This document shows, in pieces, positions 1 to 64,000 of a stretch of 64,000 nt of DNA (position 1 is its first letter; each line of letters begins with the position of its first letter). The notes beneath the pieces were generated by a model. That model was not told where the DNA came from. It searched no databases and was given only the letters and a program-made list of their open reading frames with translations. This stretch comes from Bacteroides sp. ET71. GTDB taxonomy: Bacteria; Bacteroidota; Bacteroidia; Bacteroidales; Bacteroidaceae. The stretch lies in assembly GCF_023336905.1 (NCBI RefSeq), contig NZ_JAMBLS010000010.1, positions 33,882 through 97,881 on the forward strand, written 5' to 3'. Both the position numbers and the translations under genes were made by a program.

Positions 1-1
1 G

Positions 2-1357
2 TTTTTACGGGAAATAGCCAAAAGACTGATAAAAGGGCTTGAAAAACAAATTCCTGATCTTGAAAAACGTATAGAGCACATATTTTCAAAGCAACTCTTT
101 GGTATTGCTATTACAGAACTCACGAGTTTACTTTCCCGTCGAAGTGTTTATTGTAGTAAATATCCGAGTGGGGAGTTTTCAGTATATCAGTTTTCGGAAG
201 AAAAGCCTCAAGGAAATATAATCTTCCAACGTATTAGACATACTTGGAAAGATGGTAAATGTATCTATTGCGGGGCTTCGAAAAATGAATATGATCGTGG
301 AACGGAACTTGAAACCCACGCTTATCAATTTATCCACAACTTAGATGTACACAAAGTATTCAATATGAAATTTGATGTGATTATAGGCAATCCACCTTAT
401 CAAATGAATGATGGAGGAGGAGAAGGCAGTAGTGCCACTCCTATATATGATAAGTTTGTTAAAAACGCCATAAAGCTTAATCCTCGGTATCTAACGATGA
501 TTATTCCCGCAAGATGGTACTCAGGTGGTAAAGGACTTGATAGTTTTAGAGATGAAATGCTGAATGATAGACATCTACGCATAATTCATGATTTTCCAGA
601 AACATCTGATTGCTTCCCAGGAATTAACATTCGTGGCGGAGTATGTTATTTCTTATGGGATAGGAATCAAAAAGGGGATTGTCTAATTTACAACCATAAA
701 GGTAACATTGTTACATCTTTTTTAGAAAGACCTTTACTTGAAGGTAATTCAACAACTTTTATAAGGTACAATGAAGCTATCTCTATCTTAAATAAAGTAC
801 GCAGTTTTAAAGAAGAAACAATGGATAATCGAGTGCAATCAAGGTTACCGTTTGGAATACCTTCGAATTTTGAGAATTATGAATTGACAAAATCAAGCAA
901 AGCAAATATAACTCTATTTCGAAGCGATAGAAGTAAATCTTCTCAGAAACAAGTGTTTATAGAATCACGATATATAACTAAAAATATTGCTTGGAAAGAT
1001 AAAAAGAAAGTGTTGGTTTCTAAAGCTAGTCCTGGTGGAGATGAATATCCCCACAGCATTATTTCTACTCCATTATATGCAGATGTAAATACAGTCTGCA
1101 CAGAAACGTATTTGATTGTAGATTTTGTTAATAACAAGGTCGAAGGTCAAAACCTAATTTCATATATGACCACGAGGTTCTTTAGATTTATGATGTCTCT
1201 GATAAAGAATACTCAAAATATATCTAAAGGCGTTTTTGCATTTGTTCCAGTTCAAGATTATTCTAAATCCTGGACTGATGAAGAATTATATGCTAAGTAT
1301 GGACTGACTGAAGAAGAGATTGCGTTTATTAAATCAATGATACGACCAATGGAGTAA
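2..1357 (+). CDS. Eco57I-type N6-adenine DNA methyltransferase, 5' end outside window
   Basis: The frame is open from base 2, so the N-terminus lies upstream; 451 residues are visible. The methyltransferase motif IV NPPY is at visible residues 130-133, inside DVIIGNPPYQ, which marks an amino-methyltransferase acting on adenine. Upstream is a small cysteine site, CIYCG (Cys87 and Cys90), followed by ETHAYQFIH, which may bind zinc. The S-adenosylmethionine-binding motif I must lie in the missing part. The next gene starts 4 bases downstream and encodes a nuclease/helicase protein, so the pair reads as one restriction-modification operon in which this protein protects host DNA. An internal ATG at 365 exists, but conserved sequence continues upstream of it. 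The family call is firm; the system type (type III or ISP-like) is inferred. Confidence 0.85.
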   Translation, partial: FLREIAKRLIKGLEKQIPDLEKRIEHIFSKQLFGIAITELTSLLSRRSVYCSKYPSGEFSVYQFSEEKPQGNIIFQRIRHTWKDGKCIYCGASKNEYDRGTELETHAYQFIHNLDVHKVFNMKFDVIIGNPPYQMNDGGGEGSSATPIYDKFVKNAIKLNPRYLTMIIPARWYSGGKGLDSFRDEMLNDRHLRIIHDFPETSDCFPGINIRGGVCYFLWDRNQKGDCLIYNHKGNIVTSFLERPLLEGNSTTFIRYNEAISILNKVRSFKEETMDNRVQSRLPFGIPSNFENYELTKSSKANITLFRSDRSKSSQKQVFIESRYITKNIAWKDKKKVLVSKASPGGDEYPHSIISTPLYADVNTVCTETYLIVDFVNNKVEGQNLISYMTTRFFRFMMSLIKNTQNISKGVFAFVPVQDYSKSWTDEELYAKYGLTEEEIAFIKSMIRPME

Positions 1358-1361
1358 TATT

Positions 1362-4270
1362 ATGGAACATAACTTCTTTCCCCAACGACCTGCTGTTACT
1401 CCTACAATATATGCCTACAGATTGCCTGGAGTAGAGTCACACAAAGGATATTTGAAAATCGGGTATACCAACCGTACTGCCCAGGAACGTATTGAAGAGC
1501 AGCTCCACACAAGCAAAATCAAGTATGAGATTGTATTAGTCAAGTCTGCAATGGCTAATGACGGATCTTGTTTTACAGATAAGGACATACACAGGATTCT
1601 TGAAAGCAAAGGATGTCATCGACTGAATCCTCTTGACAAAACCGATGAGTGGTTCAAGTGTTCAGTATCTGATGTTGAAGCTGCTATATTATCCCTTCGT
1701 ACAGGGTCAGACAATGTTGAGAACAGAACACAGAATTTCACGATGCGTCCTGAACAGTTTCGTGCCGTAGAACAGACTAAAAATATTTTGATCAGGCACT
1801 CAAGGAAGAGCCTGGTCACACACCAAAGTTCTTGTGGAATGCAAAAATGCGTTTCGGGAAAACATTTGCCAGTTATCAGCTGGCAAAGAAAATGGGGTTG
1901 TCGCGGATTTTAATCCTTACATTCAAACCTGCTGTAGAATCAGCCTGGAGAGAAGATCTTATATCCCATATCGACTTTGAAGGATGGCAGTACATATCCA
2001 ATAAAGATGCACGCAACAATAATTTGAATATTGACCAGGAGTTTAATCGTACGGATAAATCAAGGCCCATTGTCGTTTTTGGTTCGTTTCAGGATTTGCT
2101 TGGCACAAACGAAAGTGGAGGAATAAAGACAAAAAATGAGTTTATCCATTCGACAAATTGGGATTTGGTAATATTTGACGAATATCACTTCGGAGCTTGG
2201 AAAGAGAGAGCGAAGGAATTGTTTGAAAAGGAGGATGAAGAAAATGAGGTAGATTTTGATGTGGAAAAATATCAGAAAGATGAAGCAAGCAATGCCATTA
2301 ATGAAACATGGCTTCCTATTTCAACACGATATTATCTGTTTCTCTCAGGAACACCATTTAGAGCCATCAATACCGGAGAATTTATAGAGGAGCAGATCTT
2401 TAACTGGACTTATTCTGATGAGCAGCGAGCTAAAACGGAATGGAAAGGTAACGGTAATCCTTATATAGCTCTGCCACGAATGGTAATGCTTACTTACCGT
2501 ATGCCCGATGAAATACAGGAAGTAGCAAAGCAAGGTGAGTTTGATGAGTTTGACCTGAATGTGTTTTTCGCAGCAGAAGGCAAAGGTGCAAATGCCAGAT
2601 TCAAATATGAGAACGAGGTACAGAAATGGCTGAATCTTATTCGTGGTTCATACCTTCCAGCTAGTGTAGATGACATGAAATTAGGACAGGATAAACGTCC
2701 TCCAATGCCATTCAGTGATACTCGATTGCTCAATGTACTTTCACACACAATTTGGTTTCTGCCTAATATCGCATCTTGTTTTGCTATGGCAAATCTGCTT
2801 GCTCAACGGCAAAACAAATTTTACCACGATTACAAAGTGATAGTATGTGCTGGAACTGCAGCCGGAATCGGTCTGGATGCTTTGTATCCGGTTCAGGCGA
2901 ATATGGGAGATCCTCTTAGGACAAAGACAATAACACTGACTTGTGGCAAACTGACAACAGGTGTTACCGTGAAACCTTGGACTGGGATATTCATGCTACG
3001 GAATTTGAAAAGTCCGGAAACATATTTTCAGGCAGCATTTAGAGTTCAGAGTCCATGGGAAGTAAAGGATGAGGATGGAAGACGTGTCATAATGAAAAAT
3101 GAATGCTATGTCTTTGACTTTGCCCTTGACAGAGCGTTACGGCAAATATCCGATTACAGTTGTAGACTGGATATCAATGAATCCAACCCAGAGGCGAAAG
3201 TCGGTGAGTTCATAAAATTTCTTCCTGTGCTGGCTTATGATGGCAGCAGCATGAAAGAAGTTGATGCACAAGACATCTTGGATATCGCTTTGGCAGGAAC
3301 TTCGGCTACGTTATTGGCAAAACGGTGGGAATCAGCCCTGCTTGTAAATGTAGACAATGATACACTGAAACGTTTGCTTGCGAGTCCTGAAGCCATGAAA
3401 GCCTTGATGAATATAGAAGGGTTCCGTAACCTGAACAATGACCTTACTACCATCATCAATAAATCCGAGGCCGTTAAAAAGGCAAAGAAAGAAAATCCCA
3501 ATCCAACCCCAAAGGAGAAAAAGGAAATTTCTGACGAGGAAAAGGAAATGAAGAGTAAACGCAAACAGATTCAAGAGAAACTGATAAAGTTTGCTACTCG
3601 TATTCCTGTATTTATGTATTTGACTGACTACCGTGAAAGATGCCTGAAGGATGTCATTACACAGTTGGAGCCAGGTCTGTTCAAGAAAGTTACAGGTTTA
3701 AGTGTCGAGGACTTTAATATGCTCTGTTCACTCGGTGTATTTAATGCACCGCTGATGAACGACGCTATCTTCAAATTCAAACGCTATGAAGATGCTAGTC
3801 TGACATATACTGGTATCAATAGGCATATAACAGACGAAGTAGGTGGCTGGGATACTACCATCCGCAAGGAGCAGTATGAAAAACTCTTCTACAATCAGCA
3901 ATCCTCAATGACAAAGGTAGATTCTGATTCCTATTCAAAAGGTACTGAAACAGTCAATAAAAAACAAACTGAACAAGGAACAACAAAGACCTCACAACCT
4001 CATTCTGTACCAGTTGTACAATCTCGCCCTGTAAATGAGCTCACTACTGCGAAGTCACCATCTGTGCAATCAACGAAAGAGGATGGTAATCTCAAAAAAC
4101 AACTTGAGAAATTAGCGGTTGACAGTACTGTAGTTCATAAGAAGTTTGGCAAAGGAACGGTTGTAAAAATCAATAAGAATGAGAAGTTTATCTATGTCAG
4201 ATTTACATTAGGAGAAAAGAAGTTTATTTTTCCTGATGCTTTTTTAATGGGATTCCTGAAACTGGAATAA
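1362..4270 (+). pseudogene. T5orf172/GIY-YIG nuclease-SF2 helicase restriction protein, split by a frameshift
   Basis: Two overlapping frames encode one protein. The first (1362-1913) holds a GIY-YIG-like T5orf172 domain with GYLKIGYTNR. The second carries an SF2 helicase: P-loop NAKMRFGKTFA, motif II DEYH, motif III SGTPF, then a Lys/Glu-rich linker and a C-terminal module starting VHKKFGKGTV. The correct residues FDQALKEEPGHTPKFLWNAK begin in the second frame just after an A5 run at 1779-1783. Adding one A gives 2,910 bases, an intact 969-residue protein. The gene follows the methyltransferase by 4 bases and would be its restriction partner. Either this is a real inactivating deletion in a homopolymer or a sequencing error. 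The local sequence does not form a standard slippery heptamer, so programmed frameshifting is unlikely. Confidence 0.82.
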
Positions 4271-4309
4271 TTACAAAAATTAATTAATCTAATAATTAGG
4301 GGATTTCGG

Positions 4310-5608
4310 CTAAAGATTATTTTTCTTATTAAGTACAAAGTAATCTTTCCCTAATTTACATTCTGGAGGAATTTGTAGCGTAAAATCTACTCGTGTGTAT
4401 GTCCTTTGAGATGATGATAATTTATTGAAAGACCATTTGATCCTATTATACCAAGATTGAATCATTTCTTGAAAGATTTTGTATTTCTTCGGTGTGGTGA
4501 AATGATATTTATCCTTTGATGTAAAGGGTATAATAAATGCAAATATGGTGTTGGCTATCGCAAATAAGGCAAAACAATATGGATAATTGTAATTGTTTGT
4601 TTTGCGTATTGATACAATCAAATACGGGGCTTCCATTTTTATCTGGGCATCCCCAATAGCAACTATTGGCAACTTACAATACCTTGTTGTCGAATTTATC
4701 CAATCAATAGTTTTCCTAAAATCTGCTAAGTATCGTTTATTAACAACACTTACTACATATTTACATAAGCATTTATATACATTTTGAGGAATGTATTTTA
4801 GGGTGCTAGCATCTAGTGATAACTGCTCTTTAAAAAAATCTTCTATATTCTCAGGAAATTTTTGTTGCAGTTGTATTGTTATGGTCCCTACATTAGTGTC
4901 GCTTTTAGTTGCTTCATTTAATGATAGTTTGAAATTTTTACCAGCGGTTGTTCTAATTCCATTTTTCCCGTGAATAGAATAAATAGTTAAAAGAGATGAA
5001 AGCATATTTGCAATGTCCGGCTCTATTGTTCTACTGAATCGTTCATTACAATTATCGCATTCTTCTCTACAGATGATACTTTTGTTCCCAAGGGATTCAC
5101 TAATAGCATGAGCTGTATTATTAAATGAAACTATTGGAACTTGTTGACCACAAAATCTACATATTCGATTAGATTTATCTGTTTCACCTATATATTGTCT
5201 TCGTTTAGCATTGCCATTAAAACTTTGAGTGTAGTACAAAGATGCTATTTGACTAATTGTTTTATCCAAATTAGAGGTCGTATCTTCTATGCCATTTAAT
5301 TTATCTACTTTATTTCTTAAATGATATAGTAAAATAGTATCATCAATTTTTCCAGGTACAACAATAAATTTGCTATCCTCAGGTATCCTGTCAAATACAG
5401 CTTTTATTGCTAAATACTTTCTATTAACCCTGCTTAGCTCGTCAAATATTTTCAAACGAGACTTGAATTTTTTGCTTGCCACTTGGACTCTCAAAATATC
5501 TCCTTTAGTATTAGATTCAAATAAGTAAGAGAAAAACTGATAATCTTTGTATGTTGGTATATTAATATTTAAAAATTGATCAATAAGAGATACGATAGTG
5601 ATTATCAT
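4310..5608 (-). CDS. HNH endonuclease family protein
   Basis: A 432-residue protein on the opposite strand to its neighbours. Around residue 150 it has CRFCGQQVP, then HAISESLGN, then CREECDNCNERFS. This is a Cys-x2-Cys, His, Cys-x2-Cys array typical of HNH nucleases of the HNH_5 kind, where the His sits in the metal-bound active site. The N-terminal 145 and C-terminal 200 residues are not recognised. It lies between the broken restriction gene (convergent, 39 bases apart) and Hachiman (divergent, 110 bases apart), in AT-rich sequence like its neighbours. A defence role is inferred from location; a stand-alone or homing nuclease is the alternative. Confidence 0.7.
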   Translation of the reverse strand: MIITIVSLIDQFLNINIPTYKDYQFFSYLFESNTKGDILRVQVASKKFKSRLKIFDELSRVNRKYLAIKAVFDRIPEDSKFIVVPGKIDDTILLYHLRNKVDKLNGIEDTTSNLDKTISQIASLYYTQSFNGNAKRRQYIGETDKSNRICRFCGQQVPIVSFNNTAHAISESLGNKSIICREECDNCNERFSRTIEPDIANMLSSLLTIYSIHGKNGIRTTAGKNFKLSLNEATKSDTNVGTITIQLQQKFPENIEDFFKEQLSLDASTLKYIPQNVYKCLCKYVVSVVNKRYLADFRKTIDWINSTTRYCKLPIVAIGDAQIKMEAPYLIVSIRKTNNYNYPYCFALFAIANTIFAFIIPFTSKDKYHFTTPKKYKIFQEMIQSWYNRIKWSFNKLSSSQRTYTRVDFTLQIPPECKLGKDYFVLNKKNNL

Positions 5609-5718
5609 TGTGAATATTTTTAAGCAAAGATACTATTTTATGTCTTGATAGTAAAAACATATGAGGAATAATCCGTACCTTTATATTCAAAATCATAAAT
5701 ATATAAAATAGTGTACGT

Positions 5719-6633
5719 ATGTATAGGCCGTTTCACATTGTGCTATCTTGCCCATTTGCAGATATATTATCAGATACGTCTATCTCTCCGATTGAGAATA
5801 AGGATACCTTATGTATGGTGCAGGATTTCGAAGATGGTGCATGGAGAATTAATGATTTTCTAGACTATATTTGGGATAATGTTGCTCAAACTGCACTAAA
5901 CCAAGCAGAACGAATGGCATTAGGTAGCCGTCCTTCTTCTATGTTAGTTCGGGCTGCAAAGAATCTTAGAATTACAGACAATGACATCGCCGGTGGAGAA
6001 ATAGCAGAAATTTTGTTGTATGCTATAATGCGTAATTATTATAACGCGCTTCCTGTTGTGCCTAAAATTTACTATAAGCAGAATGTGAATGATTATGCAA
6101 AGGGCGCAGATAGTGTCCATATTGTATTGGAGCCAGGCGATAAATTTTCATTGTGGTTAGGAGAAGCAAAATTTTATGATTCTATAGACGATACACGCTT
6201 GACATCAATTGTTACTTCTGTTTATAATACCTTGTCTACTGACAAAATAAAAAAAGAAAATTCTATTATTATTGGCATTAATGAATTATCTACATTAGAT
6301 ATACCCGATAATATAGTTTTAGACATAAAGAAACTTTTAAATAAAGATATTTCCGTTGACAAAATAAAGCCTTTATTACATATACCTATTCTTATATTAC
6401 ATGAATGCAACATTACATCAAAGGCAACACGACTCGAAGAAAGCTATATAAAATCTATGCGGGATTTTTATATTGATCGGGTTAATTCTTATTTTAAGAA
6501 ACAAATTGAAAAATGCGCTACAGATGTGTATATGTATTCTGAAATCAAATTTCATTTAATGATTTTTCCTGTTCCAAAGAAATCTAAAATTGTTGAGATG
6601 TTTACGAATCGTGCTAATATTTTTAGACTTTAA
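5719..6633 (+). CDS. hamA: Hachiman nuclease subunit HamA (DUF1837)
   Basis: A 304-residue protein starting MYRPFHIVLSCPF. It carries the DUF1837 core: GGEIAEILL (Glu94 and Glu97), KGADSVHIV (Asp131) and LGEAKF (Glu149, Lys151). This gives an E...D...ExK arrangement of the PD-(D/E)XK nuclease fold. In described Hachiman systems HamA is the nuclease, held inactive by HamB and released to degrade DNA on infection. The helicase gene follows after 8 bases in the same direction, as expected for hamAB. Codon use is AT-rich, like hamB. The active-site residues appear complete, so the protein is probably functional. Confidence 0.85.
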   Translation: MYRPFHIVLSCPFADILSDTSISPIENKDTLCMVQDFEDGAWRINDFLDYIWDNVAQTALNQAERMALGSRPSSMLVRAAKNLRITDNDIAGGEIAEILLYAIMRNYYNALPVVPKIYYKQNVNDYAKGADSVHIVLEPGDKFSLWLGEAKFYDSIDDTRLTSIVTSVYNTLSTDKIKKENSIIIGINELSTLDIPDNIVLDIKKLLNKDISVDKIKPLLHIPILILHECNITSKATRLEESYIKSMRDFYIDRVNSYFKKQIEKCATDVYMYSEIKFHLMIFPVPKKSKIVEMFTNRANIFRL

Positions 6634-6641
6634 TAATAGTT

Positions 6642-8729
6642 ATGAATGAAGATTTGTTTTATAAGTGTTCAGAAATAAATGATTATCTAATAGATGGAGA
6701 TGAGCCTAAGGCAAGAGATTTGTTAATTCAACTATTAGATTATGTTGGTAGAAATAATATTCAATACTTCCCTCTGTTGAATTCTCTAATTAGAGAAGTT
6801 GGATTGTATCCTTATATGGATGTTAATTCTTCTGAATGGGAAGATGCATTTGTTTACAATCTATTTAAGGCAGACATCGGTTTGAACGAAGAAAAAGTTT
6901 TGCATAGAGAACAGTTTAGACTTTTAAGTTCTTTGTTAGCAGGTAAGAATATTGCTGTAAGTGCACCTACTAGCTTTGGTAAAAGTTTTGTTATTGATGC
7001 TTTTATTAAATTGCGGAAGCCTAGAAATGTAGCAATAATTGTCCCAACAATAGCATTAACTGATGAAACGCGTAGACGAATATATAAGAAATTTGCAAAT
7101 GAATATAATATAATAACTACAACCGATATTCCATTAGCAGAAAGAAATATTTTTATATTTCCACAAGAACGAGCACTATGCTATGTAAATAAGATTGATT
7201 CGTTAGACATATTGATTGTTGATGAATTTTACAAATCAAGTAAAGATTTTGAAAAAGAAAGATCTGCATCATTGATAAAGGCCATTATAAAGCTAGGTCA
7301 AATTGCAAAGCAAAAATATTATTTAGCTCCTAATATAACTAAAATAGAGGATAATCAGTTTACTAAAGATATGGAGTTCATGAAAATGGACTTTAATACT
7401 GTTTTTCTTAAAGTTACAGATTATTATCCTCAAATAGGTACTGATACTCAAAAAAAAGGAGAATATTTCTTAAATCTAAATAGAACATTGAAAGGTAAGA
7501 CTTTAATATATGCTGGATCTTTCTCTAATATAACATCTTTATCAAATTTAATACTAGAAACCTCTCCTAAAATTGATTCAGTATTGTTAAATGACTTTTC
7601 TGATTGGTTGGGAAAGAATTACGATTATAATTGGAATCTTACTTTATTAGCTAAACGAGGAGTCGGTGTGCATAATGGTTCATTACATCGTTCATTAAGT
7701 CAAATTCAGATTAAATTGTTTGAGGAAAATGAAGGTTTGAATCGTCTAATATCAACATCCTCAATAATCGAAGGTGTTAACACATCTGCAGAAAATGTTA
7801 TTGTATGGATGACCTCTGGAAGAGGTTTGCAATTTAGTAATTTTGCATATAAAAATCTTATTGGAAGAGCAGGGCGAATGTTTAAACATTTTATAGGGAA
7901 TATTTATGTTTTGGCTAAAAGACCTAATGATACAGAAACTCAGCTTGCAATACCTTTTCCAGAAGAAATATTAGGAGATTTAGATAAAGAGAAATATGAG
8001 AAAATATTAACTCGCGAACAAGTTGCTAAAATAGACGAACATGATAAGGAAATGCTAAACCTTGTTGGAAACGCATATAAAGAGTACAAAAATGATTCTA
8101 TACTGCAAGCTCAAGATTCTAATTTACTCAAAACCATTGCTCATAAATTGTCCAGCAATCCAGAAGCTTGGGAATGTTTGAAATATTTAAATTATTCAAA
8201 TCCAGATTACTGGGATGCTGCTCTTTATAAAATATTAAACCTACAGCCAGGCGCTTGGGATGCTAAATATGGTACGTTTGTTGAATTTGTTAAAATATTG
8301 TCGGGAAATTGGGAGAAAACTATTCCTGAATTATTACAAGATTTAGATGATATAGGTATTGGTCTAGATACTTTTTTTAGATTAGAGCGTAATGTGTCTT
8401 TTAAATTATCTTCATTAATTAGCGATGTAAATATACTTCAAAAAGCAATTCTAAAATCTGATTTTGATTTATCTCCATTTATTTCCAAACTGTCATCCGT
8501 ATTCTTACCAACAGTTGTTTATCAATTGGAAGAATATGGTCTTCCTAGAATGATAGCAAAAAAGATTCAGAATTCTGGGTTGATTGATTTTGAAGATAAA
8601 GGGTTAACTTTGAGTGCTGCCATATCAAAATTTAATACACTAAATGATGAGGATATAATTTCTTGTTCAAAGTTAGAGTCTTTTGAAATCTACATTTACA
8701 ATTATTTTAAAGATGGGATAACGCAATAA
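6642..8729 (+). CDS. hamB: Hachiman helicase subunit HamB
   Basis: A 695-residue superfamily 2 helicase. Motif I is SAPTSFGKS near residues 107-115, motif II is DEFY near 193 (a DExH variant), motif V is STSSIIEGVN, and motif VI is NLIGRAGRM. The C-terminal 200 residues look helical and are not assigned. It follows hamA by 8 bases. In Hachiman, HamB senses damaged or foreign DNA and controls HamA. At 695 residues I believe it is on the short side for the family. No second promoter is visible between the genes, so they are probably co-transcribed. Confidence 0.85.
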   Translation: MNEDLFYKCSEINDYLIDGDEPKARDLLIQLLDYVGRNNIQYFPLLNSLIREVGLYPYMDVNSSEWEDAFVYNLFKADIGLNEEKVLHREQFRLLSSLLAGKNIAVSAPTSFGKSFVIDAFIKLRKPRNVAIIVPTIALTDETRRRIYKKFANEYNIITTTDIPLAERNIFIFPQERALCYVNKIDSLDILIVDEFYKSSKDFEKERSASLIKAIIKLGQIAKQKYYLAPNITKIEDNQFTKDMEFMKMDFNTVFLKVTDYYPQIGTDTQKKGEYFLNLNRTLKGKTLIYAGSFSNITSLSNLILETSPKIDSVLLNDFSDWLGKNYDYNWNLTLLAKRGVGVHNGSLHRSLSQIQIKLFEENEGLNRLISTSSIIEGVNTSAENVIVWMTSGRGLQFSNFAYKNLIGRAGRMFKHFIGNIYVLAKRPNDTETQLAIPFPEEILGDLDKEKYEKILTREQVAKIDEHDKEMLNLVGNAYKEYKNDSILQAQDSNLLKTIAHKLSSNPEAWECLKYLNYSNPDYWDAALYKILNLQPGAWDAKYGTFVEFVKILSGNWEKTIPELLQDLDDIGIGLDTFFRLERNVSFKLSSLISDVNILQKAILKSDFDLSPFISKLSSVFLPTVVYQLEEYGLPRMIAKKIQNSGLIDFEDKGLTLSAAISKFNTLNDEDIISCSKLESFEIYIYNYFKDGITQ

Positions 8730-8741
8730 CTAAAAAAATCC

Positions 8742-8749
8742 TATCTTTG
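8742..8749 (+). promoter_or_regulatory. Orphan TAnnTTTG -7 box
   Basis: TATCTTTG matches the Bacteroidales -7 element. It points right, towards the 3' end of a convergent truncated integrase, and no gene begins after it. It may be the promoter of a gene lost when the integrase was truncated. A chance match is possible. Confidence 0.35.
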
Positions 8750-8832
8750 TTCTTGGAATAAGAGCGTTCTTTTTCGATAATGCAAAATAGGACAGATAAG
8801 GGAATTCTGCTCGTTTCTAAATCGTTACCTGC

Positions 8833-9843
8833 TTAATAAAGCGATTCGTATAAACTGCTTATTTTCAGAGAATAGGATAAAAGGTGATGCCTAAAGCAGT
8901 GAAAGCTGATGTGCTTATTGATTCCGGCTTTCTTAATCCATTTCTTTAATGGATGTTGCGTCATGCTTCGTTGTAATCCCTTGAATACTTTTCCCGTGCC
9001 GGGTGTTCCACACAATTCGTATGCCTCGTTGCTGATAGGGAGTGTTGCTTCCGTTTGCGTCTTTTGTGTACGAATGCGCAGGCAATAACCTTGGTCGGGC
9101 GCAATTTCGAAATCTTCCCATTGCAGTTTCAGAATGTCACTGATGCGCAAACCAGTTAGGCAGGCGAAAAGAGAAGCCGCTTTGAGTACGGGGATGTCGC
9201 AGGGAGTGGCTGCAAGCAGCTTGACTTCATCCAGTGTCAGATATTCCTTTTTCACATCCTCCGACTCAATCTTATCCAAGAAATCGTTGATGTTCTCACG
9301 AATCCATTTGTCACGATAAGCAATTTTCAGCAATCCTCGGAATGTGGAGTAGTAGCCGGAAGCTGAATTGAGCGAAATGGGACGGTCGGAGTGTTTGAGT
9401 TGCTTGGCGTTCAACAGGTATTCGCGGAAACGCTTGCACAAATCCACGTTCACTTCACCGAAGGTACATTTGCCCTTGACGAAGTTATAGAAATGCTGAT
9501 ACACGAAAGTCCACTTCTCATCTTTGGTGCGACACATCTTTTTGAAGTAGGCAAGAAAATCGGCTTTTTGCTTGGTCTTGTCCAAGAAGCCGAACTCTTC
9601 GTTGATAAGGGATTGCACACGGATACATCGAATGGCTTCCGCCTTGTTCAGCATCTCATTATTGAATGCCCGTTCCATTTCGTTTTTGGGATGGGCATAG
9701 AGGTAGATGCCAAGGTATTCCCTGCGGCTCATCTGCATCGTTTCGGGGTTGCGTACTGCCGGATAATAATCCAGATACAAAGAAATACGGTCATTGCGAA
9801 TCGCTCTTTGGCGAACGGTCACTTTTGTACAGGTGTGATTCAT
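8833..9843 (-). pseudogene. Tyrosine recombinase/integrase, 3'-truncated
   Basis: The protein begins MNHTCTKVTVRQRAIRND and matches the intact integrase at 58386-59525 closely in layout: SRREYLGIYLY, INEEFGFLDK, LTGLRISD (catalytic Arg) and HISFHCFRH (second catalytic His/Arg box). Homology stops right after HCFRH. The last residues HLLSYSLKISSLYESLY bear no relation to the family, and the region with the second His/Trp and the nucleophilic Tyr is missing. About 40-50 residues have been lost by a deletion or recombination near 8880. It cannot catalyse strand exchange. With the HTH gene upstream it marks the remnant of an older mobile element that may have delivered neighbouring defence genes. 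Confidence 0.88.
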
Positions 9844-9939
9844 AACTAATGATATTTAGAGTTTTACATTTGTTTTGGGCACAAAGAAATCGGGTGATAG
9901 AATGGCGAACAACATCACCGGACGATAACCGGAAAATCG

Positions 9940-10845
9940 TCATTCAATCTTTGGAGGGGCAAGAAGTTTATCCAATTCAGTCCTGCTTATGAAGGTGTAT
10001 TTGCCTTTCTTTATCTTAGAAATATGGTGCCATTTCACATAATGGTAAAGCTGGTCGCGCGTGAGGTTGAACTTCTCCATTGCTTCTGCCACGGTATAAT
10101 ACATCGTTTCTTCCGGCTTGGCAATTCCTTTGGCAATGTCCACGTGCTTTTTCGAGTAATACACCATAATGCCTTCCTTCTTCTTTGGAATGGCGTTTTT
10201 GTAGGCAAAGGTGTAGATAGCGGACAAAGTCATGCCGAACTTTTCCTGCATTTCCTGCGTGCTGTACCATTCGGTGATGTCTGGGTCAGGGGCTTTCTTG
10301 GCAAAGTAGGCATCAATATGTTTTTTACTCCAATAGGTCTTGCCACGATTGAAGGTGCGTGGAATGTTATGCTTCTTGGCAATAACGAATATCCACGATT
10401 CATTAACATGGTATTTTCCCTTGACTTCGGAGGTGGTGTAGAAGTCGGTGATAGGAGCTTTTTCTTTTGTCGGAGTATGGAACTCTATAGGAGTATTGAA
10501 CAATTTCTCAATATCCTCTTTCTTTAAAAAGTATTTAAAACCTAATCGAATGACCTTCAATTCACCTCTTTTAATGTAACCATAAATAGTTGGTCGAGTT
10601 ACTCCAAGATAAATAGCTGTCTCAGTGATTGTAAGAAAAGGTTTATCTTTTATTATGGTAATAGGCTTTTCTTCAATCTTCTTTTCGATGTTTTGATTGT
10701 TTATCTTAATCGCCTCATCACGCTTTCTCTTTTTATAGAGTGCGTTGGCGCATTGTTTAGAACAACACGCTGTAGTTGTCTTTTGGGCGATAAACTCTTT
10801 ACCGCACCAAGCACAAATTCTTTTAATTTTCAAATTACTGCTCAT
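9940..10845 (-). CDS. Zinc-ribbon plus repeated HTH DNA-binding protein (excisionase-like)
   Basis: A 301-residue protein. Residues about 11-40 hold a small zinc-binding module, CAWCGKEF then CCSKQC. It is followed by several helix-turn-helix units of the excisionase/MerR-like kind: FLTITETAIYLGVTRPTIYG, then DFYTTSEVKGKYHV, EWYSTQEMQEKFGM and MYYTVAEAMEKFNL. Four weakly repeated wHTH units in tandem suggest binding to an array of sites. It lies 96 bases upstream of the truncated integrase on the same strand. The same order (multi-HTH protein, then integrase) recurs at 57338-59525, so it is probably a regulator or directionality factor for that element. Confidence 0.72.
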   Translation of the reverse strand: MSSNLKIKRICAWCGKEFIAQKTTTACCSKQCANALYKKRKRDEAIKINNQNIEKKIEEKPITIIKDKPFLTITETAIYLGVTRPTIYGYIKRGELKVIRLGFKYFLKKEDIEKLFNTPIEFHTPTKEKAPITDFYTTSEVKGKYHVNESWIFVIAKKHNIPRTFNRGKTYWSKKHIDAYFAKKAPDPDITEWYSTQEMQEKFGMTLSAIYTFAYKNAIPKKKEGIMVYYSKKHVDIAKGIAKPEETMYYTVAEAMEKFNLTRDQLYHYVKWHHISKIKKGKYTFISRTELDKLLAPPKIE

Positions 10846-11030
10846 TTTATTTCGTCTTTATTTCTCCATTATTTCTGTCAAATCCCGTAAAACCACGTAA
10901 AATGGCGTAAAGTTTCTCTACTACCTTGCTTGAGGTTTTTATAGGTCTTGCGTCCGAGTTACAAATACGGTACAAAAATGAGCAGAAAAAGACCTTCCAA
11001 CGATGAATATCGCTGAATGAGCAAAAATAA

Positions 11031-11053
11031 AAGGCGCTCAAAATGAGTGCCTT
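11031..11053. repeat. Hairpin
   Basis: AAGGCGCTC and GAGTGCCTT pair across a 5-base loop, with one G-T pair. No T-run follows, so it is not a clear terminator. Confidence 0.4.
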
Positions 11054-11449
11054 ACTAATCAATGATGATTGATGTTAATCGTTTGTAAGTATATATTACT
11101 TGCCGACGCAGCATATCGAACTGCTTGAAAACAAAAGAATTGGCATTTAAACGGTAGAAAAGCCATTTTTCGCTTGTTTTTCAGGCTCAAAACTGCCTAT
11201 TTTGCCACTCTTTTCTCTTGAATCGGAACCAACGGGAAAACTGCCGTTTCCCGTCCGAAGTCCACCTATTTTCTATCCGTTGCGAAGATACGAAATAAGC
11301 GGTAATTTCACCAACTGAAGTCAACTAAAAACAAGATGCAGTCACGAAGATTTTTGCAGCCAAAAGAAAAACATGTTGTGTCGTGTATGGATTCTGGTCA
11401 ACAGGGTAGGTTGTCTGGCGAAGCCATTTCTTTTCTTCCCTTTGTTCTG

Positions 11450-11496
11450 ACTTTACTTTATTAGGCGTATATATGAGTACGGTGATAAAGTAAAGT
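11450..11496. repeat. Perfect 12-base inverted repeat with 23-base spacer
   Basis: ACTTTACTTTAT at 11450-11461 is the exact reverse complement of ATAAAGTAAAGT at 11485-11496. It lies about 200 bases upstream of abiEi. It could be an operator, for example for the AbiEi antitoxin, which in known systems binds inverted repeats upstream of its own operon. Confidence 0.5.
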
Positions 11497-11681
11497 TACT
11501 TTTTAGAATATGCCGGACCAGGGAAGATTTGGTGGATATTGACAAAATAGCGAAAAAAGATTTGGTGGAAAGTATAACCCTCATTGTTTATCTACTTGCA
11601 TCACTAAAAACATAGTTATATGGAAAGTGATATTTTCAGCAGAAAAACATATTGAATATGCTTTTATATTAAAATAATATC

Positions 11682-11689
11682 TATCTTTG
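11682..11689 (+). promoter_or_regulatory. -7 box of the abiE operon
   Basis: TATCTTTG matches TAnnTTTG. It ends only 4 bases before the ATG of abiEi. Since transcription starts a few bases after this box, the mRNA should begin at or next to the start codon. Confidence 0.55.
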
Positions 11690-11693
11690 TGCT

Positions 11694-12320
11694 ATGAACA
11701 ATCCATTGCGACAGTTGGGAAATATCCCTGTTACGGCTTCCGTTTTGGAGTCCCTGTTTCCACATATCAAGGGCGGAAACCAGAAACTCAGGTTACTTGA
11801 GCGTGACAAACAGATAATACGTCTCAAGAAAGGGCTTTATGTGTGCAGTCCTGAAATAACGGGGAAAACACTTTCGACCGAATTGATAGCTAATCATCTG
11901 TATGCTCCATCATATGTTTCCATGTCATCGGCTTTGCGTTACTATGGGCTGATACCGGAAGAGGTTTACACCAAACAGTCCATGACTTTGAAGTATGCCA
12001 AGAACTTTGACACGCCGTTTGGCAGGTTTGAATATACACATATATCTAAGGCCGCATTTCCTGTAGGACTGACAAGTATCAAGAAAGATGGCTACGCATT
12101 TGTGATGGCTACACCGGAAAAGGCTCTTTGTGATCTGATTGCAAATTCTCCAAAAGTGAATTTGCGCTATCTGAAAGATGCCGAGATTTATCTGGAGGAG
12201 GATATACGGATGGAACGAGAAGATTTTATGCAGATGGATGCCGGGGTATTTGAAGAATACATCAAGGTCGGCAAAAAGTCTGATTCGATACGCACATTAC
12301 TTAAATTGCTGAAGAAATGA
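11694..12320 (+). CDS. abiEi: AbiEi family antitoxin/transcriptional regulator
   Basis: A 208-residue protein with the AbiEi layout. An N-terminal winged helix (LRLLERDKQIIRLKKGLYV) is followed by ISTEL-like sequence TELIANHLYAPSYVSMSSAL and by ATPEKALCDLI, which is characteristic of this family. In type IV AbiE systems this protein counters the nucleotidyltransferase toxin and represses the operon by binding upstream repeats. The stop overlaps the toxin start by 4 bases (ATGA), which supports coupled translation. A TAnnTTTG box lies directly in front of the ATG. The gene may confer phage defence and plasmid or element stability. Confidence 0.88.
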   Translation: MNNPLRQLGNIPVTASVLESLFPHIKGGNQKLRLLERDKQIIRLKKGLYVCSPEITGKTLSTELIANHLYAPSYVSMSSALRYYGLIPEEVYTKQSMTLKYAKNFDTPFGRFEYTHISKAAFPVGLTSIKKDGYAFVMATPEKALCDLIANSPKVNLRYLKDAEIYLEEDIRMEREDFMQMDAGVFEEYIKVGKKSDSIRTLLKLLKK

Positions 12321-13144
12321 AGAATGAGATTTATGACAATATGCTCTCGGCATACGATATGGCTACGGAGCAACAGAAGCGGAACGCCATATTTGAAGTG
12401 AACCAGCAGGTGATACTTGCAGGGCTCTACAACGGTGGCTTCTTCGACGTGGCTGCTTTCTATGGCGGTACCTGCCTCAGAATTTTTCATGGCCTCCAGC
12501 GCTTCAGCGAGGATATGGATTTTTCCCTTCTAGCTCCCGATGACAAGTTTGATTTCACGAAATACTTCCAGCCCATCATAGATGAATTTGCCATTGTCGG
12601 TCGTGAGGTGGAGATTAAAAAGAAGGACAAAAAGGGATTCGGGAAGGTGGAATCCGCTTTCCTGAAAGACAATACGGATGTGTATGATGTATCTTTCCAG
12701 ACCGATAAATCCATAAAAATAAAAATTGAGGTTGATACTCAACCCCCGTTGAATTTCAGAACGGAGCAAAAACTGCTTTTACAACCGCACTCCTTCATGA
12801 CACGCTGTTTCACTTTGCCGGATTTGTTTGCCGGGAAGATGCACGCATTGGTGTACAGGGGCTGGAAAAACAGGGTGAAAGGTCGTGACTGGTATGATTT
12901 TGAATGGTATGTTCGCCATAATGTACCTCTTGATTTTGCCCATCTCGCAGAACGTGTCCGCCAGTTCAACAATGAAGAAATCGGACAGGCGGAGTTCTTG
13001 GCTCAATTGAAGGACAGATTAGTTTCGGCGAACATTAATCAGGTAAAGAGCGATGTTCTTCCCTTTGTTAGGAATCCCAAGGAACTTGACATCTGGTCAA
13101 ACGATTATTTTGTCCAGTTGGCAGATATGATGAAGTTTGAATAA
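12317..13144 (+). CDS. abiEii: AbiEii nucleotidyltransferase toxin
   Basis: A 275-residue DNA polymerase beta-like nucleotidyltransferase. The active-site motif is GGTCLRIFHGLQRFSEDMDF, with the two acidic residues in DMD. The conserved C-terminal signature KGRDWYDFEWYV is present (KNRVKGRDWYDF). AbiEii enzymes transfer nucleotides, with GTP preferred in studied members, and block growth when not neutralised by AbiEi. The start overlaps abiEi by 4 bases. The gene is complete. A small gene of unknown function follows 22 bases downstream. Confidence 0.9.
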   Translation: MKNEIYDNMLSAYDMATEQQKRNAIFEVNQQVILAGLYNGGFFDVAAFYGGTCLRIFHGLQRFSEDMDFSLLAPDDKFDFTKYFQPIIDEFAIVGREVEIKKKDKKGFGKVESAFLKDNTDVYDVSFQTDKSIKIKIEVDTQPPLNFRTEQKLLLQPHSFMTRCFTLPDLFAGKMHALVYRGWKNRVKGRDWYDFEWYVRHNVPLDFAHLAERVRQFNNEEIGQAEFLAQLKDRLVSANINQVKSDVLPFVRNPKELDIWSNDYFVQLADMMKFE

Positions 13145-13166
13145 TAACAGTTAATATTTACTGATT

Positions 13167-13784
13167 ATGGCAAAACAGATTTTGATTGGCATTAAGGAAA
13201 AGAAACTGAGTGAGGTTGCGCACTATCTTATGATATATTTCCCATATAACGAGGAAATGTGCAGCTATACGGATGTATGGATGGGAGAACAACTGTACGA
13301 GAACAAATATCCGTTGGTTTCTAAAGGTTTGTGGTCAGGAATAATCGACTTGAAAACAAATAAGTTGCTAAATTGGAAGTCTGAATATGGGGATATGTAC
13401 TTACAAGCCAAAGTCTGCGACAGCGGCACGTATTTCCTGCTCGATAAAGATAAAAAAGCAATATGTAAGATTGCCGGATATGTCCCAAACGGCCTGATTC
13501 CGGAGTCAGATGACTGCGGTGACTATATCCGTTTAAGGATCAATAGTGACGGCTCGATAGAAAACTGGCCTGAGAATCCGGACTATTCTGATTTTATAGA
13601 AGGCTCTGAGTCTGTTGAAAGAATTGACACGGATATCGAAGAAGAACCGATACTGGATACCAGAGTTGAGTTCACTTACAGCCAACTTATGGCAAAATTG
13701 CTTCGGTTGCCTAAATTCTTGCAGCTGGAAATAGGCAAAGCGTTAGTGGCAAATGCTTCGGATGGATTTGAGGAAGACGAATGA
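13167..13784 (+). CDS. Hypothetical acidic protein between AbiE and the protease-STAND gene
   Basis: A 205-residue protein, MAKQILIGIKEKKLSEV. I do not recognise a family. The middle has DYIRLRINSDGSIENWP, and the C-terminal part is acidic (EEEPILD, ending DGFEEDE). No membrane segment or signal peptide is visible. It lies 22 bases after abiEii and 106 bases before the protease-STAND gene, all in the same direction. It could be part of either operon; the closer spacing favours AbiE, while association with the STAND system is an alternative. Confidence 0.6.
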   Translation: MAKQILIGIKEKKLSEVAHYLMIYFPYNEEMCSYTDVWMGEQLYENKYPLVSKGLWSGIIDLKTNKLLNWKSEYGDMYLQAKVCDSGTYFLLDKDKKAICKIAGYVPNGLIPESDDCGDYIRLRINSDGSIENWPENPDYSDFIEGSESVERIDTDIEEEPILDTRVEFTYSQLMAKLLRLPKFLQLEIGKALVANASDGFEEDE

Positions 13785-13890
13785 ATAAGATTTCCTTATG
13801 TTCTACAGGTGTGAAAATAATGGTTATTTTGGGAATGACAAGAAGTCTATATAGGATTTTCATGAGAAGATGTGAAAAAAAATGACATAA

Positions 13891-16800
13891 ATGATTATGA
13901 CGGATACATGTCTTAATATAATAACGCAGTTAACGGTTGAATTACATAAAGATGATACCTCAAAAGAAAAGTTGGGGACTGGTGTGCTTTATACCAATAG
14001 GAAATTGTCTGGGGTGATATATGTTTTGACGGCCAAGCATTGCCTTGTAAAGTTAGGGGAAAAAGGTAGGGTATCGTTAAGAATTTATAAACCTGATACC
14101 AGTACATACGAATACGTTACCCCTGTTAAGCAAAAAATTTTGCTTCATCCCGTAGACGATGCAGGTATAATCATTATTAATAAACGAGAGCTTGCCCCGG
14201 TTGTCTCTGACCTTCCATCGGTGTACGTGATTGATAAGAATTTTGGAGTTGACGAAGCAGTGAGTAAGGGATTCCCTGTGGCAACCCTTGATCAGACCAA
14301 CGAAAATGGAGAGTCATTCTTGGCAATGATCAGAATGACTTACCTTCATGAAGATATAACTGAGAATGTATTCCAGCTTTCTACAAATGACGATTATAGT
14401 GAAGATACAATTATCGGAATGTCAGGTTCCGGTATTTTTATAGAAGCTTGTGAGGAGTTGTATATTAATGGAATTTTCATTAGGTACACTGATGAGGAGC
14501 GTGGAAAGGTTATAAGTGCTCAGAGGTTGATTTCCTTCAATAAACTGCTGGAAAAAGAGTATAAAAAGAAAATGTCATTGTCATTCCTCGGGTATCACGG
14601 TTTAGGACATAAGACATTAAAAAACAATGTTGAAGATTCCGTAGCAAACTTGGGTCCAAGATATTGTAAGAAAGTCAATGTTAAGACAGGAGCTGCCAAG
14701 TATTTTGACTGCGTGGCAAAAACTCCTGCATATTTTGAGCGATTGTACAAAAATATAGATTCTTGGTTAACAGAGAAAAGCTATAGAACAAGAAAGGATT
14801 CTATTAGAATAGGCCAGTTAGAATCTCATCTTAAAGCGATTCGAGACGATTTTATTGTAGCATTGGCAGATTTGGATCAACATGTAGATTCTATCATTGA
14901 TTTTTCAGGTTTGATGAAGCGCGTTGAATCTCTTCAAAACGAAATAGAAGAAGTTAGACTTAGATTTTATTCTGATTATTCCTCGACAAAAAAAGATGAT
15001 AATGTAAGGAAAGAGCTTGAAGCTGATGAAGCCAGATTATCAGAAATATCTCAAGATTTGTATTCATTCACTGAAAACTTTGAAGATTTAAAGATTAATC
15101 TAGCAAACAATCCCTATTTGATAATTAAGGGTGAAGCTGGTTGTGGAAAGTCGCATTTGTTAGGTGATGTTGCCAGTAAGAGAATCGATGATGGTCTGCC
15201 CACTTTGTTGTTCTTAGGAACAGACTTCTCTGAGGGGGCTTATGAAACAACCATTACTTCAAAAGTAGGTTTTGTAGGTTCTTTCCGGGAATTCCTATCC
15301 AGTTTCAATCAGATAGGAACCCAAGTAGGTTCGAGGGCACTTCTGATGATTGATGCGCTGAATGAAGGACCTCAGGCTGTATTATGGAAAGACAAACTTT
15401 CTGGACTTATCAAGTCTCTTAAAGACTATCCTGCGATAGGTTTAGTGGTGTCAGTGCGTGATACATACTTTGATGATGTTATTCCCGATGGGGTGGAAAC
15501 TGATTCGGGAGCTACCGTTATTGAGCATAAAGGATTTAAAGGTTTGGAATATGAGGCGGTAAGACAGTTCTGTTCGGCGTATGAGTTGAACTTGCCCAAT
15601 GTTCCCATTCTTACACCTGAGTTTTGTAACCCTTTATTTTTGAAGATAATTTGCGATACACTTGAAACCTCTGGAGAGAAAAATTTTCCTAAAGGATTTA
15701 ATGGCGTTTCATCACTGTTTAATCAGTACTTCAAGAATTTGGATAAGAAGTTTGCTGAAAAGAGATCCGAATATAAATATAGGGATGTTGTCAGTGCGGC
15801 GGTTAAACTGCTGGCATTCCCTATATTTGAGGCTAAATATAATCTTCTAAGGATAAAAGATGCAGACTCATTATTGCAACAACAATTTCCTTCTTGTCAT
15901 AATTTGCTTGCAGATCTAATAGACAACAATTTGCTGCTTAAAACGAAGTATTCTTTTGATGGAGAAAATATCGACGGTGTTGTTTTCTCTTATCAGAGGA
16001 TCAGTGATTTTATAATTGCGCGTGAAATTGTCAATAAGTTTCGAGATTGGGAATCGTTTGCAGAAAACATAAATACAGACAAAACTTTGCATTCCATTTT
16101 TGTAGACAAGCATTGGTCATTCAACGGAATTCTAGAAGCTATGGCTATCTTAATCCCCGAGAGATTTTCTCATGAGATGACAGATGTCATTCATTTCATT
16201 CCAGAAGATGAGTTTGAAAGAGTATATTATACATGTCTTGACACAATTTCTGAGGCCGAGATAAATAGTTTGTGTTGGCGCACTATAGAATCCATTGACA
16301 AAAAAACTATAAGGCAGTTTCTAGGCTCCAAATATTGCAATATAGATTCTGATTATTGGTATAATAAATTGGTAGAGTTTTCAACTATCCCTAATCATCC
16401 TTTTAATGCTGATTATTTTCATACACTAATGATGGGGTTTACCATGCCAAAACGTGATGGCAGATTCCAATTCTTTTTCAATGGTTGCGCAGGATATGAT
16501 GATAACAGGTGTGCCAATCCTCTGCGGCGTTTGATAGACTGGGCATGGGCTGAAAATGTATCTGTAAAAGCAGATCCCGAATCAACTAGATTGGCAGCCA
16601 TTATGCTTTGTTGGTTGCTGTCATCAACATATATTAAACACAGAGATGAGGCAACAAAAGCTCTTGTCAACCTTCTTTCTGAGCAGGTAGAAGTATTGAT
16701 TGAAACGCTACGCCAGTTTGAGAATGTGGATGATATGTATATCTATGAACGGTTGTATGCTGTGGCTTACGGGGTCGCATTGCGGACTTCATCACGCGAT

Positions 16801-18591
16801 GGGCTGTTGAAACTTGCAAGATATGTATATGAAACCATTTTCAAACGTAATAACCCACCAAAAAATATTTTACTGCGAGATTATGCAAGAAATATTGTTG
16901 AGTACGCCAGATATAAGGGGGCTATAACTGCTGTTGATATGAAAAAGGTTCGCCCGCCATATGCGACCACACTCCCTACATGGCCTGCCGATGATGAAGT
17001 TAACTACTTTCATATTGATTATGATGCACCAGATTTCAAGGAAAGAAAAGGTTCGGAGCAAAACCTAATTTGGGAATCGGTGAAAGGTGGGTTGGCGGAT
17101 TTCTGGAATAAGATAGCTATGCCGACAATCGAACACTTTTATCCAATACCGATTTCTGATGAAAAAGAATTCAATAAAGCATTACGTCTGTTTAAGGGAA
17201 GTATGAAGAAACTGGCTAAAAATATGTGTGAAAGGAAAGCTGTTTTAATCTTAAATAGGCAAAAAGGGCTAAAGAATGCTAGCGAAAACGATACTATGTT
17301 CGAAATTATTTGTAATAAGATAGAAAAGTTAATGTCGGTAGAGCAGAAAAAGGCTTTATACGAAATAATGATTCCTTTTAAAGTAAGGGAATTACCTTTG
17401 AAGCAACATCATTATGATAGATTTCCAACTGAAGGGATTAGAAATTGGGTTGTTAAGAGAGCCTATGAATTAGGATTTGATGTGAATTTGCATGGTGCTT
17501 ACGATCGTTTTGCAAAGAACTGGACGTTCCGTAATTCAGATAAAAGAATAGACCGCATAGGAAAGAAATATCAGTGGATAGCCTTTCATGAGATTATGGG
17601 GATCTTGGCAGACAATTACAAATATGAGGATGATTATGCAAACGAGGGCTCTGGAGGATATGAGCTGTTTCATGGAACATGGCAATCTTTTCTGAGAAAT
17701 ATCAATCCTTCAATGATTGCAAGAGTAAAAAGCGTTGAGAGTGAGGCTGCGGATGATAACTGGGCGGCTGAAGAACACGAATGGTATGAGGAAGAACAGT
17801 TTGATAACTGGGAGTATTCTGGTACAAATGAATCATGGGCATCCATGATTAGAGATTTGCCAGATCCTGTTTCTTTAATCCAAAAATTGGATGATAACGG
17901 CATAGAATGGTTGACCCTGAATAACTCCAGGAGTTGGGATGAACCCAAAGACATTGGTAAGGAAAAATATGAGTATAAACACTTAAAGCATGATGTCTAT
18001 TTGGCTGCAGATGCCATCCTTGTAAAGCAACAAGACAAAGAGGAGGCAATACAGTCTTTAGATGGTAGAGATTTATGGAATGGTGTAGAATTACCAACCG
18101 ACGACTGGCAATATCTTGTGAACAGGGAAAAATACTGGTCACCAGCATATAAAGATGTTTATAGAAACCGACAAGGTTGGGCAAATTCAATAGATGGGCT
18201 AGATGTACCATATTATTATTCTTGTGAGCAAGCCTGCGGACATATTGAAGCTGACATGTCAGGCACTATCAGCAAATATAGCATTCCGTGCAGGTTATTA
18301 TTCGAGGGTATGGGCATGGAGTATGATTCACATGACGGTCAATATTTGGATAAAGACGGCAACCTTGTGGCGTTAACATATGGGTACGACCAGATTTTGG
18401 TTAAAAAGGAGCCTCTTTTACGATTTTTGAAGCAAAGTGGACTGGCTATCTTGTGGATTGTACGGGGGGAAAAGCGGGTATATATAAGTGGAGGAATGGG
18501 ATGTCAGTGCCTATATGCCCCATGTGGAGTATATTATTTGGATGATAACAATGTTCCGGAAGGTGTCCTTAGAACATATAAGAGAGTGTGA
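13891..18591 (+). CDS. Trypsin-like protease fused to a STAND-type NTPase (Avs1-like)
   Basis: A 1,566-residue protein. Residues 1 to about 210 are a trypsin-like serine protease: TAKHC (His50), VDDAGI (Asp89/90) and GMSGSG (Ser178) form the triad. Residues about 290-400 look coiled-coil. A STAND/NACHT-like NTPase follows, with Walker A GEAGCGKS near 414-421 and Walker B LLMIDALNE near 485. About 900 C-terminal residues follow and probably act as the sensor. In Avs1 systems a protease, a metallo-beta-lactamase protein and a STAND NTPase act together against phage. Here protease and NTPase are one polypeptide, and the metallo-beta-lactamase gene follows one base after the stop. The start ATG is followed by a second ATG two codons later. 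A phage-sensing role is inferred. Confidence 0.85.
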   Translation: MIMTDTCLNIITQLTVELHKDDTSKEKLGTGVLYTNRKLSGVIYVLTAKHCLVKLGEKGRVSLRIYKPDTSTYEYVTPVKQKILLHPVDDAGIIIINKRELAPVVSDLPSVYVIDKNFGVDEAVSKGFPVATLDQTNENGESFLAMIRMTYLHEDITENVFQLSTNDDYSEDTIIGMSGSGIFIEACEELYINGIFIRYTDEERGKVISAQRLISFNKLLEKEYKKKMSLSFLGYHGLGHKTLKNNVEDSVANLGPRYCKKVNVKTGAAKYFDCVAKTPAYFERLYKNIDSWLTEKSYRTRKDSIRIGQLESHLKAIRDDFIVALADLDQHVDSIIDFSGLMKRVESLQNEIEEVRLRFYSDYSSTKKDDNVRKELEADEARLSEISQDLYSFTENFEDLKINLANNPYLIIKGEAGCGKSHLLGDVASKRIDDGLPTLLFLGTDFSEGAYETTITSKVGFVGSFREFLSSFNQIGTQVGSRALLMIDALNEGPQAVLWKDKLSGLIKSLKDYPAIGLVVSVRDTYFDDVIPDGVETDSGATVIEHKGFKGLEYEAVRQFCSAYELNLPNVPILTPEFCNPLFLKIICDTLETSGEKNFPKGFNGVSSLFNQYFKNLDKKFAEKRSEYKYRDVVSAAVKLLAFPIFEAKYNLLRIKDADSLLQQQFPSCHNLLADLIDNNLLLKTKYSFDGENIDGVVFSYQRISDFIIAREIVNKFRDWESFAENINTDKTLHSIFVDKHWSFNGILEAMAILIPERFSHEMTDVIHFIPEDEFERVYYTCLDTISEAEINSLCWRTIESIDKKTIRQFLGSKYCNIDSDYWYNKLVEFSTIPNHPFNADYFHTLMMGFTMPKRDGRFQFFFNGCAGYDDNRCANPLRRLIDWAWAENVSVKADPESTRLAAIMLCWLLSSTYIKHRDEATKALVNLLSEQVEVLIETLRQFENVDDMYIYERLYAVAYGVALRTSSRDGLLKLARYVYETIFKRNNPPKNILLRDYARNIVEYARYKGAITAVDMKKVRPPYATTLPTWPADDEVNYFHIDYDAPDFKERKGSEQNLIWESVKGGLADFWNKIAMPTIEHFYPIPISDEKEFNKALRLFKGSMKKLAKNMCERKAVLILNRQKGLKNASENDTMFEIICNKIEKLMSVEQKKALYEIMIPFKVRELPLKQHHYDRFPTEGIRNWVVKRAYELGFDVNLHGAYDRFAKNWTFRNSDKRIDRIGKKYQWIAFHEIMGILADNYKYEDDYANEGSGGYELFHGTWQSFLRNINPSMIARVKSVESEAADDNWAAEEHEWYEEEQFDNWEYSGTNESWASMIRDLPDPVSLIQKLDDNGIEWLTLNNSRSWDEPKDIGKEKYEYKHLKHDVYLAADAILVKQQDKEEAIQSLDGRDLWNGVELPTDDWQYLVNREKYWSPAYKDVYRNRQGWANSIDGLDVPYYYSCEQACGHIEADMSGTISKYSIPCRLLFEGMGMEYDSHDGQYLDKDGNLVALTYGYDQILVKKEPLLRFLKQSGLAILWIVRGEKRVYISGGMGCQCLYAPCGVYYLDDNNVPEGVLRTYKRV

Positions 18592-18592
18592 T

Positions 18593-19651
18593 ATGAGACT
18601 GTTCTGTTACAAAGCAAAGTGTGGTGATGCATTTCATCTACAATATGAGGGTGAAAGTGGTAGATGTCGTAACATATTTCTTGACATGGGGTACTCTAAG
18701 ACTTATACCCAGGTGTTGAAAGGTGTTATTTCAAATCTTATTAGGAGTTCAGAACAGATAGATGCTTTGTTCTTGTCCCATATTCATGATGACCACATTG
18801 GCGGAGCTGGTAGATTCATAAAAGATATTCAAAAAGATTGTGCTTTGGGGAATGTTGTTTGTCGGTGGATATATAATCCGCCAAGAATGTATGATGTTGA
18901 ACAAACTTTTGATAATAAGAATGGAGTGCTATGTGGCATAGTCTCAGGGGATAAAGTCTATGAATATATTCAGTCACATAGCCCATTAGATTTGGGTGAT
19001 GTTATAGAGGGGATGTCTTTTAGTATTGATGGAATGAGGATAACAATCCTTTCTCCTGATGAGGACAAACTGAACCTACTTAGAGAAAAATATTCAAACA
19101 ATCGTCCATTGTGTAAGTCTGAAACAAATGAGATTAGTGTTGAAGCGGGTAATGTTGTTGATGATTATGCAACATCACTGAATGATTTTAATACAGACTG
19201 TTTTCAAGAAGACATAAGTGTTGAGAACGCCAGCAGTATAGCCGCATTGTTTGAGTGTGTGGGGAAAAGAATTTTATGGCTTTCTGACTCTGTGCCATCA
19301 GTTATAATACACTCATTGTTTAAACTAGGATATTGTGAAGCGAACAAACTGCATTGCGATGCTGTCTTGCTTTCGCATCATGGAAGTGTAGCAAATAATA
19401 GCTTAGCTCTATTTAAGATGATACAATGTGAAAAGTATATTATTAGCGCAGATGGAATTAATCGTTATTGTCTACCAAACAAAGAAACTGTAGCAAGAAT
19501 AATTTCTGCTTCTTCGAAACTACCTGTAACGCTGTATTTAAATTATGATGATGGCCGGTTGGTGAGAATGTTTAAATCTGATGTCCCAGAGTATGTGAAA
19601 TCAATGATTGATATTCATTATTTACATGATATGGAGGCTATCGATTTATGA
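18593..19651 (+). CDS. Metallo-beta-lactamase-fold hydrolase of the Avs1-like system
   Basis: The preferred start is the ATG at 18593, one base after the STAND stop codon, giving 352 residues (MRLFCYKAKCGDAF). A longer frame to 18488 would overlap the STAND gene and adds unlikely sequence. The metal motif HIHDDHIGG gives His63, His65, Asp67 and His68 (HxHxDH). Later ligands are in LWLSDSV and LLSHHGS. The layout resembles the ComEC/Rec2-type metallo-beta-lactamases that act on nucleic acids or nucleotides. Tight coupling to the protease-STAND gene supports an effector or partner role in that system. The element IS-A begins about 30 bases downstream of the stop. Confidence 0.86.
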   Translation: MRLFCYKAKCGDAFHLQYEGESGRCRNIFLDMGYSKTYTQVLKGVISNLIRSSEQIDALFLSHIHDDHIGGAGRFIKDIQKDCALGNVVCRWIYNPPRMYDVEQTFDNKNGVLCGIVSGDKVYEYIQSHSPLDLGDVIEGMSFSIDGMRITILSPDEDKLNLLREKYSNNRPLCKSETNEISVEAGNVVDDYATSLNDFNTDCFQEDISVENASSIAALFECVGKRILWLSDSVPSVIIHSLFKLGYCEANKLHCDAVLLSHHGSVANNSLALFKMIQCEKYIISADGINRYCLPNKETVARIISASSKLPVTLYLNYDDGRLVRMFKSDVPEYVKSMIDIHYLHDMEAIDL

Positions 19652-20958
19652 ACTGAAAAGGGTCAGACATGTCATGAACTGGAGACTGTAAACTAAAGTG
19701 TGTCAAGTAAAGGAAAAGCGATTAACTTTACAGACACACTTAAATTATGAGCAATTCATTTGATTTTGAAGGGTTCAAGGCGAATGCTATTGAACAATTG
19801 AAGGCCGGAGTCCCTCTTTCCGGCAAGGATGGAGTATTGGCACCGCTGTTGGAGAATCTGCTTAACAGCGCCCTTGAAGGAGAGATGGACAGCCATCTGG
19901 AAGGAGGCGAACGCGAGTTTGGCAACCGCCGCAACGGACACATGAGCAAGCAGGTACAGACTTCGATGGGCGAAGTGACCATAAACACACCGCGCGACCG
20001 GGACGGCACATTCGATCCCCAGGTTGTGCGCAAACGCGAGAAGATCCTTGCGGACTCACTAGCGGACCGGATCATAGGCCTGTACGCCATCGGCAACAGC
20101 ACAAGAGAGATAAGCGACATCCTGGAGGAGCAGTTCGGCAACCGCATATCGGCCGAGACCATCAGCAGCATCACGGACCGAGTCCTACCTGAGATACAGA
20201 GCTGGAAAAACCGTCCCCTGGACCGGGTGTATCCCATCGTATGGCTTGATGCGGTTCATTACAAGGTAATGGACGAGAAGAACCGGCCTGTGACCAGAGC
20301 CATATATAATGTGCTGGCGCTCAATTCAGAAGGACGGAAAGAACTTTTGGGCATGTATATATCCAAGAGCGAGGGAGCCAACTTCTGGCTCGGGGTTCTT
20401 ACGGATCTCCAGAACAGAGGAGTCCAGGATATCCTCATAGCCTGCGTGGACGGGCTCAAGGGCTTTCCAGATGCGATTGCAAGTGTTTTCCCGGAGACCA
20501 CGGTCCAACTGTGCATCGTGCACCAGATCCGCAACTCGATCAAGTATGTCGCGAGCAAGAACCAGAAGGCGTTCATGCGGGACCTGAAGCTCGTATACCA
20601 GGCTGTCAATAAGGATGCCGCTGAAAAGGCTCTTGACGATCTTGAAATCAAGTGGGGCGAGGACTATCCGATTGTCATCAAGAGCTGGCGAGACAACTGG
20701 GACCGACTGACCGCTTATTTTCAGTATTCACAGCATATCAGGAGGATAATATACACCACCAATACTGTGGAGGGCTATCATCGCCAGTTGCGCAAGGTAA
20801 CCAAGGACAAGGGAGTATTTACCTCCGACACCGCCCTTGAAAAACTTGTCTATCTCGCATTTACGCGAATCCGGAAGAAGTGGTAGTGTTTCATTCAGTG
20901 TGTCTGGAGTGAGTCTTCAGACCTCCTAGTTTTGCAAATATATCAATTTATCTGTTAA

Positions 20959-20986
20959 CTCATCGGCAGGCATGCCTGCCAATGAG
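20959..20986. repeat. 28-base near-perfect palindrome after the IS-B transposase
   Basis: GGCAGGCATGCCTGCC is a perfect 16-base core at 20965-20980; with one mismatch the pairing extends to 20959-20986. It could fold into a strong hairpin. It lies 5 bases beyond the transposase stop and may end transcription or shield against read-through. Confidence 0.6.
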
Positions 20987-20991
20987 CATTT

Positions 20992-22158
20992 TTATTCGTC
21001 CGGGAATAGAGTTCTGTCAAGATCGATTCTCGGGACCTGCCTCAGGTAGGACTTCTTGTCCATGGCAGTCTTTCCCATAAGCAGGATGACCGATTCCTCG
21101 TTGGGCATTGCTCCGCGCATCCTCGTGACCCGCCTAAAGTCCTTCTGCAGCCGCTCTATCCAGTTCGTGGTGTAGATCATGGACTGGATGCGGTGGTCGT
21201 AATTCAGGTAAGTGAAATACGCCTTGTAGGAAGCATCCTCACCACGTCTCCTGATACTTCTGTAATACCTGCCCCATTTAGCACAGAACTGCTGCCACTC
21301 ATCCCAGGCCTGTTCCACGGTATAGTTCCTGTCTCCTGTGCGGAAGACCTGTCTCAGGTCGTCAGCAACATCCCCCTTGTCACCGTTGCGGACATCGCTC
21401 AGTATGTTGCGCTTCAAGTGGGTGGTGCATCTCTGGAGGCTGGTGCCGGGAAACACTTCGCTGACAACATCATCAAGTCCCTTGAGACCATCCGCACATA
21501 TGAGCCCGATTCTCGAGACACCTCTCTCGTAAAGGTCATTGAGCATCTCTCCCCAGCCAAGGGCGCTTTCCGTAGGCTTGTTATAGATGCCGAGAACCTC
21601 CCTGGTCTTGTCATCCTTGACGGCAAGGATGACATAGAAAGCTTCCGTATCAACGCTGCGCTTGCGGTGGATCTTGATATGGACGCAGTCGATAAACACT
21701 ACAGGATAATAGCTCTCCAGAGAGCGTTCAAGCCACTCGGTGACATCTCGGCGCAGATAGTCAAGCATCCTCGATATGCTAGCCTTGCTGTAGTGCTCCC
21801 CATAGATGTCGTTGAACACTTCCCCGACCTGTTCCTGCGTCAGGCCTTTGGTGTACAACGTGCCGGCAAGACGTTCACACTCTTCCTCCTGATCGCGCAG
21901 TATGGCCAGTATGCGGGGATGGAAGTTCCCGTATCGGTCACGAGGTATACGGAAGGTCAGTGTCCGGCCATGACCGTATGTCCTGCCGGGACGGTAGCCG
22001 TTGCACTTGTTCCCGGCTATGCCTTCTTCCTGAAGATATTCCCTGCGTTCCGACACCATGAGGCTCTCAAGCATTATCTCCATCATGTCCTGTAACCCGT
22101 TTTCTTTTTCCGTATGCTTGCATATTAGCTCGGAAAGTTGTTCCTTTGTGAAATCCAT
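20992..22158 (-). CDS. IS256-family transposase of IS-B
   Basis: A 388-residue transposase of the Mutator/IS256 family, complete. The DDE residues are in VVFIDCVHIKI (Asp), LICADGLKGLDD (Asp) and TTNWIERLQKDFRR (Glu); the CHxxR-like region TTHLKRN is present. It is only distantly related to the IS-A enzyme. Codon use is GC-richer than the flanking defence genes, consistent with recent arrival. An inverted repeat at 20959-20986 lies just after the stop. Confidence 0.93.
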   Translation of the reverse strand: MDFTKEQLSELICKHTEKENGLQDMMEIMLESLMVSERREYLQEEGIAGNKCNGYRPGRTYGHGRTLTFRIPRDRYGNFHPRILAILRDQEEECERLAGTLYTKGLTQEQVGEVFNDIYGEHYSKASISRMLDYLRRDVTEWLERSLESYYPVVFIDCVHIKIHRKRSVDTEAFYVILAVKDDKTREVLGIYNKPTESALGWGEMLNDLYERGVSRIGLICADGLKGLDDVVSEVFPGTSLQRCTTHLKRNILSDVRNGDKGDVADDLRQVFRTGDRNYTVEQAWDEWQQFCAKWGRYYRSIRRRGEDASYKAYFTYLNYDHRIQSMIYTTNWIERLQKDFRRVTRMRGAMPNEESVILLMGKTAMDKKSYLRQVPRIDLDRTLFPDE

Positions 22159-22337
22159 AAAGTCTACTCTTTTTTAGGTTTTGTTTGTTTTGCTTTTACA
22201 AATCTAAAAAATCTGTAGACTTTTTTATTATCCTATCTCAGACACACTTTTTGAAACAGTATCGAAGAAGTGGACGCAACCGGTCCAGAACTGGGGGCAG
22301 ACCGCCCAGCAACTGGCGATCCTGTTCCCGGACAGGT

Positions 22338-23570
22338 TCAGGATACTGGCCTGAAAAACACTTTTATTTGGAGTTCTTTGATAGGTTTGATAAATTCGCG
22401 ATCAGAGTTGGCGGACATGTCCGCCAACTCTGATCCAACAAAACTAAGCTTGACACAGTTCAGTTTACACTGCCATGTTTTCTGCTCGCCACTCTTCAAA
22501 AACCATCGATGTTCACAAACGTATAAGGCTTCTGTAATGTCTACCGTACTATTGCTTTGTTTGGCCTCACTTCTTTGTAGATGTACGATATCCCATAGAC
22601 CATCCTTGTTTTGATGCAATTGGAATCTATGCAGGAGAATACCGCTGCGGCAGACATAAATCCAGCCATCATCGAGATAGAATCCATATCGTGCCTCCCA
22701 ACCCGTATCAAATGCTTTGAGAATACGTCTGCGTAATTCGGTGTTAATCCGTATGTTCTGAAACGGATTCTCAATCGTAATCCAGTTATGGAGTTCCACA
22801 TTTGTCAAGGCGCGGTTTTTAGGGTAGAATACACGGACATTTTCTTTGTGTTGTTTGATGGTGTTGAGAATGTCTGAATATTTTGCAATGATGCTGTCAG
22901 GAAACACAATATGGTTGTACCAGTTTCCCTCCGGTCTGTATTTCTTTTTGAGAAACGTCATTTCACAGCTATACATGGCCTCGGCAAACGCTCCTGTAAG
23001 AATGGTATTGACTTGTCTGTTTCCGGGAAGTTTTATCGCATTGTGTATGGCACTTGTATAGTCGAAAGCGCAATAGAAAGCATTCCATGCACGGATAAGT
23101 ATGCTGAGCGCTCCAGTCCCTTTCTGCCAGTTATCGTTTTGTGCAAAAGAGTAGAATGTACCACCAAATTCCACTTGCCCGGCCTCTTTCTTTGTTGTCC
23201 CATGCCGTAATGCGTAGATGATTTCAGCCATAAAGGATGCAGCATAAATTTCTTCTTTGTCGTTCCATAGACAATAACAATAGGTCTTTATGGCATGTCG
23301 CATTTCTTCTTCATTCTCATACAGCCATGCAACAGCAATTGCCCTTATGACAGATTTTATCCGCTCTTTTTCCCATCCGTCAAAAGAGAACAGTCTCCGA
23401 TATTCGCTTATCGGCACATCTCTGTCATGTATGAGGGCATCGCATGTAACCAATAAGGTATGGGCATAATCTGACAATTTTGCTTCCTGAGAAACCAATT
23501 TCGGATAAAAGCTCTCGTGATCGTTCTCCCACGTCCATGCCGTCAAGTCACCTATGATTGCACCTAACAT
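22338..23570 (-). CDS. Degenerate ADP-ribosylglycohydrolase-like protein, 3' end altered by IS-A
   Basis: A 410-residue protein that begins MLGAIIGDLTAWTWEN, matching the start of the DraG/ADP-ribosylglycohydrolase fold (GAxxGDxxG). The spots for the metal-binding acidic motifs are degenerate: the expected GGDTDT-type motif appears as LPGNRQVNTILTGAFAEA. Hydrolase activity is therefore doubtful, and it may bind rather than cut ADP-ribose. The last 45 or so residues, after GEQKTWQ, are translated from IS-A sequence (22338-22474), so the native C-terminus was replaced. It is the last gene of the mcrB-mcrC-radical SAM-HIRAN operon, 14 bases after the HIRAN gene. Confidence 0.65.
   Translation of the reverse strand: MLGAIIGDLTAWTWENDHESFYPKLVSQEAKLSDYAHTLLVTCDALIHDRDVPISEYRRLFSFDGWEKERIKSVIRAIAVAWLYENEEEMRHAIKTYCYCLWNDKEEIYAASFMAEIIYALRHGTTKKEAGQVEFGGTFYSFAQNDNWQKGTGALSILIRAWNAFYCAFDYTSAIHNAIKLPGNRQVNTILTGAFAEAMYSCEMTFLKKKYRPEGNWYNHIVFPDSIIAKYSDILNTIKQHKENVRVFYPKNRALTNVELHNWITIENPFQNIRINTELRRRILKAFDTGWEARYGFYLDDGWIYVCRSGILLHRFQLHQNKDGLWDIVHLQRSEAKQSNSTVDITEALYVCEHRWFLKSGEQKTWQCKLNCVKLSFVGSELADMSANSDREFIKPIKELQIKVFFRPVS
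22400..22435. repeat. 36-base perfect palindrome near the right end of IS-A
   Basis: All 36 bases are self-complementary around the centre ACATGT; the core reads GGCGGACATGTCCGCC. It lies between the IS-A transposase stop and the right terminal repeat. It mirrors the palindrome in IS-B, so both elements carry a palindrome just after the transposase gene. A terminator role is likely. Confidence 0.75.
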
Positions 23571-23584
23571 ATTTCCAAAATATT

Positions 23585-24727
23585 TTATCTGCCGTCAAAT
23601 TGAGGTTTTTCTATTCCAAACAATTCATACAGTCTTCCTGATGCAGATTCGGAAAGGTATGTTTCAGGCTGACCGCTTTCTACCGGCTCTCCGTTCAGAA
23701 AATCAAGCTGCTCGTTAGCTACAGTGACGGGACCTTTGACATTGGTAAAGACATAGAAACAACAGTCGTCAACGGCATGAAGGAGTTCTTTTTCTTCCAC
23801 AAAATAGGCAGCGTCATCATCGCCTACGGCTATACAATAGAGTAGGTAAAGATCTACTTCGTTTCCATGTCTATAGATGAATACCACCTTGTCCTTTTTC
23901 TTCGGAAGATTTCGTTTCCAAGGCGGAAAGCCACCCCAACGAAAATAGGTACATCCCTGATTGAGCAACGAGATTGTGAAGTCGGCAAATTCTTCGTCAT
24001 CAAGCTCCATCGCCCTCAGCAGATGGTTGGTAACCTCCACTTCATCCTTGCTTACAATATAGATTTTCATATACAGTTTCCCGGTTCGTGGATTCTCTCC
24101 CTCGATCCGGCTGAGTTCGCATCCAAAAGTCTCTGTCCAGCCCATATCCAACATCATGGCTATGGGCTCATTCTCGGTACGTGGAACATAACCTAAGATA
24201 TAATCGAAATCAAAATCTTCGGGATCGCCATTGTAATCATCTGCCAATGCTACGGCAACGGCATTCCTATCGTGCAGATTGCCTTTCTCTCTGACCAAAG
24301 CAAGTTCCGCACCCTCATAAAGTTCATCCCATACATTTTCAAGATTGTGAAATGTAGTTCCTGCTATATGACACTCTTTATACAGAACATGAATTTTTCG
24401 GCGGGGTATGAAAGGTGGTGCAGGCATACCATCCAGCGGAAGTTCAGGAGCAGCTACTTCACCCTGAAGAATATGTATGTCTGCATTTTCAGTTGTGTCA
24501 TCTCCACTGCCTTGAATGGGGATTTTCACATTCAGGTCAATATCCATAATTCCTTTCCTGTTTAACTGTTCCTGCAAGTCACGCAGTTCTGCATCACATT
24601 TGGAACAAGTGCCCGTGCACTCGCCCTTGTGGGTACATTCTGTCGGGACGTATTCCAAACCATACTGTTCTGCTATCTGCTTTCGGATTGCTTTCAGTCT
24701 TTCGCATTTTTCTTTACCAGTTTCCAT
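23585..24727 (-). CDS. HIRAN-domain protein with N-terminal four-cysteine site
   Basis: A 380-residue protein. Near residues 31-45 is CTHKGECTGTCSKC, a Cys-x5-Cys-x3-Cys-x2-Cys site that could hold an iron-sulfur cluster or zinc. Residues about 115-215 form a HIRAN domain: ECHIAGTTFHNLENVWDELY, LVREKGNLHDRNAVAV and ILGYVPRTENEPIA. HIRAN domains bind DNA ends in Rad5/HLTF-type proteins. The C-terminal part has an acidic region and is not assigned. It follows the radical SAM gene by 19 bases. A role in recognising DNA ends for the McrBC operon is inferred. Confidence 0.72.
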   Translation of the reverse strand: METGKEKCERLKAIRKQIAEQYGLEYVPTECTHKGECTGTCSKCDAELRDLQEQLNRKGIMDIDLNVKIPIQGSGDDTTENADIHILQGEVAAPELPLDGMPAPPFIPRRKIHVLYKECHIAGTTFHNLENVWDELYEGAELALVREKGNLHDRNAVAVALADDYNGDPEDFDFDYILGYVPRTENEPIAMMLDMGWTETFGCELSRIEGENPRTGKLYMKIYIVSKDEVEVTNHLLRAMELDDEEFADFTISLLNQGCTYFRWGGFPPWKRNLPKKKDKVVFIYRHGNEVDLYLLYCIAVGDDDAAYFVEEKELLHAVDDCCFYVFTNVKGPVTVANEQLDFLNGEPVESGQPETYLSESASGRLYELFGIEKPQFDGR

Positions 24728-24746
24728 GTTCGTAGTGTTATGAATG

Positions 24747-25409
24747 TTAGCGGTTATTGGTTCTATATCTTACCTTTATAATGTCCGTGAAGTTAAAGCG
24801 TCGTTCAATATCCTTGATATCGAGGTCTAAATCGCGACCGTCAGTAAATCCGGGTATCTGCGGAACTTTTATCGTTACCTTTTCCTGTGGTATGTTCATT
24901 TGAAGTAAGCTCAGTTGCTGTAGAACTCCTGATGTCTTTCCTGTATATTGCTCGTAGGCGGGTGGATCCATTGTCTTGATATCTACAATCCAATGGTCAA
25001 CCACCTCGCTCAACTGTTTAATTACGTTATCTGAGCAATGCAGGCAGGTCTCTAAGGTAATCTTCCATCTATGACCGCATATCTTCCGAAACTCCACAAT
25101 GAAATCCGCGTACATTGTAGGTTCTCCACCACCAAAGCAAATGCCTCCGCCCGTGGTTTGGAAATAGGGATTGTCAACTTTCACCAACTCATACAGGTTT
25201 TGAGGCGTAAGCATCATTATGTTTTTCAGCAGAGTTGTGCCGTCAGTTTCATAGACGGGTTCGTGGCATTGCGGATTCAGGCAGTATTTACAATTCAGAG
25301 GACAGCCCATGAAAGCCACTAGCGTAGTAATGCCCTTGCCGTCAGTCCCCATACGCAGCCTGCTGATGGCGAATATCGGTGCTTTTATTGTACTTCCGAA
25401 GTCTTGCAT
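24747..25409 (-). CDS. Radical SAM protein, glycyl-radical-activase-like
   Basis: A 220-residue protein. GCPLNCKYCLNPQC gives the CxxxCxxC cluster site (Cys36, Cys40, Cys43). RMGTDGKGITTLVAFMGC matches the start of pyruvate formate-lyase activase-like enzymes, and ICFGGGEPTMYADF is the GGGEP S-adenosylmethionine motif. No glycyl-radical enzyme partner is in the window. It starts 2 bases after mcrC and is followed by the HIRAN gene, so it belongs to the operon. The substrate is unknown; modification of a neighbouring protein or of a nucleotide is possible. Confidence 0.82.
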   Translation of the reverse strand: MQDFGSTIKAPIFAISRLRMGTDGKGITTLVAFMGCPLNCKYCLNPQCHEPVYETDGTTLLKNIMMLTPQNLYELVKVDNPYFQTTGGGICFGGGEPTMYADFIVEFRKICGHRWKITLETCLHCSDNVIKQLSEVVDHWIVDIKTMDPPAYEQYTGKTSGVLQQLSLLQMNIPQEKVTIKVPQIPGFTDGRDLDLDIKDIERRFNFTDIIKVRYRTNNR

Positions 25410-25411
25410 AG

Positions 25412-26455
25412 TTAGTATATCACTAATTTATCTAGATCGTTTTTGATATGCTCAAAATCCCGACTTAGATCCATGGTTCTGACCATCAAGATATTCCCGT
25501 CATTAGTTTTAAAATTGCCATAAGGTTGAATGTCTGCTGCTGTCTTAGCATACAACAGCAGACCATCTACATTCCCGGTATGATCCTTGTCTTCATTCAT
25601 AACGTAAGTGTGTATTTGATAGATGTTAGAGGAGTGGAAGGTGGGCTTACCGAAATGCTCCTGAAAGTTCCTGCTGTAATATTTAGTGTCAATGATAAGT
25701 GTTCGCTCATCAAGCGTCAGCGTAATGTCTGATTGCATGATAGGCAACATGCTTGATGAACTTACACTATTGTCGCTAACATTCCATTTTATCTGCTTTG
25801 CAGAGGCTTTATATTCCGGATGATGCCTCTTGTAGTATTCTATTACAAAACGCTGGAACAGCAGGTTCATGTGTTCGTCAGAGAACTGTGGCATTTTGGT
25901 GTCACCTTGTTCTGTAGATAATAGCTGGTTCTTCAATATGAAATAGCACAAACTATGCAACATCTGATAAGTTCTGGAGTTCCTGTCGTATCTTAATGAA
26001 TCCCATCTTATGAATGATGGATTCATGGTGTCAACGCCGTCAAAGAACAGCATCAGTTTTCTGAGGCTTCTTTTCCTCTCAATTTTAACATCAGATTTAC
26101 CAAGAAGTAAATTGACTGTTGTTTTTACAATTGCATTGTAGAGATTATTGGCTGTAAGTTCATCATATTCACAGGCAAGGCATGTACGCTGACTGATTTT
26201 CTCTTTGATTGTTCCTTGTATGTCTAACTTACCTCTTAAGGTGGTCAGAGTGTCTTCTATGATGGCATACTCCTTATGCAATCCTTGTTTTAATAGATAT
26301 GCTATGCCTTTGGAGATAATTTCGGCAAACAGGTCGTATATATTGTCGAAACTTTCTCCGGCTATATACTCATAATTGTTGTGTCTCAACTCCTTGAATG
26401 CGTAGGTGAGCATATAGTATATGTTCTTTATGGGTATGGTTCTGTCTATTGTCAT
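25412..26455 (-). CDS. mcrC: McrC-family nuclease subunit
   Basis: A 347-residue protein with the McrC layout: IPIKNIYYMLTYAF at the start, LRGKLDIQGTI in the middle, and a PD-(D/E)XK nuclease in the last third, MQSDITLTLDERTLIIDTKYY (Asp and the D-x-K). In McrBC, McrC docks on the McrB ring and cuts modified DNA. The start overlaps mcrB by 4 bases. Active-site residues are present, so it is probably functional. Confidence 0.87.
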   Translation of the reverse strand: MTIDRTIPIKNIYYMLTYAFKELRHNNYEYIAGESFDNIYDLFAEIISKGIAYLLKQGLHKEYAIIEDTLTTLRGKLDIQGTIKEKISQRTCLACEYDELTANNLYNAIVKTTVNLLLGKSDVKIERKRSLRKLMLFFDGVDTMNPSFIRWDSLRYDRNSRTYQMLHSLCYFILKNQLLSTEQGDTKMPQFSDEHMNLLFQRFVIEYYKRHHPEYKASAKQIKWNVSDNSVSSSSMLPIMQSDITLTLDERTLIIDTKYYSRNFQEHFGKPTFHSSNIYQIHTYVMNEDKDHTGNVDGLLLYAKTAADIQPYGNFKTNDGNILMVRTMDLSRDFEHIKNDLDKLVIY

Positions 26456-28827
26456 TTTAACAAGCTTCTCAAGGTGTTGATATGTGATTCATACTTTTGG
26501 ACATCATCAAACCAGTACTCCTTGAGCATAGGCTCGATGTCATATTCAATCACATTCTCCAACCATTCCATAGAGAACGCCGACTGATTACAGAAGTAGC
26601 TGTGACCTATACAGAATCCACTGCCTAATGAATCGTCATTGCTGATGGATTCATTGAGCACCTGTATGCCGTCAATGATATTGTCTAGTTTTTTATTCGA
26701 CAAAGACGCTATATAGCTTTTGAAGCCTTCTGTCTTAAAGCCGGGTTTCATCTCAAAGAAACTGAACCGTCTGCGAAGCGCATAGTCTATCATGGCCAAA
26801 GAGCGGTCAGCGGTATTCATCATGCCGATGATGTATAAGTTCTCCGGTACGGAAAAAGGTTCATCCGTGTATGCCAACCTGATTTCTTTTCCCCGATAGC
26901 TGTTTTCAATAAGCATCAGTAATTCTCCAAAAATCTTACTGAGATTTCCTCGGTTGATTTCATCTATGATAAAGAAAAAATCTTTGTCTGGAGTATTCTG
27001 TGCTTTCTTGCAGAATCTATAGAATATACCGTATTTCAGCTCAAATCCTCCATCCGCATTGGGCTTGTAACCCAGAATAAAGTCCTCGTATGAATAGTTT
27101 TGGTGGAATTGGATAAGTTCGATTCTTTGTTTGTCTTTGACGCCCATGAGTGTATAAGCTAACCTTTCTGCCGTGAAAGTTTTGCCCACTCCTGGTGCTC
27201 CTTGAAGAATGATATTCTTCTTGTTCTTTAAGCAGGCCTTTAGTCTATGCAGGTCTGTAGAAGACATGTAAACCTCATTCAGAAAATTCGAATCAGTATA
27301 TGCCTCAAGAGTCTGTGTTGCCGATAGTGGATTCTCCTTGCGGATTATTTCCATCAGCACTTGATACTCGTCTTCTGTGACTTTGAAAAGTGTGCCACGT
27401 CCACCGCCAGCTAAGCACTCCATGTTATGCAATTCTTCATACCCTTTAATGGTCGAGTAATCAATGGGATTCAGTAGCTGTTCTGTCTTCCTGAAGTATA
27501 GGTGCTTGTCATCTGTGTCCTTGGCTATTTCTCCCAACGCAACCACTTGCAGGGTCGGAGTCGATGCATAACCTATGACGACATCACCTGCTTTGGCATC
27601 CAGAAAGTTTTGGTATACTCTACGTTTATTGCCATTTTCGTTCACCAATGTATATTCGATAATCTCACCAACATCAATATCTGAGAACTTCCATACGTCA
27701 GGAGACGCTACCAGCCACCAGTATTGCTTTGATGTTGTTGACTGGGATGGTGCTGTTTCATTCCCGTCAATAACAATATCATTCAGGTTCTTTACGAATT
27801 CCGGATATTTGGAAATGTCCGTTAGCGTTTTCTGCACAAGCTTGTGAATGGAATAGTTCCAGTCTCCGTCGTGAGTCCATTTTACTTTTCGGATGTGACG
27901 GTAAGTCGATAGGGTTTCGTCGTAACGGTAGTCACCTTCTACAACTCCTCGTCCGATAATCTTGTTAATGCCTTTCTTGACATATATAATATCTCCCTCA
28001 CGAACCTCATGTGCAAACTGCCATAGCGCAAGACTGTCATTCTTAAATGAAGCATCCTCCTTGCCGTAGGCCACCTGTAACGCTTTGGTCAGTTCTTCTC
28101 TGTTTTCGAACTCAGATAAGTCGCCAATCAAGTCCCAGCCAAGACGCATGGTTTGGGATTCTTTGCACTCATCCCACATACAGGCATTTTCACCTGGGGC
28201 AAAGAGCCAGACTTTGCTCTTTGCTTTAAATTTTTCTGCCTCCATAATGGCAAGCAGTTCATCGTAGAATACATATAAATCTTTATCCCCTTTCTTCTCA
28301 AGTAAAAATTTGTATAAATCAACTCTGGAGCGTTTCTTTGCGTTTGGTAGTCCAAAATGAGTGGCGAGAGGAATCAGCCAACCGTCTTTATCGTAAATAG
28401 GCAATAACTGCTCATTAGAATATAAGAATGCGATCTTCCATGTAGTTATAGGCCAAAGTTCTTTCATCTTCTCAATCTCGCCCCATTCCGCATTGCGTGC
28501 ATGGTGGGCTATCTTTACAATTGCATTCCGGACATTGTTGAATGCTTCTTCAGAAGTGCTTCCCAAACGGCTACTCCACGAATAGTTCTCATCATGTGCG
28601 TATTTTGAATTATCGTCTTTGGGAGTTCTGTCGAACTTAAAAATGCCGAATTTATATGCAGCACCACCCCATATTGACCCTAATTCTTTTGTCTTTGCTT
28701 CAAGCCAATAGCAGAATGAATTATCTCTATTAAGATTGCTATACTCTTCCAAAGTCATATTCTCAAGACTTTCAATAGGGAATTGCTGTAGAAATTGGTT
28801 ATATAATGTTCTTCTATCCATGTTCAA
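26452..28827 (-). CDS. mcrB: McrB-family AAA+ GTPase with two EVE/PUA-like modules
   Basis: A 791-residue protein. Residues 1 to about 200 form an N-terminal region with a charged helical part. Residues about 205-330 (KVWLFAPGENACMW, GDIIYVKKG) and about 365-500 (YWWLVASPDVWKF, GDVVIGYASTP) look like two EVE/PUA-type domains, a fold used to read modified bases. The AAA+ core has Walker A GAPGVGKT near 543-550, Walker B FFIIDEINRGNLSK near 615, and the McrB signature MMNTADRSLAMIDYALRRRF near 667. It heads the five-gene minus-strand operon. Two readers could widen the range of modifications detected. Confidence 0.87.
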   Translation of the reverse strand: MNMDRRTLYNQFLQQFPIESLENMTLEEYSNLNRDNSFCYWLEAKTKELGSIWGGAAYKFGIFKFDRTPKDDNSKYAHDENYSWSSRLGSTSEEAFNNVRNAIVKIAHHARNAEWGEIEKMKELWPITTWKIAFLYSNEQLLPIYDKDGWLIPLATHFGLPNAKKRSRVDLYKFLLEKKGDKDLYVFYDELLAIMEAEKFKAKSKVWLFAPGENACMWDECKESQTMRLGWDLIGDLSEFENREELTKALQVAYGKEDASFKNDSLALWQFAHEVREGDIIYVKKGINKIIGRGVVEGDYRYDETLSTYRHIRKVKWTHDGDWNYSIHKLVQKTLTDISKYPEFVKNLNDIVIDGNETAPSQSTTSKQYWWLVASPDVWKFSDIDVGEIIEYTLVNENGNKRRVYQNFLDAKAGDVVIGYASTPTLQVVALGEIAKDTDDKHLYFRKTEQLLNPIDYSTIKGYEELHNMECLAGGGRGTLFKVTEDEYQVLMEIIRKENPLSATQTLEAYTDSNFLNEVYMSSTDLHRLKACLKNKKNIILQGAPGVGKTFTAERLAYTLMGVKDKQRIELIQFHQNYSYEDFILGYKPNADGGFELKYGIFYRFCKKAQNTPDKDFFFIIDEINRGNLSKIFGELLMLIENSYRGKEIRLAYTDEPFSVPENLYIIGMMNTADRSLAMIDYALRRRFSFFEMKPGFKTEGFKSYIASLSNKKLDNIIDGIQVLNESISNDDSLGSGFCIGHSYFCNQSAFSMEWLENVIEYDIEPMLKEYWFDDVQKYESHINTLRSLLK

Positions 28828-28913
28828 AGGAGTATTTGAAAGGGGTTGTTATATACTTATTGTTTTTGAGAACAAAAATATAAAAACAATTCGAGCTATC
28901 GAATATAATTCGC

Positions 28914-28921
28914 TATATTTG
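28914..28921 (+). promoter_or_regulatory. -7 box before the XRE regulator
   Basis: TATATTTG matches TAnnTTTG and lies 22 bases before the ATG at 28944. It is in the 116-base divergent gap with mcrB, so the XRE protein could also affect the McrBC operon. Confidence 0.55.
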
Positions 28922-28943
28922 CACAATAAAATTGCATTTAAGG

Positions 28944-29150
28944 ATGAAGTTAAATAGGATAAAGGCAGTCTTGGTGGACAAAGGCATTTCTCAGACGTGG
29001 TTGGCTAAAAAGCTGGATAAGAGTTTCAGTATGGTTAATGCCTATGCTTGTAACAGAATCCAGCCAAACTTGGAGACACTGCAACAGATAGCAGAGATCC
29101 TTCAAGTTGACTTAAAAGATCTGATAACAGATAAGGATGAACGAGAATGA
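28944..29150 (+). CDS. XRE-family HTH regulator
   Basis: A 68-residue protein, MKLNRIKAVLVDKGISQTWL. The helix-turn-helix spans LAKKLDKSFSMVNAYACN, and the C-terminus has VDLKDLITDKDE, usual for Cro/C1-type regulators. A TTG four codons earlier is possible, but the ATG fits the family start and spacing from the -7 box. It lies between divergent McrBC and the type I operon (hsdR starts 61 bases later). Small XRE proteins often act as control proteins for restriction genes. Confidence 0.82.
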   Translation: MKLNRIKAVLVDKGISQTWLAKKLDKSFSMVNAYACNRIQPNLETLQQIAEILQVDLKDLITDKDERE

Positions 29151-29211
29151 TGTTCTGTGGGCATGTGTTATCTTTTTGGCGTGTAACTTCTGATAATGCA
29201 GAAATATAGGA

Positions 29212-34504
<5,293 letters not shown>

Positions 34505-34509
34505 TCGCC

Positions 34510-35868
34510 ATGGATACCAATAAATTACGTCAAAAGATATTAGACCTTGCCATTCATGGCAAACTCGTGCCGCAAGACCCGAATGATGAACCGGCTTCTG
34601 TTTTGCTTGAACGCATCAAGGCAGAGAAAGAGCGCTTGATAAAAGAAGGGAAGATAAAAAGGAGTAAAAAGTCTGCAAAGACTTCTGATACGCCCCATTA
34701 TGAGCAGGTGCCGTTTGAAGTGCCAAGTAATTGGGCGTGGACAACGTTAGGGGAAATAAGTAATTATGGCGACAGTAATAATGTTTCTGTCACAGATATT
34801 GCTGATGATGAATGGATACTAGAACTTGAAGATTTGGAAAAAGATACAGCTTCCATTATTCAGATATTATCGAAAAAAGAAAGAAATATCAAAGGTGTAC
34901 GTCATAAATTCAAAAAGGGCGATGTACTATATTCCAAATTGCGTACATATTTGAATAAGGTATTGGTTGCCCCTCAAACTGGGTATTGCACAACTGAAAT
35001 TATTCCATTCAATTCATATTGTGGTATTTCAACACATTACTTGTGCCATGTGCTGCGCTCTGCATATTTTCTTGATTATACACAGCAATGTGGTTATGGT
35101 GTAAAAATGCCGAGATTAAGTACAAATGATGCATGCAAAGGAATGATACCTTTACCTCCTTTTGCCGAACAACACCGCATCGTGGCTGAAATAGAAAGGT
35201 GGTTTTCTTTGATTAATATTATAGAGAACAACAAGGAAGATTTGCAAACCGCCATCAAGCAAGCCAAGAATAAGATTCTTGACTTTGCTATTCGCGGTAA
35301 ACTCGTGTCGCAAGACCCCAATGATGAACCTGCTGTTGAGTTATTGAAGCGTATAAATCCTGAATTTACACCTTGTGATAACGGGCATTATCCGCAGTTG
35401 CCAATTGGGTGGGCAGTAGTTCCGATGCAAATGTTATGTTCTTTGGTGGATGGAGAAAAAGTTGACGGCAAAGAAATGCCAAACCTTGATGTAAAATATC
35501 TAAGAGGAGGGCGAGAGTTTAAGATTTTAAAAAGTGGCAAATATGTGGCAGCAAATAGTCTTTTGATTTTAGTCGATGGAGAAAATTCCGGTGAAGTGTT
35601 CAGAACACCGATTGAGGGTTATCAAGGTAGCACATTTAAACAACTACACATCAATGAAAACATGTGTGCAAACTACCTCTTATACGTTATAAACTTACAT
35701 CGTAAAGCTTTACGTGAGAACAAAGTAGGTTCGGCAATACCTCATTTGGACAAAAAACTATTTAAGACAATAGAAGTGCCTGTACCGCCTTATAATGAGC
35801 AAGTAAGGATTGTGGCTGCAATAAATGCGGCATTAAACAGATTTGATGCAATAATGGAGAATTTATAA
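34510..35868 (+). CDS. hsdS: Type I specificity subunit HsdS (expressed copy)
   Basis: A 452-residue protein with two target-recognition domains. It opens MDTNKLRQKILDLAIHGKLV; the first domain starts after YEQVPFEVPSNW and the second after NGHYPQLPIGW. The conserved spacers are PPFAEQHRIVAEI and PPYNEQVRIVAAI. It recognises the bipartite DNA site for HsdM and HsdR. It follows the frameshifted nuclease by 5 bases, so it is transcribed from the hsdR operon. Repeats IR-A and IR-B inside the gene match inverted copies in the silent cassettes, so each domain can be exchanged. Confidence 0.93.
   Translation: MDTNKLRQKILDLAIHGKLVPQDPNDEPASVLLERIKAEKERLIKEGKIKRSKKSAKTSDTPHYEQVPFEVPSNWAWTTLGEISNYGDSNNVSVTDIADDEWILELEDLEKDTASIIQILSKKERNIKGVRHKFKKGDVLYSKLRTYLNKVLVAPQTGYCTTEIIPFNSYCGISTHYLCHVLRSAYFLDYTQQCGYGVKMPRLSTNDACKGMIPLPPFAEQHRIVAEIERWFSLINIIENNKEDLQTAIKQAKNKILDFAIRGKLVSQDPNDEPAVELLKRINPEFTPCDNGHYPQLPIGWAVVPMQMLCSLVDGEKVDGKEMPNLDVKYLRGGREFKILKSGKYVAANSLLILVDGENSGEVFRTPIEGYQGSTFKQLHINENMCANYLLYVINLHRKALRENKVGSAIPHLDKKLFKTIEVPVPPYNEQVRIVAAINAALNRFDAIMENL
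34689..34757 (+). repeat. Inverted repeat IR-A, expressed copy
   Basis: A 69-base block beginning TACGCCCCATTATGAG at the start of the first recognition domain. The inverted copy is at 38425-38493, with scattered mismatches. It encodes PHYEQVPFEVPSNW. Confidence 0.85.
35255..35403 (+). repeat. Inverted repeat IR-B, expressed copy
   Basis: This block covers the linker between the two recognition domains (LVSQDPNDEPAVELLKRI to NGHYPQLP). An inverted, diverged copy is at about 37820-37975. Its last 20 bases (about 35384-35403) also match the inverted copy at 36412-36431 next to the silent half gene. Boundaries are approximate. Confidence 0.75.
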
Positions 35869-35885
35869 GCTCTCCATTATTGCGT
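35849..35885. repeat. Inverted repeat at the hsdS/half-hsdS junction
   Basis: GCAATAATGGAGA and TCTCCATTATTGC flank an 11-base spacer. They encode the similar ends DAIMENL and DAIMESL of the two converging genes. It can act as an inversion site or a bidirectional terminator. Confidence 0.7.
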
Positions 35886-36414
35886 CAAGTTTTTCAAACA
35901 TATCTTCAATTTTATTTATGATACGTTCTTGTTCTGAATATGGTGGAAGATATAACGGCATTGAAAGATATTTGTCAAGAATTAAATTATGTAAACCAGT
36001 GGTCTGAGTTTGCATAGATTTCATTACCCCTGCCTTATATTTTGCCAATATATAATAGTACAAGAACTTGCTTAAAACGAGCTCTTTATACTTTATTCTT
36101 AAAACCATTGTAAAATTGCTGTAAGAAAATACCCCACTATTCCCTTCATATAAAACAGCCCTGCCAACTGGATTATTATCACTACCTCCAGATTTTTCTA
36201 CAATCAAATCTCCGTTCAACAAATGACGCTGTGCAAAAGCTCGTTCTTCCACATCAATATACTCTATATTAGAATAATCTAACTTGAAGTCTTTTGTAAA
36301 ATTGGCATTGCGTATAACTCCAACATTTACAAATGGTTCTTTCTTTCCTTTCCATAATCCATTGATGTTTTTACATACGTCTTTAATGGTTACATTAATC
36401 CATCCTTTGGGCAA
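35863..36414 (-). CDS. Silent half HsdS (one recognition domain)
   Basis: A 183-residue segment, MPKGWINVTIKDVCKN, with a single target-recognition domain and the end spacer LPPYSEQERIINKIEDM. It lacks the N-terminal half and a start context. Bases upstream of its ATG still encode PNGHYPQLP, which continues the IR-B repeat. It points against hsdS and should act as a donor cassette for the second recognition domain. It has no visible promoter. Confidence 0.85.
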   Translation of the reverse strand: MPKGWINVTIKDVCKNINGLWKGKKEPFVNVGVIRNANFTKDFKLDYSNIEYIDVEERAFAQRHLLNGDLIVEKSGGSDNNPVGRAVLYEGNSGVFSYSNFTMVLRIKYKELVLSKFLYYYILAKYKAGVMKSMQTQTTGLHNLILDKYLSMPLYLPPYSEQERIINKIEDMFEKLDAIMESL

Positions 36415-36431
36415 CTGCGGATAATGCCCGT
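36412..36431 (-). repeat. Short inverted copy of the IR-B end
   Basis: GGCAACTGCGGATAATGCCC, an exact inverted match to bases about 35384-35403 in hsdS. It is the predicted crossover site for swapping the second recognition domain. Confidence 0.8.
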
Positions 36432-36472
36432 TAGGTTGCGCTTTATATTGTTATCGTATTCATCAAAAATTA

Positions 36473-37282
36473 ATGTATATGATAACAAGATTCAAAGATT
36501 ATCTCGCCAAAACGAATTTGGCAAAGAATACCGTGACATCGTATGTGTGGACGGTGAACTACTTTCTCAGTCACTATGGAGAAGTGAATAAGAAAAATCT
36601 GTTGGCCTATAAGGGCTACTTGGTGGAGAACTTCAAACCGCATACCGTCAATCTCCGTTTGCAGGGCATTAACAAGTATCTGGAGTTTATCAAACAGGAC
36701 AAATTGAAGGTAAAATTCGTTAAGGTGCAACAGAAAAACTTCTTGGAAAACGTAATCAGCGATGCTGACTATAAGTTTCTGAAAACAAGGCTAAAAGCGG
36801 ATGGATATGATGACTGGTACTTTGTGGTTTGGTTTATGGCCGCTACAGGTGCCCGTGTGAGCGAGCTGCTACACATCAAGGTGGAACATGTGAAGGTGGG
36901 TTATCTTGACCTTTATAGCAAAGGGGGAAAGATACGCCGCCTTTATATTCCCAAGAATCTACGAAGTGAAGCTACCCAATGGTTGAAAAGTAAGGGCATA
37001 ACAAGCGGTTATATTTTCCTTAACCGTTTTGGGCAACGTATTACAACACGAGGTATAGCGCAACAGCTAAAACACTTCGCCGAGAAATACGGTTTGAACA
37101 AGGATGTGGTATATCCCCATTCTTTCCGCCACCGCTTTGCCAAAAACTTTCTTGACCGTTTCAATGACCTTGCATTACTTGCCGACCTCATGGGGCATGA
37201 GAGTATTGAAACAACTCGTATCTATCTACGTCGTACTGCCAGCGAACAACAAAAAATTGTTGACAAGGTAGTAAATTGGTAA
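36473..37282 (+). CDS. Tyrosine recombinase of the hsdS inversion system
   Basis: A 269-residue tyrosine recombinase. Catalytic residues are visible: GARVSELL (Arg), YSKGGK (Lys), HSFRHRFA (His-x-x-Arg), GHESIETT (His) and IYLRRT (Tyr). It lies between the silent cassettes, as in known Bacteroidales phase-variable type I loci, where such enzymes invert hsdS segments. A terminator-like hairpin follows at 37290-37326. The gene is complete. Confidence 0.9.
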   Translation: MYMITRFKDYLAKTNLAKNTVTSYVWTVNYFLSHYGEVNKKNLLAYKGYLVENFKPHTVNLRLQGINKYLEFIKQDKLKVKFVKVQQKNFLENVISDADYKFLKTRLKADGYDDWYFVVWFMAATGARVSELLHIKVEHVKVGYLDLYSKGGKIRRLYIPKNLRSEATQWLKSKGITSGYIFLNRFGQRITTRGIAQQLKHFAEKYGLNKDVVYPHSFRHRFAKNFLDRFNDLALLADLMGHESIETTRIYLRRTASEQQKIVDKVVNW

Positions 37283-37289
37283 TGTAAGA

Positions 37290-37326
37290 CCTTAGAAGCG
37301 TATTATATCACGCTTCTAAGGCTTTT
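37290..37326 (+). terminator. Terminator after the recombinase
   Basis: CCTTAGAAGCG and CGCTTCTAAGG form an 11-base-pair stem followed by CTTTTTG. The stem overlaps the stop codon of the converging silent hsdS. Confidence 0.75.
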
Positions 37327-38474
37327 TGAATATTGTCAAGAGTTGAAAATAACTCTTCTATTTTAGCGATGATACGCTGTTGTTCGGCAAAAGGAGGTAG
37401 AGGAAATAACCAATTATCAATATCCCTTTTTTTAATGGATGGAGAATTATCCCCTTTCATAAATTGATTTAATCCATTTACCACATAATCAGAAATCATT
37501 AGATAATAACAGAACTCTGGATGAAGCATATCCAATGGACTACAGACATAAAATCCTGTTGATGCTATACAATCATTAAAACAAACTTTAGCTATATTAC
37601 GTAAATATGGACGAACCATTGAGAAAACTACATCACCTTTTTGAGTATAACGGCTAGCTCTACTTGGCGCATTACTGCTTTTTATGACTTTTGTCTCCTT
37701 AACAGTTTGTCGGACATTATCAATGGAATCAATATCAATATATTGGAACGTTTCTCCTGTGGGTTGTACAGACTTCATTGGAGAAAAAATAAACATTCCT
37801 TTTGCCCAGCACCAATTTTGGGGTAACTTCCTGCTATGCCCGTTATCACAAGGTGTGAAGTCAGAATTTATACGTTTCATCAGTTCGATGGCAGGTTCAT
37901 CATTCGGGTCTTGGGATACAAGCTTACCGTGAATTGCCAAGTCAAGGATTTTGCTTTTTGCTTGCTTGATTGTTATCTGCAATTCCGCTTTGCTATGCCC
38001 TATTTGATCTATCAAAGCAAACCAATTTTCTATACTTTGAGAAATTCTCTGTTGTTCTTTTAATGGAGGAACAGGAATCATGACTTCATTAATTGTACTG
38101 ACAGACAATCCTGGTTGTGCCGTAGAAGTAGCATATTGATTTAAATTCAAATACAACAATGTATTTATGACCCAAGGAATATTTGTTTTACAATATGTAT
38201 CAACGACTACTGCATGTTCGGTTGCATAAAATTTCCCATTGGCTTCATTTACATTACCACATAATGCACCCTGTCTTCCAATTAAAGGAAAATGCCCTTC
38301 TTTATTATAGCTGCCAACATATCCTCTGAGTCCATTTCCACCATAGCAGGGATAACAATGGGCTGTATCTTGTTTAGCAGAAATATCTTTCGCTGTAATA
38401 TTTTTACCGGCTTGTAAGGTGAATATTTCTCCTAAAGTCGTCCATGTCCAATTACTTGGCACCTCAAACGGCAC
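37308..38474 (-). CDS. Silent full-length HsdS cassette (two recognition domains)
   Basis: A 388-residue frame beginning at PFEVPSNWTWTTLGEIF, with no HsdS N-terminal leader (the expressed copy has about 60 extra residues). Two different recognition domains are present, separated by LVSQDPNDEPAIELMKRI, and the end is PPFAEQQRIIAKIEELFSTL. Its start lies in IR-A' and its linker in IR-B', both inverted relative to the expressed gene. It is probably not expressed by itself and serves as a store of alternative specificities. Confidence 0.87.
   Translation of the reverse strand: MPFEVPSNWTWTTLGEIFTLQAGKNITAKDISAKQDTAHCYPCYGGNGLRGYVGSYNKEGHFPLIGRQGALCGNVNEANGKFYATEHAVVVDTYCKTNIPWVINTLLYLNLNQYATSTAQPGLSVSTINEVMIPVPPLKEQQRISQSIENWFALIDQIGHSKAELQITIKQAKSKILDLAIHGKLVSQDPNDEPAIELMKRINSDFTPCDNGHSRKLPQNWCWAKGMFIFSPMKSVQPTGETFQYIDIDSIDNVRQTVKETKVIKSSNAPSRASRYTQKGDVVFSMVRPYLRNIAKVCFNDCIASTGFYVCSPLDMLHPEFCYYLMISDYVVNGLNQFMKGDNSPSIKKRDIDNWLFPLPPFAEQQRIIAKIEELFSTLDNIQKALEA
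37820..37975 (-). repeat. Inverted repeat IR-B', silent copy
   Basis: Inverted, diverged copy of the hsdS linker repeat at 35255-35403. It encodes LVSQDPNDEPAIELMKRI. Boundaries are approximate. Confidence 0.75.
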
Positions 38475-38493
38475 ATTCTCATAATGGGGCGTA
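38425..38493 (-). repeat. Inverted repeat IR-A', silent copy
   Basis: 69-base inverted copy of 34689-34757. It reads TACGCCCCATTATGAG on the minus strand. Confidence 0.85.
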
Positions 38494-38779
38494 TGTACAG
38501 ATATGCGTCATCCATTACTGTTTGGGGTTGACGGGTCATTACTATGTTTATAAGATTTACCAGATTTATAATGTAAAGGTGTGAAATGAAAACAACATCC
38601 AAACAAGTGCAAAGAAAACAGCTTTATTACAGGGATTTATAAGGGTATTGTTATTTGCAGTTGTTTTCATTGTTTGCAGTTGTTTGGTTCTTTTTTGGTG
38701 CATTTTTGTTTCTTGTTTGTTCCTCGTTTTGGATTATTATTCGTACCTTTGTGGCAGAAGAAACAAAGAGCGATTTTCT
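38475..38779. other. Junction of defence island and ICE
   Basis: These 305 bases hold the end of IR-A', an AT-rich stretch and the integrase promoter. No gene is visible. The left attachment site of the ICE should lie here, but the right end is outside the window, so the core cannot be defined. Confidence 0.5.
38744..38751 (+). promoter_or_regulatory. -7 box of the ICE integrase
   Basis: TACCTTTG, 28 bases before the ATG at 38780. The preceding G makes GTACCTTTG, close to the GTANNTTTGC core of CTnDOT-type attachment sites, but the last base differs. Confidence 0.6.
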
Positions 38780-39916
38780 ATGGCACGAATAAGACAACCT
38801 AAAAAAGTGAAGGAGCCTGTGCGTCTCCGAATGAAGGATCTGAGCGACGGTAGCAAGAGCCTGTATCTGGACATATACCGCAACGGCAAGCGGACCTATG
38901 AGTATCTGAAGATGTATCTCATCCCGGAGACCGATGACAATGCCCGCAAGCGGAACAAGACGACCATGAATGCGGCCAACGCCATCAAGTCGAAACGCAT
39001 CATCGAGATGACCAACGGAGAGGCGGGCATCGAGAACGAAAAGGAGAAAGTCTTTCTGCTGGACTGGATGCAAACCTACAAGGAGAATCAGGAAAAGAGG
39101 GGAAAGAAAGACGAGAACCAGATCAAGGTGGCCATCCGCATCATCGAGGACTATGCGGGGAAAAGGGTTACGCTTGACCAGATAGACAAGGCGTTCTGCC
39201 AGGGCTATATCGACTATCTGATGATGGAATACCGTCCGAGAGGCAAGCGCGTGTCGAACTTCACGCTCAAGAACTATTACCGTGTGCTGAACAGCGCCTT
39301 GAACGCGGCTGTCCGTGCGGAACTCATGAGGTCGAATCCCTTTGACAAAATAGACAAGTCGGACAAAATCCGGCTGCCGGAAAGCAAACGCTCCTACATG
39401 ACCATCGAGGAGGTGAAGGCACTCATCGCAACGCCTATGAAATACGAGGAGATAAAGTGTGCCTATCTGTTCTCCTGCTTCTGCGGCCTGCGCATCAGTG
39501 ATGTCAAGAGGCTGCAATGGAAGGATGTCTTTATCGACAAGGGGCAGTACCGTCTGGCTGTATCCATGAAGAAGACCAAGGAACCGATTTACCTGCCGCT
39601 TTCGTCCGAAGCCCTGAAGTGGATGCCGGAACGTGGGGACAAGACTCCGGACGACACTGTGTTCGACTTGCCGAGCGGCAACGAAATCAACCGACTGCTG
39701 AAACCGTGGGCGAAGGCGGCAGGCATCAGCAAGCGTTTCTCATTCCACACCAGCCGGCACACCTTCGCCACGATGATGCTGACCCTCGGCGCGGACCTCT
39801 ACACGACCTCGAAGCTGCTCGGCCATGCCGACGTGAAGATGACCCAGGTGTATGCCAAGATCATCAACAAGAAGAAAGACGAGGCTGTCAATCTTGTAAA
39901 CGGCCTGTTCGACTGA
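38780..39916 (+). CDS. int: ICE tyrosine integrase
   Basis: The ATG at 38780 (MARIRQPKKVKEPVRLRMKD) is preferred; a frame extension to 38648 would cross the promoter. The protein has 378 residues. Catalytic residues are in GLRISDVKRL (Arg), SFHTSRHTFA (His-x-x-Arg), GHADVKMTQ (His) and VYAKI (Tyr). It inserts and excises the element. It resembles the first integrase of IME1 in its start and end (NLVNGLFD against NLIDGMFK). Confidence 0.92.
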   Translation: MARIRQPKKVKEPVRLRMKDLSDGSKSLYLDIYRNGKRTYEYLKMYLIPETDDNARKRNKTTMNAANAIKSKRIIEMTNGEAGIENEKEKVFLLDWMQTYKENQEKRGKKDENQIKVAIRIIEDYAGKRVTLDQIDKAFCQGYIDYLMMEYRPRGKRVSNFTLKNYYRVLNSALNAAVRAELMRSNPFDKIDKSDKIRLPESKRSYMTIEEVKALIATPMKYEEIKCAYLFSCFCGLRISDVKRLQWKDVFIDKGQYRLAVSMKKTKEPIYLPLSSEALKWMPERGDKTPDDTVFDLPSGNEINRLLKPWAKAAGISKRFSFHTSRHTFATMMLTLGADLYTTSKLLGHADVKMTQVYAKIINKKKDEAVNLVNGLFD

Positions 39917-40112
39917 CGGCCGCACCATCATCATGTCAAATTTACGGGCATATTTACAGGAAGTGGCTTCATTTATATGTAAATTTGAAGCAATGCTATG
40001 TAACGATATTTTTAACCAATTAAAAAGTAATTCGACATGAACAGACCAGACAAAGGCCTTCTCTCTTTTTGGAGGGAGGCAGCACTGCCGTCATTTTGCG
40101 GCAGCACAGGAT

Positions 40113-40823
40113 GTGGCGGAAGAACTTTTCGCACTGCTCGCTGAAGCGAGGGAAATCTATCTGCATGACGTCGTGGCAGGCGGCAAACGGTATGGCCGCT
40201 TTGTGGATGACTTCATCAACAGCCACCGGTACATAGACTGCGACAGCGCGGTCTGCCGGAACTGCCACGCAATGAACCTTCACATCGCCAGGGTCCTTCT
40301 TACCGACCTGGCCGAACGCACCCGCCTTTCGTTCGCGGCGGACACCTTTTCGTTCGGGGACTGCATGGAGCTAAAAACGGTGTATGACATTTCAGATCCG
40401 GGGGCTCCCGCCGGCCGGGACGGAACCGGCCTTGTCCCGGACGCCCCGCCCATTTCTTTCGACTGCAATTTTACCGAGAAACAGATGACAGGTATCGTGG
40501 CTTGCGCAAATACCTATCATCTGTTTTGTGTTTCTGCGGTGAGCATGGAGGACATGGAGGCCCTCTTTGCCTGCAGGGAGGGTTTCCGTATCCGGGTGAA
40601 CAACATCCGGCATGTGGCCGTGCTGTTCGACGCGCTGCTCGAAGGGTCGTACATACAGGCGCACTGGCAGTCCGTCCTCGAAAGAGGGAAATTCCTGGTT
40701 TCCAAGGACGGCAAACGCTTCGTGACCGCCTCGAGCCTCTCGACGGCCCTGTCCGCCGCAAGAAGCTGTATGACATCCACGACTATGGCCATAAGAAAAG
40801 CCGTCAGTCAGCTCCGTGAATGA
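40113..40823 (+). CDS. Conserved ICE protein of unknown function, possible N-terminal frameshift
   Basis: A 236-residue reading from a GTG start (VAEELFALLAEAREIYLHDV). It has CDSAVCRNCHAMN, with three cysteines and a histidine, and a central DCNFTEKQMTGIVACANTYH. I do not recognise a named family. An ATG at 40037 opens MNRPDKGLLSFWREAA in another frame, which would fit as the natural N-terminus. Joining the two needs removal of one base near 40075-40090. So the gene may be frameshifted, or may start at the GTG. Confidence 0.55.
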   Translation: MAEELFALLAEAREIYLHDVVAGGKRYGRFVDDFINSHRYIDCDSAVCRNCHAMNLHIARVLLTDLAERTRLSFAADTFSFGDCMELKTVYDISDPGAPAGRDGTGLVPDAPPISFDCNFTEKQMTGIVACANTYHLFCVSAVSMEDMEALFACREGFRIRVNNIRHVAVLFDALLEGSYIQAHWQSVLERGKFLVSKDGKRFVTASSLSTALSAARSCMTSTTMAIRKAVSQLRE

Positions 40824-40938
40824 AACCAACTGAAAGAACGGCAAACATGTGAAAGATAAAAGGCTGACCGTAGCAATGATATGGAGCCGGTATCACTGCC
40901 GGTTCCCTGCCATTGCCGTCCGCATCGCATAACTTTGT

Positions 40939-40966
40939 CCTCCGTCAGCGCAACGCCCGACGGAGG
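40939..40966. repeat. Hairpin upstream of the HTH gene
   Basis: CCTCCGTC and GACGGAGG pair across a 12-base loop, 36 bases before the ATG at 41002. It could be an attenuator or a terminator of the preceding gene. Confidence 0.5.
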
Positions 40967-41001
40967 CTTGCCTTTCATTGTAAAATCAAATCATACACAT
41001 A

Positions 41002-41397
41002 ATGCAGAACAGAACAACATTCATGGAACGGCTGAGCGAAAGGCTCAGTGCGGTAGAATCGGTACTGAAGAAGCTGGAACCGGTCGAAAGCCTGCTGCAA
41101 AGGCTGGAAATGCTGGAGGACTCTTTCTATTCAACGAAGAAGGTGTTTACATTCCAGGAGGCGTGCGTGTACATCGGCGTGTCGGAAAGTATGCTGTACA
41201 AGCTCACCGCAAACAAGGAGATACCCCACTACAAGCCGAGGGGCAAGATGGTCTATTTCGCCAAGGAGGAGCTGGACGCATGGCTCCTGCAGAACTGCGA
41301 GCCCGCCATAGACGACGCGACCCGTCAGGCCGCCGAATCCGCAACCGTTGAACCGTTCTTTAACCAGAGACGAAATGGAAAGCGAAAGAAGGACTAA
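41002..41397 (+). CDS. HTH excisionase-like DNA-binding protein
   Basis: A 131-residue protein. The first 45 residues form a coiled coil of leucine repeats (MERLSERLSAVESVLKKL). It is followed by FTFQEACVYIGVSESMLYKL and VYFAKEELDAWLL, the HTH_17 fold of excisionases. It overlaps the ATPase gene start at 41375 by 23 bases. The same coiled-coil plus HTH layout recurs at 47848 and 59551. Confidence 0.8.
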   Translation: MQNRTTFMERLSERLSAVESVLKKLEPVESLLQRLEMLEDSFYSTKKVFTFQEACVYIGVSESMLYKLTANKEIPHYKPRGKMVYFAKEELDAWLLQNCEPAIDDATRQAAESATVEPFFNQRRNGKRKKD

Positions 41398-42472
41398 CAT
41401 CATCGGGGCGGAGCTTGACGACAGCCGCCTTTCGGACATCCTGTCCGCCTCGCAGATAAAGGTGACGGACAGCTACGAGACCCCGCCGCAGATTATCTGG
41501 ATAGACAACTCCACCATCGCCACGCTCGGCAACTTCAGCGCATCGACCGGCAAGGCGAAGTCGAAGAAGACCTTCAACGTGTCGGCCATCGTCGCCGCTT
41601 CCCTGGCAGGCAAGCAGGTGCTGAACTACCGGGCGCATTTGCCGGAAGGGAAGCAGCGTATCCTGTATGTGGACACGGAACAGAGCCGTTTCCACTGCCA
41701 CAACGTGCTGGAACGCATCCTCAAGCTGGCGGGACTGCCGGACACGACGGACAACGACAGGCTCGACTTCATCTGCCTGCGCGAATATTCCCCCGCCATC
41801 CGCATCGAGGTGATCGACTATGCGCTGCGGCGCGGCAAGGGCTACGGGCTGGTGGTCATAGACGGCATCCGCGACCTGATGCTCGACATCAACAGCACCA
41901 GCGAATCCGTGGAGGTCATCAACAAGATGATGGAGTGGTCGTCGAAATACAACCTGCACATCCACTGCGTGCTGCACCTGAACAAAGGGGACAACAACGT
42001 GCGCGGGCATATCGGAACGGAGATGAGCAACAAGGCGGAAACGGTGCTGGTCATCAGCAAGGACAGCGAGAATCCCGGCGTCAGCGAAGTGCACGCCCTC
42101 CATATCAGGGAAAAGGAGTTCAGGCCGTTCGCCTTCACGATAGACGAAGCCGGGCTGCCCGTCATTGCGGAGGGCCATTCCGCATGTGAGCATCCCAAGC
42201 CGAGGCAGCGGACAAGCTTCACGGACCTGAGCATCGAGCAGCACCGGGAAGCCCTCGCCGCCGCTTTCGGCGACAAGCCCATCAAGGGGTTCGAGAACAT
42301 GCTCCAGGCGCTCATGGCCTCCTACGAGGCGATCGGCTTCAAGCGCGGGCGGAACGTGATGGTCAAGCTGCTGCTTTACCTGACCGACAACCTGAAGCTG
42401 ATACGCAAGCGGGACAAGCTGTTCTACTACGACATGTCGCCCGCCGAGGCCATGCTTTTCGACGAGGAATGA
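41375..42472 (+). CDS. RepA-like AAA ATPase
   Basis: The start at 41375 (MESERRTNIIGAELDD) is chosen; an upstream ATG at 41348 is also in frame. The protein has 365 residues. The P-loop region is ASTGKAKSKKTFN, Walker B is LVVIDGIRDL, and HLNKGDNNVRGHIG follows, as in RepA-type hexameric helicases (AAA_25). It probably supports replication of the excised circle or mobilization. Confidence 0.8.
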   Translation: MESERRTNIIGAELDDSRLSDILSASQIKVTDSYETPPQIIWIDNSTIATLGNFSASTGKAKSKKTFNVSAIVAASLAGKQVLNYRAHLPEGKQRILYVDTEQSRFHCHNVLERILKLAGLPDTTDNDRLDFICLREYSPAIRIEVIDYALRRGKGYGLVVIDGIRDLMLDINSTSESVEVINKMMEWSSKYNLHIHCVLHLNKGDNNVRGHIGTEMSNKAETVLVISKDSENPGVSEVHALHIREKEFRPFAFTIDEAGLPVIAEGHSACEHPKPRQRTSFTDLSIEQHREALAAAFGDKPIKGFENMLQALMASYEAIGFKRGRNVMVKLLLYLTDNLKLIRKRDKLFYYDMSPAEAMLFDEE

Positions 42473-42580
42473 CGGCGGGCGCGGGCATATATATAATCCA
42501 GTTTAATTTAGTACAGATATATATAGGGAAACAAACTAAACTAAACTTGTTTCGTGAAAACAAATGAAAGAAAAAACGGC

Positions 42581-43468
42581 ATGAACATATCGGAAGCAAA
42601 ACAGATACGCATCGTGGATTTCCTGGCGCAGCTCGGACACCGTGCGCAATACGTGAAATCGGGACAATACTGGTACCTCTCGCCGTTCCGTCGGGAGGAA
42701 ACGCCGTCGTTCAAGGTGAACGACCGGCTCAATGAATGGTACGACTTCGGGGCTGCCACCGGCGGCGACCTCGTGGAACTGGGGAAGCACCTGTACGGGA
42801 CGGACAGCGTGAGCGAGGTGCTGGCACATATTGAAAGGCACGCCGGCATCAACAGCCTGCCGAGGGTGCGGCTCCCGGCGGCGATGCTCCGGCCGGTGGA
42901 AGCGGAAATGAAGGACGTGAGGCTGGTGCCGCTGCGTCACCATGCGCTGCTGTCGTACCTCCGTTCCCGGATGATCGACGCCGACATCGGAAGGATGTTC
43001 TGCAAGGAGGTACATTACGAGCTGCGCAGGCGGCACTATTTCGGACTGGCGTTCGGCAACCTGTCCGGCGGCTACGAGGTGCGCAACCCCTATTACAAAG
43101 GCTGCCTGAAGAACAAGGACATATCGCTGATAAGGCACTCGCACGGCGAGACGCAGAGCCATGTGTGCGTCTTTGAAGGCTTCATGGACTTCCTCTCCTA
43201 TATGACCTTGCGGCAGGCCGGAGACAGGACGGTATGCCTCGATGCCCCCAGCGACCATCTTGTGATGAACTCCGTGGCCAACCTTAAAAAAGCATTGGGA
43301 CACCTGCATGGGTATTCCTTCATCCATTGCTACCTCGACAACGACCTTGCCGGGCGGAAGACGGTGGAGACCGTCGCCTCGCTGTTTGCCGGGAAGGTCA
43401 ACAACGAAGCCTACCGGTACGACGGCTACAAGGACCTGAACGACTACCTGAGAGGCAAAAGGCTCTGA
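42581..43468 (+). CDS. Toprim/CHC2-like DNA primase
   Basis: The ATG at 42581 (MNISEAKQIRIVDFLAQLG) gives 295 residues; a GTG at 42554 is possible. The N-terminal part resembles a CHC2 primase region (YWYLSPFRREETPSFKVN, WYDFGAATGGDLV) but lacks the zinc cysteines. The C-terminal toprim has VCVFEGFMDFLSY and IHCYLDNDLAGRK. It would prime the ICE DNA during transfer. A strong terminator follows. Confidence 0.82.
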   Translation: MNISEAKQIRIVDFLAQLGHRAQYVKSGQYWYLSPFRREETPSFKVNDRLNEWYDFGAATGGDLVELGKHLYGTDSVSEVLAHIERHAGINSLPRVRLPAAMLRPVEAEMKDVRLVPLRHHALLSYLRSRMIDADIGRMFCKEVHYELRRRHYFGLAFGNLSGGYEVRNPYYKGCLKNKDISLIRHSHGETQSHVCVFEGFMDFLSYMTLRQAGDRTVCLDAPSDHLVMNSVANLKKALGHLHGYSFIHCYLDNDLAGRKTVETVASLFAGKVNNEAYRYDGYKDLNDYLRGKRL

Positions 43469-43493
43469 CGCGGCCGGCGTGCCGGAACACAAG

Positions 43494-43525
43494 GAAGCCC
43501 TCCATCCGGAGGGCTTCTTTTTTTT
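43494..43525 (+). terminator. Rho-independent terminator after the primase
   Basis: GAAGCCCTCC and GGAGGGCTTC make a 10-base-pair stem with a 4-base loop, followed by eight T. Confidence 0.93.
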
Positions 43526-43714
43526 GTCCGCAAGCGACCCTGTTCAGGCATAAAACAGCCGTCAGAATATGATTTTAGAGTATGATTTTGAGAAATAGCA
43601 TAAATCTTATTAAGAAAATGAAGATTTGTATATCAATTATTTCCTAATATAATTCTGTTGGTTTTTCTTTGCAAACCAAATTCAGAATACAAAATAATAC
43701 TATTACGATAGAGT

Positions 43715-44155
43715 ATGAAATCATATTGGATATTTGCAATCGTACTGACGGTAGCCTACATCATCTACTATGCGGTGAACATCGCCAGAGACCTGTACGG
43801 AAAGAAAAGCCGTGGCGGGACGGAAGAGGAAGTCTTTGAACTCGATCCCGACGACGGCCAGGAGAGCGTGACGGTGACGGAAAGCGAGACCGGCTTCAAT
43901 GTCGGGACGGAGAAGTACGAGACCGCCTTTGAGGGCACCGGCGCTTCCGTGCAGGACGGCCCGGCGGAGGCGGACACGGAATCGGCCGAAGAACGGTTCG
44001 CCCGGATAAAGGCCGAAGCCGAGGCGAAGATGGAGGACAGCACCCCTTACCTGTCCGACGGATTCACGCCGGACGATATGTACAAGGCGATGATTTGCGG
44101 CGGCCGTCTGGAGAACCGTCCCGCAATGGACTGGAAACCGGTGGACAAAATTTAG
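43715..44155 (+). CDS. traD: Conjugal transfer protein TraD
   Basis: A 146-residue protein. One N-terminal membrane segment (IFAIVLTVAYIIYYAV) is followed by an acidic region (EEEVFELDPDD) and a conserved end, DDMYKAMICGGRL. This matches TraD of Bacteroidales conjugative transposons. It is the first transfer gene here; traA, traB and traC are missing from the left. The 190 AT-rich bases upstream should hold the tra promoter. Confidence 0.72.
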   Translation: MKSYWIFAIVLTVAYIIYYAVNIARDLYGKKSRGGTEEEVFELDPDDGQESVTVTESETGFNVGTEKYETAFEGTGASVQDGPAEADTESAEERFARIKAEAEAKMEDSTPYLSDGFTPDDMYKAMICGGRLENRPAMDWKPVDKI

Positions 44156-44157
44156 CG

Positions 44158-44487
44158 ATGAAAGAAACGAAGAAGATATTATGCGCCCTGTCCATGCTTG
44201 CAGTACCCTGCTGCGTCTTCGCCAAGAGCGGAGCCGTGAACTACTCCTGGGGAGCGGACGCGCTTGCCACCATGCACGACTTTGTGGTGACGATGATGCT
44301 GTATGTGCAGTACATCTGCTTTGCCGTCGCCTCGGTGGTGGCCGTCATATCCGCGCTCCAGATCTATATCAAATGGAATACGGGAGACGACAGCATCGTG
44401 AAATACATCGTGATGCTGGTCGGTGCGTGCCTGTTCTTCATCGGAGCCACCCTGGTATTCCCGGCCTTCTTCGGCTACCGCATCTGA
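44158..44487 (+). CDS. traE: TraE-like DUF4134 membrane protein (first copy)
   Basis: A 109-residue protein starting 2 bases after traD. A signal-like start (KKILCALSMLAVPCCVFA) precedes two membrane segments and LVGACLFFIGATLVFPAFFG, the DUF4134 ending. TraE is a VirB2-like subunit of the transfer channel. It is a paralogue of the next gene. Confidence 0.8.
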   Translation: MKETKKILCALSMLAVPCCVFAKSGAVNYSWGADALATMHDFVVTMMLYVQYICFAVASVVAVISALQIYIKWNTGDDSIVKYIVMLVGACLFFIGATLVFPAFFGYRI

Positions 44488-44526
44488 AAACGGATTTGAG
44501 ATTCAACGATATAATCACTAAAAGCA

Positions 44527-44813
44527 ATGAGAATGAAGAAGTTAAAGAAAGCAATGCAAAGAATCGTAGGCGCGGTGTTGTACAAGGTTGCGATGCTCGC
44601 CCTCCTGCTGGTGTCGGGGCCTGCCGCACTGATGGCGCAGAACACCGCAGGCGACTACACGGCAGGTACCAACGCCCTGACCACCGTGGCGGAGGAAATC
44701 GCCAAGTATGTGCCCATCATGGTGAAGCTGTGCTATGCCATCGCCGGAGTCGTGGCGATAGTGGGCGCCATCAGCGTCTATATCGCGATGAACAACGAGG
44801 AGCAGGACGTCAA
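44527..44813 (+). pseudogene. traE: TraE (DUF4134), second copy, 5' part, split by IME1
   Basis: MRMKKLKKAMQRIVGAV, a signal-like segment, then YIAMNNEEQDV. The frame runs on to 44946 through IME1 sequence, which is not native. The rest of the gene lies at 55171-55262. Joining at the shared TCAA gives 375 bases, a 124-residue protein with an intact ending. Confidence 0.9.
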
Positions 44814-45140
44814 AAATATCTTAGTCCTCCAAAATTGGTTGGAAAGGATAAGAAAGGAAGTGACAAATAAAGTGCTTAGTATCAAGCGAATAAGCGATTT
44901 TTTGATTTTTCCGATTCTTGCTCAACCGACTCTTAAAAAGATATAATAAAATGATTTTTGTTTCTGATTTGTTTCTCATATATGGCTTGATTTTCATATC
45001 TTTGCACATGCTTTCAAAGGCATAATCACGATGCAGAAACGATATATCAGCATCCGAAAAGCCCAACCCTCGCAGACCCTCTGCAAAATTCATTTTCCCT
45101 TCTTTCGGGAGTAAATTACCAAAATAAAATATAAACAAGC
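44814..45140. other. IME1 left end, non-coding
   Basis: 327 bases without a supported gene. It holds the left attachment end and the integrase promoter. Confidence 0.6.
44997..45004 (+). promoter_or_regulatory. -7 box upstream of the first IME1 integrase
   Basis: TATCTTTG, 136 bases before the ATG at 45141. The long leader may be regulated. Confidence 0.5.
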
Positions 45141-46313
45141 ATGGCAAGACCAAAGAAACAAGTCAAACTGAAGGAGCCGATTAAGATTCGTCTCAAACCT
45201 CTCGCAGATGGCAACAAGAGTATCTATCTTGACATCTACTGGAAGGGAGTCAGAAAGTATGAGTATCTGAAACTCTATATCATTCCTGAGGTCAATCCAC
45301 TCTGCAAGGAGCAGAACAAGGAAACGATGGCACTCGCAGAACGTATCAAGGCAGAGCGCATCAAGGCTCTCCATGGTCACGGAGTGCAAGACTGGGAAAC
45401 CGTCAAGCAGGGTTCACAACTCTTGACAGGATGGATCAAGAAGTATTGTGAAGGTGGAGTCAGCACCAAGAAGTCAACCCTCCATTGTCGTGTTGAAATG
45501 CTTCACACCGTGGAGAAATATCTTGAAGAGTCCAATCAGACCTTCATCACCCTTGAAGAGGTCAATGCTGATTTCTGCCGTGGGTATGTGAAGTTCCTTC
45601 GCACCTTCCCAAACTCACACTGCAAGTACATTGAGCCAAGACCTATCAGCCAGAACACGGCAAGCCGTTACCTCGGCATGTTCTCGACTACTCTCAACAA
45701 TGCTGTCCGTCAAGGTATTATCCGAAACAATCCAATGAAGGAACTGGATGCCAAGGAGCGCATTCAGCCAAAGGATGGCAAGAAGGAATACCTTACCATT
45801 GAGGAACTTAAAGCCCTCATGGCAACCGACAGTTACCGCCCAGAGGTCAAGCAAGCCTTCATCTTTGCTTGTTTCACTGGATTGCGACTCAGTGATATGT
45901 ACAAACTTGCACCGATTCACATTTTCAAGACTCCTGACGGCAAGGGCGAGTATATTGACATGGAAATGCAGAAGACGGAGAAGCCTGTCATCATCCCACT
46001 CTCTGAAGAGGCAAAGCGTTGGTTACCAAAACCAAAGGGAATAACAACTCCCTTCTTTGATATACCAACTACTCAGACCGTCATAGGCAGAGCCCTTCGC
46101 AAATGGGCAGAGGCAGCAGGTGTAGAGAAGCACATCAGTTTCCACTGTTCACGTCACACCTTCGGCACAATGATGCTGACACTTGGCGCAGACCTGTTCA
46201 CCACAAGCAAGTTGATGGGTCACACCAACATTCAGACCACTGAAATCTATGCGAAAATCGTAGATAAGAAGAAGGAGGAAGCCATCAACCTCATTGATGG
46301 AATGTTCAAGTAA
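45141..46313 (+). CDS. IME1 tyrosine integrase 1
   Basis: 390 residues, MARPKKQVKLKEPIKIRLKP. Catalytic residues are in GLRLSDMYK (Arg), SFHCSRHTFG (His-x-x-Arg), GHTNIQTTE (His) and IYAKI (Tyr). It is the outermost gene at the left end and resembles the ICE integrase. It is complete and is the best candidate for element insertion. Confidence 0.92.
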   Translation: MARPKKQVKLKEPIKIRLKPLADGNKSIYLDIYWKGVRKYEYLKLYIIPEVNPLCKEQNKETMALAERIKAERIKALHGHGVQDWETVKQGSQLLTGWIKKYCEGGVSTKKSTLHCRVEMLHTVEKYLEESNQTFITLEEVNADFCRGYVKFLRTFPNSHCKYIEPRPISQNTASRYLGMFSTTLNNAVRQGIIRNNPMKELDAKERIQPKDGKKEYLTIEELKALMATDSYRPEVKQAFIFACFTGLRLSDMYKLAPIHIFKTPDGKGEYIDMEMQKTEKPVIIPLSEEAKRWLPKPKGITTPFFDIPTTQTVIGRALRKWAEAAGVEKHISFHCSRHTFGTMMLTLGADLFTTSKLMGHTNIQTTEIYAKIVDKKKEEAINLIDGMFK

Positions 46314-46436
46314 AGGATGTACTTTGAAAGTACCCCCCCTTCAAAGAGTTAAGGGAGGTGACTTGAAATCACCCCCTTTGATAAACCAGGGTGGTGTTTC
46401 ACCCCAGTGGTATAACCAATTATAACAATCATTGAT
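46314..46436. repeat. Short repeated hairpins between integrases 1 and 2
   Basis: The gap has a C7 run (46336-46342 region), GGTGACTTGAAATCACC as a hairpin, and GGTGGTGTTTCACCCC. Several G/C-rich blocks repeat with partial complementarity. It may regulate integrase 2 translation. Confidence 0.5.
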
Positions 46437-47699
46437 ATGACCATCACACTTCGACAAAAAGACCTTGAAAACGACAACAAGAGCCTGTATCTTGACATCT
46501 ATGAGAATGGCAAGCGCAAGTTTGAGTTCCTTTCCCTCTACCTAATCCCTGAGATTAACCAAGAGACAAAGGAACGCAACGAGGCTACCTTGAAACGTGC
46601 GCAGGAGATTCGTGCCGAGCGCGTCCTTCATCCCGAGACCATTCCCGAGAAAGGTCACTTGATGGTTGTACCCGACATTCCCAACGATGACTCACCCGAA
46701 GTCATTGACTGGATCCAGACTTACATGGAGTGGATGGACGGCAATCCCGAATATTCCAAGAGGACTGTCGAGCAGACTCAATACCTTCAAGAACGCATGA
46801 AGGAGTTTCTGAAAGCCAAACGCAGACCGCACATCACTCTGATGAAGTTCGATAAGACATGGTTCAAGGCATTCTTTCTTTGGCTGAAGAATGACTATGT
46901 ACCTCAGAAGTATGTGAGAGTCAAGGCAAAGCCGTTGAGTAATGCCAGTTTGCGGAACATGCAGCAACGCATTGTCGCAGTATTCAACAAGGCAGTCAAG
47001 ACTGGCAAGTTGAAGGCAAACCCCTTCTATCAGTTGGAGAAGGAAGACACAATCTCCAAGCCAAAGTCTGGTCACAAGCTGTACCTTACACCCGATGAAC
47101 TCAAACTCTTCATGGCATCCGAAGAGACTAACGGAGTCAGGGAAACCCAGTTGGCATTTGGCTTCGCTTGCCTTACAGGACTACGCATCAGCGACATAAG
47201 GGCTTTGCGATGGTCAAACATCATGAGGAACGAGGTAACGAACACACTTGTAATCGTCCAGAAGAAGACCAAGGAACTCAATGCCGTCCCAATCTGCTCA
47301 ACCGCAGAAGCATGGATGCCACCCAAGAAGGATGACAAGGTTTTCCACCTTCCTGCCCATGCCAATGTGGATGCAGCTCTCAAACGAATAGCCAAGAAGG
47401 TAGGTATCACGAAGACAATCTCCTTCCATACCTCCCGACATACCTTTGGCACATTGATCCAAGCGGCTACTGGTGACATCGAGACCACCAAGAAACTCAT
47501 GGGTCACAAGTCGCTCAAATCAACCGCAGTCTATGCAGACGTGCTGACTGAGGAAAAGGTCAAGGCTATCTCCAATACCAAGACGGTATTCAGGAGTCGC
47601 AAGCCACACACCGAGAACAAGAAGATTCCACGAACCAAGCGAACGGCAGCGACCAACACGCACCCTCGCAAGGTCATAGATATACAGGATAACGAATAA
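46437..47699 (+). CDS. IME1 tyrosine integrase 2
   Basis: 420 residues, MTITLRQKDLENDNKSLYLD. Catalytic residues are in GLRISDIRAL (Arg), SFHTSRHTFG (His-x-x-Arg), GHKSLKSTA (His) and VYADV (Tyr). The C-terminal 50 residues are rich in Lys, Arg and Thr. It lies 123 bases after integrase 1. It is complete and clearly different from integrases 1 and 3. Confidence 0.9.
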   Translation: MTITLRQKDLENDNKSLYLDIYENGKRKFEFLSLYLIPEINQETKERNEATLKRAQEIRAERVLHPETIPEKGHLMVVPDIPNDDSPEVIDWIQTYMEWMDGNPEYSKRTVEQTQYLQERMKEFLKAKRRPHITLMKFDKTWFKAFFLWLKNDYVPQKYVRVKAKPLSNASLRNMQQRIVAVFNKAVKTGKLKANPFYQLEKEDTISKPKSGHKLYLTPDELKLFMASEETNGVRETQLAFGFACLTGLRISDIRALRWSNIMRNEVTNTLVIVQKKTKELNAVPICSTAEAWMPPKKDDKVFHLPAHANVDAALKRIAKKVGITKTISFHTSRHTFGTLIQAATGDIETTKKLMGHKSLKSTAVYADVLTEEKVKAISNTKTVFRSRKPHTENKKIPRTKRTAATNTHPRKVIDIQDNE

Positions 47700-47824
47700 C
47701 GGCTAACGAGCCGATTCAGGATAACAACCAGTTTCATTTCATCAAAAGCAGTGCCCTGATTCAAGGTAGTGGTTTCCGCTACCCTTAGGGGCTTGCTATC
47801 TCAAAACCAAGCATTCAGGATAAC
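47684..47824. repeat. Three copies of CAGGATAAC between integrase 2 and the HTH gene
   Basis: CAGGATAAC is at 47685-47693, 47717-47725 and 47816-47824. The last two extend to TTCAGGATAAC. A fourth copy is at 59540-59548 in IME2, just before the HTH gene. They could be sites for an excisionase or integrase arm. Confidence 0.7.
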
Positions 47825-47847
47825 GTAAACAACTAAATATCAAGATT

Positions 47848-48168
47848 ATGAATAAGACTATTGACAACGAGACTCTTCTTTTGAAGGTAGAGTCATTTGA
47901 GCATCGCATCGAGGTTCTGGAGAACACTCTCAGCGCAGCCAAGGAGGTATTGACACTTGAAGAAGCAGCCCTTTTCATGGGTATATCAAAGAGCAGTCTC
48001 TACAAGATGACCCATCGTCATGAGCTTCCTTTCTTCCGTCCAAACGGCAAACTCATCTACTTTGAGAAGGCTGAACTTCTGAAGTGGATGCGTCAGAACC
48101 GCAGCATGTCTGAGGCTGAGACCAAGGAGGCAGCAGCCCAGAAGCTGAATGAACTTGCCAACCACTAA
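47848..48168 (+). CDS. HTH excisionase-like protein (IME1)
   Basis: 106 residues. An N-terminal coiled coil (LLLKVESFEHRIEVLE) is followed by LTLEEAALFMGISKSSLYKM and IYFEKAELLKWMRQN, the HTH_17 excisionase fold. It resembles 41002-41397 and 59551-59994. It may act on the CAGGATAAC repeats just upstream. Confidence 0.82.
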   Translation: MNKTIDNETLLLKVESFEHRIEVLENTLSAAKEVLTLEEAALFMGISKSSLYKMTHRHELPFFRPNGKLIYFEKAELLKWMRQNRSMSEAETKEAAAQKLNELANH

Positions 48169-48171
48169 TCA

Positions 48172-48495
48172 ATGAGTATTATGAATCAGGATTTCAATCA
48201 ACAGCAGTACAACGACAAACTGGCTCAGGTAGCCAGCCTTGCCGTTACCTATGCCAAGGATGGCACAGGCTATCACAGTATGAAGGATGCCTTCAATGAA
48301 CTGTGCGAGATTTCACATGCCAACAAGGGCATTGACCAAGAAAACACTATCGGCAGACGAACCCTGCTTGTGCAGAGTGTCTGCATCAAGGCTATCCATG
48401 CGCTCACTCCATACCAGAACGAGCGACTTGAACAGCAGCTGAAGGACATTGCTTCGGACTATCCCGAGCATCGTCACCTGCATTTCCGCAGATAG
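48172..48495 (+). CDS. Small hypothetical protein (IME1)
   Basis: 107 residues, MSIMNQDFNQQQYNDKLAQV. Mostly helical by composition; not recognised. It lies 3 bases after the HTH gene and is likely co-transcribed with it. Confidence 0.6.
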   Translation: MSIMNQDFNQQQYNDKLAQVASLAVTYAKDGTGYHSMKDAFNELCEISHANKGIDQENTIGRRTLLVQSVCIKAIHALTPYQNERLEQQLKDIASDYPEHRHLHFRR

Positions 48496-48532
48496 TTTCT
48501 TCTTTCCCTTTTGTCATATCATAGACATATCA

Positions 48533-49783
48533 ATGAGAGTTACCGCTTACATACGTCAGAAAGATACATCGAAGAACGACCTTGACAGCCGTGCTTCGGT
48601 GTACTTCCGTGTCCGTGACAAAGGGCTTGATGTCAAGTGCGCAAGCGAACTTCAGATCAATCCCAATCACTGGAGCCAAGAACGACAGGGCTACAAGAGC
48701 CGTGTCAATCTTGTGGATGACGATACCAGAAACCTCTTTGACTCACAGGTCAAGGAGATTACAGGTATCATAACCAGGGAATACTATATCGGAGCAAACT
48801 CCGACTGGCTAAGACGACTGATATTTGCCTATCACCACCCCAATGCCTATTGCATGGGCAGTGGCATGGCGGTAAGCAAATCCTTTGTCATCTGGGCAGA
48901 GAGGTACCTTCAGAACAAGCATTTCGGCAAGCATCAGGAGTGCAACACCCGATGCCTGATTGACAAGGTTACTCGTTTTGAGGATGAACACAAACACCCG
49001 ATGAACATTGACAGCATGACTGCCGATGATCTTCGTGTGTTTGCGGATTTCCTGTCTTCTGACTATGACATATCTATGAATACCATCGTCACTAACATGA
49101 CCTTGATGCGTACCGTCTGCAACTGGGTACGAAAGCAGGGAGTCACAAACAATGACCCCTTCTTTGGCTATGACATGCCCAAGGCACTCTATGGCACTCC
49201 ATATTTCCTGACCATTCAGGAGCGTGACCAAGTTCTGGATGCAGACCTAACGGATGATGCAGAACTTGCTGAGTATCGTGATATGTTCGTGTTTCAGTGT
49301 ATGGTCGGATGCCGTCATAGTGATCTTGTGACCTTCACCCCCAAGAACATTATTGACGGTGTTCTGGAATATATCCCCATCAAGACCAAGGGCAAGTTAG
49401 GTGACGTTGTAAGGGTTCCTCTTATCCCCAAGGCTATGGCTATCCTTGATGGCCATGACCATGGTGATGATGAACCAATCTTCCCCAAGCATTATAACTT
49501 CAAGTTCAACGATGCTATCCGTAGAATCTTGAAGCGTGCCAAGGTAAATCGTGTTGTCACTGTGATTAACCCTAAGACACGGCTTGAAGAGAAGAAGCCA
49601 ATCTCAGATGTGGCTACCTCTCATCTTGCACGAAGGACTTTTATCGGTAATCTTTACCGCATGGTCAAAGACCCTGATTTGGTTGCTTCTATGTCTGGTC
49701 ATGCCAAAGGCAGCGTTGCTTTTGCCCGATACCGAGTCATTGATGATGACATGAAGAAATCCCTGGTTGAACTTATCCAGTGA
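48533..49783 (+). CDS. IME1 tyrosine integrase 3
   Basis: 416 residues from ATG 48533 (MRVTAYIRQKDTSKNDL); an extension to 48449 overlaps the previous gene. Catalytic residues are in VGCRHSDLVTF (Arg), ATSHLARRTFIG (His-x-x-Arg), GHAKGSVAF (His) and RYRVI (Tyr position). It has a long N-terminal arm-binding region (ASVYFRVRDKG), as in phage-type integrases. It is the most divergent of the three. Confidence 0.87.
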   Translation: MRVTAYIRQKDTSKNDLDSRASVYFRVRDKGLDVKCASELQINPNHWSQERQGYKSRVNLVDDDTRNLFDSQVKEITGIITREYYIGANSDWLRRLIFAYHHPNAYCMGSGMAVSKSFVIWAERYLQNKHFGKHQECNTRCLIDKVTRFEDEHKHPMNIDSMTADDLRVFADFLSSDYDISMNTIVTNMTLMRTVCNWVRKQGVTNNDPFFGYDMPKALYGTPYFLTIQERDQVLDADLTDDAELAEYRDMFVFQCMVGCRHSDLVTFTPKNIIDGVLEYIPIKTKGKLGDVVRVPLIPKAMAILDGHDHGDDEPIFPKHYNFKFNDAIRRILKRAKVNRVVTVINPKTRLEEKKPISDVATSHLARRTFIGNLYRMVKDPDLVASMSGHAKGSVAFARYRVIDDDMKKSLVELIQ

Positions 49784-49850
49784 TTCTCTTCTTTTTGATG
49801 GCATATTCCTTTTCCCTTTATTCGGTTACATTTCAATAATATCATAGACT

Positions 49851-50678
49851 ATGGACGATAAAAAATTACATCGTTGCTTCACTTTCTCTGAAGAGCAGTT
49901 GAAGCATCTTCGAAGCAAGAAGTACAAGATTGACCGTATGGAATGCTTCATGTCGCTTGTGGATCTTGCCGAGCCAGTTCCAAAACTTGTGCAAATCAGC
50001 AAGACCAAGCAAGTAGAAATCTTGGCAGGTCAAGTTATGGTTGACAATACCCAACTTGCCAAACTCTGGGACAAAGACCGCAAGACGGTTCCAAAGCTGT
50101 TGGATGCTATGGAGGCTGTGGGCATTTTCTCTTCTCAGGAAGTGGAAGATAACCGCATCTACACCCTTCATTGTCTCTCAGGCTGGTATGTTGATGCCAA
50201 GTTCGTGTCGAATGCCTTTGCCTTAAAGCGCAATAACGACAGTACGGCAATCATCCATGCGGAAGTTCCTGCCTCCAAGGTCATCATCACTGAGGATCCT
50301 GATGACAAGAAGAAGGACAAGGAAGGTTCTGCTTCTGCCGATGACAAATCCAATGACTCTGCCGAGGGCAACAATCCTCAGACAACTGGCAATGTGTCGC
50401 ACCAATCACCACAATCTAATGATAGTGGCAATGTGGGTAAGTCTGGAGCAGATGGCAACAAGTCACCATCACCTCCTGAAAACAATTCCCCGCAGTCTGC
50501 TGACAGCCCTTCTCCCCAAGGTGAAGCCGATGGCAAGCAGAATGAAGGGAAGCAGCATGAGCAGATACCTTCTCAGCAAGGAGGACAGCAGCCACAACAG
50601 CCTAACGGCAATCAAAGACCGCCTTTCAACGGCTATCAGAAGCCTAACGGCTACTACAACCAGAACGGCAACAAATAG
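49851..50678 (+). CDS. Winged-helix-like protein with low-complexity tail (IME1)
   Basis: 275 residues. The N-terminal 120 residues (MDDKKLHRCFTFSEEQLKHL, LAKLWDKDRKTVPKLLDAME) look like a winged helix that reads DNA. The rest is rich in Ser, Asn, Gln and Pro (PQQPNGNQRPPFNGYQKPNG) and probably disordered. The IME2 counterpart at 60099 has the same layout and lies at the same place, before MobB. A replication-initiator-like or oriT-processing role is inferred. Confidence 0.65.
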   Translation: MDDKKLHRCFTFSEEQLKHLRSKKYKIDRMECFMSLVDLAEPVPKLVQISKTKQVEILAGQVMVDNTQLAKLWDKDRKTVPKLLDAMEAVGIFSSQEVEDNRIYTLHCLSGWYVDAKFVSNAFALKRNNDSTAIIHAEVPASKVIITEDPDDKKKDKEGSASADDKSNDSAEGNNPQTTGNVSHQSPQSNDSGNVGKSGADGNKSPSPPENNSPQSADSPSPQGEADGKQNEGKQHEQIPSQQGGQQPQQPNGNQRPPFNGYQKPNGYYNQNGNK

Positions 50679-50966
50679 CCGTCTGAGGACTCAGGAATGC
50701 GACCTGCACCGCCAAACCATCCCAAAGGACGTTTACCGATACAGGACAACACGGCAAGCCGAAACGACTTTCTAAGCCCTGACGGGAACTTAGCAGGTAA
50801 AAGGACCGATTTTTAAGAGGTACTTTTCGAGAAATCCTTTTGTACTACATTATTTGTGACCAAATTTATGCAGTCCTAAAAGTTTCTCGGGCTACTCGCA
50901 GGCTCGCAGACCTATGTCCTTCTTTTTTACTGATTTATATTCATCCCTTTAATCATATTCAAAGAT
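50679..50966. other. Candidate oriT region of IME1
   Basis: 288 non-coding bases before mobB. It has CGAGAAA and TTTCTCG as an inverted pair around 50829 and 50883, and TCGCAGGCTC at 50896-50905. The same decamer is at 61111-61120 before mobB of IME2. Confidence 0.55.
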
Positions 50967-51365
50967 ATGGCTAAGAAAAAGAAGATTATCAAGAAGACAC
51001 CCACAAGGGTGCATTCCTTCCGCTGTACCGATAAGGACTGGAAGGAACTGAAAAAACTCGCTAAGGAATGTGGTATGAGCATAGGCAAGTATCTCGTTGA
51101 GACTGGCAAGAAGCATCACCCACGTCAGCGACTCACTCCAGAGGAAAGCAAAGCCCTGAACTCTCTGACTGAGGCACGTACCGACTTGATAAAAGTCCGC
51201 AGTAAGTTGCACGATGCTTCACCCGAGGAAAAGCAGAAGATGTTCAGATCTCCAAAGTTCATGAAGTGGTGGATTGAAGCCGTTGAACGACTCATCAAAC
51301 ACTGGTATAGCATTGAAGACAACCTTACTTCTCCTGTACTGACCAAAGTTCAAGAAGACGAATGA
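50967..51365 (+). CDS. mobB: MobB-like mobilization accessory protein (IME1)
   Basis: 132 residues. A basic start (KKKKIIKKTPTRVHSFRCTD) leads into a ribbon-helix-helix-like part (WKELKKLAKECGMSIGKYLV). It overlaps mobA by 4 bases. It should bind oriT and help the relaxase. Confidence 0.82.
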   Translation: MAKKKKIIKKTPTRVHSFRCTDKDWKELKKLAKECGMSIGKYLVETGKKHHPRQRLTPEESKALNSLTEARTDLIKVRSKLHDASPEEKQKMFRSPKFMKWWIEAVERLIKHWYSIEDNLTSPVLTKVQEDE

Positions 51366-52600
51366 TTATACTCGCAAGACCAGTAGCCTATGGCGGCAAT
51401 GCCGCAAGGTACGCAATGGAGAAGGAGGATGCAACCGTGGTCAAGGTGAACCACATGCCTGACTATCTCGATGCCACCGAAATCTGGTATCGGATGAAGC
51501 ATCACTGCCAGTTGCATCAACAGGACAGGACTGTTGGGCGAAAGTTGGAACGCTTCATGACCACGTTTGTACTCTCCCCATCCAAGGAAGAGTCAGAGAA
51601 CTATACCTTGGATGACTGGGCAAACCTCGCTGATGAAGGATTGGAAGCTTTGGATTCAGTCGGACTTTTACCCAAAGGCTTTAAGGAGAAGGTCAAGACC
51701 AATTTCCGCAATTCTATGAGTGTTGCTGCCTTGCATCGGGATTCCAAGTCTGGAACCCTTCACCTGCATCTTGACTGTTGCCGTGTGGATAATGACGGCA
51801 AGACCAACGATGTTCACGATGTTCACATCAGAGCAATAAGGGCTGCGGAAATTATCAACGCAAGGCATGGTTGGGAGCAACCTCAGGAGGTTCGTGAAAT
51901 GCGCCAACAAGATATAGCGGAGTTTTGCGAATATACCCTTCAGAAGATGGATAGTTTCGACATTGACCGTTACTTTGATATGCTTCGCATGAGAGGCTAT
52001 GAGGTCAATCCAAGGTATGACACTACTAACTGCAAACTTGTGGGCTACACCATCGGCAAGAATGCCTCAGTGTTCAAGGCTTCTGCCATCGGTCGAAAGT
52101 TCATGGTATCACAGCTTGAAGCCACATGGAAGAAGATGCATCCTAAGCCTACTCAGGTCAAGATGCGACCTGCTTCACCTTCCGTTTCACCGGCTCGCCC
52201 TGCTCGCCATGTTGCTCAGACAACGAAACCTACCCAGTCCAATTCTAAGCCATTGCCAGTTGCTACCAAGACTGCCTTCAATGTCAATGTTAGCGGTGAA
52301 ATGAAGAGAATCTATATTCCGAACACGGTCAAGGACATCTTCCTCAATGAGGTTCAGGTTCCTGATTCTGATATGACTGCATCAAGAGAGGACATTTCTC
52401 ATGTAGGTATGCTTCTCTTCCTTGATATGATTGATGCAGCAACAACCGTGTCCGAATCTTGTGGCGGTGGTGGTTCTGCTCCTTCCTCTGGTTGGGGTAA
52501 GGATGATGACGAAGACGAGCGTGAGCGGGCTCGCCGTTGCCTCCAGATGGCTCATGCCATGTGCAAGCCACCGCAGAAAAGACGTTCATTCCACCGTTAG
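51362..52600 (+). CDS. mobA: MobA-like relaxase (IME1)
   Basis: 412 residues. MIILARPVAYGGNAARYAME contains a Tyr near the N-terminus. The metal triad is in HRDSKSGTLHLHLDCCRVD (HLHLD). A conserved C-terminal end, ATTVSESCGGGGS, is followed by an acidic stretch and CLQMAHAMCKPP. The relaxase nicks oriT for transfer through a helper element's channel. The IME2 relaxase shares both motifs. Confidence 0.87.
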   Translation: MIILARPVAYGGNAARYAMEKEDATVVKVNHMPDYLDATEIWYRMKHHCQLHQQDRTVGRKLERFMTTFVLSPSKEESENYTLDDWANLADEGLEALDSVGLLPKGFKEKVKTNFRNSMSVAALHRDSKSGTLHLHLDCCRVDNDGKTNDVHDVHIRAIRAAEIINARHGWEQPQEVREMRQQDIAEFCEYTLQKMDSFDIDRYFDMLRMRGYEVNPRYDTTNCKLVGYTIGKNASVFKASAIGRKFMVSQLEATWKKMHPKPTQVKMRPASPSVSPARPARHVAQTTKPTQSNSKPLPVATKTAFNVNVSGEMKRIYIPNTVKDIFLNEVQVPDSDMTASREDISHVGMLLFLDMIDAATTVSESCGGGGSAPSSGWGKDDDEDERERARRCLQMAHAMCKPPQKRRSFHR

Positions 52601-52617
52601 ACAAATCCTACATATCA

Positions 52618-53235
52618 ATGAGAAGAACAAAACATGTAGAAGAACTCATCGAAGATGACGAGCAGAAGCCTGACTTCGATGACATGATGAACGAAGTCCA
52701 GGAAGAGATTGAAGAGCATGATGCCGAGGATGCTGTTGTCAGTCGTGCGCCTGAACTCAGGCAGTTGAGTGAGAACATTGACAAAGCGACCAACACTTGG
52801 ATCAATGCAACTCTTCAACTGGAGTCTGCCATCCGTAAGTACAATTCAGCTCAGACTGCTCTTGGCAATGCCGTTGACACTATCAGTGGTAAGGTTGACA
52901 CCATCAATACCCACATTGACAATGTTCTGAAGGATGCCCCAACCAAGTTGAAGGTTTCAGTCAGAGTCGATGATGTTGACTGGAAGAAGATTCAGGACAT
53001 GTTCGACAAACAACATGAATGGATGACCACTCAGATGCAGAAGCATATCCGTGAGGTCAATCAAATGTTTTATGAAGAACGTAGAAGGGTTCAGGAAAGG
53101 TACAAGGAGTACGACGGAACCTACCTCGGACACTATGTGCAGTATTTCTTCTGGTTCTTCTTTGTCCTTGGACTCGTTATTTTCGGCTTGGCTATCTTCC
53201 TGATGCTCGACAGTCACTACCACTGGACGAAGTAA
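52618..53235 (+). CDS. Coiled-coil protein with C-terminal membrane segment (IME1)
   Basis: 205 residues from ATG 52618 (MRRTKHVEELIEDDEQKPD). An acidic start is followed by about 120 residues of coiled coil and one membrane segment near the end (WFFFVLGLVIFGLAIFLML). It follows mobA by 17 bases. The IME2 counterpart is at 62849. It may link the relaxosome to the membrane. Confidence 0.75.
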   Translation: MRRTKHVEELIEDDEQKPDFDDMMNEVQEEIEEHDAEDAVVSRAPELRQLSENIDKATNTWINATLQLESAIRKYNSAQTALGNAVDTISGKVDTINTHIDNVLKDAPTKLKVSVRVDDVDWKKIQDMFDKQHEWMTTQMQKHIREVNQMFYEERRRVQERYKEYDGTYLGHYVQYFFWFFFVLGLVIFGLAIFLMLDSHYHWTK

Positions 53236-53259
53236 TCTAATGTTTATACCCTCCAAAAT

Positions 53260-53306
53260 CCCTACGAAACTTGGCATAGTCTAAGTTTGTAGGGATATTT
53301 TTTTTC
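53260..53306 (+). terminator. Terminator after the IME1 mob operon
   Basis: CCCTACGAAACTT and AAGTTTGTAGGG form a stem of about 12 pairs with a 10-base loop, followed by ATATTTTTTTTC. Confidence 0.85.
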
Positions 53307-53417
53307 TTGAAAACGTCATTTTCTTGAAAATGTGCACTATTGCCCGTTGTGGGAGCCAGATAGCATGAGTAACTTTGCACCGTCAAAATAAACGAGTGTA
53401 AACCTAATTGTTATAAA

Positions 53418-53464
53418 GTAAGCATTCCGTAAACCACGTATAGATGGTTATGGAATACTTTTTA
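53418..53464 (-). terminator. Possible terminator of the cargo operon
   Basis: AAGCATTCCGTAAACCA and TGGTTATGGAATACTT form an imperfect stem 40 bases after the phosphorylase stop. It would also stop read-through from the other strand. Confidence 0.5.
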
Positions 53465-53503
53465 TATAGTCCGCTAAATGGGAATTTACAATTCTGATAT
53501 ACT

Positions 53504-54253
53504 TCAGATGTAGGTTGCCGTTTCTAAAGCAATATAAAGTTTGTTTAAACTATGGTTGGCATTGTTCAAGCCTTTGGCTTCATATCCATTTGTATCCAAA
53601 ATGTCACCTGTTTCAAAAAAAGCATACAACTTCAAATTGTAGAAGTCGCACACAGATTGAACTCCAGCCAATTCCATTTCTACAGCGATGCACCCTTCTT
53701 CCATACGTTTGCGTACAAGTCCTTTTGTTTCTCTGATCATCGAATCTGTCGTCCATATTTTACCTGTAATATATGGTACAGATAATTTGTCGAAAATTAT
53801 GGAAAGTTCCTTGCTTGCGGCTATATCAATATAGTCGGATGGTGCTGCAAAATAATATGAACACCCGTCCCCTCTGTAACTTTGTGTCGGTATGATAAAT
53901 CTACCTTGTGTGGTTGTACGGTCAAGACTGCCACAGGAACCGAACATAATGAACTTTGATGCTCCAGTTAGCCAGCTTGCAAGATGACATTGAGAGGATG
54001 CTACTGCTGAACCTATTCCTGACAGGTAGAAAGTTATCGTAACTCCTTTATAAGTTGTTTTATAGATATGCGTATCGCCATTGCAAGCCGGCATAGTTGC
54101 AATAATTTCAGATTCGTAGGAATCAAGTAAATGCCGATGAATCTCCTTCGAGAATATTATCAGGCATATATCTGCAAAATCTCCACGTCTGCCGTAGAAA
54201 TCAAACAGATTGATCATTGGTTCAGTTTCAATATCATAACTATCAGTAATCAT
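53504..54253 (-). CDS. Nucleoside phosphorylase-like cargo protein
   Basis: 249 residues of the phosphorylase superfamily. GSCGSLDRT is the phosphate-binding loop, AVEMELAGVQSVCDF gives the nucleoside-binding Glu-Met-Glu, and FFETGDILDT follows. It would split a nucleoside into base and sugar (phosphate). It is 11 bases after the Lnu-like gene and co-transcribed with it. Its link to lincosamide resistance is not known. Confidence 0.78.
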   Translation of the reverse strand: MITDSYDIETEPMINLFDFYGRRGDFADICLIIFSKEIHRHLLDSYESEIIATMPACNGDTHIYKTTYKGVTITFYLSGIGSAVASSQCHLASWLTGASKFIMFGSCGSLDRTTTQGRFIIPTQSYRGDGCSYYFAAPSDYIDIAASKELSIIFDKLSVPYITGKIWTTDSMIRETKGLVRKRMEEGCIAVEMELAGVQSVCDFYNLKLYAFFETGDILDTNGYEAKGLNNANHSLNKLYIALETATYI

Positions 54254-54264
54254 AGCATATTGAA

Positions 54265-54765
54265 TCAGATGTGAGTTTTATATTGCTCCGGTATCTCAAG
54301 ATTGAAAGTTCTGCATAATAACAGGACGTCGTGGACATCATTTTCATCGTATTCATATCCAAGATGGAACTGTACCTGTGCCTCCGGGTTTATGCATGTT
54401 ACCTCAATATTCCCGATATTTCCTTTACCTGAGAAAGTTTCGCTTGGGAAAGTGTATCCGTCATATAGAATTCCATCTTCGACATATTCGAAACAATGCA
54501 GATCGATTATTCTTCCGTTGTCATCTTTCCAGACAGTATGGCTATCGGTCGTATAGTCCATTACAACTTCTCTGTATCCCTTCCAGGTAATCACGGATAT
54601 GGCCTTACCATAGTCTTTCTTCTCTACGAACAGATCGATGTCGTTATGTATTCTTGTTTCTCTGCCTATAAGTGCATCGACACCCCAACCGCCGTCCAGA
54701 AACACCTTTACAGATGCTTCAGACAGCATTTCAAGAATCTCACATGCATCAAAATAAGTGACCAT
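54265..54765 (-). CDS. Lnu-like lincosamide nucleotidyltransferase
   Basis: 166 residues. KVFLDGGWGVDALIG and HNDIDLFVEKKD form the nucleotidyltransferase active site, with the two Asp in DID. HLGYEYDENDVHDVLLLC matches the C-terminal part of Lnu(A/C)-type enzymes, which adenylylate lincomycin and clindamycin. NBU-type Bacteroides elements carry such genes. The exact allele cannot be given without a search. It is the IME1 cargo most likely to give a phenotype. Confidence 0.8.
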   Translation of the reverse strand: MVTYFDACEILEMLSEASVKVFLDGGWGVDALIGRETRIHNDIDLFVEKKDYGKAISVITWKGYREVVMDYTTDSHTVWKDDNGRIIDLHCFEYVEDGILYDGYTFPSETFSGKGNIGNIEVTCINPEAQVQFHLGYEYDENDVHDVLLLCRTFNLEIPEQYKTHI

Positions 54766-55170
54766 AAAATTGCAATTAAAATAAACTTTGGTGCAAAGTT
54801 AATAAAATTCCGTGAGACTAAAGAGACTTATACGTAGAAAGTTAAACATACAACTGTATTTTCGCAGAAAATACTATAAAATGCCACCTGAAAAGCCCAC
54901 TTTTCGTGCACATTTTTCCAACTAAAGCCATTTTTTCAACCTGATTGCTGAAACGACAATAAGGTTCACAATACCTGATTTTGCACCTTCAGGAACGCAG
55001 CACAAAATGATAGAAAATGAAAATTTCCGTTCATTTCCGTGTTAAGATATGTTAAGCAGATGTTTTCATTTTGGGGTTTTTGAAATTTTTGTTTCCAGTT
55101 TGTTTCTTTTGGTACTTTTTGCTTTTTGGGAGTGTTGATATTCAGCACTTTACAATTCGGAAGCAGATTC
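54766..55170. other. IME1 right end, non-coding
   Basis: 405 AT-rich bases with no supported gene. It holds the promoter of the cargo operon and ends at the traE junction. It contains T-runs and TTTCCGTTCATTTCCG, a short direct repeat. Confidence 0.6.
54784..54801 (-). promoter_or_regulatory. Promoter with overlapping palindrome, cargo operon
   Basis: On the minus strand TAACTTTG matches TAnnTTTG at 54794-54801. It overlaps a perfect inverted repeat AACTTTG-gtg-CAAAGTT (54784-54800). A repressor could bind there. Confidence 0.6.
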
Positions 55171-55262
55171 TCAAGAAGAAGATCATGATGGTCGTGGGCG
55201 CCTGCATCTTCCTGATAGCGGCGGCACAGGCCCTGCCACTGTTCTTCGGTATCGGCGGATAA
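55171..55262 (+). pseudogene. traE: TraE (DUF4134), second copy, 3' part
   Basis: KKKIMMVVGACIFLIAAAQA and LPLFFGIGG then stop. This is the missing end of the gene at 44527. It has no start of its own; a frame beginning upstream at 55071 is IME1 sequence. Confidence 0.9.
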
Positions 55263-55275
55263 GAAAGGAGGAGCG

Positions 55276-55572
55276 ATGAAAGGCAGTGACGAACGCTATC
55301 CGGACTACCCGCTGTTCAAGGGGCTTCAGCGGCCTCTTGAGTTCATGGGAATGCAGGGACGCTACATCTACTGGGCGGCAGGGTCGGCAGGCGGAGCCAT
55401 TGCCGGCTTCATCGTCGCCTACTGCCTTGCCGGTTTCGTCGCGGGGCTTGCGGCATTGGCCGTCATCCTGTCAGCCGGCATCTCGCTCATCATCCTCAAG
55501 CAAAGGAAGGGACTGCACACCAAGAAGAACAGGAAAGGAGTGTATGTCTATGCCCACTCGAAGAAGATATGA
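55276..55572 (+). CDS. traF: TraF (DUF4133) membrane protein
   Basis: 98 residues. MKGSDERYPDYPLFKGLQRP is the DUF4133 start, followed by two membrane segments (YWAAGSAGGAIAGFIVAYCL and GFVAGLAALAVILSAGISLI). It lies 13 bases after traE, with an AGGAGG-like purine run in between. It is a channel component. Confidence 0.87.
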   Translation: MKGSDERYPDYPLFKGLQRPLEFMGMQGRYIYWAAGSAGGAIAGFIVAYCLAGFVAGLAALAVILSAGISLIILKQRKGLHTKKNRKGVYVYAHSKKI

Positions 55573-55664
55573 AAGAGAAAAGCCATTACGGAGAGCGTGT
55601 GGCCCTATTGAATGTTGAACCCGGGCAGGCCCGCTTGTGCAAGAGCGAGTCTGCCCTTACTTAA
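55569..55664 (+). CDS. Possible 31-residue peptide between traF and traG
   Basis: MKEKSHYGERVALLNVEPGQ starts in an ATGA overlap with traF and ends 16 bases before the traG ATG. It could be a real small protein or a coupling leader. No homology is known to me. Confidence 0.35.
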   Translation: MKEKSHYGERVALLNVEPGQARLCKSESALT

Positions 55665-55680
55665 GCTGAAGCAACCGACA

Positions 55681-57048
55681 ATGACACTGTACATCCTATT
55701 GACATTCGCCGCCCTTTGCGCGGGCATGGCCGTCTCGGTCTATGCCTTTGGCACGGGAGGAAAGCGCAAGCGCATCTTCCAGGACATCTATTTCACCGTG
55801 GAGGACGTGGACGGCATCGGCGTGCTGTACACCAAGACCGGGGAATACTCCGCCGTCCTGCGGATGGAGAATCCCGTTCAGAAACATTCCGCCGACATCG
55901 ACAGCTACTACGAGTTCTCGAGCCTGCTCACGGCCGTGGCGCAGACGCTGGGCGAAGGCTATGCGATTCACAAGCAGGACGTGTTCGTCCGCAAGCAGTT
56001 CGAGGACGGGTCGGGCGACATGCACGAGTTCCTGTCCTCCGCCTATTTCCGGTATTTCAAAGGCCGGAGGTACACGGACAGCGTATGCTACCTGACCGTC
56101 ACGCAGGAAGCCCGGAAGAGAGGCCTGTTCTCTTTCGACGGCAAGAAGTGGCGCGACTTCCTCGTGAAGATACGCAAGGTGCATGACCAGCTGCACGATG
56201 CCGGCATACAGGCGGAGTTTCTGGACAAGTCGCGGGCAAGCGAGTTCGTTGACCGCTACTTCGCCATGAACTTCAGGGACAGGGTTGTCTCGATGACCAA
56301 CTTCAAGGTGGATGACGAGACGGTCTCGATGGGCGGCAGGCGCTGCAAGGTGTACAGCCTCGTGGACGTGGACTGCGTCGCCCTGCCGTCGCTTGTCAGA
56401 CCCTATACCAACATAGAGGTGAACAATACGGAGATGCCCGTTGACCTGCTGTCCGTCATCGACAGCATCCCGGAAGCCGAGACGGTGGTGTATAACCAGA
56501 TCATCTTCCTGCCCAACCAGAAGCGCGAACTGGCGGCACTCGACAAGAAGAAGAACCGCCACGCGAGCATCCCCAACCCCGGCAACCAGATGGCCGTGGA
56601 GGACATCAGGCGTGTGCAGGAAGTCGTGGCAAGGGAGAGCAAGATGCTCGTGTACAGCCATTTCAACCTTATCGTGGAAGTGTCAGCCGACAGGGACATA
56701 CAGAAATGCACCAACTATCTGGAGAACGCCTTCGGGCGCATGGGCATCCACATCAGCAAGCACGCCTACAACCAGTTGGAGCTGTTCGTAGCCTCATTCC
56801 CCGGCAACTGTTACGCCATGAACGAGGAATACGACCGCTTCCTTACCCTGAGCGACGCCGCCATGTGCCTGATGTACAAGGAGCACATCCAGCACAGCGA
56901 GGACACGCCGCTGAAAATCTACTACACCGACCGCCAGGGCGTGCCGGTGGCCATCGACATCACGGGAAAGGAGGGAAAGAACAAGCTGACGGACAACTCG
57001 AACTTCTTCTGCCTCGGGCCCAGCGGCAGCGGCAAGAGCTTCCACATG
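55681..57048 (+). pseudogene. traG: TraG conjugation ATPase, 5' part, cut by IME2
   Basis: The ATG at 55681 (MTLYILLTFAALCAGMAVSV) fits the family; an upstream ATG at 55612 is possible. TraG is the VirB4-like ATPase of the transfer channel. RKRIFQDIYFTVEDVDGIGV and GEGYAIHKQDVFVRKQFEDG are family hallmarks. The P-loop GPSGSGKSFHM is present, and then the frame leaves the gene into IME2 (HVIWTKTHRKEL, stop at 57111). Only about 456 residues remain; the Walker B half is beyond the window if IME2 ends there. Confidence 0.9.
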
Positions 57049-57183
57049 CATGTCATATGGACTAAAACGCATCGAAAAGAACTCCAAGCAAAACTTAGAG
57101 AAACGTCATAAAATGCTCATTTTCAATACATATTCATTAACATAACGCTCCAACCGCCTATTGCGAGTTTCATCCGTTTAGAG

Positions 57184-57191
57184 TAATTTTG
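57184..57191 (+). promoter_or_regulatory. -7 box of the IME2 HTH gene
   Basis: TAATTTTG, followed by the direct repeat TGTACCacggTTGTACC. It is 146 bases before the ATG at 57338. Confidence 0.5.
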
Positions 57192-57337
57192 TACCACGGT
57201 TGTACCATGGGCAGAGGGACACACGGTTCGTAATGAGGGTTCTTATTTCCTCTTATTTCCCCTTGTTTCCTCTTAAAAGTTTCCGTCAGGGACCATCCCC
57301 CATGAGTCACTACAAAATTCAAAAAATAACGGTAAAA

Positions 57338-58063
57338 ATGAATACAACAACTCGCATTCCAATCGTGCTGATGTCCGTAGAGGAAACAGCACAGGCAGTA
57401 AGCATCAGCGTCAAAACAGTACGCAGCCTTATTCGCCAAGGCAGACTCAGAGCCATAAATTTAGGTACGCGCATGACAAGAATCTATTTGCAAGACCTCC
57501 TTGAAATAGCCAAGGAACAAGGTTATCAGGTGGTTCTCCCTTCTTCCCTATCGTTAGAAGGGACAACTCCCAAGAAGGCACAAAGGTTGAAAGATGCCGA
57601 GACTGGCTCTGTCAACAAGTTGGCAAAGTGTCGCAAAACTCCCAAGGCTGGGGAAAGAGCACCTGATGGAGTAAGCCACGACACCCATTACACGATGGCA
57701 GAGGTGTTGAGCACCTTTGATATTAAGTATGGCAGATTCTATGAAGTCCGCAACCGCTACCAACTCCAATCTGTCCACGCATGGGGAACGACCTGCTTCA
57801 AGAAAGAAGAAGTGGAGAGGGTCATAGGACTTTACAATGAAGAACAGGGAAAGAACATTTCTGATGACTGGTACACCTGCTTCGACATTATGAAGCTCTA
57901 CGGATTGGGGAAGACACAGGTACGCAGATTTGCAGAAACTCATGGAGTGAGAATCCGAAAGTTCAAAGGTGGAAGAGCCAACTACTATCTGAAAGCAGAT
58001 TGGGAGGCTGCACGCAAGAAGGCAGAGAAACAAAGTGCTTCAACCAAGGCTAAGCGGAAGTGA
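57338..58063 (+). CDS. Multi-HTH DNA-binding protein (IME2)
   Basis: 241 residues from ATG 57338 (MNTTTRIPIVLMSVEETAQA). At least three HTH units are visible: VSISVKTVRSLIRQGRLRAI, then TMAEVLSTFDIKYGRFYEV, then TCFDIMKLYGLGKTQVRRFA. It is related in layout to 9940-10845 but lacks the zinc module. It precedes the integrase and may be the directionality factor. Confidence 0.75.
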   Translation: MNTTTRIPIVLMSVEETAQAVSISVKTVRSLIRQGRLRAINLGTRMTRIYLQDLLEIAKEQGYQVVLPSSLSLEGTTPKKAQRLKDAETGSVNKLAKCRKTPKAGERAPDGVSHDTHYTMAEVLSTFDIKYGRFYEVRNRYQLQSVHAWGTTCFKKEEVERVIGLYNEEQGKNISDDWYTCFDIMKLYGLGKTQVRRFAETHGVRIRKFKGGRANYYLKADWEAARKKAEKQSASTKAKRK

Positions 58064-58385
58064 AGTACAAACAAACTCATATACGACCCATGCCGTTGCA
58101 AATGGTCTGAAACAGCCTTCTTTGTCGGTCGAAACAAACCCACAACGCAGAGTAACGGATATAAGACAAAAAGCACTTCTGAAACCCTATTTAAGTCCGA
58201 TTTTTAGCGTAAAATCATACTCAAAAGCAAATTCAGGTTAAATTCAGACAGTATTTGAAGCCATCATTACTTTTCTCTTTTCACGGCAATCTAACTTTGC
58301 ATCGGATTTGAGAGTTAAAGCGTTGCAGCGAAGGCTATTCGCATCCACAGATATATATCATAAACAATAATACAATAGTAACAAT
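58064..58385. other. Gap before the IME2 integrase
   Basis: 322 bases without a gene. A TAACTTTG -7 box is at 58292-58299, 86 bases before the integrase ATG. With its flanks it reads CTAACTTTGC, one base away from GTANNTTTGC, the attachment core of CTnDOT-type elements. Confidence 0.5.
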
Positions 58386-59525
58386 ATGACAAACATTTGT
58401 ACAAAGGTCACCGTGCGGAAACGACCTATCAAGAACGGACAGACTTCCCTCTATCTGGATTTCTATCCTCCAATCCGCAACCCGAAGACAGGCAAGCTCT
58501 CACGCAGGGAGTACCTTGGTCTTTACATCTACACCAACCCTGTTGAACGCTTTCAGCAGGAGTACAACAAAAGTATGATTCAGAAAGCGGAAATCATCAA
58601 GTGCCGCAGGACTGAGTCCATCATCAATGAGGAGTATGGCTTCCTCGACCGCAACAAGGGCAAGGAGAGCTTCTTGGAATATTTCAAGAACCTCATGATT
58701 GAGCGTGGCAGCAGCCAGAACTGGGCAACCGCCTACATGCACTTCCACAATTACACGCATGGCGAGTGCCGCTTCTGCGACCTTACCGTTCCGTACTGCC
58801 AGGGATTCCTCGACTACCTGTTGTCGGATGCCTGTATGCACAACGGCAAGCGCATGATGGGAACAACAGCCAACAACAACCTTACCAAGTTGAAGTGCAT
58901 CCTTGCCATCGCATACGAGGACGGACTGCTCAAAGAGAATATCGCCAAGAAACTTGTGCGTGCCAAGGCTCATGGCAACAAGCGGCAGTTCCTCACCAAG
59001 GAAGAGTTGTTGCAGTTGTCTCAGACTCCTTGCAAGAGTGATGTCCTTCGCCGTGCAGGTCTCTTCTCCTGCCTTACAGGTCTTCGCCTTTCTGACTGCA
59101 TCAGACTCCAGTGGGAGAATATCGTCAAGTTGGCTGATGGCGGCTGGGGAATGGACATTATCACAAAGAAGACTTCCACCGCTGCAATCCTGCCTATCAG
59201 CGAAGAGGCTTTGCAGCTCTGTGGCGAGCGAAGCACTGGACAGGTGTTCAAGAATCTCACGAACAGTACAGTGGCATTGTATCTCAAACCGTGGATAAAG
59301 GCTTCCGGCATCGAGAAACACATCACCTTCCACTGCTTCCGTCATACCTTTGCCACCTTGCAGTTGGCAGAGGGAACGGACATCTACACTGTGAGCAAGC
59401 TGCTTACCCATAGCAATCTTGCCACTACTCAGGTGTATGCCGATGTGGTGGACGAGCTTAAACGTGATGCAGCAGAACGTATCTCTCTCAAGATGCCAAC
59501 CAAAGCAGAGAGTGACCAGACATAA
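58386..59525 (+). CDS. IME2 tyrosine integrase
   Basis: 379 residues, MTNICTKVTVRKRPIKNGQT. Catalytic residues are in LTGLRLSDCIR (Arg), TFHCFRHTFA (His-x-x-Arg), THSNLATTQ (His) and VYADV (Tyr). It is the intact relative of the truncated integrase at 8833. Closely related sequence in the defence island suggests past insertion of a similar element there. Confidence 0.92.
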   Translation: MTNICTKVTVRKRPIKNGQTSLYLDFYPPIRNPKTGKLSRREYLGLYIYTNPVERFQQEYNKSMIQKAEIIKCRRTESIINEEYGFLDRNKGKESFLEYFKNLMIERGSSQNWATAYMHFHNYTHGECRFCDLTVPYCQGFLDYLLSDACMHNGKRMMGTTANNNLTKLKCILAIAYEDGLLKENIAKKLVRAKAHGNKRQFLTKEELLQLSQTPCKSDVLRRAGLFSCLTGLRLSDCIRLQWENIVKLADGGWGMDIITKKTSTAAILPISEEALQLCGERSTGQVFKNLTNSTVALYLKPWIKASGIEKHITFHCFRHTFATLQLAEGTDIYTVSKLLTHSNLATTQVYADVVDELKRDAAERISLKMPTKAESDQT

Positions 59526-59550
59526 GTGAATAAAATAATCAGGATAACAA

Positions 59551-59994
59551 ATGGAAGAAAACAAATCATTATCGTTCGACCAGCTGCCCACTGCAGTTGG
59601 CGAACTTCTGACCAAGGTCAATACGATGATGACTCGTCTTGATGACATTGGTCAGAGAATAGGCAATGTTCCGTGCGAGAATGACCATGTTCTTATGGAC
59701 ATCAGAGAAGCAAGTGCCTTCGTCCGAAAGAAGGTCTCATCGCTCTATGCTTACACATCTGAAAGACGCATCCCATTCTACAAGAGAGGCAACACGCTCT
59801 ACTTCTTCAAAGACCAGTTGATAAAGTGGATTGAGTCAGGTGGCTCTTGGGACAAGCCTTACGAACCGACCCAGGAGGAACAGGCAGACTTCGAGGCTCA
59901 TCTGGCAATGTTACAGAAGAGCAAGAAGAACAAGCCTGCCTCCATGAAGAGGGACAAGGATGAGAAAATTCCTAATGGGGAAAGAATGACATGA
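59551..59994 (+). CDS. HTH excisionase-like protein (IME2)
   Basis: 147 residues. A coiled-coil start is followed by MDIREASAFVRKKVSSLYAY and LYFFKDQLIKWIES, the HTH_17 fold, and a basic tail. The CAGGATAAC motif is 3 bases upstream of its ATG. It is the counterpart of 47848-48168. Confidence 0.8.
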   Translation: MEENKSLSFDQLPTAVGELLTKVNTMMTRLDDIGQRIGNVPCENDHVLMDIREASAFVRKKVSSLYAYTSERRIPFYKRGNTLYFFKDQLIKWIESGGSWDKPYEPTQEEQADFEAHLAMLQKSKKNKPASMKRDKDEKIPNGERMT

Positions 59995-60098
59995 CGGATA
60001 AGAGAATCATGTAATCTACTTTTTACGAAAGGGAAAAGAGAAACTATTCATTCTTTCTTTGCTGAGTAATCCGTTTCACTTATAATCCGTTTTTCAAG

Positions 60099-60941
60099 AT
60101 GAGTAACCAAAGCATAAAATACGGAATCCTGCTGACCAAGGAACAGCTCGATTTCTTAAAGGATGACAGGCAGGGTTTCCACCGCATGACTGCCTTCGAC
60201 ACTTTTGTATCAATGGCTTCCACCAAGCCAAGTGTTTATCAGAAGACAGGCTTCTCCGCTTCACTCTCCATCGGGCAGTTTGCCATCTCAACCGTTGAAC
60301 TGTCTGCCCTTTGGAAGTGTGACCGCAAGACAGCGGCAAAGGTGGTGGAACTGTTCAATCAGGTGGGCATCCTCTCAACCGAGAGGAACAACCGCACCTC
60401 CATACATACGATACTATGCATCGCCTTCTGGTACGTTGACGGCATCAAGGAAGCCATCAAGAACCCCTTCTACAACCGTCAATCCGTGACTTCCGCCACC
60501 CAAGAGGAATCGGTGTCCAATGTCCCATCCGATACCGCTTGCTCTTCGGAAGGCAATCTTTCCAATGGCATAGGTCAGCAGAAAGACAGCAGCGTCAATC
60601 CTGCCACTACTGACATTCTGCAGCCCCATGTTCCTGCCTCTTATAATACCTCTTCCCCTTTCGTTAATTCTCATGTTATCGGGGATGGACTTTCAGATCC
60701 TTCTCCGATACCACAAGACTTCAAACAAAGGGAAAAGGAAGGTGATGACCATTTTGAGTATGAGGTTGGACAGCCGTCAGAAGATGACTGCAATCAAGGA
60801 GAAGGGGCATCACCCATTGAGTTGCTGCCGTCTCCTGTCTATGATGACGAGGGCAACCTCTTGCAGCCACCGCCCCATGAAGGACGATGCGAGGATCACA
60901 CGGAGAGACATGGCGCGCATATCACCCCAAGTCACTCATGA
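60099..60941 (+). CDS. Winged-helix-like protein with low-complexity tail (IME2)
   Basis: 280 residues. GILLTKEQLDFLKDDRQGFH and LSALWKCDRKTAAKVVELFN parallel the IME1 protein at 49851. The C-terminal half is Ser/Pro/acidic and probably disordered. It lies at the same place before mobB. Confidence 0.65.
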   Translation: MSNQSIKYGILLTKEQLDFLKDDRQGFHRMTAFDTFVSMASTKPSVYQKTGFSASLSIGQFAISTVELSALWKCDRKTAAKVVELFNQVGILSTERNNRTSIHTILCIAFWYVDGIKEAIKNPFYNRQSVTSATQEESVSNVPSDTACSSEGNLSNGIGQQKDSSVNPATTDILQPHVPASYNTSSPFVNSHVIGDGLSDPSPIPQDFKQREKEGDDHFEYEVGQPSEDDCNQGEGASPIELLPSPVYDDEGNLLQPPPHEGRCEDHTERHGAHITPSHS

Positions 60942-61171
60942 TGTCATCTCTACTTTTCCCTTATTTCGACTATTGACGTTCCCGACAGGCAAGCTATCCA
61001 GAAGCCGCTACCTCTATTAGCCGTAGTTTTTTTTCGGAGGTCTAAACAAGAAGTACCAGTGTCAGACGGTTTCGCTTCGCCCACCGCTTCCTACTGGCAT
61101 TCTTGAATGTTCGCAGGCTCACATTGGCTGTCCTGTTATATCAAGTATAAACTTTATAAACCCCATCTACA
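60942..61171. other. Candidate oriT region of IME2
   Basis: 230 non-coding bases. TCGCAGGCTC at 61111-61120 is shared with IME1. A T8 run near 61027-61034 and partly complementary blocks (GTACCAGTG and CTACTGGC) are present. Confidence 0.5.
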
Positions 61172-61567
61172 ATGACAAAAGACAAGAATAACAACACGGA
61201 GAAAACCTCAAGGAAGAGACCTCCGAAGACCAGACACATTGACGTTCGTTTCACAGAAGAACACTACGACTTGGTAGTACATAATGCCCGACTGTCAGGC
61301 AGGAGCAAGAGCACATATCTTCATGACTTAGGCATCGGACACAAGCCATCCCTACCCATGACCGCAGAGCAGGAGGAAGCCTTGAAGGGCTTAATCGGGG
61401 CAAGGTCTGAACTGGTTTATGTGCGCAATGCGCTTCATGCCCTGCCACAGACCGAGAGACTAAAACTCTTCAAGAGAGCCGACTTCATGGAACGTTGGCT
61501 TCAAGGCATCAACACCCTGATAGAGGAATTGAGCCGCATTAGAGACAAATTCTTGGATATGTTATGA
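61172..61567 (+). CDS. mobB: MobB-like mobilization accessory protein (IME2)
   Basis: 131 residues. A basic start leads into THIS-like DNA-binding sequence RHIDVRFTEEHYDLVVHNAR and LSGRSKSTYLHDLGIGHKP, ribbon-helix-helix-like. It overlaps mobA by 4 bases, as in IME1. Confidence 0.8.
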   Translation: MTKDKNNNTEKTSRKRPPKTRHIDVRFTEEHYDLVVHNARLSGRSKSTYLHDLGIGHKPSLPMTAEQEEALKGLIGARSELVYVRNALHALPQTERLKLFKRADFMERWLQGINTLIEELSRIRDKFLDML

Positions 61568-62829
61568 TAGCAAAAGCGTCAGCAATTCAGCATGGTCAGG
61601 CAATGACCAATTACGCAACCAAAAACAATCGCGCGGACATCGTCAAGACCAACCATCTCAGCGAGGGTCTGCCGCCGATGGGCATGTGGGACGAGATGGT
61701 GCTGCATCAGTCCATGTTCAAGCAGAGGTATGCCAAGAAGCCCATCGAACTGACGTCCATCCGCTTTGAGCTTTCCCCATCTGAGGAGGAGGCACGTAAC
61801 TGGACTATGGAGGACTGGAGAAGATTCCTTGACGAGTTCATTCGTGAGATGGATGGTATCTCCAAGGTGAACCACATCGGCAAGAAGAAAGGCAAGGCTG
61901 CAACTTCGGTCAAGCCGACCAACATAGCCAACTCCCAATATTTTGCCGCCCTTCACCGTGACTCCAAGAGTGGCATTCCCCACCTGCATCTGGTGGTGAA
62001 CCGCATCGACATGGACGGTAATCTCAATGATGTGAAGTTCATCGGTGAGCGTGCCGTGATGGCTGCGAAAGCCATCAATCAGCGTCATGGTTGGAAGGAT
62101 GCCATGGATATTCGTCAGGAACGCATTGCAGAGGTGACCAAAGCCTGTATGGATGTGCTGCGTTCAATGCCGTTCTTTGATTGGGATGAATATGCCGACC
62201 GATTGAGGGCAAAGGGATATGACATCGAGCTTATCCGTGACAAGAATGGTCAAGGCAGGGTGCATGGCTACCGCTTCAAGTTCGGAAAAACTACCATCAA
62301 GGCTTCCGAACTGGGTGTAGGAAGGAATCTCACCGCATCGAAAATCGGGAATACCTTCCGCAAGCTGCACCCTCAGCCAACACCTGTTGCAGTTGGTCAA
62401 AGACCTTCTCCTTCTGTTTCAAACGCTACCACATTGGACAGCAGAAATACGGCATCGCAAGGTGGTCTGTCTCGTACAAGCAATGTTGCCAAACCTGACC
62501 TTCCTGCCGGATTGAGAAAGATTATTGAAGTCGATGGTGAGCGTTTCAGCATAGTCATGCCGAGAACTGCTTACGACACGATGAACAGTTGTATCGAAGT
62601 TCCCGAGAATGGATCCGCAAGCCACACTGACATTCTGAATGTAGCCATGCTGCTCTTCATGAACTACCTTGATGCTGCCACATCGATGTCTGAGTCATGT
62701 GGTGGCGGTGGCAGTCCTGGCAGTGGCTGGGGACGTGATAAGGACGATGATGACCGTGAATGGGCAAGACGTTGCGCAATGCAAGCAAACACACTCTGCA
62801 AGCCGATAAAGAGAGGCATGAAACGATAA
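61564..62829 (+). CDS. mobA: MobA-like relaxase (IME2)
   Basis: 421 residues. MIAKASAIQHGQAMTNYATK contains the candidate nicking Tyr17. The metal site is in HRDSKSGIPHLHLVVNRIDM. The C-terminal motif MSESCGGGGSPGSGWG with an acidic stretch is shared with the IME1 relaxase. It is complete. Confidence 0.87.
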   Translation: MIAKASAIQHGQAMTNYATKNNRADIVKTNHLSEGLPPMGMWDEMVLHQSMFKQRYAKKPIELTSIRFELSPSEEEARNWTMEDWRRFLDEFIREMDGISKVNHIGKKKGKAATSVKPTNIANSQYFAALHRDSKSGIPHLHLVVNRIDMDGNLNDVKFIGERAVMAAKAINQRHGWKDAMDIRQERIAEVTKACMDVLRSMPFFDWDEYADRLRAKGYDIELIRDKNGQGRVHGYRFKFGKTTIKASELGVGRNLTASKIGNTFRKLHPQPTPVAVGQRPSPSVSNATTLDSRNTASQGGLSRTSNVAKPDLPAGLRKIIEVDGERFSIVMPRTAYDTMNSCIEVPENGSASHTDILNVAMLLFMNYLDAATSMSESCGGGGSPGSGWGRDKDDDDREWARRCAMQANTLCKPIKRGMKR

Positions 62830-62848
62830 CTTTTCAAACAAGAACGGT

Positions 62849-63397
62849 ATGGGAAGAAACAAGAAAGATGCCACACAGGATGTGCTTAACCTGTACAATC
62901 AGATGCAGGAGGACGAGAACATCGAGAGTGGCAAGGAAGAAATCAAAGTGACCCTGAAAGAGATTGAATCAGCCAAGAAAGCACTCTATGAGGCAAAGGA
63001 GGAACTGGGCAATGCCTATCGGAGGTTGGAATCAACGAAAGTGGCACTTATGGCTGCCCACAGGAGCACGGACAACATCGTGGATAGTATATGCCATGCC
63101 ATAGTCAAGGCAGAGCAGAGCAACCTCAAAGTCGGCATCAACGATGAAGGAGTTGCCCAGTTGGATAAGCGGAACAACACCGCCATTTCTGCTTTCAAGC
63201 AAGCCCTTGACGAGCATGAGAAGCGGATAAACGACCTGTTCACTCACCAGCAGAAAGAGCTTAAACGAATCCGCAATATCGAGGAGGGTGCATACTTCAA
63301 CGGTAGCACCTATGCCTGGATGTTCGGCTTGGCTTTCCTAAGTTGGTCTATCATCTTTGTTGAAATCACCATTTGGATATGCATCACACTTTTTTAG
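62849..63397 (+). CDS. Coiled-coil protein with C-terminal membrane segment (IME2)
   Basis: 182 residues, MGRNKKDATQDVLNLYNQMQ. A long coiled coil (ESAKKALYEAKEELGNAYRR) and an end membrane segment (AWMFGLAFLSWSIIFVEITI) parallel the IME1 protein at 52618. It lies 19 bases after mobA. Confidence 0.75.
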   Translation: MGRNKKDATQDVLNLYNQMQEDENIESGKEEIKVTLKEIESAKKALYEAKEELGNAYRRLESTKVALMAAHRSTDNIVDSICHAIVKAEQSNLKVGINDEGVAQLDKRNNTAISAFKQALDEHEKRINDLFTHQQKELKRIRNIEEGAYFNGSTYAWMFGLAFLSWSIIFVEITIWICITLF

Positions 63398-63418
63398 AAA
63401 ACTCAAAACATCAGAATC

Positions 63419-63574
63419 ATGACAGACAACGAATACAGCAAGGCAAGAAAAGCCGCTGTTGATGCCCTTATCTACTGGGCAAAGACAGGCATGAGAGAGT
63501 TCACCATGCGTGACGCAGTAAACGACTATCTGGAGGCGAGCGGTGCTAACCGCCCCTCCATCGGTGGCGAATAG
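63419..63574 (+). CDS. Small hypothetical protein (IME2)
   Basis: 51 residues, MTDNEYSKARKAAVDALIYW, then MREFTMRDAVNDYL. It follows the coiled-coil gene by 21 bases and is likely in the same operon. Function unknown; IME1 has no clear counterpart. Confidence 0.55.
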   Translation: MTDNEYSKARKAAVDALIYWAKTGMREFTMRDAVNDYLEASGANRPSIGGE

Positions 63575-63654
63575 ACCATCCTTGCACACAGAAAAAATGC
63601 AGCCAACCGACTGGCGATTGACTGCATATACAATTCATTTTGCAATAAGATTAC

Positions 63655-64000
63655 TTACTTTCCCTCTTTTCCATCGGTTTTATTAGATGAGTTTGTTTTT
63701 GTAGTTGCTGTTTTTGATGAGGTTGCTCGTGGAAGAAGAGTTGGATTAGAGCCTATTGACCAACGATTATTCTTCGGTTGCGACGGAGGAACATTTGTGT
63801 TTGTGCGACTGGTTTCTTTTCGCTTTTGTTCCGCTTTTCTTTTTTCCTCTGCTCTTCTCCTCGCATTTTCCCGTTCTAAAGCAATGCGATTACGTTCATT
63901 AATCTCATGAAGACGTTGATTGTTTATCCTTTGTTGCTCTTGTTGGAATCGTCTCTCATTTTCTTTTCTAATTTGTTCATTACGTTCTTCTTCAAGATAT
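63655..64000 (-). CDS. Lys/Arg/Glu-rich coiled-coil protein, 5' end outside window
   Basis: The last 114 residues of a gene that enters from the right on the minus strand. YLEEERNEQIRKENERRFQQ and the repeated RRRAEEKRKAEQKRK are a charged coiled coil, followed by a Ser/Thr/Pro-rich tail ending TDGKEGK. It is probably IME2 cargo. No family can be named from this part. Confidence 0.65.
   Translation of the reverse strand, partial: YLEEERNEQIRKENERRFQQEQQRINNQRLHEINERNRIALERENARRRAEEKRKAEQKRKETSRTNTNVPPSQPKNNRWSIGSNPTLLPRATSSKTATTKTNSSNKTDGKEGK

Follow-up and report, generated by a model that had tools for sequence, protein, structure and literature searches.

We found that the conserved unit within a five-gene operon of a gut bacterium is smaller than the operon and consists of a radical SAM protein (rSAM) paired with a five-cysteine domain at the N-terminus of a neighbouring HIRAN protein. 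The operon lies in the window, the whole stretch of 64,000 nucleotides from Bacteroides sp. ET71 that was analysed. We consider it probable that the pair belongs to a portable, rSAM-matured unit which would sense DNA ends or modified bases as an accessory to restriction systems.

The mcrB (26452..28827) and mcrC (25412..26455) genes overlap by 4 bases, and gaps of 2, 19 and 14 bases lead on to the genes for the rSAM (24747..25409), the HIRAN protein (23585..24727) and a protein resembling the ADP-ribosylglycohydrolase (ARH) fold (22338..23570). All five are on the minus strand, so the description of packed same-strand genes in the initial annotation was accurate. For mcrB, the ATG at 28821 is a likelier start than the TTG at 28827. 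On the plus strand, divergent from the operon and upstream of it, is an HTH regulator (28932..29150; PF01381, 3.1e-9). The genes for type I restriction, with R first and M second (29212..33346; PADLOC REase_I 4.8e-42 and MTase_I 1.6e-167), are likewise divergent and belong to one defence island with the operon. A promoter and terminator scan gave no excess over shuffled sequences (19 vs 18.1 and 5 vs 4.7).

McrB contains PD-T4-1-like (residues 10-179), PDC-S02-like (205-320), EVE (368-493) and AAA+ (538-688) regions. In Pfam it matched AAA_5 above the cut-off (6.7e-24) and EVE at 29.5 bits against a cut-off of 23, and its C-terminus was PRK11331-like at 291.7 bits, below the cut-off of 637 for that full-length model. 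McrC matched the Pfam McrBC family (6.9e-35) and NCBIfam NF007277 (344 bits, cut-off 338), and with these matches the identities first given to mcrB and mcrC held. Two EVE/PUA-like readers had been placed on McrB; Pfam supported the one at 368-493, and the other, at 205-320, had only PADLOC PDC-S02 matches. Judged by sequence, the pair has the make-up of a McrBC type IV restriction system, with adjacent AAA+ McrB and McrC and a predicted EVE reader of modified bases on McrB.

The rSAM has 220 residues and comprises the core domain only. Both marks of the superfamily were present, namely a CxxxCxxC motif (C36, C40, C43; 25281..25304, minus strand), invariant in 12 of 12 aligned family members, and a Pfam match to PF04055 (50.4 bits, cut-off 29.5). 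The closest solved chains were PFL-activating enzymes (3c8f, E 2.5e-11), and the label of PFL-activase-like radical SAM protein was thereby upheld. Activases of this type work on a protein partner. Membership of the glycyl-radical-enzyme activases proper was rejected, because the rSAM fell under every NCBIfam activase cut-off listed (best TIGR02494, 119.6 vs 174.35 bits); none of the five operon proteins matched a glycyl radical enzyme family in Pfam at E<=1. A prokaryotic viperin was also rejected, the protein scoring only 15.2 of 180 bits on NF038283. In the tree, rSAMs of the HIRAN type formed a single clade of 16 rows from 12 loci (100/99).

The HIRAN protein is built of three parts, all encoded on the minus strand: the five-cysteine domain (24545..24727; 61 residues), a HIRAN domain (24041..24400; residues about 110-229) and a predicted PUA-like C-terminal domain of the ASCH/YTH/EVE fold (23612..24034; residues about 232-372). 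The HIRAN label was confirmed by sequence (PF08797, 28.2 against a cut-off of 24.7) and by fold (Foldseek to 4s0n, 1.5e-4), and the C-terminus modelled as PUA-like, a fold-only match with a middling Z of 8.3-8.7. The HIRAN family comprised at least 18 loci, membership being set at E<=1e-60 for the HIRAN protein in our own profile; weaker, short or broken matches were left out, save L157-L161. Gene calls in the relatives' loci were longest-ORF calls made by our own script. The possibility that the protein came from a virus or plasmid was examined and rejected, as only scattered matches appeared there. HIRAN-domain matches among phages were confined to seven Pseudomonas phage records and five-cysteine-domain matches to two unannotated faecal records, the plasmid search returned a single record with a five-cysteine-domain match annotated TonB, and no relative of the HIRAN part was found in viral_contigs (52 pattern stretches, 0 confirmed).

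The N-terminal domain, described initially as a four-cysteine site, proved in the family alignment to have five conserved cysteines (C8, C31, C37, C41, C44), arranged as C31-x5-C37-x3-C41-x2-C44 plus C8. Across 44 distinct domain copies aligned, C31 and C37 were found in all 44, C8, C41 and C44 in 43 each and G39 in 42, and neither Pfam nor NCBIfam had a model for the domain. The domain and the rSAM were closely coupled. Among 399 family genomes, which are related to each other (L109-L112 being near-identical), 44 had both, 348 neither, five the domain only and two the rSAM only. Because of this relatedness, Fisher values do not stand as true probabilities. A same-strand domain lay <=2 kb from 42 of 46 rSAMs; in at least two genomes, G047 (L070, L071) and G073 (L081, L082), both were present and unlinked. 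When 296 genomes were sampled evenly across the phylum, the domain occurred in two, the window genome and G039, the same two that had the rSAM at 3e-93 or better; the sample is thin and shows only that the domain is rare at this breadth (2/296). Seven further rSAM matches in it (3e-37 to 1e-30) were taken as other activases.

Within the HIRAN family the rSAM adjoined 12 of the 13 proteins with an intact domain, the 13th having an rSAM remnant, and none of the six in which the domain was absent or degenerate. The two copies without G39 both lacked an adjacent rSAM: that of L161 (G740) kept all five cysteines and lost G35, G39 and T40, and that of L155 (G585) lost C8, C41 and C44. One rSAM stood with four tandem domain proteins in L163, as would fit several substrates of one maturase. 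A counter-example came from G022, a draft genome 99% complete, where an intact domain fused to ARH occurred without an rSAM. Overall, the fusion partners of the domain included TonB_C (L067), serpin (L068) and an intact ARH, and the pair occurs outside defence too; the term 'TonB/serpin-type' used below is a by-eye label except for L067 and L068.

These data point to the five-cysteine domain as a candidate substrate of the rSAM. The domain might alternatively be a ferredoxin-like or metal-binding helper that supplies electrons or holds a substrate, the true substrate being, for example, a nucleotide or nucleic acid. Its cysteine array could bind an Fe-S cluster or zinc, rSAM enzymes require an electron donor, and in this operon the rSAM's partner is a DNA protein. 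However, the proteins that carry the domain in TonB_C, serpin and ARH fusions have no common nucleic-acid theme, and L163 has four tandem partners per rSAM; we regard the helper role as rather unlikely. If the domain is instead a substrate, a wider claim can be put forward tentatively: Bacteroidales would have a new class of protein maturation dependent on radical SAM chemistry, in which modification of the domain by one enzyme family would arm diverse proteins, including DNA-end/modified-base sensors that attach to McrBC, BREX, Zac and type I systems, and TonB-type proteins whose genes are flanked by AddA- and AddB-like genes. The radical-derived modification could be a thioether, a special Fe-S site or, at G39, a stable glycyl radical.

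We then considered how firmly McrBC is tied to the other genes. Prevotella sp. MGM1 (L108) has the five families in the same order plus one extra gene, with identities to the window of 58% for McrB, 51% for McrC, 58% for the rSAM, 64% for the HIRAN protein and 36% for ARH; the arrangement is beyond chance, since its order recurs in another genus. That recurrence and the packing of the operon would suit one integrated McrBC defence system, in which the three added proteins serve as dedicated co-factors for cutting modified phage DNA. Against this, McrBC adjoined only two of the 18 HIRAN-family loci listed, and the extra genes were found at none of five close McrC relatives in 158 genomes of the genus. 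Furthermore, the trees of McrB and McrC, whose resolution was weak, did not pair the two five-gene loci. The HIRAN tree grouped the window, L108 and L152 (100/100), and no McrBC was seen in L152, whose contig has only about 0.7 kb upstream. An integrated system is therefore improbable, and the original proposal of a single McrBC-based system was not supported; the expected co-occurrence with mcrBC was met with once more as the full set, and judged by the refuting condition set in the initial annotation the link is rare. McrBC is optional, and the unit is no obligate part of it.

The expectation of a defence island was borne out for a third of the HIRAN-type loci, a named defence system lying beside six of the 18 listed; the other 12 had no nameable adjacent system, for some of them because of contig ends. 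PADLOC families at E<=1e-25 numbered 39 among 87 HIRAN-type neighbours against one among 90 TonB/serpin-type neighbours, a contrast that is overstated, as the count is inflated by several models per protein, by the NADAR proteins themselves (four members) and by RecD models; the 39 families are not assignable to loci unless the protein is named separately. The comparison covered 87 of 98 HIRAN-type neighbours, from 17 of 18 loci, leaving aside three ARH-like genes, five of six RecD2 genes, the L109 and L110 NADAR proteins cut by contig ends and the second HIRAN protein in L116. On the TonB/serpin side it covered 90 of 117 neighbours, without 11 AddA-like and 11 AddB-like genes, the long gene in L163 and one ORF each in L076, L079, L080 and L083; AddAB is missing from this control because those genes were dropped by choice. 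McrBC barely counts in the contrast, since PADLOC gave no match at 1e-25 for the McrB of the window and, for McrC, none at 0.1.

Repair genes were also found nearby. L108, L109, L110, L111 and L112 have RecD2 after the unit or after its ARH gene, and in L155 it stands just ahead of the HIRAN gene; a PcfJ-like gene (named by eye) flanks L108, L111, L112 and L155. Of 20 loci with sister-type domain copies, 11 have the copy flanked by AddA- and AddB-like genes. The genes could on this evidence be plain neighbours at a recD2 defence hot spot, with rSAM and HIRAN forming a DNA-repair pair alongside which restriction systems were inserted. This account is possible, and we do not favour it: the 2-base gap between mcrC and the rSAM gene, and the 41-base overlap of the HIRAN ORF (longest start) with zacC in L114, would be rare by random insertion. 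Related units stand beside several different anti-virus systems, which gives the unit the look of an add-on that is not tied to any one of them.

The last gene encodes a protein below the PF03747 cut-off in Pfam (20.8 of 26.2 bits, E 3.4e-4). Its kinship with ARH is real, because the family profile recovered intact ARH at 5e-11. The Asp motifs TDDT and GDxDT, which we take to bind metal in ARH, were present in three of three intact ARHs and lost in all four ARH-like proteins aligned (the window protein and three of three relatives), in line with the degenerate fold proposed earlier. An AF2 prediction from two rows gave a pLDDT of 36 and the model was set aside; solved-structure sequences searched with the ARH alignment gave no match at E<=1. 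The native part of the gene extends to about 22470. At about residue 367 the ORF enters the right end of an insertion sequence (19687..22469; inverted repeats 19687-19707 / 22449-22469), and its last ~43 residues are thus encoded by that element, which we take from its transposase ORFs to be IS256-like. A second insertion sequence (about 20884-22261) is nested inside; the terminal inverted repeats were 21 nt at 90% (I2) and 23 nt at 83% (I3). No insertion sequence was seen next to the ARH-like gene of L108. In related loci a NADAR fusion protein stands ahead of the unit in place of the ARH-like protein.

To return to the sensor reading, a portable two-gene unit would have come to lie after McrBC within a defence island of Bacteroides. 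The small rSAM would act on and mature the five-cysteine domain of its partner, whose HIRAN domain may bind DNA ends and whose predicted PUA-like C-terminus may read modified nucleotides. The probable ligand of the dead ARH-fold protein is an ADP-ribosyl or NAD-derived compound. As an accessory, the unit might sense or process modified DNA and DNA breaks of the kind that restriction systems (McrBC, BREX, Zac, type I) encounter. Viperins are the main known radical SAM chemistry in phage defence; maturation of a DNA sensor by radical chemistry would, if true, be a second and new route, a defence add-on able to adjoin different restriction systems, with the same chemistry tied to AddAB-like repair operons. 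The tight pairing offers a directly testable candidate pair of enzyme and substrate, with natural controls in those HIRAN proteins that lack the domain, or have a degenerate copy of it, and have no adjacent enzyme.

A literature search found no paper describing the five-gene set or the rSAM/five-cysteine pair, in keeping with the first impression that no system with this set had been described. The AAA+ McrB, EVE reader and McrC partner are shared with EVE-McrB/McrC type IV restriction (PMC7641849), whereas the window operon adds rSAM, HIRAN and ARH-like genes after mcrC, a set unnamed in the accessible part of that paper. The ARG-centred systems against ADP-ribosylation resemble these loci in having an ARH fold near NADAR, macro, Nudix and REase genes; in them HIRAN is paired with ARPP, and ARG, taken as active, comes with a phosphatase and a regulator (PMC9503650, as far as accessible). 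Such a system was rejected here: the five operon proteins had no phosphatase, Nudix or WYL match, the Asp motifs of ARH are missing, and the operon includes an rSAM, whereas the accessible text of PMC9503650 made no mention of radical SAM or rSAM. PFL-activating-enzyme-like proteins (3c8f) have the single CxxxCxxC core in common with the window rSAM, whose partner, unlike theirs, is a small five-cysteine domain in an operon without a glycyl radical enzyme. Finally, in HIRAN-HipA type toxin-antitoxin units a bacterial HIRAN protein, for which DNA-end binding was proposed, also sits beside another gene's product, the effector (PMC8262856, accessible portion); the window operon has no HipA kinase, and its HIRAN protein differs from these in carrying a predicted PUA-like C-terminus as well as the five-cysteine domain.

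The five genes all lie on the minus strand of the window: mcrB (28827-26452), mcrC (26455-25412), a gene for a 220-residue PFL-activase-like radical SAM protein (rSAM; 25409-24747), a HIRAN gene (24727-23585) and an ARH-like gene (23570-22338). From 5' to 3' they are spaced by an overlap of 4 bases and then gaps of 2, 19 and 14 bases, confirming the close packing noted in the initial annotation. Both flanks belong to a defence island: on the downstream side are Avs2 (1123 bits against a cut-off of 1000) and an MBL protein resembling LmuA, and on the upstream side, in the opposite orientation, type I restriction genes. In the downstream stretch 13891-19651, Avs2 (1566 aa) matches PADLOC PDLC02163 across nearly its full length (2131.7 bits) and is followed by an overlapping MBL-fold ORF, whose nearest match is LmuA (237.5 bits). 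Terminal repeats at 19687-19707 and 22449-22469 delimit an insertion sequence at the ARH-like gene, with a second element inside it, and because the gene runs into this insertion sequence its last ~43 codons are non-native. A 36-base perfect palindrome (22400-22435; 18-base arms, no loop) lies inside the right end of the insertion sequence, beside the ARH-like gene.

The genes had been interpreted as one McrBC-based candidate defence operon, which our comparison supported in part. Scanning the C-terminal part of the HIRAN protein against the genome_contigs collection gave at least 10 loci, and a search of 399 family genomes gave seven more distinct ones (L150-L156); the HIRAN-family set comprises 18 loci among the matches listed, window included. 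The five-gene set recurs in a Prevotella sp. MGM1 locus (L108), which carries HsdR, McrB (58%), McrC (51%), rSAM (58%), an extra gene of 292 residues, HIRAN (64%), ARH-like (36%) and RecD2. McrBC is nevertheless optional: it adjoins the HIRAN-type unit in the window and L108, two of the 18 loci listed. McrC matches were found in 8 of 158 genus genomes, the window's own among them, and no rSAM, HIRAN or ARH-like gene was present in the flanks of the five close relatives (50-59%). The comparison covered these five and a partial sixth McrC locus (L097), where the three genes were also absent; the seventh match (G166) was weak. The McrB and McrC trees, weakly resolved, left the window and L108 unpaired; the HIRAN tree placed both together with L152 (support 100/100), a locus with rSAM and HIRAN without McrBC, on a contig giving only about 0.7 kb upstream.

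The real constant is rSAM with the five-cysteine domain, the N-terminal part of the HIRAN protein. All 20 rSAM-bearing genomes among 148 relatives (E<=1e-25, window included) also matched this domain in the HIRAN-protein search. Among the 399 family genomes, 44 had both, five the domain only, two rSAM only and 348 neither (Fisher 2e-50, relatedness ignored); the rSAM limit here was 1e-55 and all matches were at 8e-75 or better, a clean separation. For 42 of the 46 rSAMs the domain was encoded on the same strand at most 2 kb away; of the remainder, one had it equally close but on the opposite strand and one on another contig, and in two genomes no domain was matched at 1e-12. The domain-only genomes comprised one in which the gene lies at a contig end (G009), one with an rSAM remnant upstream (G516), one whose domain has lost three of its cysteines (G585), one that keeps the cysteines and has lost G35, G39 and T40 (G740), and a real exception, G022, with an intact domain in an ARH fusion. 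Of the 13 HIRAN-family loci whose domain is intact, 12 adjoin rSAM and the 13th a remnant; rSAM adjoins none of six that lack an intact one (no domain in L114, L116, L154 and L156; degenerate in L155 and L161; Fisher 2.6e-4), although the 13 are not independent cases, because L109-L112 are near-identical and the HIRAN gene of L117 is broken further on. Across 296 genomes sampled evenly from the phylum, nine matched rSAM at 1e-30: two domain-bearing genomes at 3e-93 or better, and the other seven at 3e-37 or worse. HIRAN-type rSAMs (16 rows, 12 loci) separated from the rest of the rSAM tree at 100/99.

The domain is also carried by a TonB_C protein, a serpin and an intact ARH. The last is in G022 (L105, 8995-10059), where the ARH keeps both Asp motifs and the genome has no rSAM at 1e-55; two genes upstream begin, by eye, like an AAA ATPase and an RloB-like protein. 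In 11 of 20 TonB/serpin-type loci (L067, L069, L071-L074, L077, L078, L080, L082 and L083) the domain gene sits between UvrD-like (AddA-like) and PD-(D/E)XK (AddB-like) genes, the domain names being taken from L067. rSAM is present at nine of these; the other two, L071 and L082, have one elsewhere in the same genome (L070 and L081). The AddAB-like setting places a TonB-type protein inside a recombination-nuclease operon. At L163, four tandem domain partners adjoin one rSAM. A single enzyme family that follows the same small domain through unrelated proteins fits a maturase with its target, or else an enzyme whose helper domain is obligate; we favour maturase and target as the likelier reading.

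The suggestion of a degenerate ARH fold was borne out. The ARH-like protein has clear profile kinship to an intact ARH (5e-11). In an alignment, TDDT and GDxDT have given way to other residues in the window protein and in L066, L108 and L154, whereas the three intact ARHs included there retain both. We read it as a predicted ligand-binding pseudoenzyme. Its single close relative among the 148 relatives (G037, 50%) has a GmrSD_N-HNH gene and an EcoRI-type methylase as neighbours (L066, 5684-9924), a second restriction-type setting for the family; HIRAN and rSAM genes are absent from the 19 kb fetched around it. In L154, without rSAM or McrBC, an HD-domain gene lies between the ARH-like and HIRAN genes. 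In L109-L113 and L150 a gene for a NADAR fusion protein stands ahead of the unit, so ADP-ribose is a recurring theme whether or not ARH is present. In L115 (4841-5857) and L151 (8071-9087) rSAM is itself joined to part of the macro-like/NADAR protein's middle region, a further link between the two. Near the rSAM family we also observed an N-terminal domain of the FVFGSNL..GGGAA..GLQGQ.YAIPT type (L111 7422-8960, L068 11515-13137, L070 5442-5834), standalone or fused to NADAR or ARH, which had no Pfam match and by eye may be macro-like.

Some HIRAN-type loci stand in a defence setting. Besides McrBC, neighbours included type I restriction (window, L108, L155), BREX PglZ and BrxL (L111; partial BrxL in L112) and Zac (L114), whose zacC is overlapped by 41 bases by the HIRAN ORF with its longest start. 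A named defence system adjoined 6 of the 18 loci listed; none could be named nearby at the other 12, which counts against a defence reading. As a control, we compared proteins encoded up to three genes away with PADLOC models at 1e-25: 39 families (25 shown) were matched among 87 proteins at 17 HIRAN-type loci, whereas one, by a single protein, was matched among 90 proteins at 20 TonB/serpin-type loci. The contrast is real but smaller than these figures suggest, since four NADAR proteins and RecD models are counted among the 39 and a protein can match several models. Standalone HIRAN proteins of 107-127 aa (L099-L102) adjoin HTH-type regulators (WYL-like by eye), L100 beside a Cas9-like gene and L099 in a type I RM-like locus, both by eye.

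We propose that rSAM may modify the five-cysteine domain or fit a cofactor into it. In the matured protein, HIRAN would bind DNA ends and the predicted PUA-like part modified bases; studied HIRAN domains, including the one in HLTF, are established DNA-end binders (PMC8262856). The dead ARH might sense an ADP-ribosyl ligand, and together they could signal the presence of, or process, DNA that the restriction system next to them encounters or cleaves.

In passages of the McrBC census (PMC11090510), HIRAN comes up solely for its resemblance to CoCoNuT OB-folds, and neither rSAM nor ADP-ribos occurs in the text. The EVE survey (PMC7641849) describes EVE-McrB, and the five-gene set is absent from its passages on EVE-McrB. 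Open-licence full text, which leaves out most subscription papers and preprints, yielded no account of the rSAM/five-cysteine pair. The closest printed idea found is the ARG-centred systems of PMC9503650 (section 3.8), which combine NADAR, macro, REases and a HIRAN-ARPP pair and have no radical SAM protein. A radical SAM enzyme with a protein partner and an accessory of restriction systems are both already-known kinds; the window unit is a variant of these.
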